46,311 nucleotides of DNA, taken from assembly GCA_014238535.1 (NCBI GenBank), contig JABAAW010000007.1:4942-51252 (forward strand). The letters run 5' to 3'. This stretch comes from Alphaproteobacteria bacterium. GTDB lineage: Bacteria > Pseudomonadota > Alphaproteobacteria > JABAAW01. Under the pieces are notes generated by a model. That model had not been told where the DNA came from and did no database searches. It saw only the letters and a list, made by a program, of their open reading frames with translations. Of the stretch, positions 1 through 46,311 are shown one piece after another. Position numbers and translations under genes: made by a program. Numbering within the stretch: position 1 is the first letter of the stretch; each line of letters begins with the position of its first letter.

Positions 1-504
1 GATGGTGTGCGCTACGGGCATCGTGTTGCTGAGGCGTCGCTGAGAGCGAATGCGAGCCTGCATGAAATGATAAGCCTGAGTCGTGGTGAAGGCTTTGGTG
101 CGGAAGTGCAACGGCGCATTCTTATGGGTACGCATGTATTGTCTTCTGGCTACTACGAAGATATTTACCTGCAGGCACAGAAGGTGCGACGCCTTATCTG
201 CGAAGCCTATAAAAAACTATTTGGGCTATTCGATATCTTGATCTCGCCGGTTTCACCCGACAACCACGCAACGGCGTTGAAGAAGAACGACGAGCACGAC
301 CCGCTACAGTATTTTCAAGACTTTTACACCGTGCCACCGTCGCTTGCGGGCTTGCCGTGCCTATCGATGCCAATGGGCAAGGACGAAGAAACTGGCTTAC
401 CATTTGCGCTACAACTTATAGGCAACCACTTCCAAGAAGACCAGCTAGTCAATACAGCCAATAGTCTTGAACAACACTTTAAAACCAAGAAAGGCGAGCA
501 GTAA
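1..504 (+). CDS. gatA: Asp-tRNA(Asn)/Glu-tRNA(Gln) amidotransferase subunit A, C-terminal part (5' truncated by window edge)
   Basis: Frame open from base 1 (DGVRYGHRV...); amidase C-terminus 'FDILISPVSPDNHA...FYTVPPSLAGLPCLSMPMG...GLPFALQLIGNHFQEDQLV'; immediately followed by gatB. Confidence 0.93.
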   Translation, partial: DGVRYGHRVAEASLRANASLHEMISLSRGEGFGAEVQRRILMGTHVLSSGYYEDIYLQAQKVRRLICEAYKKLFGLFDILISPVSPDNHATALKKNDEHDPLQYFQDFYTVPPSLAGLPCLSMPMGKDEETGLPFALQLIGNHFQEDQLVNTANSLEQHFKTKKGEQ

Positions 505-516
505 CGAGTAGTAATA

Positions 517-2001
517 ATGGCAAGTGACGATACCTTACCTGCGGGCTGGCAGATGGTTATAGGGCTAGAGGTGCATGCGCAGATATCCAGCGCCTCGAAG
601 CTTTTTTCAGGAGCCGCGACTGCATTTGGGGCGAATGCGAACGAGCAGGTAAGTTTTATCGATGGGGCGCTGCCTGGCATGCTGCCGTGCTTGAATATAG
701 TTTGCGTTGAAAAAGCTATCATGAGCGCGCATGCGCTGGGAGGAGAAGTTAATAGGCATTCGGTTTTTGAACGCAAGAACTATTTTTACGCCGACTTGCC
801 ACAAGGCTACCAGATTTCACAACTGCAGGAGCCGCTGATGCGTGGCGGTAAGATTACGATTTCGAGTGAGGATGTTGCTAGTAAGGATATTGCAATTGAG
901 CGCATGCATATGGAACAGGATGCGGGCAAGTCGTTGCACGATATGCTTGTTGGCAAGACTTGCGTTGACCTGAATCGCTCGGGCGTTGCGCTTATGGAGA
1001 TAGTCTCGCAACCTGAGATGCATTCGCCTGACGAGGCATCGTTGTATGTAGCGAAGTTGCGTAGCATCCTTAGGGCGATAGGCGCGTGCGATGGCAATAT
1101 GCAGGAAGGCTCTTTGCGGGTTGATGCGAATGTGTCGGTGCGTAGGGAAGATGCAGCGTTAGGGACTCGTTGCGAGATAAAGAACCTTAACTCGTTAAGA
1201 TTCATGCGCCAAGCGATAGCGTACGAGGCGCGTCGTCAGCTGGCGATAATTGATGCAGATGGCGAGGTTGCGCAGGAGACTAGACTTTTCGATGCGGATA
1301 AGGGAGAGACGCGTAGCATGCGCTCGAAGGAGGAAGCACACGACTATCGTTACTTTCCCGACCCAGACATCCCCCCGCTGGTGCTGAGTGCTGAGTATAT
1401 CGCGTCTTTGAAAGCGGGGCTACCCGAGTTGCCGGACGCTCGAATTGCACGCTTTATAGCAGAACATGGCTTATCTTTGTACGAGGCGAGCCTATTGGCT
1501 GAGGACTCCTATATTGCGATTTACTTTGAAGATTTAGTAGGAAAAGTTGAAGGTTTATCTGCGAAGGCTGTTGCGAATTGGATGGCTGGCGAGTTATTTG
1601 CTCGCGTTAAGGAGCACGATGTTGATCTTAGTAAGCTAGTTAGCGATTTTGGTTTATCTGCTACGCGCGCAGCGAGTCTATTGTCCTTGATAGGCTTAGA
1701 TAAGATTTCGGCACGCGCGGGTAAGGTTATTCTCGACAAGATGCTTGAGGATTCTACTGCTTCTGCTGCGTCATTAGTTGAGAAGTTAGGTTTACAACAG
1801 CTTGGCGATACGAAAGAATTGTCTCCGCTACTAGAGAAGCTACTAGCGGAGAATAGCGAGCAGGTTGTAGCCTATCGTGACGGCAAGGCTGCTGTTTTTG
1901 GCTGGTTTATGGGACAGGCGATGCAGTTGACGAAGGGTCGAGCGGACCCGAAGGTTTTAAGTCGTCTACTGCGCGAGTTACTATCTGGCAACAAAAAGTA
2001 A
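517..2001 (+). CDS. gatB: Asp-tRNA(Asn)/Glu-tRNA(Gln) amidotransferase subunit B
   Basis: GatB motifs 'MVIGLEVHAQ', 'KNYFYADLPQGYQISQ', 'DLNRSGVALMEIVSQPEM', 'RYFPDPDIPPL'. Confidence 0.97.
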   Translation: MASDDTLPAGWQMVIGLEVHAQISSASKLFSGAATAFGANANEQVSFIDGALPGMLPCLNIVCVEKAIMSAHALGGEVNRHSVFERKNYFYADLPQGYQISQLQEPLMRGGKITISSEDVASKDIAIERMHMEQDAGKSLHDMLVGKTCVDLNRSGVALMEIVSQPEMHSPDEASLYVAKLRSILRAIGACDGNMQEGSLRVDANVSVRREDAALGTRCEIKNLNSLRFMRQAIAYEARRQLAIIDADGEVAQETRLFDADKGETRSMRSKEEAHDYRYFPDPDIPPLVLSAEYIASLKAGLPELPDARIARFIAEHGLSLYEASLLAEDSYIAIYFEDLVGKVEGLSAKAVANWMAGELFARVKEHDVDLSKLVSDFGLSATRAASLLSLIGLDKISARAGKVILDKMLEDSTASAASLVEKLGLQQLGDTKELSPLLEKLLAENSEQVVAYRDGKAAVFGWFMGQAMQLTKGRADPKVLSRLLRELLSGNKK

Positions 2002-2172
2002 ACAAAATTTATCATAAGTCTGCGTAAATTATATGTATAATGCTACTTTGACCGTTTTTCGGTAGGATTTTACCTATTTTCAGGGTATTTTTTGAAAATT
2101 TGTTTGCCAGCGATGAATTTTATCGTAGAATCGAGCTTGAATTTTCTGTTTTGGTATAAATTTTGATAAAGA

Positions 2173-2186
2173 TTACACTTGTGTAA
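2173..2186. promoter_or_regulatory. Short inverted repeat TTACAC-TT-GTGTAA upstream of the M23 peptidase gene; possible operator
   Basis: 6-bp arms read directly, ~47 bp before the ATG at 2233. Confidence 0.25.
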
Positions 2187-2232
2187 CCTAATTTAGTTCC
2201 ACTCATTTAATAAAAGGATATAGAATACATCA

Positions 2233-3834
2233 ATGCCTTCTAGTACTAACTACCGCAAGCATAGGCGGACCCTACTTCCCCCAAGAGCTTCTTCTGTTTC
2301 GGCGCCTGCATCCTTGTTTTCGCGCGCGTTTTCTGCGAAGAAGCCACAAAGTTACAAGAGCAGACGGCGTAAGATTTCTGCGAGCCCGCGCTCGTGGTTT
2401 TTCAGCGATGGTTTTTTGTTATGGCAGACGAGTTCTGGTGTTCGGCGCTTGCGCCTTGGCGCGAACACTCAGAGATGTTTATTTGTTTGCTTTTGCTTAC
2501 TGGGAAGTTTTTTCATCGGCTTTGCGTCGTATTTGTTTTACCAACATGATCTGTTAAAGGCGCAGACGAGGCGTCTAGCGGACAGCGCGGCGTTGTTGCG
2601 CGAGGCGCAAGTTTCGTTGCTTTCTGGTAGTGATAATTCGACTTCGGACTTCAACTTGTCGAATTTATCCCGCTCGCAGAAGATGTTATCGCTACTAGAG
2701 CCGAGTTTTGGCTCTGGCGATGGCGATGAGCGCGGTACGGATATTAAGTTATTGCAAGATAGAGCATTGATCGAGCGGGATCTTCGTTCTGCGCGTAAGG
2801 CTTTGTTGAACGAGCAGCATGCGCGAGGCGATCTTGTGCTAGAGTATGATTTGCTGAAGAAGCAGAATTCCCGCCTTGCGCGCGAGTTGCGTGGTCGTGG
2901 TCAAGATTTGGAATTCCACCGTACGGCTTTGACGGAGGTGCAGAAGCGCAAGCAGGGTGCTGATGATCGTCTTGCTCGCATCGAATCGAGTGCCTTGTCC
3001 TTGCTGAAAGACTTGCGCGGTATTTTGGGCTCTGAGGCGGGTGTTTTGCCTGACGATATAGATGACCCGATGCTTGCTATTCGCGATTTGGCTCAGACGT
3101 TTGCGTCTGAGACGGATGACCGTCGGCTGAAGATGGCTGAGTATTCGGAATATTTGGACTATGCGATTGTTGGTCTTGAGCGTACGATTTTTGCTTTGGG
3201 TATCCAGCCTAATTTTTTAGAGGGAGGTGACTATGGCACATCGTCGTTTTCATCCTACAGCGATTCTGATTCCACGGGATCTAGCTTGCTCAGTCTTGGC
3301 TCTGGTGGTCCATTGGGCGAGGATGATTCGCAAGATGGTTCTCCACGAGGAAATTACATTCAGAGTTTTTCGGCACTAGATTCGAAGTTCAAGCGTTTTA
3401 ACGCCTTGCGCAATTTGATTGTTTGCATGCCGTTGGGTCATCCTTTGCACGGAGACGGTCGTTTTGTTAGCGGCTATGGTCGTCGTATAGACCCATTTAC
3501 GAAGGAGCCTGCGATTCACTACGGCATTGATTTTGGTGCGTGGTATGACTCGGATGTGTATGCTGGCGGTAAGGGGCGTGTTACTTATACGGGCTATAAG
3601 AGTAGTTATGGTAGGGTTATCGAGGTTTCGCATGGCTGTGGTTTTCAGACTCGCTATGCGCATTTGAGTTCTATTAATGTTAAGGTTGGCGATGAGGTTG
3701 ACAACAGTAGCGTATTAGGCAGGGTTGGTAATACTGGTCGTAGCACTGGACCGCATTTGCATTATGAGGTGCGCTTGCGTAATAGTCCGTTTGACCCGAA
3801 ACCGTTTATAGATGGGGTTAAGAATGTTTTCTAG
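2233..3834 (+). CDS. Membrane-anchored M23 family (LytM-like) metallopeptidase with coiled coil
   Basis: One N-terminal TM segment, coiled coil, C-terminal M23 domain: 'GYGRRIDPFTKEPAIHYGIDFGA...GRVIEVSHGCGFQTRYAHLSSINVKVGDEV...GRSTGPHLHYEVRL'. Confidence 0.9.
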   Translation: MPSSTNYRKHRRTLLPPRASSVSAPASLFSRAFSAKKPQSYKSRRRKISASPRSWFFSDGFLLWQTSSGVRRLRLGANTQRCLFVCFCLLGSFFIGFASYLFYQHDLLKAQTRRLADSAALLREAQVSLLSGSDNSTSDFNLSNLSRSQKMLSLLEPSFGSGDGDERGTDIKLLQDRALIERDLRSARKALLNEQHARGDLVLEYDLLKKQNSRLARELRGRGQDLEFHRTALTEVQKRKQGADDRLARIESSALSLLKDLRGILGSEAGVLPDDIDDPMLAIRDLAQTFASETDDRRLKMAEYSEYLDYAIVGLERTIFALGIQPNFLEGGDYGTSSFSSYSDSDSTGSSLLSLGSGGPLGEDDSQDGSPRGNYIQSFSALDSKFKRFNALRNLIVCMPLGHPLHGDGRFVSGYGRRIDPFTKEPAIHYGIDFGAWYDSDVYAGGKGRVTYTGYKSSYGRVIEVSHGCGFQTRYAHLSSINVKVGDEVDNSSVLGRVGNTGRSTGPHLHYEVRLRNSPFDPKPFIDGVKNVF

Positions 3835-4447
3835 GGATAAGCAGAAGAACGTTCCGTTGCCTAGTGCTGCTGGCTCGATAGACCTACGAGCTGATTTTAT
3901 CGAGTTAGAGGAGGATGCGCCTTCGGTATTGAGCCGAGCGCTTACGATTATTGGCAATATGCAGAAGAATGGTGACTTGCATATGGAAGGCGAGTTGCAT
4001 GGTAACATGCGTGCACGCACGGTTACTTTGAGTAGCACGGCGCATGTAATTGGCAATATATCTGGCGAGCATGTCAGATGTGCGGGTCGAGTTGATGGTA
4101 ACATTACGGGACGGATAGTGGAGCTTTTTTCGACTTCGCAAGTGCAGGGTAACATATTGCACGAGACGCTAGCGATAGAGACGGGAGCGAAGTTAGAGGG
4201 CAATTGTCGGCGTGGGGTTGATTTAGACAAGCTTATGGACAAGGCATCAGAGGACGATGGCTTCGGGCCACTATCGTCTAGCGACAAGGGTCTAGATAAG
4301 AAATCGGCAAAGCGTTCTTCGCGCAGTATTTTAGGATTAGGTAGGTCATCTGGTAATTCTTCGGGCGATGAGGGCAACGCTTCTATAACATCGCGCGTTG
4401 CTGATAGTGCTGTATCTGGTGTTGCGAGTGCGTCTGTTGGTAAATAG
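3812..4447 (+). CDS. Bactofilin (polymer-forming cytoskeletal protein)
   Basis: Repeating beta-helix pattern 'IIGNMQKNGDLHMEGELHGNMRARTVTLSSTAHVIGNISGEHVRCAGRVDGNITG'; overlaps the end of the M23 peptidase gene, a common pairing. The start could be the ATG at 3824. Confidence 0.85.
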   Translation: MGLRMFSRDKQKNVPLPSAAGSIDLRADFIELEEDAPSVLSRALTIIGNMQKNGDLHMEGELHGNMRARTVTLSSTAHVIGNISGEHVRCAGRVDGNITGRIVELFSTSQVQGNILHETLAIETGAKLEGNCRRGVDLDKLMDKASEDDGFGPLSSSDKGLDKKSAKRSSRSILGLGRSSGNSSGDEGNASITSRVADSAVSGVASASVGK

Positions 4448-4537
4448 TATATTTTTCAGCTATTATTTATTTTAGACATTTAGTTTAATATACCAGCGTT
4501 AGCTTTACGAGATAAGTTAGTAGTAGCTTATATTTAT

Positions 4538-4613
4538 GGGGCTGTAGCTCAGTTGGCAGAGCGCCTGCTTTGCACGCAGGAGGCCGTCGGTTCGACTCCG
4601 TCCAGCTCCACCA
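4538..4613 (+). tRNA. tRNA-Ala(TGC), CCA encoded
   Basis: GGGGCTGTAGCTCAGTTGGCAGAGCGCCTGCTTTGCACGCAGGAGGCCGTCGGTTCGACTCCGTCCAGCTCCACCA; full cloverleaf, anticodon TGC. Confidence 0.96.
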
Positions 4614-4662
4614 TCGCATTATTTTATAATTTTGCGAGCTTTTTTTACAGAATAGAGAAACG

Positions 4663-4697
4663 CCCGCAGCTTGCCACGCCTAGCTGCGGGTTTTTTT
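4663..4697 (+). terminator. Rho-independent terminator downstream of tRNA-Ala
   Basis: CCCGCAGCT ... AGCTGCGGG followed by TTTTTTT. Confidence 0.85.
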
Positions 4698-4818
4698 ATG
4701 CGTGCCAGCAGGGCAGACGAGAAGTTGACAAATTGCATCACAATTGCTATTTGTTTTTATCTACACGACATACAATTGTCGCCCCTATACCTGCGGTCAA
4801 CTGACATAGGAGAGAGAA

Positions 4819-6006
4819 ATGGCTACTGAAGAAGAGATTTTTAAAAAATTAGAAGATTATAAAGAAGCCGTTAAAGTAAATAATTTTGATGCAGCGAGAA
4901 ATCGTTATGAGGAAATAGTAAACTTAATCAATGACTTAGCCAAGAATAATAGTATTTCCAAAATAAATGCAGCATATTTTAAAGTTCAATTATTAAAAGA
5001 AACCAAAGGGATTATTCTAAATTATCAACCTGGGAGAGTGCCTGCAAAAAATAAATTCTTCCAAGATGAAGTTACTAACCTTGATAATTATTTGAAATAT
5101 TATTGGAAGGGCATTGATGAAATGTTTTTACCAACAATTAGCACTTCCTTGCTAGATATAATAAGCAGTACAGCGGATGAGATAACACATGAAACTATTA
5201 GATGCTTTAAATTATTTTCTGAATTAGAAAAAGGAAAGCAAATTGGGGAAGAAGAATATGCTATTCACACGAGAGATATGCAAAATGCAATTGAGAAAGG
5301 GAAGGGAAAATTAGAAACTATCATGCCTCTATTCTCAATATGGGGGTTAAAGGGCGAAGCAATTGATAAACGGGTTAGTAAAAATAAGTACATCACTGAA
5401 AAAAGTGTTAGTGATGTTAAAGAAATAGAAGAAAGAATAAATAGAATGGGTTTATCAGCAGAAATTAATAGGGAGTCAAGAAATTTTAATCTTACAGCAG
5501 GTTGGCATTTTATTAAAGGATTATTGTTTCTGGCTATATGTTTCGGATTAGGATTATTAACAATAGTCTGGGCACTTGGAATTACTGAGGTATGGGGAAT
5601 TGGAAACCCTTTCATTTCGTCAAACAAAGTATGTTCAGACGAGAAAACAAATTTCTATTTATGTAAATTAGCGAATCTTCCTAAAGAACTTTTAGTAGGA
5701 GCTGTCCTTTTTGCTGGCATTTACGCCAGCTTGCGCGCCTACTTCGGTAACGCCAACAGTGAGGCTGTAAACCGTCATCGTTTCAACGCCCTACAAGCAT
5801 ACAAATATCTTTACAAATTTGCCGAAGGCAACGATAAAAACCTAGTTATGCAGAAAGCAACAGAAGCTATCTTTGAACAAGTACCGACTGGTTTTACCAA
5901 ATATCACAAAGAAAATAACAAATCTTCCGATAGTAATACAAGCACACAGCTCGCCCTTATGTACCATCTTTTTAATAAAACGCCACCAAAAGGCGATGGT
6001 AGCTAA
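4819..6006 (+). CDS. Hypothetical protein with helical N-terminal region and two predicted TM segments; compositionally atypical
   Basis: ATG preceded by AGGAGAGAGAA; A-rich coding strand unlike neighbours; hydrophobic segments 'HFIKGLLFLAICFGLGLLTIVWALGI' and 'LLVGAVLFAGIYASL'. Confidence 0.8.
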   Translation: MATEEEIFKKLEDYKEAVKVNNFDAARNRYEEIVNLINDLAKNNSISKINAAYFKVQLLKETKGIILNYQPGRVPAKNKFFQDEVTNLDNYLKYYWKGIDEMFLPTISTSLLDIISSTADEITHETIRCFKLFSELEKGKQIGEEEYAIHTRDMQNAIEKGKGKLETIMPLFSIWGLKGEAIDKRVSKNKYITEKSVSDVKEIEERINRMGLSAEINRESRNFNLTAGWHFIKGLLFLAICFGLGLLTIVWALGITEVWGIGNPFISSNKVCSDEKTNFYLCKLANLPKELLVGAVLFAGIYASLRAYFGNANSEAVNRHRFNALQAYKYLYKFAEGNDKNLVMQKATEAIFEQVPTGFTKYHKENNKSSDSNTSTQLALMYHLFNKTPPKGDGS

Positions 6007-6032
6007 GTAATGCGCTACAATCTAGCTCTCAT

Positions 6033-6076
6033 CTATGTGCTAGCGCGCCTATAAAGGAGCGCAGGCTAGCGCATAG
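6033..6076. repeat. Inverted repeat (hairpin) between the atypical ORF and pyrC
   Basis: CTATGTGCTAGC (6033-6044) / GCTAGCGCATAG (6065-6076): 12 pairs including one G:T. Confidence 0.7.
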
Positions 6077-6203
6077 ATAGAATATCCGTGCGGGTTTATT
6101 ATATATGTATGTAAGCGGTAATTTGGCGAATCATCATTTTACTGCTTGACTAGAATCGTGCTATACAGCTACTGATCCCGACTTAAAACTAGGATTGTAG
6201 ATT

Positions 6204-7349
6204 GTGCTATACAACCCGCACCGCTTCCGTTGCCCTGACGACTTCCACCTCCACCTCAGAGAAGGCAGCCTACTGAGAGCTGTTCTACCTTCGAGTGCGC
6301 GTAACTTCGCGCGTGCGCTCATAATGCCTAACTTGAGGACACCGATATCAAATGCTAGGCAAGCTGCACTCTACCGTAACGAGATACTTAGTGCACTCGA
6401 GGAAATCGAAAATCGGCAAGATATGGAGGCTCGACTGCCATTCGAGCCGTTGATGACTATCTACCTTACGGAAGAAACGACGATCGCGGACTTTGTGAGC
6501 GAGTCGTCTGAGGCGACTGAGGTATTTGCGGGTAAGTTATACTTTGCGGGAGCGACGACCAACGCGCAGCACGGCGTGCGTGACATCACGCGCCTATATT
6601 CGCTATTCGAGCGCATGGAAGAACGCGACATTCCCCTCTCGCTTCACGGCGAGGTAGGTGATGCGGACATCGACATTTATGATCGCGAGCAGGTATTCAT
6701 CGAACGACAGCTAGAACCGCTACTACGGCGTTTTTCATCATTACGAGTGACGCTTGAGCATATATCGACTGCACTAGCGGTGTCATTCGTGCGCGAGCAC
6801 AATTCGCATAACACGAGTCGCCCTCGACTTGGCGCGACCATCACCCCGCACCATTTGCTTTTGAACCGCAACGACATGCTAGCGGATGGTATTCGTCCGC
6901 ACTACTACTGCAAGCCGCTCGTCAAGCGCGAATCGGATCGAGAGGCATTAGTTGCGGCAGCCTCTTCTGGCGAGGGTTGCTTTTTCTTAGGAACGGACTC
7001 GGCTCCGCACGAGCGTGGGGCTAAGGAATCGGCTTGTGGTTGCGCGGGTATTTTCAACGCTCCGTATGCGCTCGATTGCGTGCTGGCTGCGTGCGAGCCG
7101 CAAACGGCGGAAGACCTTCGGCGCATCGAATGCTTCACCTCTGAGAACGGCGCGAGATTTCACGCTTTGCCGCTCAGCGAGAGTTATTTTAGCATCGAGC
7201 AAACATCACAGCCTATTGCGCCGAGCGCACTAGCGGGGCTGGAAGGAACTTCTCAGTTTGTTACATTCGTGCCCCCTCCACGAGTAGGGGATGGTGTTTC
7301 GTGGCGCAGGATAACTACGGCTCGAGAGCACTGCAACAGCGTTGGATAA
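6204..7349 (+). CDS. pyrC: Dihydroorotase (homodimeric PyrC type)
   Basis: 'RCPDDFHLHLREGSLLRAVLP', 'RALIMPNLRTP', 'LSLHGEV', 'VTLEHISTA', 'GATITPHHLLLNRND', 'FFLGTDSAPHERGAKE'. Confidence 0.95.
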   Translation: MLYNPHRFRCPDDFHLHLREGSLLRAVLPSSARNFARALIMPNLRTPISNARQAALYRNEILSALEEIENRQDMEARLPFEPLMTIYLTEETTIADFVSESSEATEVFAGKLYFAGATTNAQHGVRDITRLYSLFERMEERDIPLSLHGEVGDADIDIYDREQVFIERQLEPLLRRFSSLRVTLEHISTALAVSFVREHNSHNTSRPRLGATITPHHLLLNRNDMLADGIRPHYYCKPLVKRESDREALVAAASSGEGCFFLGTDSAPHERGAKESACGCAGIFNAPYALDCVLAACEPQTAEDLRRIECFTSENGARFHALPLSESYFSIEQTSQPIAPSALAGLEGTSQFVTFVPPPRVGDGVSWRRITTAREHCNSVG

Positions 7350-7439
7350 CATCTAATAACATGTGGATAACTTTCTTACATCACCACGATTAATTACTTA
7401 TAATCACCACACACAAAAAGCATACTGAGACGAGTTAGG

Positions 7440-8213
7440 ATGAGTTTAGAGACGATAGCAGAACCTACCACGAAACCATTATCGAAAGAGCGGGCTAGGG
7501 AGCTGGCATCGAACTTGGGGAATGGTTTTGCGCCAGAAGCAAAAGATAACGCGAAGCTAGCGCGAGCGATTGCCGACAAGACCGTTAGCGAGCTTTTGCG
7601 TATTGGTGCGATAAATTTTTCTGGTCCTCCGTACTACACCCTTACCTCTGGCAAGAAGAGCCCGGTATATGTTGATTGCCGTAAGATTATCTCGTACCCT
7701 GAGATTGCGGCGTTTGTAACGAACGCTGCTTGTAGTTTGCTTTCACTGCAGGACTATGACGCGATTGCGGGCGGCGAGACTGCGGGTATACCTTTTGCGG
7801 CTTGGCTTGCTGCGAAGATGGAGAAGCCGATGCTTTATGTGCGTAAGAAACCTAAAGGCTTTGGCTTGGGAGCACGCATTGAGGGCGTTATGCCGCTGGG
7901 TAAGAAGGGTAAGAAACCGAATGTTTTGCTAGTCGAAGACCATGCGAGCGACGGCGCGAGCAAGATTTCTTTTGTGGAAGCTCTACGGGATGCGGGTGCT
8001 GATACGACTGATGCGTTTGTTGTTTTCCACTACGATGTTTTTACTGCGGGCGAGGCGGCATTACGAGAAAAAAACATCACGCTGCACGCTTTGGCTACTT
8101 GGCGCGATGCCTATGGCTTGGCGGAAGAGCGCGGTGATTTTTCTGCAGAGATATTGTCGGATGTTCGTAGTTTTCTCAAAAACCCAGTTGATTGGCAAAA
8201 GGCGCACCCGTAG
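7440..8213 (+). CDS. pyrE: Orotate phosphoribosyltransferase
   Basis: 'SPVYVDCRKIISYPEI', 'AGGETAGIPFAAWLA', 'MLYVRKKPKGFGLGARIEG', PRPP motif 'NVLLVEDHASDGASK'; adjacent to pyrC. Confidence 0.93.
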   Translation: MSLETIAEPTTKPLSKERARELASNLGNGFAPEAKDNAKLARAIADKTVSELLRIGAINFSGPPYYTLTSGKKSPVYVDCRKIISYPEIAAFVTNAACSLLSLQDYDAIAGGETAGIPFAAWLAAKMEKPMLYVRKKPKGFGLGARIEGVMPLGKKGKKPNVLLVEDHASDGASKISFVEALRDAGADTTDAFVVFHYDVFTAGEAALREKNITLHALATWRDAYGLAEERGDFSAEILSDVRSFLKNPVDWQKAHP

Positions 8214-8752
8214 GCTTTTACGGGCTTAGGAATGGCTTTGCTCGCTGTTCTGGTGTTGGGCGATGCTTGGCGGTTGTAGCGTTTACTATGCTGTTTGCGC
8301 TATGTAGTTTGCTATGCTTTTCGGTTGCGCTAGCCTCAGACGAGGAGATTCGTAACATTTACCGCGCATTTCCGTTGCGCGTAATTGATGGTGACACCTT
8401 TATTGCGCGCATTGAGATTTGGTCTGGTATTTTTATCACCCCGCAGATACGGCTACGAGATGTTGATGCGCCTGAGCTTCCGCCCAATTCGCGTTGTGCG
8501 AACGAGGCTCGTATGGCGAAGAAGGCTAAGGATCGCTTGCGCGTATTGATTGGCAAAGGTGTTATTTTACGAGATGTTGCTAGGCGCAATGACCGCTATG
8601 GTCGAGTTCTTACGAATGTTATCATTGATCGCCCTTTGCGTGGCAGCAAGGGTTCGCTTGTTGGACGCTCTGTTACGAAGGTTCTTTTGCGCGAGGGTAT
8701 GGTGCTTGCTTATGCTGGCGGAGAAAGAGCTAAATCGCGCTGGTGTAGTTAG
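8192..8752 (+). CDS. Thermonuclease (SNase-like) family protein with N-terminal signal/TM segment
   Basis: 'LRVIDGDTFIARIE', 'IRLRDVDAPEL', 'RNDRYGRVLTNVII'; the start overlaps pyrE and may lie further downstream. Confidence 0.82.
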   Translation: MAKGAPVGFYGLRNGFARCSGVGRCLAVVAFTMLFALCSLLCFSVALASDEEIRNIYRAFPLRVIDGDTFIARIEIWSGIFITPQIRLRDVDAPELPPNSRCANEARMAKKAKDRLRVLIGKGVILRDVARRNDRYGRVLTNVIIDRPLRGSKGSLVGRSVTKVLLREGMVLAYAGGERAKSRWCS

Positions 8753-8756
8753 GTAG

Positions 8757-10073
8757 TTATGACGTTTTTTTTCTAGTTTTGGCTACTATGGGTATGGATT
8801 GAGTGCTGTTTTTGTCAGAGACACTACGAATATGGATGTCTTGTTGCGGATATGGGAATTCTATGCCTGCGTCTTTGAACTTGCGCCAAATTGCGAATAG
8901 CAATTCGCTGCGTGGCAGGTATATGTTGAAATCGATTCTATTGAACCAGAATCGTAGCATGAAGTTTACGGAGCTGTCTCCGAACTCCAATAGGTGGCAA
9001 TGAGGTTCTGGCGATTTTGCGATACCGCTATGTTCTTGAACGGCTTCTAGCATCAGGTTTTGTGCGAGTTGCAAATCGCTTTCGTATGCGACACCGATCA
9101 TAATTGATTGGCGAATCCGTTTGTGCGAATATGTCCAGTTAGTTACGCGTTTAGTAATAAATTCTTCGTTAGGTATAAAGATTTCTTTTCCGTCGAAAGT
9201 TTCGACGAGGGTGTATCGCGCGTGAGTTTTTATGATTGATCCGAAGCTAGCGTCTTCTAGTTCGACGATATCGTTTTTTTTGAGAGTTTCTTCCATCAGT
9301 ATGATTAGTCCGCTGATGAAGTTTGCGACGATTCTCTGGATTCCGAATCCGATTCCGATTCCGATCGCGCCGCCGAATACGGCGAGAGAGGCTAGGGGAA
9401 CGCCGATGATATTCAAGAGCCACAGAGAGAAGATAATGTATAAGAAGATTTGCAGGAATTTTATTGCGAGCGCGCGTAGCGAAGGTCGAATGAATTCGAC
9501 TTTGTCGATATTACTTTCGGCGATGTGCAGTATTTTTTTTGCGCTCCAATATAAAAAGACGGCGACGAGCAGAGATTTGAAGATTTGGAAGAATGATATT
9601 TGGACGCTTCCGACTTTGAAGGTCCAGCTGTTTAAAACGAAAAGGATATTGTCCCATAATTGCTGGTTTAACAAGATTGCCAGAGGGAATATGATGAGTA
9701 GTATCAAGTAAATTGCGGTATTGCGCTTTAATACGATTAGTAGGAAGTGTGCGGTTAGCCAGACGAGCATGAAGTTTTGTGCGTAGAAGAACGCCATGCT
9801 TTTTATGTTCAGCACGTCGTGCACGATATGGTTTGCTAATGACAATGCTAAAGCAATGACCGTTGGTGGTATTAGTTTAGTGCATCGTAGTAGCAGAGTT
9901 TTATTGAATATTTTGTCTTGCTGTTTTATAAGATGTTTAGATTTTTTTTCTAAGATTTTTCCAGCGATGAAGAAGACTATTATTTCTGCGCTCAGGATTC
10001 CTACTTCGACTAGAGTTATTGAGAATTCTGGCAGTAGGATTTTGCCGAATCGTATTATGAAATCGTGTAACAT
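8757..10073 (-). CDS. MscS family mechanosensitive ion channel
   Basis: Multiple TM segments then 'GGAIGIGIGFGIQRIVANFISGLIILMEETLKKNDIVELEDASFGSIIKTHARYTLVETFDGKEIFIPNEEFITKRVTNWTYS'. Confidence 0.93.
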   Translation of the reverse strand: MLHDFIIRFGKILLPEFSITLVEVGILSAEIIVFFIAGKILEKKSKHLIKQQDKIFNKTLLLRCTKLIPPTVIALALSLANHIVHDVLNIKSMAFFYAQNFMLVWLTAHFLLIVLKRNTAIYLILLIIFPLAILLNQQLWDNILFVLNSWTFKVGSVQISFFQIFKSLLVAVFLYWSAKKILHIAESNIDKVEFIRPSLRALAIKFLQIFLYIIFSLWLLNIIGVPLASLAVFGGAIGIGIGFGIQRIVANFISGLIILMEETLKKNDIVELEDASFGSIIKTHARYTLVETFDGKEIFIPNEEFITKRVTNWTYSHKRIRQSIMIGVAYESDLQLAQNLMLEAVQEHSGIAKSPEPHCHLLEFGDSSVNFMLRFWFNRIDFNIYLPRSELLFAIWRKFKDAGIEFPYPQQDIHIRSVSDKNSTQSIPIVAKTRKKTS

Positions 10074-10150
10074 AATTAAGAGTATAGAGTTTTTTTACGC
10101 TAGGTAAAAGATGTCGTATGCTTATAGTTTAGCGAGCATGTTTATTAATT

Positions 10151-11167
10151 ATGGAGTTTAACGCCTTGCCATCGCGTCGAGTATTGATTACGGGAGGAGC
10201 GGGCTACATTGGCAGCCACGCTGTTCTTGCCTTTTGCGAACGAGGTTATGATGTTTTTGTGATTGACGATCTCTCGAACTCTACGCGCGCTTCGCTTCCT
10301 TCTTCTGTTCCTTGTTATGTTGGTGATTTGCGCGATGCGGATTTTCTTAGATCAACCTTTGCGGAAGTGCGCCCTGAAGGTGTTTTGCATTTTGCAGGAG
10401 CGGTTGTTGTTTCGGAGTCGGTGGATTTTCCGCTGAAGTATTACAGCAGGAATAGTTATGCGACCTTGTGTTTGCTGAGCGAGATGCGCCGCTGTTCGAT
10501 TGACAAGATAGTTTTTTCGTCGACCGCAGCGGTATACGGTTTGCCAGCGGATGGTGTTGCGGTTGAGGATTCGCCGCTATCTCCGATCAACCCGTATGGT
10601 CGCTCAAAGTTATTTGCGGAGCAGATTATACGCGATGCTGCATTGAGTTCTTCAGAATTTCCTCTGCGTACTGCGATTCTCCGCTATTTTAATGTTGCGG
10701 GAGCGGATGGTGCATTGCGTGCTGGTCAGCGAGGTAAGAATTCGACTCACCTAATCAAGAGTCTTTGCCGTACATTGACGGGTCAGCAGCCGCACCTAAA
10801 GATATTTGGTACTGATTATGCGACCCAGGACGGCAGTTGCATCAGGGACTACATTCATGTTAGCGATCTGGTTGACTTACACGTACGCGCCTATAATCTC
10901 CTAGAGGAGGGTTGTGAGCAGCTATTGTTTAACTGCGGTTATGGTTGCGGAACGTCTGTGCGTTCGATCATTGATTGCGCGGAAAGGGTATTGGGTGAGC
11001 GTGTCCCCTGCGAGGAAGCCCCGCCGCGCGAAGGTGATCCAGCGATATTGATTGCGGACAACAGCAGACTTCGCAGGTTATTTTCGGACTGGGAGCCTAT
11101 TGATGAGCCTGTAGAGCAGATACTCCGCTCGGCGCTAGCCTGGGAAAAGCACTACCTCAGTTTTTAG
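10151..11167 (+). CDS. galE: UDP-glucose 4-epimerase
   Basis: 'RVLITGGAGYIGSHAVLAF', 'VFVIDDLSNS', 'VFSSTAAVYG', 'NPYGRSKLFAEQII', 'LRYFNVAGAD', 'CIRDYIHVSDLVDLH'. Confidence 0.95.
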   Translation: MEFNALPSRRVLITGGAGYIGSHAVLAFCERGYDVFVIDDLSNSTRASLPSSVPCYVGDLRDADFLRSTFAEVRPEGVLHFAGAVVVSESVDFPLKYYSRNSYATLCLLSEMRRCSIDKIVFSSTAAVYGLPADGVAVEDSPLSPINPYGRSKLFAEQIIRDAALSSSEFPLRTAILRYFNVAGADGALRAGQRGKNSTHLIKSLCRTLTGQQPHLKIFGTDYATQDGSCIRDYIHVSDLVDLHVRAYNLLEEGCEQLLFNCGYGCGTSVRSIIDCAERVLGERVPCEEAPPREGDPAILIADNSRLRRLFSDWEPIDEPVEQILRSALAWEKHYLSF

Positions 11168-11231
11168 AGTTGAGCGTAGCAATATTAAAATTAGTATGCT
11201 TTTCTGCGATTGTTAATACTCGCTCTAGAGT

Positions 11232-11819
11232 TTATGTTTCGAAGTATTCCTTTAAATAGCTAATGGTGTCTTTGATCTCGTAGTTTATGCCGTGTAGCAT
11301 TAGCAGGCTTCTGTCGTACCATCCTGGCGTTTGTTGTTGTTGGTTGATTACGACTCGGCTACTTTCTGCGCCTAGCACTTCGATTCGGTATTCGGTTGTT
11401 ATTTTCATATTTCGTTCATATGAGTTTGCTTCGATGATGATTGTTGACTGTGGTTGAGTTGAGGTTCGCTTGAATATTTTGCGGCTTCCGAAGTTTGTAT
11501 CGGCTTCCCACTGCGATGGTCCATATTGGTCGCGAGTTATTACTTGTAGGTTGCTCCATCCGTTTTGCATTTGAGCGCGGGTTTCTACATCTAGCATGGC
11601 TTGCCAAACGTCGTTTTGTGAATATGCCAGCACTACTTTTGCTTCGCTGCGGTGTTTTACAGGAGCGAGAAGCCCGACCATTGCGAAACTTCCGGTTGCG
11701 ATGGCAACCAAAAAAGCGATCACGAGCGTCCAGCTTAGTATCAGGTGTTGGTGCTTATTTCCAGCTGTCATTACAAGCATTTGTGCCTCCGTTGTTGGCG
11801 GGTTACCATCCACGATCAA
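11232..11819 (-). CDS. Membrane-anchored SRPBCC-like (START/Bet v1 fold) protein
   Basis: N-terminal TM then 'VVLAYSQNDVWQAMLDVETRAQMQNGWSNLQVI...TTEYRIEVLGAESSRVVINQQQQTPGW'; fold inferred from pattern only. Confidence 0.55.
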   Translation of the reverse strand: MIVDGNPPTTEAQMLVMTAGNKHQHLILSWTLVIAFLVAIATGSFAMVGLLAPVKHRSEAKVVLAYSQNDVWQAMLDVETRAQMQNGWSNLQVITRDQYGPSQWEADTNFGSRKIFKRTSTQPQSTIIIEANSYERNMKITTEYRIEVLGAESSRVVINQQQQTPGWYDRSLLMLHGINYEIKDTISYLKEYFET

Positions 11820-11905
11820 TATTTACATGGTAGCACTTATTACTAAATTGTTATATTCACATTAAAGTGATACGCTATTGCTTGCGCTGTAATTTTTTTC
11901 TGTGT

Positions 11906-13192
11906 TTAGAATAGGCTTTGTTGCACTAGTATATGTTTTTTTGTGCTGTGCTGCTTGTCTTGTAGACTTTTGATGGCGACTCCGATTAGGCGGTATCCGA
12001 GCTGCGATTTGCGAATAGAGTTATCTGCTCCGCGTCTTTCGTTTTCACTTTGTGAGATTTCGTTATCGAGGTTATATGCTGCGATATTGAATATTTGTCT
12101 AGAATCTGAAATTGGATATGAGATGCTGCGTGTGCGTGAGACGATGGATAGGTCTTTTCGCCGTAGTTTGAGTACGATGGTACGTCCTGCTTCGTTGCGT
12201 TTTTGTAATTGTTGGGCTAGTTTATGGCATAGTCCTTTTAGTTCGTTTTGCATAGTGTTTCTGTTGTAGATGCATGGAGAGAAGGTGCGTTCGATGGAGT
12301 TACTTTTGCGCTTATACTTTTCGAATATACTAGATTTATCTTTTCCGAAGGACATATTATGTAGTTGTTCTGCGAATCGTCCCCATCGCTGTGTTAGTGC
12401 CCATAGGGGTTGTGCTTGGAGTTGTGAAATTCGTGTTATTCCTTGCTGTCGTAGGCGTTGAGCGGTTACTCTTCCGACTCCTGGCAGTATTTGTGGCGAT
12501 TGTTGTGCTAGGAAGTTTTTTGCTTTTGCGGTGCTTAGAACGGCGAAACCTTGTGGTTTGCAGCATCGTACGGCTATTTTGGACAGTAGTTTATTTTCGC
12601 CGATTCCGACTGATATTGATATTTCGCGCTCCTGCTTGAATTTATTTTGTATTGCGGAGACTTCCTGCCATACTTTTTTGCGAGCTGTTAGAGGCATTTT
12701 TTGTTGTTCTGTTAGGCGTGGTGAGTTGCGAATGCTCCCGTTACTTTGTGTGCCGAAGTCTAACCAGCACTCGTCGATCGAAGCGAATTCGATTCGTAAT
12801 TTTGGATGGTGATTTTTCAATGCGTATACGACTTGGCGCAGTATCAGGTTTTCGCTACGATATTTCGAGAAAGTTGGTTGAACTATGCGTAGTATTGGGC
12901 ATAGAGCGCGTGCTTCGAACATAGGCATTCCTGCACGCACTCCGTACATGCGTGCGATGTAGCAAGCGGATAGAACGACCATTTTTCCGACGGCGATAGG
13001 CTCTGCTATCCACTGTCGATGGTCGCGTTTTTCTATTTGTGCGTAGAATGAGTCGCAATCTATGTGTGCTACCTTTAGCTGTTCTAGATTTTCGTTAGTA
13101 CGAAATATACGGCCGGATCCGCAAAGTGTGCAGAAGGCGAGATGTTTTTTGTCGTCTAGACTACTTTGGCAAGATAGGCATAAGTTATGCAT
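11906..13192 (-). CDS. dinB: Y-family DNA polymerase (DNA polymerase IV-like) with N-terminal zinc-ribbon-like motif
   Basis: 'VAHIDCDSFYAQIEKRD', 'VLSACYIARMYGVRAGMPMFEARALCP', 'IEFASIDECWLDF', 'SISVGIGENKLLSKIA', 'ILPGVGRVTAQRLRQQGI'; N-terminal CLSCQ...CTLCG. Confidence 0.92.
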   Translation of the reverse strand: MHNLCLSCQSSLDDKKHLAFCTLCGSGRIFRTNENLEQLKVAHIDCDSFYAQIEKRDHRQWIAEPIAVGKMVVLSACYIARMYGVRAGMPMFEARALCPILRIVQPTFSKYRSENLILRQVVYALKNHHPKLRIEFASIDECWLDFGTQSNGSIRNSPRLTEQQKMPLTARKKVWQEVSAIQNKFKQEREISISVGIGENKLLSKIAVRCCKPQGFAVLSTAKAKNFLAQQSPQILPGVGRVTAQRLRQQGITRISQLQAQPLWALTQRWGRFAEQLHNMSFGKDKSSIFEKYKRKSNSIERTFSPCIYNRNTMQNELKGLCHKLAQQLQKRNEAGRTIVLKLRRKDLSIVSRTRSISYPISDSRQIFNIAAYNLDNEISQSENERRGADNSIRKSQLGYRLIGVAIKSLQDKQHSTKKHILVQQSLF

Positions 13193-13352
13193 GTTATTAG
13201 GAGCGTTTGTTTTAAATTTTGTTCTCTTTATGTTCTTTATACATTTGCGTCCTGACTCTCGTCAAGTAAAAAACGACCTTGACGGTATACTTTTCAGGCA
13301 ATAGGTATACTTAGGCGATGGAGCGCCTTATTATGAGGTATGATGCGGTTAT

Positions 13353-13427
13353 GGTGGCTGTAGCTCAGTTGGTTAGAGCGCCTGATTGTGGTTCAGGAGG
13401 CCGTGGGTTCAAGTCCCATCAGCCACC
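13353..13427 (+). tRNA. tRNA-His(GTG)
   Basis: G-1 plus GTGGCTGTAGCTCAGTTGGTTAGAGCGCCTGATTGTGGTTCAGGAGGCCGTGGGTTCAAGTCCCATCAGCCAC; anticodon GTG. Confidence 0.95.
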
Positions 13428-13500
13428 CACCTGTGCGCGATTTTTTGCGAGCGGGAAATGACATTTTAGAGAGAATTGTATTTTTGTTTGTATACTTTAG

Positions 13501-14883
13501 ATGGAATTGAAAGCGGAGCTTGCGGTAGTTTTTGCGGCGGGTAGGGGAGTTCGACTGCGCTCGAGCGTGCCGAAGGTAATGCAGCCTCTTGCGGGGCTTA
13601 GCTTGCTTGGGCATGTTGTTGGCTTATCGTTTAAGGTTGCGCGGCGTGTGCTAGTTGTTGTTTCGAGCGAGCTTGAGTCGATTTGTCGAGATAGTTTTCC
13701 TGAGGTTATTATTGTTGTGCAAGAGCATGCGGATGGTACTGGAGGGGCTGCGCGTTGTGCGCTTTCGTATGCGGACCAGCATGGAGTTTCTGCGTCTACG
13801 GTAGTTTTTATTAATGCTGACACTCCGTTGGTAGAGCAGCATAGTTTAGAACGTCTTTTGGGAGCGCTTAGAGGTGAGCGAGCGGGTCTTATGGCGGCGC
13901 TAGTTGTTTTGGGTTTTCATAGCACTAATCCGCACGGTTACGGTAGGTTGCTTGGTGCTGAGGTTGCTAGCGATATGTCTTTGCCTTTAGCAGCGAGCAA
14001 GATAACGGAGGTCCGCGAAGATGAGGATTGTACTAGTGAAGAGCTGGCACATCCTTTATGTAACGCTGGTGTTTATGCGACGAAGCTTGACCGAGCGACC
14101 TTGCTTTCGCGGCTAGAGTCTTTGCCTCTGGTTGAGCGTTCTGGGGGTAGAGCGGCGGAGCGGCGTATGACGGACCTTGTGCGTATATGCGTTGAGAATG
14201 GTGAGAGGGTGCTAGCTTGCTGGACGCATGAGGAGGAGGCTGTTGGCGTTAACACTGTTGAGCAATTGGCGTATGCGGAGGAGATATGGCAACGGCGAGC
14301 GCGAGCGGAGAAGATGAGTTCTGGCGTATTTTTTCGTTCTTCGGCGAGCGTTTTTCTTTCGCACGACACTGTTATTGGTCGCGGGACAATAGTTGAGCCT
14401 TATGTTGTTTTTGGCAATGGAGTTGAGGTTGGCATGGAGGCATTGATTCGCAGTTTTTCCTACATTGAAGGGGCGCGTATTGCGCCGCGAGCGGAGATTG
14501 GTCCTTTTGCTCGCTTGCGCGCGTCTAGTGATATTGGCGTTGGAGCGAAGGTGGGTAGTTTTGTTGAGACGAAGAATGCTAAGTTTTCGGCGAATGCGAA
14601 GGCGCCACACCTTTCGTATGTTGGCGATTGCGATATAGGGGAGTCTGCGAATATTGGTGCTGGTGTAATCACTTGTAACTATGATGGCATTGCGAAACAT
14701 ACGACACAGATTGGAGCTGGTGCGTTTATAGGCTCTAATAGTAGTTTGATAGCACCGGTTTCGATTGGGTCTGGCGCTAAGGTAGGAGCGTCGAGTGCGG
14801 TTGATAGGGATGTTCCTGCAGATAGTCTTGCTTTGGAACGCAGTGCTCTGTTAGTTAAGCCGCTTGGCAAGGGCAAAGTTTAG
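13501..14883 (+). CDS. glmU: Bifunctional GlcNAc-1-P uridyltransferase / glucosamine-1-P acetyltransferase
   Basis: 'VVFAAGRGVRLRSSVPKVMQPLAG', 'NADTPL', C-terminal left-handed beta-helix 'GSFVETKNAKFSANAKAPHLSYVGDCDIGESANIGAGVITCNYDG'. Confidence 0.96.
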   Translation: MELKAELAVVFAAGRGVRLRSSVPKVMQPLAGLSLLGHVVGLSFKVARRVLVVVSSELESICRDSFPEVIIVVQEHADGTGGAARCALSYADQHGVSASTVVFINADTPLVEQHSLERLLGALRGERAGLMAALVVLGFHSTNPHGYGRLLGAEVASDMSLPLAASKITEVREDEDCTSEELAHPLCNAGVYATKLDRATLLSRLESLPLVERSGGRAAERRMTDLVRICVENGERVLACWTHEEEAVGVNTVEQLAYAEEIWQRRARAEKMSSGVFFRSSASVFLSHDTVIGRGTIVEPYVVFGNGVEVGMEALIRSFSYIEGARIAPRAEIGPFARLRASSDIGVGAKVGSFVETKNAKFSANAKAPHLSYVGDCDIGESANIGAGVITCNYDGIAKHTTQIGAGAFIGSNSSLIAPVSIGSGAKVGASSAVDRDVPADSLALERSALLVKPLGKGKV

Positions 14884-14910
14884 GTTTCTGGTTTTAGAAG
14901 GTATTTTGAG

Positions 14911-16839
14911 ATGTGCGGCATAATAGGTATGATGGGCAATGGTTCGGTAGCGGGCTCGTTACTCGATGCGTTGCGGCGTTTAGAGTATAGGGGCTACGAT
15001 TCTGCGGGTATGGCTACGGTATCAGAAGGTAGCATTTCGCGTAGGCGCTCTGAGGGTAAGATAGTTAATCTGGCGAATGTCTTATCGCAGGAGCCGCTTG
15101 CGGGCAACATTGGCATTGGGCATACGCGCTGGGCGACGCATGGCGTGCCGAGCGAAAAGAACGCGCATCCGCACAGCAATGATCGTTTGGCGATTGTCCA
15201 TAACGGCATCATAGAGAATTTTGCGGTTTTGAAACGCGAGTTACAAGATCAAGGTTTTTGCTTTGAGAGCGATACGGATTCTGAGGTTATTCTGCACTTA
15301 CTTACGGCGTCTCTTACCCGCCATGGCGAAGACATTCCGCGAGTATGCGCGGATGTATTACCACGTTTGCGTGGCATGTTTGCGCTAGTGGTTATGTTTG
15401 CGGATAGGGAAGACCTTTTGCTTGGAGCGCGCCATGGCTCGCCGCTTGCGTTGGGATTTGATAGTGATGGTGGTGGTTATTTTGGCTCGGATGCGCTTTC
15501 TTTGAGCGGTTTAGCTGATCGCATAGCGTATTTGCAAGATGGCGATTGGGCGTTGCTGTCCCGCGATGAATCGAGTAGCCGCCTCTATGGTGGTGATAAT
15601 GATTTGAAGGAGTTGCGAACGGAGCCTCTCACGATTTCGAGTGGTGCTTTTGGTAAGGGTAACTATCGTCACTTTATGGAGAAGGAGATACTAGAACAGC
15701 CGAGCGTCTGGGGCGATGTATTAGCTGCTCGACTTGACCCGCAGGTGCGTCGCCCGCGCTTGCCGCGCTTGCCGCTTGCGTTTAGGGATATCCGCACATT
15801 GCATATTACGGCTTGTGGAACGGCGTATTACGCGGGTTTAGTTGCGAAGTATTGGCTAGAGGCATTGGCGAAGATAAGCGTTGATGTTGATTTTGCGTCT
15901 GAGTTGCGCTACCGCTCGCCGGTTCTTCGGCGAGATGATTCACTAGCGATGTGCATTAGCCAATCTGGAGAGACTATGGACAGTTTGGAGGCATTGAGGT
16001 TGTATAAGCGTTCTGGTTTGGGGACGGTTGCGGTTGTTAATGTTGAGCATTCGTCGATTGCGCGCGAGAGCGATGTTGTGCTGGCGACGCACGCTGGAGT
16101 TGAGATAGGAGTAGCCTCGACGAAGGCTTTCACGACACAATTATTGACGCTTGCCTGCTTTGCGATAACGGCTGCGAGCGAGCGCGGGTATATGAGTGAT
16201 TCGGATGCGGACACAGCGGTTTCGGCTTTGTCTTGCTTGCCTGGTTTAGCGTCGCAATGCCTTACGAATTTGCTTGGAGGCGATGAGAATTTTTTGCATG
16301 CGACACAGGTTCTCTCGCATGCGAAGGATGTTCTTTATTTGGGTCGTGGAGTTAGTTATCCGATTGCATTAGAGGGAGCTTTGAAGATCAAGGAGATTTC
16401 GTATATTCACGCTGAGGGTTATGCTGCGGGCGAGATGAAGCATGGTCCGATAGCCCTTGTAGATGACACGGTACCGATCGTTGCGCTAGCGCCGTATGAT
16501 CGGTGGTTTTCGAAGACCTTATCGAACTTGCACGAGGTTTCGAGCAGGGGAGGCGATGTTATTTTATTTTCTAGCAAGCGAGGCATTGCGCATGCGAAGG
16601 AGAGCGGCATAGATTTACGAGCGTCTATCGAGCTAGTGGACTGCGCTTCGGTTTTATGCTTGGAAGATACTTACCTTGCGGGAGAGATTGGAGTTGATAA
16701 GGATTTAGGTATTTTAGATGTTATGCACCCGTTTATCTATAGCTTGGCGGTTCAGGTTTTGGCGCATGATGTTGCGATTTTGAAGGGTACGGATGTTGAC
16801 CAGCCTAGAAATTTGGCGAAATCGGTAACGGTTGAGTAA
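14911..16839 (+). CDS. glmS: Glutamine--fructose-6-phosphate aminotransferase (isomerizing)
   Basis: 'MCGIIGMMG', 'LRRLEYRGYDSAGMAT', 'GHTRWATHG', 'HFMEKEILEQP', 'CISQSGETMDSLEALR', terminal 'DVDQPRNLAKSVTVE'. Confidence 0.98.
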   Translation: MCGIIGMMGNGSVAGSLLDALRRLEYRGYDSAGMATVSEGSISRRRSEGKIVNLANVLSQEPLAGNIGIGHTRWATHGVPSEKNAHPHSNDRLAIVHNGIIENFAVLKRELQDQGFCFESDTDSEVILHLLTASLTRHGEDIPRVCADVLPRLRGMFALVVMFADREDLLLGARHGSPLALGFDSDGGGYFGSDALSLSGLADRIAYLQDGDWALLSRDESSSRLYGGDNDLKELRTEPLTISSGAFGKGNYRHFMEKEILEQPSVWGDVLAARLDPQVRRPRLPRLPLAFRDIRTLHITACGTAYYAGLVAKYWLEALAKISVDVDFASELRYRSPVLRRDDSLAMCISQSGETMDSLEALRLYKRSGLGTVAVVNVEHSSIARESDVVLATHAGVEIGVASTKAFTTQLLTLACFAITAASERGYMSDSDADTAVSALSCLPGLASQCLTNLLGGDENFLHATQVLSHAKDVLYLGRGVSYPIALEGALKIKEISYIHAEGYAAGEMKHGPIALVDDTVPIVALAPYDRWFSKTLSNLHEVSSRGGDVILFSSKRGIAHAKESGIDLRASIELVDCASVLCLEDTYLAGEIGVDKDLGILDVMHPFIYSLAVQVLAHDVAILKGTDVDQPRNLAKSVTVE

Positions 16840-16921
16840 GTGAGAGGTTTTCTTTGGCTTTGCTCTCTCGACCCACTTGATTGAATTGGTATATGTTTAA
16901 AGAATTGTGAGATTTTAGGTA

Positions 16922-17287
16922 ATGGTATTGATTTGGATACACGTACTAGTTGCGGTATCGGCAATAGTACTTGGTTTAATAAATCTTATATCGGAGAAGG
17001 GAACTCGGCGGCATCGTATATTCGGTTGGTGCTGGGTAATATTGATGGCATTTGTGACTGTTCCTTCGTTTTGGCTAAGGGAAAATAACACGAGTAGTTT
17101 TAGTTGGCTTCACTTGCTATCTGTATGGACGATAATTTGTATGGCTGTTGCTTTGGTTAGCATTAGGAGAGGTCACATCCGTAGGCATGCAAATTTTATG
17201 ATAGGAACGATGCTAGGGATAATTATAGCGGGTGTGCTTGCTATGGCACCCGGAAGATTTTTAAGTATTGTTTTAGGTTATGGATAA
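16922..17287 (+). CDS. Small integral membrane protein, DUF2306-like
   Basis: Four hydrophobic segments; 'HVLVAVSAIVLGLINLISEKGTRRHRIFGWCWVILM', 'RRGHIRRHANFMIGTMLGIIIAGVLAMAPGR'. Confidence 0.7.
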   Translation: MVLIWIHVLVAVSAIVLGLINLISEKGTRRHRIFGWCWVILMAFVTVPSFWLRENNTSSFSWLHLLSVWTIICMAVALVSIRRGHIRRHANFMIGTMLGIIIAGVLAMAPGRFLSIVLGYG

Positions 17288-17298
17288 AGTTGTGCTTA

Positions 17299-17353
17299 GG
17301 TATATCGAGCAGTACCCCTATTACTCTTGTGGGTTGGGAGAGCGAGATATACC
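17299..17353 (+). ncRNA. Possible structured RNA element (outer stem GGTATATC/GATATACC)
   Basis: 8-bp perfect closing stem 17299-17306 / 17346-17353 in an ORF-free 320-bp gap; strand uncertain. Confidence 0.25.
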
Positions 17354-17498
17354 CCGTATGATAGCCTCAATCCTTTGTCGCACCGCTAATGACCTGCATT
17401 TAGCGATATGCAAATAAGGACAGTGGATGCATGCAGAGGGTATTCCACTCGGTTTTTACGCACGGCACGGATGTGATGGATGTTACCCTTTATCGAAG

Positions 17499-17573
17499 GT
17501 TTTAGGAGTTTCTTGTCTTAGTAGTTATGTCCTAGACGCTGTGTTTTAGGAATTTCTTGTCCTAGTAGTTGTG
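17499..17573. repeat. Pair of imperfect 31-bp direct repeats
   Basis: GTTTTAGGAGTTTCTTGTCTTAGTAGTTATG (17499-17529) and GTTTTAGGAATTTCTTGTCCTAGTAGTTGTG (17543-17573), 28/31 identical. Confidence 0.85.
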
Positions 17574-17588
17574 AACTACCACCTTTTT
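17565..17588 (+). terminator. Possible Rho-independent terminator
   Basis: GTAGTT-gtg-AACTAC followed by cacc and TTTTTT. Confidence 0.45.
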
Positions 17589-17606
17589 TAATACTATTAT
17601 TAATTT

Positions 17607-19466
17607 TTATTGCCGCGGTTTGATTGTTTCTAGGAATCGAATTATCTCATTTCCCATACTTTCGGAGTGTTTGCGCAAGGTTTCAGCGTCTTCGAAGACG
17701 GCACTAGCCATTTCTCCTGTGCGTTTTGCTGCGTCTGATACGAAGTTTAACCCGCCCAAGACCTCGCGCGTGCCGGTTGATGTTGCGATAGCGTTTTTGG
17801 ATATAGCCTGCGATGCTTCGTTTTGTGCGGCGACGGTTGAAGCTACTCGGGTTGAGATTGTTCCCATGTTTTGAATAACGTCGGTTATTCGATGGATACC
17901 GTCGACGGCGGTTTTTGTTTGATTTTGCACGTCGAGTATTTGTTTTGATATTTCTTCGGTTGCGCGCGCGGTTTGGCTAGCCAAGTTTTTGACCTCGCTT
18001 GCGACGACGGCGAATCCTTTTCCGCTTTCGCCTGCCCGAGCTGCCTCGATGGTAGCATTTAGAGCTAGTAGGTTTGTTTGGTTTGCGATGTCGTTGATCA
18101 AGTCTACGACCTCACCGATTCGGGCTGTTGAATTTGCGAGAGTTTCGATTCGCTCGTTTGCGTTTTGCGCTTCATTTTCAGCGGCTTTGGTTATGCCTTG
18201 TGATTGAGTTACCTGTTCGAGCACTTTATTGATTGCGGTTGACAGTTCTTCGCCTGCTGAAGACACGGCGTTTATGTTTGAGGCGGTTTTTTCTGTTGAG
18301 ACAGCCATTTCTCCTATCTGCTGTGTGGTTTCCTCTGCTGTTTTTGCGAGCAGGTTAGCGGAGTTATGCAGTTTTTCGATGGAGTTAGTTATTTCGCTAA
18401 AGCTAGCTGTTATACGGTCGTCGAATTGAGTAGCGACTCGCTGAATTTGTTCTGCGCGTCCGCGTTTACCTTCGGTTTCGCTACGCTCGAATGTAATCAG
18501 CGAGTCTCTCTCGACCATATTTTCTTGCAGAACGGCTAGAGCGTGGGCCATTTCGCCGATTTCGTCTCGTCTTCCCATTGAGGGTATGGTATCGGAATAT
18601 TTTCCGCCGATTATGTCTAGCATGATTGCTTTCATGCGCACGATTGTACGAGTTACGCCTAATGACCATGCCCAGCTTATTAGAGTAAGAATTGAACCGA
18701 AAGCGGCGAATCCAAGGACGACTGTATCTGATGCTTCGTTCCACCCAGCGAGCGATTCGGTTATGTCGATGTCGACTTCGAGTATGCCTCGTGTATCGCC
18801 GAGTATCCATCCTCCTCTAGGAGATAGAGGGTTAGTATTGTGGCAATCGACGCATCCCTGTTCGTCCATAATATCTGCGCGAGCTACGCGCACGAAAGTT
18901 TTTCCGATGCTGTTTTCTATGTAGTCGTCCACTATTCTGAGTGGCGATTGCACGAGTTCCTCCCAAATATTTTGTTGGTATTCGCTTAGTGTACGGTCTT
19001 GCCTATTTGGCCATGGATAGGGGCTGTATAGGCTCATGAATACGCCTTCTTGTGTGAAAGTTTCGCTTAGATCGTGCAAGAATGTAGCAGGAGAAGGTAT
19101 TGTTCCGGTAGAGTCCTTGTGGTCGACATTTGCTTGCAATCCAGCCTCCAATGCTTCGTTGACGATGAAGGCGGTATAGTATCGGCGTATTGCTTGTACT
19201 TGCGAGATAGTGCGGCTTCCATTTTTGACGGCTTGTTGCACTAAGAAGGAGCGTACGAAAGGAGGTGATGCGACAGCCAAGATAACGACCATGACTAGCG
19301 TTATCAAAGGTATTGGCAAGACGACTTTCCACTTGATTCCCAATCCGCTACGCCGATGCTGTTGCATTTCTGCTGCGTGTTCGCGCGAGCTGTGCATGGC
19401 TTCTTCGCTTGCTTCGAGTCTTCCGCCTAATTCTTGTTCTTGATTTTGTGTTGAGTAATCGCTCAT
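17607..19466 (-). CDS. Methyl-accepting chemotaxis protein with periplasmic Tll0287-like (DUF3365-type) sensor containing a CxxCH haem-c motif
   Basis: TM1, periplasmic region with '[37 protein letters not shown]', TM2, HAMP, MCP signalling hairpin '[45 protein letters not shown]'. Confidence 0.93.
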
Positions 19467-19919
19467 CGCGTACCCTCAGTGACAGCGCCTTTGACTATGC
19501 TTGTGTTTGTGCTTTTTTTTCTGCTCACTCTTCTTTTCATGTTTGCTGCCTATTTATTATGCGCTGATGCTTCAAGTGGAGCAAAAAACATGCCGAATAT
19601 TTTTGTCGGAGATAGTTTTTTCATCGAGGTCTGCGAGCGAGGCTCATCTGTTTTTTGAAACGTTTTTTGATTGACTTAGTACTAATCTGGTAGGGTACTG
19701 TAAGCTTGTTATTATACAAAATTATTTTTGTTTTTCTAGTATTAGTTTATATTTTATCGAGAATTATTTTATCGAGCTAATTTCTGAGTTGCTTTAGCAT
19801 TTGTTTTTGCAGGTAGCTTGTTTCAGGTATTTTTTTAGGTATGAAGTTATTTTCTGCTATGAGTGGTTATATTATAGATGAAGTTGCTGCGCTGTGGTTT
19901 GCCGCGGGAGATTTAGAAG

Positions 19920-20717
19920 ATGTTTAGCGTTCTCTCGAGAGCGGATGTTGGTGAGGTTGTTTTCATTGAGAATGAATCGGTGGCGGGGGTTGAAACCTCG
20001 CGCTGTGATGGAGCGGGGCTGCGTACGTTAGTTTTATGTGATCATGCGACCTCGCGCGTACCTGCGGCTTTTGGCACTGTTGATGAGCGTATTTTGCTCG
20101 ACCATTACGGCTGGGACCTAGGAGCGTTGTGCGTTGCGCGTGTTCTGTCAGAGGAGTTACGCTTGCCGTTGATTCGCTCGAACTTCTCTAGATTACTGAT
20201 CGATCCGAACAGGGGAGAGGATGCGAAGGATTTGATTCGCGATGATTTGTTGTTGCCGCTGAACGAGCGGCTGGACTCTGAGAAGCGCAAGCAGAGACTT
20301 GCGCTATTTTACGCTCCCTACCATCGCGAAATAGAAGATTTTTTGGATCGTAGATTTGAGCGCGGAGATAGCATTGAGTTTATTATTTCGGTGCATACGT
20401 TCACGCCTAGGTTATCTGACGAGGTTAGGGTATGGGAGACGGGCTTGATTTACGATGTTAGTAGCGTAGAGGATAGTGATTGCGCGCGTTTTTTCATGGG
20501 TTTTTTGCGCGATGCGGGTTATTGCGTTGGCGACAACGAACCTTATCCTCCCTTGCGAGGCGACAGCCTTGCCCGCCATGCGAGTAAGCGTGGTATAGTT
20601 AGTATTGGTATTGAGATAAGGAACAATTTGGTTTTAGATTCGCAAGGTCAAGAGAAGTGGGGGGCATTATTGGCAAGGGCTGTCGAGGGTTGGCGTAGTG
20701 GGGCTGGTAGCAGCTGA
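19920..20717 (+). CDS. N-formylglutamate amidohydrolase family protein
   Basis: 'TLVLCDHATSRVPAAFGTVDE', 'HYGWDLGALCVARVLSEEL', 'NFSRLLIDPNRG', 'SVHTFTPRL', 'IGIEIRNNL'. Confidence 0.87.
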   Translation: MFSVLSRADVGEVVFIENESVAGVETSRCDGAGLRTLVLCDHATSRVPAAFGTVDERILLDHYGWDLGALCVARVLSEELRLPLIRSNFSRLLIDPNRGEDAKDLIRDDLLLPLNERLDSEKRKQRLALFYAPYHREIEDFLDRRFERGDSIEFIISVHTFTPRLSDEVRVWETGLIYDVSSVEDSDCARFFMGFLRDAGYCVGDNEPYPPLRGDSLARHASKRGIVSIGIEIRNNLVLDSQGQEKWGALLARAVEGWRSGAGSS

Positions 20718-20794
20718 TATAATTTATTTGTGTATTTATATTTATTAGAAGATAGCTGAAAGATATAGTGGATAAGATTTTGGAATATTAAAAT

Positions 20795-21535
20795 TCATAC
20801 CTTTTTTGCTAAGAAACGACACCTTACATAGTCTGCGACCCAGTTGTTATTTTTGTTTCGTAGTTTGCTTGCAAGCGTATTTTCGATGGCTTGCATGAAC
20901 GAGGATTTCTTTTCGGTTGGTATGTCTTGCATGAATGGTGTAGCGAATGTGTCGAGCCATCCGACGAGGTTGGTTGGTAATGTTGTTGGTCTTTCGAAAA
21001 CACTTATTTCGACGACTTTAAAACCATTTTTCTCTAGTTTTAGCCTATATTCTGTTTCATCTGGAAAGTACCAGGGGTTATAATTATCGCCATTCAGGTT
21101 AAGATTTTGTAGTTGTGCGTATATTGCATCGACGATTGTTTTGATATTATTTTTTGCCCCGAATTCTGCGCAGAAGCGTCCATTTGTCTTTAGTGCTTGA
21201 TAGACATTACTGATCACTGCGTTGGGATTTTTCATCCAGTGCAGAGCGGCATTGGAAAAGACGGCATTGAATTTATTATTGAAGTTCATTTTTTGTGCGT
21301 CGAGGACTTGCGCGTTGATGCCATTGTTTTTGGCAGCTTTGACCATCTGTGGACTATTATCTATTGCGTAGACGGAACAGTTGAATTGCGAGATTTTTTT
21401 TGTAAGTTCTCCATTTCCGCAACCTATATCTAGGATTTTTTCTTTGGGTTTAGGAGAAAGGAGATTGAGTAAATCTTGCCCGAGTATGGGTACATAATCA
21501 GCGTTATGCTTGTACTTATCGACGTTCCACTTCAT
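20795..21535 (-). CDS. Class I SAM-dependent methyltransferase (trans-aconitate methyltransferase-like)
   Basis: SAM motif I 'EKILDIGCGNGELTKKI', 'VYAIDNSPQMVKAA', 'FNAVFSNAALHWMKNPNAVI'. Confidence 0.85.
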   Translation of the reverse strand: MKWNVDKYKHNADYVPILGQDLLNLLSPKPKEKILDIGCGNGELTKKISQFNCSVYAIDNSPQMVKAAKNNGINAQVLDAQKMNFNNKFNAVFSNAALHWMKNPNAVISNVYQALKTNGRFCAEFGAKNNIKTIVDAIYAQLQNLNLNGDNYNPWYFPDETEYRLKLEKNGFKVVEISVFERPTTLPTNLVGWLDTFATPFMQDIPTEKKSSFMQAIENTLASKLRNKNNNWVADYVRCRFLAKKV

Positions 21536-21658
21536 GCTTTTGCAAGTTGTCTACGGCTTTGTGGGCTTTGTGCTATTTACGAGATGTTTATATGTATGAT
21601 CGACTTTTGAGTCGTAAAAGCGAGCCCGACAGGATTCGAACCTGTGACCTACTGATTA

Positions 21659-21969
21659 CTCACTACTACGGCTTTCACCGCCCCTTCTATTTGCTATTGC
21701 GCTTGCTTTTTCGACGGTTAGGTCGATTAGCTAGATGGGTTTGTAGTCCGGACTGTCCCTTCACCCTTGCGTTACCCCCTTGCGTTCCCCCCTTGCGTTT
21801 TACCTTTGCGCTTTGCATTAGGGTGTGCGCCGTCCAGTCTCTACACCTTCCCTTTCCTTTCGGCTAGGGCTTGGCTCGGGATTGCCAGCAAGCGTTGTTA
21901 TGCTTTTTGAGGTTTCCCCGACTTTGACGCCTTATCAGTCGCTTGTTTCCAAGCGATGCTCCCATTACA
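21659..21969 (-). other. Group I self-splicing intron (IC3-like) in the tRNA-Lys anticodon loop
   Basis: Minus strand TGTAATGGGAG...GTAGTAGTGAG. P2 TCGCTTG-GAAA-CAAGCGA; P4 TCGGG/CCCGA (GTCGGGGAAACC...GGCAATCCCGAGCC); R element GGTGTAGAGACTGGACGG; S element GGGACAGTCCGGACTACA; P7 GACTG/CAGTC; P8 CACCCT/AGGGTG; 3' terminal G. Confidence 0.92.
21761..21813 (-). repeat. 13-nt tandem repeat (about 4 units) inside P8 of the group I intron
   Basis: Plus-strand TTGCGTT-type blocks recur at 13-nt spacing (21768, 21781, 21794, degenerate at 21807); minus-strand unit AACGCAAGGGGGn. Confidence 0.85.
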
Positions 21970-22086
21970 AAAGTCAGTTGCTCTACCGACTGAGCTACGG
22001 GCCCACTTTCCCTCACCATACAACTGATGGCTATTGTGTCAATAGAACTTTTACAAAAAGAGCTTTTATAAAATGGCTATATATTT

Positions 22087-22698
22087 TTATGGGAACAGCC
22101 TTTGCCATGCGAATTTGTTGCTATTGTTTTTTTCGCAGATGAATCGATCGTGTAACCGCGAGCTGTTTGCGGCTTGCCAGAATTCGTATCGTTGAGGCTT
22201 TATGGAGAATCCGCCCCAGAATTCGGGGCGCGGTATATTTTTTCCTGCGAATTTTTGTTCGAGTATTTTGGTTTTTTCCTCTAGATATTCGCGTGAGCCG
22301 AGCGTTTGCGATTGTTTAGAGCTCCAAGCGCCGATTTGAGCTTTTTGCACGCGTGTTGCGAAGTATTCGTCGGCTTCCTCACTTGTTGTCCGAGTTACTG
22401 TTCCTGATATTCGAACCTGTCTCCCTAGTTTTTGCCAATAGAATAGTATTGCTGCGTATGGGTTTTTGTTGATTTCTTGTGCTTTTTGGCTTGAGTAGTT
22501 TGTGAAGAAGACGAAGCTTTGTGGCGAATGTTTTTTCAGTAGAACTACTCTTGAGTTCACTTTTCCTTTAGCCGAGCTAGTAGCGAGTACCATGGCATTA
22601 GCTTCGCCGTTTTCGACTAGGGTTGCTTTTTGTAACCATTGGCAAAAGAGTTTGAATGGATCGGTATCGTTGGTTATATTTAATTGCTTATCTTGCAT
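22087..22698 (-). CDS. pdxH: Pyridoxamine 5'-phosphate oxidase
   Basis: 'DPFKLFCQWLQKA', 'EANAMVLATSSAKGKVNSRVVLLKKHS', 'FVFFTNYSSQKAQEI', 'FYWQKLGRQVRISGTV', 'RPEFWGGFSIKPQRYEFWQ', 'RLHDR'. Confidence 0.94.
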   Translation of the reverse strand: MQDKQLNITNDTDPFKLFCQWLQKATLVENGEANAMVLATSSAKGKVNSRVVLLKKHSPQSFVFFTNYSSQKAQEINKNPYAAILFYWQKLGRQVRISGTVTRTTSEEADEYFATRVQKAQIGAWSSKQSQTLGSREYLEEKTKILEQKFAGKNIPRPEFWGGFSIKPQRYEFWQAANSSRLHDRFICEKNNSNKFAWQRLFP

Positions 22699-22812
22699 AT
22701 TTTTTATAATAGCACTTGATTTACTGCCAAGAAAGATGCTATTATACCACTGTCATGTTATCTGTGGCAGAATGCTAATGATGAACGGTGTATAAGGGGA
22801 TTAAAGAGTAGT

Positions 22813-23331
22813 ATGGCAGAAATTTCGATTACGCAAGCAGTGACTCAAGCGCAGGCTCTTCAGCCTGCTCCGCAGGCGGCTGCGCCGACGGTTGATGTCG
22901 GCAATTCACCTGGTGCTGTTCGCTCTGATCAGGTTGTTAATGTTTCGGCGCGAATAAGCGGTGATGGTAGCGGTCGGCCGCAGCAGGACCCAGGTCAACC
23001 GCAAGGCGAGATAGTAGATAGGATTGCGGATGATAATGAGCAAGCGTCTGCGAACATTGTACTTAATCGCACGAACGGCTCTGAGAATGTTGTTGTAAGG
23101 TTGCGCTATTCGGTTTCGGAGGAGCAGGTATATCTAGAGATAGTTGATTTGGATACGAACGCTACGCTAGGTCGAGTTCCCCGCGAGCGAGTGCAGGGTG
23201 TGGCAGAGCCATTGCCTATTGCTACTAGCGATGAATCGACGGGGGTGTCTTCTTCGGGGCAATTTCGCTCTCCGCAGGCTGCGGTATCAGACATCAACGA
23301 ATCGCTTGAGCGTTTTTTCGAGCAGGTATAG
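22813..23331 (+). CDS. Hypothetical protein, possible FlaG-like flagellar protein
   Basis: C-terminal 'NVVVRLRYSVSEEQVYLEIVDLDTNATLGRVPRERV' resembles the FlaG pattern (viD..T.eviR.iP.e); otherwise low complexity. Confidence 0.5.
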   Translation: MAEISITQAVTQAQALQPAPQAAAPTVDVGNSPGAVRSDQVVNVSARISGDGSGRPQQDPGQPQGEIVDRIADDNEQASANIVLNRTNGSENVVVRLRYSVSEEQVYLEIVDLDTNATLGRVPRERVQGVAEPLPIATSDESTGVSSSGQFRSPQAAVSDINESLERFFEQV

Positions 23332-23565
23332 ATTTTTTCGTCCCTGATCGGCTTTCTTGAGCTTTTAGGCTCTTTTAGGCTTTAGTTTTTCTAATTTTTG
23401 ACGCGTTAGCGTTCTTGTGCTTGACTCTTACAGGCAAGGGTATAGACTACTGCGTAGTTTACCTCTTGGTATATTGTTTTTTGTGCGCTTTTGTTTTGCA
23501 TTTTTGGCATATTTAGCTGAGTTTGGGTAAAAGGATTCATATTAGATATAAAGGGAGAAGAATCC

Positions 23566-25164
23566 ATGAAGAAAAATGAAAAAGGTTCCGTGAAGAAAAC
23601 AGACCTTGTTGCAAAGGTAGGTCCGCTTAAGGGATTGAATGTTGCGGTGTCTCTGTGGTCGAAAGTGCTTGTTTTATCGCTGATAATCTATGCTTTTGCG
23701 TGGTCTGAACATGCGGAGAGTTCGTTTGGCGCGATTAACGGTTGGATACTGAAGGGAATGAAGTGGTATTACATCGGTTTAGTAGCGGTGTTGCTTTTTT
23801 ATGTTGTTTGGCTGATGCTGAGCCGCTTTGGTAGTATACGTCTTGGTAAGGACACGGACCGCCCTGAGTTTTCGTCATTTTCGTGGTTTGCGATGCTATT
23901 TGGCGCTGGCATGGGAATAGGATTAGTATTCTGGTCGATAGCGGAGCCGATATACCACTTGCAAAGCAATCCGTTTATTACGCCTGAGATGGCGGGAACT
24001 CCTGAGGCGGCGCAGGTTGCGATGCGTCTTACTTTTTTCCATTGGGGTTTGCATCCTTGGGCTATTTATGTATTTGTGGGACTCACGCTTGCGTATTTTA
24101 GTTACCGCAAGGGATTGCCTTTGACGATTCGCTCGTCGCTGTATCCTATTATTGGCAATCGTATATATGGTCCGATTGGTCATGCTGCGGACATCATGGC
24201 GATTCTGGGAACGGTTTTTGGTATTGCGACTTCGTTGGGATTAGGAGTCCAGCAGATAGCGACTGGTCTGCATCATCTTACGGGTATAGGCTTTTTTGTT
24301 ATGGAGAATGCGGAAGGCAATCTGGTTCCGAGCAATGTAGCGATGGTAACGCTTATAGCGCTCATATCGGGAATAGCTACGATTTCGGTTGTTTCAGGAG
24401 TAGGCAAGGGCATTAGGATTTTGTCTGAGTTTAACTTATGGCTATCGATCACGATTCTTGCGTTTTTCATAGCGTTTGGTCCGACTAGGTATTTGCTGAA
24501 TTCGTTTTTACAGAATCTTGGAGATTACATCGGTCATGTTGTGCCGCTTAGTTTTTGGTCTGATGCGAACAAGGATGGAGATTGGCAAGGCTGGTGGACT
24601 GCGTTCTACTGGGGCTGGTGGATATCTTGGGCGCCATTTGTTGGAATGTTTATCGCGCGCATTAGTAAGGGTCGAACGATTCGCGAGTTTGTTGCTGGCG
24701 TGTTGCTTGTCCCTACTTTGCTTGGGTTTATCTGGCTTACGCTATTTGGCGGTACGGCTATGCACATCCAGCTATTTGGTGGCGGTGGCATAATCGAGGC
24801 TGTTAATCAGGATGTGACTCTTGCTCTTTATTCGACTTTTAACGCGATGGACGTCAGTGCATTTTTGGCGAAGTTAGCGGCGACTCTAGCAACACTGCTT
24901 ATTGCGACATATTTCATCACCTCGTCTGACTCTGGCACGCTTGTTGTGAATACTTTGATGTCGATGGGTGATCCGAATCCACCGGTTGTGCATCGGGTTA
25001 TTTGGGGAGTTGGCGAGGGAGCTGTTGCGGCGGTGCTGTTGCTGACTGGAGGTTTGAAGACCTTGCAGACTGCGGCGATAGCGGCTGCGTTGCCCTTTGC
25101 TATCATAATTGCCTTTATGATATTGGGTCTCACTAAGTCTCTACATCAGGAAAAGACGACTTGA
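23566..25164 (+). CDS. BCCT family (betaine/carnitine/choline) transporter
   Basis: 'FSSFSWFAMLFGAGMGIGLVFWSIAEPIYHL', 'FFHWGLHPWAIYVFVGLTLAYFSYRKGLPLTIRSSLYP', 'FITSSDSGTLVVN'. Confidence 0.95.
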   Translation: MKKNEKGSVKKTDLVAKVGPLKGLNVAVSLWSKVLVLSLIIYAFAWSEHAESSFGAINGWILKGMKWYYIGLVAVLLFYVVWLMLSRFGSIRLGKDTDRPEFSSFSWFAMLFGAGMGIGLVFWSIAEPIYHLQSNPFITPEMAGTPEAAQVAMRLTFFHWGLHPWAIYVFVGLTLAYFSYRKGLPLTIRSSLYPIIGNRIYGPIGHAADIMAILGTVFGIATSLGLGVQQIATGLHHLTGIGFFVMENAEGNLVPSNVAMVTLIALISGIATISVVSGVGKGIRILSEFNLWLSITILAFFIAFGPTRYLLNSFLQNLGDYIGHVVPLSFWSDANKDGDWQGWWTAFYWGWWISWAPFVGMFIARISKGRTIREFVAGVLLVPTLLGFIWLTLFGGTAMHIQLFGGGGIIEAVNQDVTLALYSTFNAMDVSAFLAKLAATLATLLIATYFITSSDSGTLVVNTLMSMGDPNPPVVHRVIWGVGEGAVAAVLLLTGGLKTLQTAAIAAALPFAIIIAFMILGLTKSLHQEKTT

Positions 25165-25291
25165 CTTGAGAGATAGAGGTTTAAAGGTCTGGTACTTGGG
25201 TGCTGTTGGGTAGGGTAGCATTGGCAAATTTGCGGATGTTTTCTTATCCTTTACGGGTTGCTTGAGAGGACTTGAGAATATGGACTACAGG

Positions 25292-25330
25292 AAGCCTCGC
25301 TCCTTTATTGGATGCGGGGCTTTTTGTTGT
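25292..25330 (+). terminator. Rho-independent terminator after the BCCT gene
   Basis: AGCCTCGC ... GCGGGGCT followed by TTTTTG. Confidence 0.75.
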
Positions 25331-25436
25331 TTATTTGGATAGCAGATAGAAGAATAGTGCTGAGTGCGACTATGCATTGATGCTACTAGAGTCCGAGACT
25401 TAGTAAAGACTTGGCTCAAGTGAGTGAATGATTTTG

Positions 25437-25474
25437 CAAGAGTAACTTACAAGAGTAACTTACAAGAGTAACTT
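25437..25474. repeat. 13-bp tandem repeat, 3 copies
   Basis: CAAGAGTAACTTA / CAAGAGTAACTTA / CAAGAGTAACTT, then a T run. Confidence 0.9.
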
Positions 25475-25653
25475 TTTTGCATAACTTTATGGGCGCTTGT
25501 TAGGCAGGCAGACTGACTTGCTCAGTTATGGCTTTTGTAATTTAGCTGGCGTAATTTTTTGCTGTAACCCCCCTATAGCCCCCCTTGGTGAAGTTTTCAT
25601 GCTATGCTTCGCTAGGTGTGATTAGCACTTGCTAGCGTACTGCTATTATTTTT

Positions 25654-27363
25654 TTGTTTGTCCCCCTTGCTATTACCCCTGCTATTACTTTGGCTCGTTT
25701 TTTTCTCCCCTTGCTATCGCTAGTGCTATTACTTTTTAGAGGCGTGCTGACCTTGAGTGCGCCTGCTTTGGTGCTACTGTTGTTTAGCTCGCAGCCGACG
25801 GAGGTTGAGGCTTTTCTGACACACGCTCCGATTGCGATATTGTTTTTGTTACTTTTGCTGTGTGCGCTATTTGATTTTTTCTCTGGTTTATGGCGTCTGA
25901 GTTGCGCTTGTCGTTATGAATCGCGCTTCTTACCTCTACTGTTTTATGGTTGGCAACCGTTGTTTTCGTCATTATTTCGTCTTGAACGCGCGGTTCGTTG
26001 GAGCAGGTTATGTGTGCGTGGCGAATGGCTACTTGTTGTGTTGTGGCTATGCGCGGCGGCTTGGATTAATTTTTCATTAGCGCTGCCGTTGATATTTGGT
26101 GGAGTATTTGCGCTGGTGCTGTTTTTTATTAGCGTTATGCTATTGCGCCTTGCTGCAGAAGGTAGAGAGCGTATGTTTTCTAGCAACGCGCTGCGCTTTG
26201 CGGCGTTGCTTTCGCAAGCTCGAGCGCGTGGTTTTTTTGACCTATTTGTATCGCGCAGTCTTGCGAAGCATGCGCGTGCGCGCGGTTGTGAGAATAGAGT
26301 TATTGTCACTTCGTTAGTGCTGTCGCTGTTGCTGCGCGTATGCTTGCTAATAACCTTTGCTACGAGTTTGCTGTATGGTCTTACGCTTGTTGGTCGTGCA
26401 GGAGCTGATATGGGAGAAGTTGTTGCGAGTTTAGTGTTACTGGGCTTCGTGTTTTCTTTGCTTGAGCGTCAAGCGCGTGACTTGTCTTATTACGCTAAGC
26501 CATTAAGCTCGTTTGAGCCTTTTGTGGCTGTGGGCTCGTCGCGTGGGCGAGGAGAATCGAGCGATAGCGCACAACCTCGCCCTCTCAGTGCTGATAGTGC
26601 TGAGAGCACTGCTACGATTATCAGGGCAGTAGATGGCGGAGATGGCGGAGAAGCGAGTAATAAAGGTCGCTGTTTTGCGTATGTGCCTTCAGGAGCTGAG
26701 GGATTTAAACTTATGCTGGACGGCTTATCGCTTGCGAGAGGAGAGGTAGTCGCGTTAGCAGGCGCGAGTTCGAGTGGCAAGTCGCTATTTTTGCGTGCGT
26801 GTGCGGGTATTTACCCAAGCGAGGGCTTGCTGTTTCTTGACGCGCCGTATGCTAGGAGTGCAACGAAGAGCAGTTACACGAGTTTGCCTATCGGTTATGT
26901 GCCTCAGGAAGCGTTATTGCTGGAGGGCACGCTTGCGGAGAATATTACACAATTTGAACAGGTTTTCGGCAATAGGCGCATGCTCGACTTACTGACGAGC
27001 CTTGGGGTGCACGAGAAGTTAGCTGCTTGCGTATCAGGCTCGGGGGGTGGTTTTTCGGGAGGCTTGATCGATTCTCTCTCTATGGGAGTAGATGCCTTTG
27101 ATAGCAGATTTTCCTACTCGCTCAAGGTGCAGATAATGCTAGCTGCGGCGATGTACCGTAATCCGCGTCTGCTACTATTGGACGCGTCGGTTGATTCGTT
27201 GGATTCGCATGGTATATCTGCGCTTGCTCGAGTTTTGCATACTATGCAGCGTAGCGGAGTTGCGATGATCATTGCGACAGAGAAGGCGGAGTTATTGGGT
27301 CTATGTAGTCGCGCTTTGCTGTGCGAACAGCAGCGAGTAGTTTCGCGCGCCATTAGCGTTTAG
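25654..27363 (+). CDS. Divergent type I secretion-like (PrtD-like) ABC permease/ATPase with degenerate NBD; TTG start uncertain
   Basis: TM-rich N-terminus; NBD with Walker A 'GASSSGKS', Q-loop 'IGYVPQEALLLEGTLAENI', degenerate signature 'FSYSLKVQ', Walker B 'LLLLDASVDSLD'; followed by HlyD-like gene. Confidence 0.8.
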   Translation: MFVPLAITPAITLARFFLPLLSLVLLLFRGVLTLSAPALVLLLFSSQPTEVEAFLTHAPIAILFLLLLLCALFDFFSGLWRLSCACRYESRFLPLLFYGWQPLFSSLFRLERAVRWSRLCVRGEWLLVVLWLCAAAWINFSLALPLIFGGVFALVLFFISVMLLRLAAEGRERMFSSNALRFAALLSQARARGFFDLFVSRSLAKHARARGCENRVIVTSLVLSLLLRVCLLITFATSLLYGLTLVGRAGADMGEVVASLVLLGFVFSLLERQARDLSYYAKPLSSFEPFVAVGSSRGRGESSDSAQPRPLSADSAESTATIIRAVDGGDGGEASNKGRCFAYVPSGAEGFKLMLDGLSLARGEVVALAGASSSGKSLFLRACAGIYPSEGLLFLDAPYARSATKSSYTSLPIGYVPQEALLLEGTLAENITQFEQVFGNRRMLDLLTSLGVHEKLAACVSGSGGGFSGGLIDSLSMGVDAFDSRFSYSLKVQIMLAAAMYRNPRLLLLDASVDSLDSHGISALARVLHTMQRSGVAMIIATEKAELLGLCSRALLCEQQRVVSRAISV

Positions 27364-27397
27364 GTTATGCAAACGCACCCTATGGTATTTATTTGAC

Positions 27398-28828
27398 ATG
27401 CGAGTTCTTACGACGGCATTTCTTGCGAAAATTATCGCTTTGACGCTACTACTTTTTGTGATCGCTGTATTAGGCGTGGCGTTATTTTTACCGCGTGTCT
27501 ACAGTAGCGAGGTTGAGAATGGCGAGGATATCATCATTATTCGTGCACCGCGAGGCGGTATTGTTCGTTCGTTGCCATTGACTGTAGGTAGCAAGGTTAG
27601 GTCTGACACGATAGTAGCGGAGATAATTACGACGGACAAGCAGCCGCCGGAGGCTTCTATTGCGCGTGCTATTTTGTATAAGCGTGTAGAGAATGCGCGT
27701 TATGAATCGCAACGCGGTGGCTTGAAGAGTATTTTGTTGAAACCGGACTTACGAGCGCGAGTTCCACTCGACAAGGAATATGGTCGTTTTGTATCTGAGC
27801 AACGTCGTGCTTTTGCGGGCTATCAGAGCAGGCTGAAAAAGGAGACGAAGGACTTACATAAGGCCCGCGCTCGCTTATTGGTGCAGGTTAGAGGAATGGA
27901 AGGCGAGATAGTTAATCTTGTTTCGCGTCAGGGACTGTTGGAATCTGCTTTGAGTAAGGCGGGAGGTAGCGGGCTAGCAGCGGAGTTGCGCCGTAACCGC
28001 GTTTCGCTATCGCGTCACAGGAAGCAACTTAAGGATTTGCAGGGTAAGGTTTTAGCGAACGCGAAGTCCCTATTGAATGCGACATATCAGATTCGGCGCG
28101 AGGAGGGAGAGGGCATGGAGCGAGCTCGTAGTGAGCTGAACGCGCTGTATGCTAGGATTGGTTTACCTAAGAATGCGTTTGATCGTATTGGTTTATCTGG
28201 CAATGGCGGTAAGCAACGCTTGCGTCGATTGATTGCTCGTCGTGCGGGTAGGGTGGTTTTCCAGAGGAGAGATTTGAAGCCTGGCGATGTTGTTGTTACG
28301 GGAGAGGAGATTGCGCATATTTTGCCTAATGCTAGTAGTTCTCTATATCGACTGCGTTTGCCAGATTATTTTGCGAATAGCGAGGTAATTAGCGGCTATG
28401 GCTTATCGTTGCGAGAGCTTTCGTGTGCGGATTTTCCGCAGCGCCTTACTCTGAATGGAGAGAGGCATATAAGAGGCGATAGTTTGCTACTAGCAAGGTC
28501 TTTTTTAGTTGCGCAAGATTTTCCAGCTCCTCGCTCGTTTTCTAGTTGTGCGAGCGTATTTGGTTTCAGTGGCGGGTGGAAAGGTTTTTCTATGTTGTTG
28601 CGTTTGCAGGAGGGGTTATTAAATTATAATTATATTTTACAAGGCGATGGTTTATTTTTTAATAAATTAAATTTTAAAAATGAGTCTATTAATTTAATAA
28701 ACAAATTTATTTTATTTTTCAAATTAAATATTAATATTTCCAATAAGCATTTAAATTCAGATATTTTCACTTGGAGTAAAATTTATAATTCTATTATTAA
28801 ATTAATTGAAGATGTGAATAATTTATAG
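27398..28828 (+). CDS. HlyD-like membrane-fusion/periplasmic adaptor protein with aberrant AT-rich C-terminal extension
   Basis: N-terminal TM, biotinyl/lipoyl-like 'IIRAPRGGIVRSLPLTVGSKVRSDTIVAEI', coiled coil, second 'AGRVVFQRRDLKPGDVVVTGEEIAHI'. Confidence 0.72.
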   Translation: MRVLTTAFLAKIIALTLLLFVIAVLGVALFLPRVYSSEVENGEDIIIIRAPRGGIVRSLPLTVGSKVRSDTIVAEIITTDKQPPEASIARAILYKRVENARYESQRGGLKSILLKPDLRARVPLDKEYGRFVSEQRRAFAGYQSRLKKETKDLHKARARLLVQVRGMEGEIVNLVSRQGLLESALSKAGGSGLAAELRRNRVSLSRHRKQLKDLQGKVLANAKSLLNATYQIRREEGEGMERARSELNALYARIGLPKNAFDRIGLSGNGGKQRLRRLIARRAGRVVFQRRDLKPGDVVVTGEEIAHILPNASSSLYRLRLPDYFANSEVISGYGLSLRELSCADFPQRLTLNGERHIRGDSLLLARSFLVAQDFPAPRSFSSCASVFGFSGGWKGFSMLLRLQEGLLNYNYILQGDGLFFNKLNFKNESINLINKFILFFKLNINISNKHLNSDIFTWSKIYNSIIKLIEDVNNL

Positions 28829-28869
28829 TAAATAAATAAGTTATTAACTTATAATTAAATTTAACTATT

Positions 28870-30267
28870 CTAATAATTTTCTCCACATAGGCGCTGAGTT
28901 AAAGTTTTTTGTCCCAATAATATAAACAAGCGTGCTACTTCAGGTCCTGTTGGACAACCTAGCAAGGCAAGGCGTAGAGGTCTGTATAGTTTTGCACCCT
29001 TTAGTTTTAAACGCTCTTCTAGTATGTGCAAGAATTTTTCACAGTTTGTTATCCCTACTAACTGATTATCTGCGTCCTGCTTACTGCTACTAGCGGTAAG
29101 CATTTCGCATATTACGCTGCGTATTTCTCTAGGAGGCAATTCGCGCTTAACTTTATCGGAGAAGCTAAGATCTGCCCATCGTGCTAGATCGTCAAAATGG
29201 GTGATGTTTCCCCGAAAGGTTTCCCAAAACAATGCTTGGTCGACATTATTCAGTAGAGGTAGAGATGCCAAACGTTTTTTAATATCGTTAAAATCTGTAG
29301 CTGCCAATCCGCGTCGATTGATTTCGGCTAGCTGGTGCAAGTCAAAGATGGGAGATGCGCGCCCGAAGTTTCTGAAAGAGAATTCTTTAGCCAGCGCGTG
29401 CTGTGAGCTTTCTACCTGCGCCATGCGTGCGGTTCCGAGGCGCGCTAAGTATGCGAATAGCGATTGAGCTTCGACTTCGCCACTTTCGCGTATTTTTTGT
29501 AAAGATAGACTACCCTCGCGTTTAGATAGCGGTCCGTCGTTATCCTGCGCTCGCATTAGTGGTAGATGTGCGAAGAGTGGAATGTGAAACCCTAACGCTT
29601 CGAACAATTGAGATTGTGCTGCGCTGTTTGTTACATGGTCTTCGCCGCGTACGATATGTGAGATACTGCACTCGCCGTCGTCGACGACGGATGTTAGGGT
29701 GTATAGCGGAGTTCCGTCTTCGCGTAGTAGTACGGGATCGGAGAGGTTTGCGAAGTTGATTTTGCTCTCCCCTCGACATAGGTCATTGATGGCTATGGTT
29801 TTGTGCTCTAGTTTGAAACGGAAATGCGGTTTGCGCCCTTCGAGTATGTATTGCTGTTTTTTTTCTGGCAGCAGAGAATCGCGGTTGTAGATTGGCGGTT
29901 GGCTATTTTTCAGTTGAAGTTTACGAGCGAGAGCGAGCTCGTCGGGAGTTTCATAGCAAGGGTATAGGCGTTTGTTTTTGCGTAATGTATCTGCGGCTTT
30001 TGCGTATATATGCATGCGCTCTGATTGCCGCATGGTTTTCTGCCATGCCAGCCCGAGCCATTTTAGATCGTTGATGATGGCTTTCTCGAAGATTTTTTGT
30101 GATCTGGCTGTGTCTGTGTCGTCGATTCGCAGTAAGAATTCGCCATTGTTCTGCTTTGCGAAAAGGAAGTTTAGTATTGCGATTCGAGCGTTTCCTGCGT
30201 GCAACATCCCTGTTGGACTTGGAGCGAATCGCAGTCGTATTTTATCGATTTGAGTTTTAGCCGCCAT
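28870..30267 (-). CDS. gltX: Glutamate--tRNA ligase
   Basis: 'LRFAPSPTGMLHAGNARIAILNFLFAK', 'LLRIDDTDTARS', 'HIVRGEDHVTN', 'LSKREGSLSL'. Confidence 0.95.
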   Translation of the reverse strand: MAAKTQIDKIRLRFAPSPTGMLHAGNARIAILNFLFAKQNNGEFLLRIDDTDTARSQKIFEKAIINDLKWLGLAWQKTMRQSERMHIYAKAADTLRKNKRLYPCYETPDELALARKLQLKNSQPPIYNRDSLLPEKKQQYILEGRKPHFRFKLEHKTIAINDLCRGESKINFANLSDPVLLREDGTPLYTLTSVVDDGECSISHIVRGEDHVTNSAAQSQLFEALGFHIPLFAHLPLMRAQDNDGPLSKREGSLSLQKIRESGEVEAQSLFAYLARLGTARMAQVESSQHALAKEFSFRNFGRASPIFDLHQLAEINRRGLAATDFNDIKKRLASLPLLNNVDQALFWETFRGNITHFDDLARWADLSFSDKVKRELPPREIRSVICEMLTASSSKQDADNQLVGITNCEKFLHILEERLKLKGAKLYRPLRLALLGCPTGPEVARLFILLGQKTLTQRLCGENY

Positions 30268-30292
30268 TTTTTATTTCTGTTTTGAATCTATG

Positions 30293-32023
30293 CTAGTAGC
30301 ATTCGCTACTGAAGTGTTTACTGATCGGATGGCGCCTATCGCGCCCGAAAGCGCGTTGTCCTATTTTTGGTCCAGGAGGTGCTTGTCGGCGCTTATGCTC
30401 TGATGCGTGCAATAGGGCTAGAATGCGTGTGATGATTTCTGGTTCTTGTTCGAGTGATTTTTTGACCTCTGGTGTTTCGATTCCTTCGATGAGGTATTGT
30501 AGTATGCGGTCGAGTTTTTCGTATGGTGGCAGGGTTTCGTCGTCCCGCTGATGTGGTCGTAGTTCTGCGCTGGGATGTTTTGTTATGATTCGCGTAGGTA
30601 TTGGCTTGTCGCTGAGAGAGTTTCGCCACTGTGCTAGATTGAATACTTGTGTTTTGTATAGGTCTTTTAATGGAGCGTATCCGCCGCACATATCTCCGTA
30701 GATGGTTGTGTATCCGGTAGCGTATTCTGATTTGTTGCCGGTAGCGAGCAGTAAAGCATTTGTGTGATTAGAGAAAGCCATTAGTAGAATGGCGCGAATT
30801 CGTGCTTGTGCGTTTTCTGCGGTGATTCCTGTATAATTGTTATGTATTGCGTCACTGAATGCTTTTGCGATTACTTGCATGGGCTCGTTGATGGGAATAT
30901 TGTGTAGGGTTATGCGTAGTGTGTTTGCTAGCTCTAGCGCGTCCTCGTGGCTTTCGCGACTGGTGTATGGAGATGGTAAGAATATGGCGGTGACACGCTC
31001 TGGAGAGATAGCATCGCATGCGAGTGTAGCGCACAGAGCGGAATCGATTCCGCCAGATAGGCCAAGCACGATATTTGTGATGGAGTTTTTTGCGAGGTAA
31101 TCGTGAATACCCATCGTGATTGCGCGGTAGATGATTTCGTTGCTATTTTTTGTGCTTGTGCTGCTATGCGAGCTTTTAGGAGTTGGCGAGGTTTTTTCTA
31201 TGTTTATTGAGTTATTTTGATAGCGGAAGATAGTTACCTGCTCTTGGAATGCTGGCATTTTTATAATTTCTCCGCTTGTGTTTAGGGCGAATGACGAGCC
31301 GTCGTATAGTAATTCGTCTTGCCCGCCGACTTGATTTACATATAGCAGAGGAATGTTTGTTTTTTTGACTAACGCGCTGGCATTAGCTATGCGTTGTTCG
31401 TCTTTTTTTACCTCGAAAGGCGATGCGTTTACGACGATCAGTATGTCAGCGTTATTTTCTGCGAGCTTCGATGCGATTTCACTGCTCCAGAGGTCTTCGC
31501 ATACCATGACGCCGAGTTTGCATTGAATTTTTTCGCTGTTATGGTTTATTTTTGTGAAATTGATAGGTGTAAATTCTTGTGCTTTGCTAAAGTATCGAGC
31601 TTCGTCGAAGACTCCGTAGTTTGGAATGCAGCCTTTGTCGCGAAAAGCTATAGCGTCGTTAGGATTGCTGGAGATTAGGAAAACGCTATTATATAGTGCG
31701 GATTTGTTAATGCATGCAGAAGTTCGTCGCGGCACGACTCGCCGTGGTGCGCCTATCAGTATTGCTGGTCCGCGGTCGTTTTTGATTTTGCGTTGTAGTT
31801 TTGCAATGGCTTCCTCGCAAGCGCGTAGGAAGTTTGTATTGAATAGCAAGTCTTCTGGAATGTATCCGCATACTGCGAGTTCTGGGAAGACGATTATGTC
31901 GGCGTGCTTTGCACTATCGCGTGCGCGCATGATGATGTTGAAGTTTCCATTGAAGTCGCCGACTGTAGGGTTTATTTGCGCGGCGGCGATGCGCAATGCT
32001 GCATTATGATTTTTTAGCGCCAA
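30293..32023 (-). CDS. nadE: Glutamine-hydrolysing NAD+ synthase
   Basis: Nitrilase-type N-terminus 'IVFPELAVCGY', 'LGVMVCEDLW', 'LIVVNASPFE'; C-terminal 'IVLGLSGGIDSALCATLA', 'ATGNKSEYATGYTTIYGDMCGGYAPLKDLYKTQVF'. Confidence 0.96.
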   Translation of the reverse strand: MALKNHNAALRIAAAQINPTVGDFNGNFNIIMRARDSAKHADIIVFPELAVCGYIPEDLLFNTNFLRACEEAIAKLQRKIKNDRGPAILIGAPRRVVPRRTSACINKSALYNSVFLISSNPNDAIAFRDKGCIPNYGVFDEARYFSKAQEFTPINFTKINHNSEKIQCKLGVMVCEDLWSSEIASKLAENNADILIVVNASPFEVKKDEQRIANASALVKKTNIPLLYVNQVGGQDELLYDGSSFALNTSGEIIKMPAFQEQVTIFRYQNNSINIEKTSPTPKSSHSSTSTKNSNEIIYRAITMGIHDYLAKNSITNIVLGLSGGIDSALCATLACDAISPERVTAIFLPSPYTSRESHEDALELANTLRITLHNIPINEPMQVIAKAFSDAIHNNYTGITAENAQARIRAILLMAFSNHTNALLLATGNKSEYATGYTTIYGDMCGGYAPLKDLYKTQVFNLAQWRNSLSDKPIPTRIITKHPSAELRPHQRDDETLPPYEKLDRILQYLIEGIETPEVKKSLEQEPEIITRILALLHASEHKRRQAPPGPKIGQRAFGRDRRHPISKHFSSECY

Positions 32024-32025
32024 AG

Positions 32026-32679
32026 CTAAAGGAAATGTTTTACGGCAAGAGGCTTCTGCGGATGCTTTTGATATGCTTCTGCGATGGCTGGTCTTTGTGC
32101 TATTTTATGTAGCCATGCATTGATCTGCGGATATTTTTCGATTTTGATTCCTTGCGCTGCGTGCCGAGCTTCGTTGACCCATGGATATGCTGCGAGGTCG
32201 GCGATGGAGATTTCGTTTCCTCCGAGGTATTGACTTTCGACTAACCGTTTGTTTAGGACTTTGTATAGGCGTTGTGCTTCGTTGGTGTATCGTTCGAGAG
32301 CGTAAGTTATTTTTTCAGGTGCGAATGTTGAGAAGTGGTGTGCTTGCCCGAGCATTGGTCCTAGGCTAGCGTTTTGCCAGAACAACCATACGATGGTTTC
32401 GCTACGCGCTTGTGTTTCTTTAGGAATGAATTGTTCGTTTTTTTCAGCGAGGTATAGCATTATTGCCCCTGATTCGAATATGGCAATGTTTCCGCTGTTA
32501 GTTTTTTCAGTGATTACGGGAATTTTATTATTGGGGCTGATTTGCAAGAAAGCGTCTGATAGCTGCTCGTTTTTTGCGAAGTCGACCTCGATGACTTTAT
32601 GTTCTATCTGCAGTTCTGCTAGCAGTAGCACGACCTTCATTCCGTTAGGCGTATTGTAGTTTGTGTACAGAGTAAGCAT
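32026..32679 (-). CDS. Glutathione S-transferase family protein (YfcG-like)
   Basis: 'LYTNYNTPNGMKVVLLLAEL', 'SPNNKIPVI', 'IFESGAIMLYLAEK', 'YLGGNEISIADLAAYPWV'. Confidence 0.9.
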   Translation of the reverse strand: MLTLYTNYNTPNGMKVVLLLAELQIEHKVIEVDFAKNEQLSDAFLQISPNNKIPVITEKTNSGNIAIFESGAIMLYLAEKNEQFIPKETQARSETIVWLFWQNASLGPMLGQAHHFSTFAPEKITYALERYTNEAQRLYKVLNKRLVESQYLGGNEISIADLAAYPWVNEARHAAQGIKIEKYPQINAWLHKIAQRPAIAEAYQKHPQKPLAVKHFL

Positions 32680-32918
32680 ATTTAGCTGATTATAGTTATA
32701 GATTTAGCTTGTAGCATTTTATGCTATAGTATTGCATGTATTGAGTAAAGTGTTGCAATTTGTTGAGAATTAGCATAAGGGTATAGTTCTGTCTAATCAT
32801 TGTGATGCTTTGTTACAATACCTAGCGAGAAGCTAGAGGCAGAGGTGTCGGTTTGAAAAATGATGGCACATTGGCTATCATTAGCATTGTATAGGCTACT
32901 GCTAGAATAGCGGAGGAA

Positions 32919-33203
32919 TTGCTTATGTCAGACGCTAAACAATCAGAAGATGGTAGCGATAGCAATGCGGATATTGTTAGTGCTGGTGGTGTTGCTAGCA
33001 ATATGCAGCAGCGATTTCTTATGGCGGTTATGGATGCGAAGGTTGGGGTTACGATTTACTTGACGAACGGAGTTAAGTTGCAAGGCATGCTAGCGAGTTA
33101 TGATGATTTGTGTGTATTATTGGTTAGGCGTGAGCATCCGCAGTTAGTCTACAAGCATGCGATATCGACGATATTACCTGATGAGACGCTGACGGTTAGT
33201 TGA
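32919..33203 (+). CDS. hfq: RNA chaperone Hfq
   Basis: 'MQQRFLMAVMDAKVGVTIYLTNGVKLQGMLASYDDLCVLLVRREHPQLVYKHAISTILPDE'; followed by hflX. Confidence 0.93.
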   Translation: MLMSDAKQSEDGSDSNADIVSAGGVASNMQQRFLMAVMDAKVGVTIYLTNGVKLQGMLASYDDLCVLLVRREHPQLVYKHAISTILPDETLTVS

Positions 33204-33265
33204 ATTTTACTTTTATGGCGATATTTGTATCTGTAATTATGGCAGAGCATTATCTTGTTTCTTGT

Positions 33266-33288
33266 ACCGTATAGTCGGTTTTTTTTTG
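33266..33288 (+). terminator. Rho-independent terminator after hfq
   Basis: ACCG-tatagt-CGGT followed by a T run. Confidence 0.6.
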
Positions 33289-33412
33289 TGTTTTGTGTAT
33301 ATTTTTGAGATATGCTATTTGTTTTTTCAGGCGATTAGTGATGATTAGTAAGGGGTAGCGGTGCATTAGGGAAGATAACGATGGTAACGAGCGGCTTCGT
33401 TTCGCTTGTGTT

Positions 33413-34498
33413 GTGCATGTAATTTTGCCGTTTTCGTCTGATTCTGTGCTACGTGAGCCGCAAGATTGCTTGGAAGAAATGGCGACTTTATGCCATTTTT
33501 CGGGATTATTGTTGCGCGTTGTTGAGAAGCGAATTGTAAGGGTGCGTCGCCCGACGGCTTATGCGTTGATTGGCAAGGGTCATTTGTCTAGCCTTCGCGA
33601 TTTAGTTGAACGCGAGAAGCTAAGCGTTTTGTGCTTGGACGCGGATATAAGTTCTTTGCAGCAGCGTAACTTGGAGAGGGAGCTATCTTGCCGCGTTATT
33701 GACCGCGTTGGTTTGATTTTGGAGATATTTGCGTTGAACGCGAAGAGTCAGGAGGGTCGCCTTCAAGTATCGCGAGCGGAGTGCGAATGGCAGCGTTCGC
33801 GATTAGTACAGGCTTGGCAGCATTTAGAGCGTCAGCGTGGCGGTCGCGGTTTTTTATCTGGTCCTGGCGAGAGGCAGATAGAGATAGACCGTCGTCTTTT
33901 AGACAAGCGTTCGCGTATTTTGGACGAGCGAATAAAGAAGTTGAAGCGTAATAGGGATACCCAACGTCGTTTTCGTCGTTCGTGTCACCTTATTGCGCTT
34001 ACGGGTTATACGAATTCTGGTAAATCGACTCTTTTTAATAGACTACTTTCGTTGCCGCTTTCTATGCGCCAAGACACGCGCAAGCAGCCGTTTTTGACTT
34101 TAGATACGAAGATCAAGCGTCTTCGTGCTGGAGTTGGTCCTGGACATAGGACTTTATTGCTTGCTGATACTGTTGGTTTTATTATGAATTTGCCACATTT
34201 TTTGTTTGAATCTTTTACGGCGACACTTGAGGAAGTTGTGCATGCGGACACGATTTTGCATGTCCGTGATATTGCGGCGGCTAATAGCGGTGAGCAAAAG
34301 CACGAAGTTCTCCGAGTGTTGAAGAGTTTGGGTTGCCGAGGCAGGATTATTGAGGTTTGGAACAAGATTGATGCCCTATCGGAGAAGAGTCGTATTTCGA
34401 CATTAGCCTCTAGCAGTGGTTGTGAAGCGCATGCGCTTTCTGCGTTGACGGGAGAGGGCTGCGCTGGCTTGCAGGCTTTGTTTTCCTCGTTTGAGTGA
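33413..34498 (+). CDS. hflX: GTPase HflX
   Basis: 'RPTAYALIGKGHLSSL', 'LQVSRAECEWQRSRLVQAWQHLERQRGGRGFLSGPGERQIEIDRR', G1 'LTGYTNSGKSTLFNRL', 'LADTVGFIMNLPHFLFESFTATLEEV'. Confidence 0.96.
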   Translation: MHVILPFSSDSVLREPQDCLEEMATLCHFSGLLLRVVEKRIVRVRRPTAYALIGKGHLSSLRDLVEREKLSVLCLDADISSLQQRNLERELSCRVIDRVGLILEIFALNAKSQEGRLQVSRAECEWQRSRLVQAWQHLERQRGGRGFLSGPGERQIEIDRRLLDKRSRILDERIKKLKRNRDTQRRFRRSCHLIALTGYTNSGKSTLFNRLLSLPLSMRQDTRKQPFLTLDTKIKRLRAGVGPGHRTLLLADTVGFIMNLPHFLFESFTATLEEVVHADTILHVRDIAAANSGEQKHEVLRVLKSLGCRGRIIEVWNKIDALSEKSRISTLASSSGCEAHALSALTGEGCAGLQALFSSFE

Positions 34499-34576
34499 GA
34501 TATTTATTTAGAGTGAATTTTGTATAGCAGCAGTAGTTTTGCGCTCTAGCTATTTTTACAACGAAGCGATATTGTG

Positions 34577-35962
34577 CTAGAAGCCGCGCTTACGCACCAA
34601 ACGATATACGCTAAATGCGAGCAGTGCTGCGGAGATATTTGCGAATGTTTCGCTTAGCAAGATACCGTATACGGCGAATGTTTTTGCTGTGATAAAGGCG
34701 ATTGGCAGATATAGTATGAACCAATGCACGACTTCTGTAGAGAAAGCGTAGAATGGTCGCGCGATTCCATAGAAGAAAGCCCCGAGTAACATTACGATTC
34801 CGGCGAATGTGAAGCTCCAAGGAACATAACGGAAGTAGAAGCTTGTCCAAGCGATGAAGTTTTCACTTTCGCCGAATGCTTTAGCGATGGTAGGCGAGAA
34901 GTAAAATAGAGGTAGAACGCATAGAACTCCCCATAGTAGAGCGACTTTTACGGCTAGACGTCCTGCCTCGTCTACTCGTGCTCGGTGAGTTCCGCCCCAA
35001 TTTTGAGCGACGATAGGAATTAATGCTATTGATAGAGCGTAGTATGGCAGGAAGATTATTGAATATATTCTTGTTACTACGCCATAAGTTGCGACGGCGG
35101 CTGTTCCGAATTGCGCGAGCAAAACGACTACATAGATTTCTGTTAACGGTTGTACGATGTTCTGTCCGGAAGCAGGTAGAGCGAACTTGCAAATGTTAGC
35201 GAAATCGCGCTTTAGTTCCTTAAGATTTTTGCGCATTTTTCCGAGTATTCGATATTTCTGCAAGCCGTAGAGCATTAGCAAGCATCCGATTGCGCGAGCA
35301 ATCAGAGTTGCCCATGCTGCGCCGGCTATCTCCAACCTTGGTACTCCCATTAACCCGAAGATAAGGATTGGATCTAGGATGATGTTAATTATCGATGCAG
35401 CAAGCATTCCTAAGCCGGGGAAGATGGCAATAGCGTGCGCGCGTAAGATATGGTTGCTTACGATTAGTATGGTTAGCATGGGAGCGCTTACGTACCAAAT
35501 TTGCATATATGTTGTGATTAGGGACAAGGTTTCATTGGTTGCGCCCATGGCTTGAAAGATTGGCTTAATTGTCGCTACGCCGATTAGGGATAGTATCGAA
35601 CCGTATATGAATGCGAGTAGCAATGCTGAATTTCCGAGCATTAGAGCTTCTTTCTTTTTTCCAGCCCCTAATGCTTGTGCGACCAATGCTGTTGTTGCGA
35701 TTCCTAGTGCGATTGAGAGGGTTATGAATGCGAACAGTAGAGGAAAGACGAAGCTGATAGCGGCCAATGGAATAGTACCGAGTTTTCCTACAAAGAAGAC
35801 ATCTGCTAGGTTGAATAGGAATATTCCGAATAATCCTAGTACGGTAGGCCATGACAAAAGGAATATATGGCGCGCCAAGTTTCCTTGCGTCAAGAATGCG
35901 CGTTTTTCTTGATTTTTCGTAGCGCGGCCGCTATGTGCGCCGCGCTGTCTAGAGTCACTCAT
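34577..35962 (-). CDS. MATE family efflux transporter
   Basis: 'ARHIFLLSWPTVLGLFGIFLFNLADVFFVGKLGTIPLAAISF', 12-TM pattern, 'PASGQNIVQPLTEIYVVVLLAQFGTAAVATYGVVTRI'. Confidence 0.93.
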   Translation of the reverse strand: MSDSRQRGAHSGRATKNQEKRAFLTQGNLARHIFLLSWPTVLGLFGIFLFNLADVFFVGKLGTIPLAAISFVFPLLFAFITLSIALGIATTALVAQALGAGKKKEALMLGNSALLLAFIYGSILSLIGVATIKPIFQAMGATNETLSLITTYMQIWYVSAPMLTILIVSNHILRAHAIAIFPGLGMLAASIINIILDPILIFGLMGVPRLEIAGAAWATLIARAIGCLLMLYGLQKYRILGKMRKNLKELKRDFANICKFALPASGQNIVQPLTEIYVVVLLAQFGTAAVATYGVVTRIYSIIFLPYYALSIALIPIVAQNWGGTHRARVDEAGRLAVKVALLWGVLCVLPLFYFSPTIAKAFGESENFIAWTSFYFRYVPWSFTFAGIVMLLGAFFYGIARPFYAFSTEVVHWFILYLPIAFITAKTFAVYGILLSETFANISAALLAFSVYRLVRKRGF

Positions 35963-35992
35963 TTACGAGTGTCTTCACAAGTTTATGTTTCA

Positions 35993-36388
35993 TTAAAAAT
36001 TGACGCTTTCTCCGCATCCGCACTTCGCGGTAGCTTTCGGACTGCTGAATGTAAATCCGCTAGCGAGTTTTGTTTTTTTGTGATCTATCACAGTGCCTAT
36101 TAAGAACATTGTTGCAAGAGGATCGATGTATAGGACGACTCCTTTTTCTTCTTGTCGTATATCGCGTTCTTGCGATTCGCGCGCGAAGTCCATCTCGTAG
36201 CTCATACCTGCGCATCCGCCTTTTTTCAAGGATAGACGCATACCCCCAATATTTTGTGCTTGTTGTTTTTTTGCCTTTTCTGCTAACAACGACTGTAGAT
36301 GCTTTGCGGCGGCATCTGTCAGCACGACTATCTGCTCTGTTTTTGAACTAGAGGGTTTAGAAGGCTTTAGATGTGAAGCATCGGTCAT
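35993..36388 (-). CDS. HesB/IscA/SufA family iron-sulfur assembly protein
   Basis: 'GGMRLSLKKGGCAGMSYEMDFA' and C-terminal 'KCGCGESVNF'. Confidence 0.92.
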   Translation of the reverse strand: MTDASHLKPSKPSSSKTEQIVVLTDAAAKHLQSLLAEKAKKQQAQNIGGMRLSLKKGGCAGMSYEMDFARESQERDIRQEEKGVVLYIDPLATMFLIGTVIDHKKTKLASGFTFSSPKATAKCGCGESVNF

Positions 36389-36535
36389 GTTGCTTTGATA
36401 GTTGGTCTTTTTTTTGCCGCTTTCATAATTGCTATTTTATCTAGTTTATCTAGAGTTTTTTTATGCTGTATTTATATTATAATACCTCTGTCAATAACTA
36501 ATCACTTCGTTTGCTGTTGGAAGGGCATTTTAATG

Positions 36536-36961
36536 CAAAGTTTGTTGCAACCCCTATATGATCAATTCGCTATATTAGTCCAGCCGCTCTACGACTTGCT
36601 TGCGCAACTGCGTTTTTATGCTGCGGTTATAATTGTAGCGCTTACGGCTTTATGTTTTGCGCAAACTTTAGAAAGCCGAGCGACATCGATCTCGCGTGCT
36701 GTGTATTTGGTAGTGCTCTGGCTACTACTACCGACGAGCCTTACGCTATTGGATTCTTTTTATGGATTGCTTGGTTTTTCGACCCGCGAGAATATGACGA
36801 GCTGGATGTGGTTGCTCACTCCGAGTTTGCTAGTGGTATTATGCGCTTCGTATGCGGGAGCGCTTTTTTTCGCTTGGCGTAAGAGGATTTATTTGGATAT
36901 GCTGTTATTTGCTGTTGCTTTTTGCTTGATGTGCCAAAGGCTGTATATTCAATATGAGTAG
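36536..36961 (+). CDS. Hypothetical small integral membrane protein (ORF extends upstream to 36395; ATG at 36536 preferred)
   Basis: Several hydrophobic segments ('YAAVIIVALTALCFA', 'AVYLVVLWLLLPTSLTLL', 'LLTPSLLVVLCASYAGALFFAW', 'DMLLFAVAFCLM'); sits in the gap between sufT and sufA on the opposite strand. Confidence 0.55.
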   Translation, partial: QSLLQPLYDQFAILVQPLYDLLAQLRFYAAVIIVALTALCFAQTLESRATSISRAVYLVVLWLLLPTSLTLLDSFYGLLGFSTRENMTSWMWLLTPSLLVVLCASYAGALFFAWRKRIYLDMLLFAVAFCLMCQRLYIQYE

Positions 36962-36994
36962 GTATTAGTTTAGCATTTACTGCTTTAGCATTTG

Positions 36995-37435
36995 TTACAT
37001 GCCTACTGCGTATCGAGCGTCTTCGGACATCATATCTGGTGTCCATGGCGGCGACCATGTTAGTCGTACGCGCACGCAACCTACTCCTTTGATGCTTGCG
37101 GCGGCGTCTGCGACTTGTTGAGGAAGTTCTCCTGCGACGGGGCATGCTGGTGCGGTTAGAGTCATCAGAATATCCCAATCGTTTTGTGCGCCTTGTTGTT
37201 CTTCTACCTTACTGATTTTGTATATCAAGCCTAGGTCATAGATGTTGACGGGTATTTCTGGATCGAAGACTGTAGTTAGAGCGTCGATGATTGCATCTAC
37301 CGAGACGGGTTTGCTGTTGCTATCGGCTATGCTTTTGCCGCTGACGAACTCTGTTCCTTCGGCGACGGTTGGCTCGGCTGTAGCGTAAGGATTGTTATAT
37401 GGAGGGTTAAAATCAGACATAGGTATTTTTAGCAA
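36995..37435 (-). CDS. sufT: SUF system MIP18-family protein (SufT-like)
   Basis: 'ALTTVFDPEIPVNIYDLGLIYKI', 'ILMTLTAPACPVAGELPQQVADAAASIKGVGCVRVRLTWSPPWTPDMMSEDAR'. Confidence 0.9.
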   Translation of the reverse strand: MLKIPMSDFNPPYNNPYATAEPTVAEGTEFVSGKSIADSNSKPVSVDAIIDALTTVFDPEIPVNIYDLGLIYKISKVEEQQGAQNDWDILMTLTAPACPVAGELPQQVADAAASIKGVGCVRVRLTWSPPWTPDMMSEDARYAVGM

Positions 37436-38724
37436 AGCATCTGTTGAGCTTTTCTCAAGGCGTCGATGAGCTGCTCGCCCTCACTTTCGCTATTGTATAT
37501 AGCGAAGGTTGCGCGCACGCAACCTGGCAAGCCGAAGCCTCGTATGAGAGGTTCTGCGCAGTGTAGCCCTGCGCGGCAGCAGATTCCTTGCTTATCGAGT
37601 AATGTTGCGACGTCGAAAGCGTTGGTATTTTCGATTGCGAAGGAAAAGATTGGCGCGCGTCTTTGCGAGTTTCCTAACAAGCGTAGCGATTTGACCTTGC
37701 CTAGTTTTTCTAGCATTGCATTGCAGAGAGCTTCTTCGTGCTTTTTGATAGTTTCGAGACCAATTCTCTGCATGAATCTTAGAGCTGCCTCTAATCCGAC
37801 GGCTTGTGCGATTGGAGGAGTGCCGGCTTCGAATTTCCAAGGCAATTCGTTCCATGTGGATTTTTCAAATTCGACTCGCGAGACCATTTCTCCGCCGCCT
37901 TGGTAAGGAGGCATATCCTCGAGCAATTTTTCTTTAGCATAAAGGACGCCGATTCCCGAAGGTCCATAGACCTTGTGCCCTGTGAAGACATAGAAATCTG
38001 CGTTTATATCGCCTACATTTACCTGTTCGTGCGGGACGCCTTGGCTACCATCGACCAACACGAGACTACCATGTGCGTGTGCTTGTGCGATGAGTTTTTT
38101 GATGGGATTCACTGTTCCCAAGACGTTTGAAATATGTGCGATAGCGACGATTGCGACGTTTTGTTTTTCTAGTATTTTTAGGTATAGTTCTGTATCGATT
38201 TCGCCTTTTTCGTTTATGGGAATTTTTACTATCTTGCAATTTTTGCGTTGAGTTAGGAGCTGCCATGGTATTAGATTCGAATGGTGCTCCATAGCGGAGA
38301 TGGCGATGGCCTTTCTTTTTTCGCTTTGTTTTTCGAAGAAAGCGTTGCCCCAGCTACTAGCGACTAGATTGATAGCTTCTGTTGCGTTGCGTGTGAATAC
38401 TATTTCATTACGGCTTTTTGCGCCGATCGTTTTTTGAACGAAACATCTAGCGCCTTCGTAGCGAGCTGTTGCTTTTTCGCCTAATGAATGCGAGCTACGA
38501 TGAACATTAGAGTAATCGGTTGCGTAGAATTCGGCAATTTCATCGATTACGCACTGTGGCTTAAGCGCGCTTGCGGCACTATCTAGATAGACGATTTGCT
38601 TTCCTGATTTTTTATCGATAAGTGCGGGGAACTCACTCCGCACCGCTTGTATGGGGAAGTTGTTATCTTCTATGGCTTTGTTGCGAGCACTACCTTCGAG
38701 CGTTGTCATAGATGTGAGGCTCAT
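37429..38724 (-). CDS. sufS: Cysteine desulfurase SufS
   Basis: 'IVYLDSAASALKPQ', 'NVHRSSHSLGEKAT', 'IVFTRNATEAINLVASSW', 'ADFYVFTGHKVYGPSGIGVLYAK', 'GICCRAGLHCAEPLI'. Confidence 0.96.
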   Translation of the reverse strand: MSLTSMTTLEGSARNKAIEDNNFPIQAVRSEFPALIDKKSGKQIVYLDSAASALKPQCVIDEIAEFYATDYSNVHRSSHSLGEKATARYEGARCFVQKTIGAKSRNEIVFTRNATEAINLVASSWGNAFFEKQSEKRKAIAISAMEHHSNLIPWQLLTQRKNCKIVKIPINEKGEIDTELYLKILEKQNVAIVAIAHISNVLGTVNPIKKLIAQAHAHGSLVLVDGSQGVPHEQVNVGDINADFYVFTGHKVYGPSGIGVLYAKEKLLEDMPPYQGGGEMVSRVEFEKSTWNELPWKFEAGTPPIAQAVGLEAALRFMQRIGLETIKKHEEALCNAMLEKLGKVKSLRLLGNSQRRAPIFSFAIENTNAFDVATLLDKQGICCRAGLHCAEPLIRGFGLPGCVRATFAIYNSESEGEQLIDALRKAQQMLC

Positions 38725-38728
38725 TTAC

Positions 38729-39976
38729 TTACAAGATGTGCGCGCGTAGGGTTTTCTGGCATTCGTTGTGTTTGCATGTAAGCGCCTCGTTGAGGAATGC
38801 TTCGAGTAGCAAATCCTGTGCGCGTTTCTGCGTTAGCCCGCGCGCTCGCAGGTAGAAGATTTGCTCTTCGTTGAGTTCTCCGATAGTTGCCCCGTGGCTA
38901 CACTTTACATCGTCGGCGTATATTTCTAGTTCTGGCTTGTGGTATGCGCGCGCGTGGTTTGAGAGTAATAGTGCGCGGCTCATTTGAAAGCCTTTAGTTT
39001 TTTGTGCTTCTTTTGCGACATATATTTTTCCGTGGAAGATGCCGCAAGCTTGATCTTCTATGACTCCTTTGAATAGAGCGTCTGAGCTGCAGTTTGGCTT
39101 TGCGTGCACGATTTCTGTGCTATTGTCGATATGCCCTGTGCCTTCGGGTCGATATGCGCCGTGTAGAGCGCAGGCTGCGTTTTCGGCATTTAGGTTAACG
39201 CTTACCTCTTGTCGAGTTAATCCTTTGCCGCGTAGTGCGGATACATGTTTATAATGCCCATTTTCGGCGATGTTCACGACGCCTCTTGTAAAGTTGTGAC
39301 TGTTTGGTGCGCTAGAATGTAGCACGACATGCTCGCAGCTAGCTCCTTGCGCGACATTTATTTCGAAGAAGTCGTTAGCCCAGCAGTATTCGCTGGCGTT
39401 TAGTGATGTTTGTAAGATTGTTGCGTGCGAGTTTTCTGCGACCTCGATTCGCAGACGCTTCTGCGACAAGTTCATACTATGGTTTTGCTTTTTTTTTGGT
39501 GTTTTTTCTGAGCTTTCGACGGAGATGATATGTAGGAAAGGATTTTTTTCGTCGAGTGTAATTTTCCAAGCTTCGCAACGAGAGGCGATGTTCAAAGCGG
39601 CCATCGGCTGTTTTTCGTCTACATGTGGCGTTCCTGCGTATGGCGTTATGTCTTTTTTTGTATGAAGATGCCCGTCGATAAACAACAGTCTTAGCGCGTC
39701 GGGGAAGTTATTGATGTATGGCGTGCTTTCGAGCAATTGCTGCTCTACTATTTTTGCGTCTGTGGTTGAGATTTTTTGCGGTAGCGTCACCGAGTATTTT
39801 GCCAAAGATTTAATCGATGTGTATTTCCATGCTTCGGCGCAAGGCGAGCGGTGCTGAGGTAATCCGTATTTGAGTATGATTTCACGCGCGTCGCCTTTTT
39901 CACGCAGCAAGCCATTTGGCAGAGAAGGTAGTATAGGTGCGGGGTATGCCTGCGTTTTTGTATTATAGGTAAGCAT
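38729..39976 (-). CDS. sufD: Fe-S cluster assembly protein SufD
   Basis: 'EAWKYTSIKSLAKY', 'VSVNLNAENAACALHGAYRPEGTGHIDNSTEIVHAKPNCSSDALFKGVIEDQACGIFHGKIYVAKEAQKTKGFQMSRALLLSNHARAYHKPELEIYADDVKCSHGATIG'. Confidence 0.94.
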   Translation of the reverse strand: MLTYNTKTQAYPAPILPSLPNGLLREKGDAREIILKYGLPQHRSPCAEAWKYTSIKSLAKYSVTLPQKISTTDAKIVEQQLLESTPYINNFPDALRLLFIDGHLHTKKDITPYAGTPHVDEKQPMAALNIASRCEAWKITLDEKNPFLHIISVESSEKTPKKKQNHSMNLSQKRLRIEVAENSHATILQTSLNASEYCWANDFFEINVAQGASCEHVVLHSSAPNSHNFTRGVVNIAENGHYKHVSALRGKGLTRQEVSVNLNAENAACALHGAYRPEGTGHIDNSTEIVHAKPNCSSDALFKGVIEDQACGIFHGKIYVAKEAQKTKGFQMSRALLLSNHARAYHKPELEIYADDVKCSHGATIGELNEEQIFYLRARGLTQKRAQDLLLEAFLNEALTCKHNECQKTLRAHIL

Positions 39977-40778
39977 TCACTTGCCCTTCATCATCTTCGT
40001 ATTTTTTGAGTAACGCGGTGTATCCTGTTTCCTCGAGTTTTTCGCATAGGGATTTGTCGCCTGATTGTATGATTCGCCCCTCTAGTAGTACATGCACCCT
40101 ATCGGGTTGTATATATTGTAGTAAGCGTTGGTAGTGAGTAATGATTAGGAAGGTTCTTTCTCCATCTCGCATGTTTTGTAGTGCATTTGCGACACTCCGC
40201 ATAGCGTCGATATCGAGTCCTGAATCGGTTTCGTCTAAGATTGCCAATTTGGGTTTTAGCACGGCGAGTTGTAGCATTTCGTTTCGTTTTTTTTCACCAC
40301 CTGAGAACCCGTCATTGACGGCGCGTTTCAGCATGCTTTCGTCGATTCCTAATTCTTGCGCTTGTTTTCTGACACGCTTGACTTGTTTAATTTTATCTTC
40401 TTGTTTTTCGCCCCGCGCTCGATTTTGTGCGTCTAGAGCTTCGCCCAAGAATCGCATTCCCTGCACGCCTGGCAAGGCTATTGGGTATTGGAATGCTAAG
40501 AACAGTCCTTTGTGTGCTCGTTCTTCTGGCTCGAGAGCGAGTAAATCTTCGCCGTCGAAGGTCACTTTTCCCTCAACCTCGAAACCTTCTCTACCTGCGA
40601 GCACTCCTGCGAGCGTGCTTTTGCCGGAGCCATTAGGCCCCATAATTGCGTGCACTTCCCCCTTAGGTATATTTAATGATATTCCCCGTAAGATTCCTTT
40701 TGCGTGCTCGCTATCTGGATTATCGTCATCGTCTGCTATGCGAGCGTGCAGTTCTTCGACCTTTAACAAATACTCCAT
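39963..40778 (-). CDS. sufC: Fe-S cluster assembly ATPase SufC
   Basis: 'VHAIMGPNGSGKSTLAGVLAGREGFEVEGKVTFDGEDLLALEPEERAHKGLFLAFQYPIALPGV', 'GFSGGEKKRNEMLQLAVLKPKLAILDETDSGLDIDAM'. Confidence 0.97.
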   Translation of the reverse strand: MEYLLKVEELHARIADDDDNPDSEHAKGILRGISLNIPKGEVHAIMGPNGSGKSTLAGVLAGREGFEVEGKVTFDGEDLLALEPEERAHKGLFLAFQYPIALPGVQGMRFLGEALDAQNRARGEKQEDKIKQVKRVRKQAQELGIDESMLKRAVNDGFSGGEKKRNEMLQLAVLKPKLAILDETDSGLDIDAMRSVANALQNMRDGERTFLIITHYQRLLQYIQPDRVHVLLEGRIIQSGDKSLCEKLEETGYTALLKKYEDDEGQVNAYL

Positions 40779-41032
40779 TATTTTTATATTATAGGGTTAC
40801 TTTTAGTAGTTATTTACTGTGTTTTTCCGCCCCTGCTTTTGTTATTTATATCGCAGTCTGGGTATGCGAGCATTTTATAACAAGTTATTTGTATTAGCAA
40901 CAGCGTCTATGTAGCAGGTTGTTATTAGTGGCTATAGTTATGGTGCAAAATTTCTGATATAGAGTTCTGCTACTATGGGTGTTTGATTTTTGCTTTGCTT
41001 TTTATGTTGAAGCGTGATTCAATCTGTTTATT

Positions 41033-41371
41033 GTGAATGGTTTGCGCCTCTTGTCTGGCTTTCCGCTATTGTCTTTGCGTAACTGGGCTCTTTTATTGCT
41101 TTTTGTTTATTGCTTGACGATAGGCTACCGCTTATTTTATGGAGAGAACCGCTTGTCGGAGTTATCGCGTTTGCGTTTGTATCAATCGCGCTTGCATAGC
41201 GAGTATGCGGGTTTGCGTTTTGAGCGTCGTCAGCTTGAGGATAAGATTTCGCGCTTGCAAGATGGTGCTATTGGTGTAGATTTTCTAGAGTATCTTGCGC
41301 GCTCTAAGTTGAAGATGGTCCGCGAGGATGAGACTGTTTTGATTTTACCTATTGCGCCTGAAGTTCGATGA
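41033..41371 (+). CDS. Septum formation initiator (FtsB/DivIC) family protein
   Basis: GTG start; one N-terminal TM then coiled coil 'LYQSRLHSEYAGLRFERRQLEDKISRLQDGAIGVDFLEYLARSKLKMVREDETVLIL'; precedes the pdh operon. Confidence 0.8.
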   Translation: MNGLRLLSGFPLLSLRNWALLLLFVYCLTIGYRLFYGENRLSELSRLRLYQSRLHSEYAGLRFERRQLEDKISRLQDGAIGVDFLEYLARSKLKMVREDETVLILPIAPEVR

Positions 41372-41402
41372 AGGAATATCTACTCTGAATAAGGTTATTG
41401 AT

Positions 41403-42497
41403 ATGGGAGGCGGGAAAGCGTCGAGCAGGAAGGCATCTGCTTCTTCGCATAAGAAGTCTCAGCGAGTGAAGAAGGTTTCAGCGGAGCGTGCGGTTTTTTT
41501 ATTTCGTAGGATGCTTGAGATTCGTCGTTTTGAAGAACGCGCGGGTCAGGTCTATGGGATGGGAGAGATAGGAGGTTTTTGCCACTTGTATGTTGGTCAG
41601 GAGGCGGTAGTAGTTGGCGTTAAGGATGCGCTAGAAGAACAGGACAGCATGATTACGGGTTATCGTGAGCATGGTCACATGCTTGCGTGCGGAGTTTCGC
41701 CAAAGGATGTTATGTCTGAGCTTACGGGTCGAGCGAGCGGTTGTAGTGGCGGTAAGGGTGGTTCTATGCACCTATTTGCGCCGGATGCTGGCTTTTACGG
41801 AGGTCATGGCATTGTTGGTGCGCAAGTTCCTTTAGGCACGGGTATAGCTTTGCGTCACCTTTATGAAGAGACGGGAGGTGTGTGCGCGACTTTTTTTGGT
41901 GACGGAGCGTCGAACCAAGGTCAGGTTTATGAGGCTTTTAACATTGCGGCACTCTGGCATCTCCCTGTTCTCTACATTATTGAGAACAATCGTTACGGAA
42001 TGGGTACGAGTGTCCAGCGAGCGGCAGCTGGCACCACGCAAGATGGTCATCGTTTATGGGCGCGCGGTCGTGCCTATGGCATTCCAGGGGAGGAGGTTGA
42101 TGGTATGGATGTGCTTGCGGTTAGGAGTGCGACTTTGAATGCGTTGGAACATTGTCGGAAGCGAGGTCCTTACATATTGGAGATGGAGACCTATCGTTAC
42201 CGTGGTCACTCGATGTCTGACCCTGCGAAGTATCGCACGAAGGAGGAGGTGCAGGGGATGCGCGAGCGCCATGATGCTATTGAACGTCAGCGTTCGCGCT
42301 TGCTACAAGAGGGCTGGGCGAGTGAGGATGAGATTAAGACTATCGAGAGTGAAGTGCGAGATACGATGAAAGCGGCGGCGGAGTTTGCTACGACTGCGGC
42401 TTTACCTTGTGCTACTGCGCTGTACGAGGATGTGTATGCGGATGCTGCTGCGGCTGCTGATGGCGCCTCTAATCTAGCGCCTTGTGTAGCGGATTGA
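41403..42497 (+). CDS. pdhA: Pyruvate dehydrogenase E1 component, alpha subunit
   Basis: '[36 protein letters not shown]', '[34 protein letters not shown]', TPP motif '[33 protein letters not shown]'. Confidence 0.95.
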
Positions 42498-43579
42498 AGA
42501 ATTTGCTATCTTCTGCGCCCCTGCCTTCTGCCTCGCCTGTAGCGGAAGAAGAACCTTTATCGCAACAGAGTGTTCGCGAAGCTTTGCGCGATGCGATGGC
42601 GGAGGAGATGCGTCGTGATTCGCGAGTTTTTTTGATGGGCGAGGAGGTTGCGCACTATCAAGGAGCGTACAAAGTCAGTCAAGGTCTGCTGGAGGAGTTT
42701 GGTGAGAAGCGAGTTCGCGACACCCCGATAAGCGAAATAGGTTTTAGTGGTATAGGAGTTGGAGCTGCGTTTTCTGGCTTGCGCCCGATAGTTGAGTTTA
42801 TGACCTTTAATTTTGCGATGCAAGCGATTGACCACATTATAAATTCGGCGGCGAAGTCTCGCTATATGTCTGGCGGCTTGTTGCGCTGCCCGATTGTCTT
42901 TCGAGGACCGAATGGAGTAGCTTCGCGAGTAGGAGCTCAACATTCGCAATGCTACGCTAGTTGGTATGCGCATTGCCCTGGTCTGAAGGTATTGGCGCCT
43001 TATTCTTCTCTAGATGCGAAGGGTTTGCTGAAGGCTGCGATTCGCGATGACAACCCGGTTGTTTTTCTTGAGCACGAGCTGCTTTACGGTCAGCAATTCC
43101 CTATGGAGCGAGAGTCTAGTGATGATGTAATTTTGCCTATGGGTAAAGCTTCTGTTGTTAGGACTGGAGCGGATGTGACGCTTGTTGCCTTTTCGCGCAT
43201 GGTTGGTTTTTGTCTACAGGCGGCGGAGTTGTTACGCAAGGATTCTATTGACTGCGAGGTTATCGACCTACGCAGTTTGAGACCGTTAGATAGCGCGTGT
43301 TTGTTGCAATCTTTGCGTAAGACAAACCGCATGCTTGTAGTTGAGGAAGGTTGGGGTTTTGCGGGTATTGCAAGCGAGATTGCGATGCAAATGAACGAGA
43401 GAGGCTTTGATTGGCTTGATGCTCCTGTTATGCGTATTACGGCGGAGGATGTGCCACTACCTTATGCGAGCAACCTAGAAGAGCTTGCGTTGCCGTCGGT
43501 TGAGAAGATATGCCGCGGAGCGATGGAGCTTTGCAACAAAGGTTTTAGTAACGCACGCGCTGGCGGTTCTGCCAGTTGA
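42482..43579 (+). CDS. pdhB: Pyruvate dehydrogenase E1 component, beta subunit (start codon uncertain)
   Basis: '[96 protein letters not shown]'. Confidence 0.95.
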
Positions 43580-43592
43580 GGTTTTTTTCTTT

Positions 43593-45125
43593 ATGCCGAT
43601 AGCGCTACGCATGCCTGCACTTTCCCCGACGATGAAGGTTGGAACGCTTGCTCGTTGGTGCGTGAAAGTAGGAGAGAAGGTTGATGCTGGAACTCTGCTG
43701 GCTGAGATCGAAACGGACAAGGCTGTTATGGAATATGAGAGTGCTGATAATGGTACGGTTGCGCGGCTGCTGGTAGCGGAGGGGACGAAGAATGTTTCGG
43801 TCAACACCCCTATCGCCTTGCTATTGGAAGAAGGCGAGGGGGATGATGCGGTTGAGCAATTTTTAAAAGAACAGCAGCAAGAGAAACCACAAGAGCTGGC
43901 ATCGGAGGGCAAAGACGAGAACGGAGCTAAGCAAGAACGACCTGTTCCAGCTACACCTTCGAAGGTTGCGAATGAAGAGTCAGCTGCCCCATCGCTAGCG
44001 AATACCAATACCAATACCAATGCTTCGGCAAAGCAGTCTGCAAACTTGTCTGCGAGTCCTCCCCACGCGAGCCCTCCCCACGCGAGTCCCCCTTACGCGA
44101 GTCCATTGGCACGGCGTATTGCGGAGCGAGATAAGGTTTCGCTAACGGGAGTTATGGGCACTGGTGCGCACGGCAAGATAGTAGCTGCGGATGTTTCCTC
44201 GCCGATAGATGGAGCAGGAGGGTATGAGCGCGCTGCGCGTGTTTTTGCGAGCCCGCGGGCTCGTTCGCGAGCGCGCGAGTCTGGTATAGCGATCGCTGAG
44301 CTTCGCGGTAGTGGTCCTGAAGGTCGTATTGTACTAGCGGATGTTGAGCGAGTGATTGGTGGAGGTACTGGAGCTTTGCCAGATTTTTCTGAGATTCCGC
44401 TTGAAACGCCATTTGAGTTACGCGAGCATTCCTCAATGCGCTCGGTTATAGCCGAGCGTCTTAGTTTGTCAAAAAGCACTATCCCCCACTTTTACCTGAC
44501 GGTATCCTGCCGTTTGGATTCGCTGCTACTGCTCCGCGAGCATATAAACCATCATTACGAGCACCTTCACAAGGCAAATTCGTCGCGACCTTTTAGGGTA
44601 TCTTTGAACGACTTGCTGGTAAAAGGTCTTGCGCTTGCGCTGAACGATTGTAGAGATGCGAATGTTGCGTGGGGAGAAGAAGGCTTGAAGCAATTTTTGC
44701 GTGTTGATGTAGCGGTAGCGGTAGCGGTAGCGGGAGGCTTATTGACTCCGATTATTCGCGATGCGGCTGCCAAGCCCTTCGATGTAGTATCATCAGAGTT
44801 GCGTTCTATGATTACGCGCGCGCGCGAAGGTAGCCTACAGCCGCACGAATATAGTGGCGGAACGATTACGATATCGAATCTTGGAATGTATGGCATTAGC
44901 AATTTTCAGGCGGTTATCAATCCCCCGCAGGCGGCGATTTTTGCTATTGGAGCGGCGGAGGATGTGCTTGTGCGCGATAAGTTGAATGGCACTATTGTAT
45001 CTGAGAAGCGTGTTAATGTGACATTATCTGCTGACCATCGGGCGATTGATGGAGCGATTGGAGCCCAGTTATGCGCTTCGTTTAAGAATATTATCGAGCA
45101 CCCAATATCGATTATACTTTCGTAA
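43593..45125 (+). CDS. pdhC: Pyruvate dehydrogenase E2 component (dihydrolipoamide acetyltransferase)
   Basis: Lipoyl domain 'MPALSPTMKVGTLARWCVKVGEKVDAGTLLAEIETDKAVMEYES', E3-binding domain 'ASPRARSRARESGIAIAELRGSGPEGRIVLADV', catalytic 'LSADHRAIDGAIGAQL'; ORF track starts earlier at 43485. Confidence 0.95.
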   Translation: MPIALRMPALSPTMKVGTLARWCVKVGEKVDAGTLLAEIETDKAVMEYESADNGTVARLLVAEGTKNVSVNTPIALLLEEGEGDDAVEQFLKEQQQEKPQELASEGKDENGAKQERPVPATPSKVANEESAAPSLANTNTNTNASAKQSANLSASPPHASPPHASPPYASPLARRIAERDKVSLTGVMGTGAHGKIVAADVSSPIDGAGGYERAARVFASPRARSRARESGIAIAELRGSGPEGRIVLADVERVIGGGTGALPDFSEIPLETPFELREHSSMRSVIAERLSLSKSTIPHFYLTVSCRLDSLLLLREHINHHYEHLHKANSSRPFRVSLNDLLVKGLALALNDCRDANVAWGEEGLKQFLRVDVAVAVAVAGGLLTPIIRDAAAKPFDVVSSELRSMITRAREGSLQPHEYSGGTITISNLGMYGISNFQAVINPPQAAIFAIGAAEDVLVRDKLNGTIVSEKRVNVTLSADHRAIDGAIGAQLCASFKNIIEHPISIILS

Positions 45126-45133
45126 AAATAGTC

Positions 45134-45160
45134 TTGACAATCGTATTTATTTGCTATAGC
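45134..45160 (+). promoter_or_regulatory. Candidate sigma70-type promoter downstream of pdhC
   Basis: TTGACA (45134-45139), 15-nt spacer, TATAGC (45155-45160); spacing is suboptimal. Confidence 0.35.
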
Positions 45161-45277
45161 GTCCCTACATGGTGTAATACATTTGTGTGTAATGTGTGTT
45201 TGCTGTATGGGAAGGCTTGTTGTTGGTTTTTGCAAGCGTGTAGACTCTGATGCTAGTTATGGGGCAGGAAGAAACAG

Positions 45278-45430
45278 CAGAGATGGACTTGGATTTTTCT
45301 TGAGTCGCCATCTCTGTGTCCGTGGTTTGGAGCAGAATGGCTCCGCGAGTTATAGGCTACTGGTTATTACTTTTAGCTATTTTGGCTTTATGTATAGGTA
45401 GCGAGCAGGCTTTTTGATCTGCCTTTTTGT
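45278..45430 (+). ncRNA. Candidate structured leader or small RNA: three successive hairpins ending in a T-rich tract
   Basis: CAGAGATGG/CCATCTCTG (45278-45316), GGAGC/GCTCC (45329-45344), AGGC/GCCT followed by TTTTTG (~45405-45430). Confidence 0.35.
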
Positions 45431-45522
45431 TTGAGGTCGGTTGTTTTGTGTGTGTGACTCGTTATATTCAGGCTCTGTCATGCGATTTGTTTGCGTATGG
45501 TTGGGTATAGGAGAAAGGTGCT

Positions 45523-46311
45523 GTGCTACAGCAAGACTACATTATTGAGAATGTTGACGAATCGAAGTTATCGCGTGCGTCGCGCTCGAACTTGCGCTCA
45601 TTGCGCTTGAGCGCGTTGCTATCTACGACGGCGCTGGCATTTTTTTTAGAAGGCTGTGGCTCTGGCGGTGGTGGTTCTCGCCCTGAGGTTTCTATTGATT
45701 CTTCGACTGCGGGTGGAGTTAACAGAGAGAATACTCTTACTATTGAGGATACTGTATCGGGAGATATTGCGCACTATAGCGTAACTAGTCGCGATATTGT
45801 TGCTGGCGAGTTTCCGGATATTGAGGGTCGCGCTGTAACCGAGCTTGTAGAAATGATCGAGGTTGATGGTTCGGGTAATGCTGTCCCTGGTGGAGAGGTT
45901 AGGGAAGTAATCAAGGCATTAGAAACTGAAGAAGAGGTTGATGCTGAAGGTAATATAGTCCAGGTAACTACTTTGGTAGAGCTTACGCTTTTACCTGGGA
46001 ATAGACAGGTTCGTATTACGGAAGAAACTAGGGATAACGAGCCTAGTGTAACTACTATCACAACGGAAAGTTTGTATGCGGGTAGGTCTCCCTATTTGAC
46101 TGAGTATGCGCGTCGGACTGAGATAATTGCTAACGATGGTAGCGGTAATGTGGTCTATCGTTTAGATAGGTTTTCTGATGAGGATTTACTAAATATTATA
46201 GATTCTCGTGTTGAAACTAGAGAGTTATATCCTGATGGTAGCATTAGCAGGCAAATCATGAGAAGGAACTATGAGACTCCCCCTGCGACGATTTCTCCTG
46301 CTGGTGCGACC
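45523..46311 (+). CDS. Putative lipoprotein/secreted protein with Gly-rich post-lipobox linker; runs off the window end (3' partial)
   Basis: GTG start after AGGAGAAAG; 'LSALLSTTALAFFLEGCGSGGGGSRPEVSIDSSTAGG' then an acidic, Thr-rich region; frame open to 46311 (263 codons), missing from the ORF track because no stop is reached. Confidence 0.72.
   Translation, partial: MLQQDYIIENVDESKLSRASRSNLRSLRLSALLSTTALAFFLEGCGSGGGGSRPEVSIDSSTAGGVNRENTLTIEDTVSGDIAHYSVTSRDIVAGEFPDIEGRAVTELVEMIEVDGSGNAVPGGEVREVIKALETEEEVDAEGNIVQVTTLVELTLLPGNRQVRITEETRDNEPSVTTITTESLYAGRSPYLTEYARRTEIIANDGSGNVVYRLDRFSDEDLLNIIDSRVETRELYPDGSISRQIMRRNYETPPATISPAGAT

Follow-up and report, generated by a model that had tools for sequence, protein, structure and literature searches.

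Does the interrupted tRNA at positions 22004 to 21621 of the window (the whole 46,311-nucleotide stretch of alphaproteobacterial DNA analyzed here) represent a working gene split by a ribozyme, and which tRNA would it encode? A preliminary description had proposed that the two ends of this region join into a complete 73-nt tRNA-Lys(UUU) around an insert of about 311 nt, and both parts of that proposal held: ARAGORN identifies the spliced sequence of 73 nt as tRNA-Lys(ttt), a complete cloverleaf with a UUU anticodon, and the core motifs listed for the insert are all present, on the minus strand (no strand had been given). The whole gene lies on this strand. It consists of a 5′ exon (21970 to 22004; tRNA positions 1 to 35 by ARAGORN on the spliced sequence, ending in ...GACUUU), a group I intron of 311 nt (21659 to 21969) that begins with U and ends with the terminal G, and a 3′ exon (21621 to 21658; UAAUCAGU...) in which CCA is not encoded. 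A putative sigma-70 promoter (TTGACA-16-TATGGT; 22015 to 22042, minus strand) is located 10 nt upstream and scores 10 of 12 (chance expectation for the region, 0.6 sites). Both hexamers are also recognizable at the orthologous locus of G001, a genome of the same genus. No homing-endonuclease-like open reading frame was found inside the intron, as had been noted earlier, and the two listed reading frames that overlap it run on the opposite strand and extend into the flanks. Apart from tRNA-Ala and tRNA-His, intron-blind ARAGORN and the Rfam tRNA model report no tRNA in the window, and the split tRNA-Lys gene would thus be lost to routine annotation.

The identity of the insert was addressed with two covariance models. 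The Rfam group I intron model (Intron_gpI, RF00028) matched positions 21980 to 21731 over its full length with 35.9 bits (E value, 1.5e-7), which is under the curated gathering threshold of 50; at that threshold no intron is reported in the window. An independent model, composed of nine alphaproteobacterial introns from tRNA-Arg(CCU) and tRNA-Leu(UAA) and including zero Lys introns, matched the window intron with 79.7 bits (E value, 1.6e-20) and gave no match in two loci with an intact tRNA-Lys. The insert together with its exons folds with an energy z-score of -3.3, and none of 100 shuffled sequences was as stable. The last intron nucleotide is G (...GUGAG ending at 21659), and the window carries the traits of tRNA-type IC3 introns, namely, GAAA loops in the P2 and P9 hairpins (GNRA L2 and L9) and a short P5 without P5abc. 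Kinship with the tRNA-Leu(UAA) and tRNA-Arg(CCU) introns is indicated by both the Arg/Leu-only model and the phylogenetic tree, in agreement with the resemblance to tRNA-Leu(UAA)-type cores pointed out in the preliminary description. Judged by these sequence comparisons and by the covarying core described below, the insert belongs to the tRNA-type (IC3-like) group I introns, a known kind, and the original identification stands.

The core helices were evaluated in an alignment of 34 homologous tRNA-Lys introns. The named structure is paired in 94.2% of alignment cells, compared with 81.4% after shuffling and 30 to 46% when the structure is slid, and its covariation score is 0.369, against 0.124 ± 0.006 for shuffled alignments and 0.05 to 0.09 for slid structures. 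Changes on both sides were found at 33 base pairs. The catalytic core is formed by the crossing P3/P7 pseudoknot, with compensatory changes in both helices: P3 (5′ strand, 21926 to 21930; 3′ strand, 21827 to 21831) is paired in 100% of cells with three covarying pairs, and P7, the guanosine-binding helix (GACUG, 21835 to 21839; CAGUC, 21751 to 21755), in 99.4% with two. One P7 pair (alignment columns 201/281) occurs as G-C in 16, A-U in 10, and U-A in 8 of the 34 sequences, which bears out the earlier suggestion that GACTG/CAGTC is a compensatory change. All seven pairs of the P2 hairpin (21939 to 21956; GAAA tetraloop) show double changes, with 80% of cells paired despite register shifts, and the two helices of P6/P6a (21843 to 21875) are paired in 100% and 98%. 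P4 (UCGGG, 21917 to 21921; CCCGA, 21876 to 21880) is invariant and thus neutral as covariation evidence. In the P9 region (21670 to 21746; hairpin GGU-GAAA-GCC), one helix is 100% paired with three covarying pairs, and outer P9 is paired in only 69% of cells, perhaps partly due to the alignment. P8 (21758 to 21825) has an expanded loop with a 13-bp tandem repeat at 21764 to 21799.

Only two joinings in the window leave an intron-final G together with an exon-final U: one after U35, which yields Lys(UUU), and one after U33, which yields Thr(AGU). The second joining is the one printed by ARAGORN in intron mode (Thr(agt), with the 311-nt intron placed at 33|34), and its intron also ends in G. At the U35 junction, exon CUUU pairs with guide GGAG within the P1 3′ strand or internal guide sequence (GGGAGC, 21958 to 21963), and the last exon base forms a U·G wobble at the 5′ splice site; after U33 this wobble is missing, since U33 would face an A of the guide. 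The same arrangement, in which the guide pairs with the 3′ end of the exon and places a G opposite its last U, is found in the 49 distinct tRNA-Lys introns. Furthermore, the alternative junction is possible in only a subset of the homologues, whereas CUUUUAA is present in all of them, and the intact orthologue in G001 is a tRNA-Lys(UUU). The ARAGORN junction is thus ruled out by the P1 pairing and the homologues, and a tRNA-Thr(AGU) host is almost certainly wrong. The evidence instead supports a predicted junction between anticodon positions 35 and 36 of a tRNA-Lys(UUU), with the terminal G at the 3′ end of the intron, as initially read from the sequence.

Most proteobacterial tRNA-Lys introns are inserted at this same position, while 34|35 is used by the actinobacterial introns and by four of the proteobacterial introns in the tree. 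The guide tracks the position, reading GGGAG (GGAAG in two Sphingomonas introns) for 35|36 and GGAG, with one G fewer, for 34|35. The run of U residues in the anticodon loop would let the junction slide by one base with the wobble kept, and the insertion position switches at least two times on the tree.

The locus has an uninterrupted counterpart. In G001, a tRNA-Lys(UUU) without intron is located between pdxH and an N-formylglutamate amidohydrolase gene, the same neighbors as in the window (52% and 49% identical, respectively), and the spliced window tRNA is identical to this intact gene at 70 of 73 positions. By its gene order and sequence, the G001 locus is an empty orthologous site. A methyltransferase gene (20795 to 21535, minus strand) is located between the tRNA-Lys and the amidohydrolase gene in the window and is absent at the G001 locus. 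Pattern searches, which do produce false negatives (for three genomes, a UUU match in one scan was followed by a different result in another), found no uninterrupted tRNA-Lys in the window's genome (an 82%-complete assembly of 91 contigs), and Lys was absent among the 30 tRNA loci typed there. The second intact tRNA-Lys(UUU) that could have made this locus dispensable was therefore not found, and this is only suggestive of a need for the split gene, because an intact copy could lie in the missing part of the assembly. In the complete genome of Tistrella mobilis (L129, G386), the patterns detected no uninterrupted tRNA-Lys(UUU) and recovered an uninterrupted tRNA-Lys only with the anticodon CUU, so the reading of AAA codons should require the split gene. 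Several other carriers (G038, G388, G393, G401, G405, and G407) seemingly have an extra intact UUU copy.

Several observations count against a functional gene: the Rfam score under the threshold, the incompleteness of the assembly, the 69% pairing of outer P9, and the unusually expanded P8 loop of the window. The low score and the tandem repeat in the P8 loop are what might be expected of a tRNA pseudogene whose intron has degenerated and become inactive. Such decay is very improbable given the paired core helices of the window, the complete cloverleaf made by the exons, the retained promoter hexamers, and the failure to find another tRNA-Lys, and the Tistrella mobilis case likewise speaks against it. 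Taking together both exon halves, the covarying P3/P7 core, the empty orthologous site, and the lack of another tRNA-Lys in the assembly, we infer, with a probability of roughly 95%, that a functional tRNA-Lys(UUU) gene is present here, split by a self-splicing, tRNA-type (IC3-like) group I intron. In the proposed mechanism, the pre-tRNA would fold so that exon CUUU pairs with guide GGAG in P1, an external guanosine bound in P7 would cut after U35, and the freed 5′ exon would attack after the terminal G at 21659 to give the joined tRNA-Lys(UUU). Reverse splicing or recombination of the tRNA locus may have spread the intron in the absence of an endonuclease.

The window intron is not a singleton, and homologous tRNA-Lys introns were found in dozens of species. 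The distribution was surveyed with a pattern of the tRNA-Lys 5′ half plus P3/P4, which favors near relatives, so that the following counts are lower bounds. Within the class, 6 of 385 genomes matched, and the named collection yielded 63 matching loci, of which 46 are interrupted tRNA-Lys genes; the 17 matches discarded comprised 15 uninterrupted tRNA genes and 2 loci without an interrupted tRNA. Carriers include Tistrella, Sphingomonas, Alterirhizorhabdus, Neomegalonema, Rhodospirillales, and others among the Alphaproteobacteria, three gammaproteobacterial assemblies, and, in the Actinomycetota, 17 Microbacterium loci, 6 Nesterenkonia loci, and three further assemblies. Outside the window the introns measure 199 to 294 nt, and the 311 nt of the window are partly accounted for by the tandem repeat in P8. 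The window's genome also contains a second group I intron, 421 nt long and inserted at U33|C34 of a tRNA-Leu(CAA) (L002, 1490 to 1910, plus strand; G000:C55), with a P1 of GACUC/GGGUC, and all five genomes read from this genus (L002 and L057 to L060) have related introns in tRNA-Leu(CAA). Elsewhere, a group I core follows a tRNA-Thr(GGU)-like 5′ half (L135; G092:C61:8241-8295), where the sequence ends before the 3′ half.

Related introns were also found on viral contigs. Three of these (L160, L177, and L221) carry a tRNA-Lys(UUU) split at 34|35 that is called tRNA-Lys(ttt) once spliced, and the contig of L221 spans 84 kb and carries 11 additional tRNAs as well as hits to phage protein families. 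In a fourth (L172), a tRNA-Lys(CUU) is split at 35|36 by a group I intron, which the tree places among the proteobacterial Lys introns. The tRNA-Thr(UGU) genes of two viral contigs of 115 and 218 kb are split as well (L154, about 6925 to 7107; L155, about 2015 to 2221), with intron model scores of 108 and 107 bits, and many tRNA-Leu(UAA) introns of the related type are located on viral contigs. A 735-kb uncultured phage (LR756501; L280, 555 to 845) has a tRNA-Leu(UAA) with an unannotated 205-nt group I intron. The word "intron" is absent from the main text of the huge-phage paper (PMC7162821), and a 2014 review (PMC3984707) places every phage group I intron known at the time in a protein-coding gene. 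The window itself had no match in the annotated phage collection. In Pelagibacter phage HTVC120P, a group I core (L279, 1501 to 1619; record 19653-19771) lies between two reading frames that are both annotated as capsid protein (gp29 and gp30); an unannotated intron probably splits this capsid gene.

Phylogenetic analysis placed the proteobacterial Lys introns and the Leu(CAA) introns of the window's genus in one clade (support, 100/99), with the actinobacterial Lys introns among the Leu(UAA)/Arg introns. About 240 columns are kept in the tree alignment and several branches are long, so details of the topology are unsure. The cyanobacterial tRNA-Leu(UAA) intron has been proposed to be vertically inherited, and the placement of all proteobacterial Lys introns in the 100/99 clade with the Leu(CAA) introns could be read in the same way, as one vertically inherited lineage. 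Such a lineage is quite unlikely: a single clade of all Lys introns is rejected (p-AU, 0.0015), and with it a single origin, and the site is empty at the orthologous locus of G001, within the same genus. The viral tRNA-Lys(UUU) introns fall in neither bacterial Lys group (p-AU, 0.014 for one clade of the viral and actinobacterial introns), which suggests a third invasion. Introns thus appear to have invaded tRNA-Lys at least two times, and probably a third. Within the proteobacterial clade, the Leu(CAA) introns nest beside one Lys intron (L117; support, 98/96), and an alternative tree in which the Lys introns exclude Leu(CAA) was not rejected (P = 0.21). A broader scenario can be offered tentatively, at odds somewhat short of even: tRNA-Lys(UUU) would be a recurrent, unreported target in bacteria and phages for group I introns of the tRNA type, with three or more invasions and with a U-run that permits a one-nucleotide shift along with the guide; phage tRNA arrays would move the introns between hosts, and in the window's genus a Lys-type intron would have given rise to the tRNA-Leu(CAA) intron.

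Among known systems, the Azoarcus tRNA-Ile(CAU) intron, from another host tRNA, is an IC3 intron of solved structure whose compact fold includes the GNRA loops L2 and L9, both of which the window intron also has. With the tRNA-Leu(UAA) intron, the window intron has in common the core motifs (compared with alphaproteobacterial Leu(UAA) introns) and an insertion in the anticodon loop, but the Leu(UAA) intron differs in its host, its position (34|35), and its separate clade. The tRNA-Arg(CCU) introns of Alphaproteobacteria (Agrobacterium; Bartonella BbgpI [PMC7717549]) are likewise small and endonuclease free with a core in common, but those in the loci read sit just past the anticodon (36|37) and differ in host, P3, and guide. 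Self-splicing has been demonstrated for a relative (PMC7717549). In Beggiatoa and Thiomargarita, group I introns are described from other bacterial host tRNAs, tRNA-Arg(UCU) and tRNA-Leu(UAA), and are missing from the annotated tRNA genes (PMC4853749); these hosts differ from Lys. A literature search, with most subscription journals and bioRxiv preprints outside its coverage, found no case of a tRNA-Lys(UUU) group I intron. It agrees with the possibility raised at the outset that both the host tRNA and the insertion site are new, and tRNA-Lys(UUU) is likely new as a host.

Where the split gene is the sole tRNA-Lys(UUU), the decoding of AAA depends on a ribozyme, and because standard annotation misses such a gene, lysine tRNA sets look incomplete. 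The repeated invasion of one anticodon loop, together with the guide-coupled shift of one nucleotide, makes the mobility of endonuclease-free tRNA introns, a long-standing question, directly testable.
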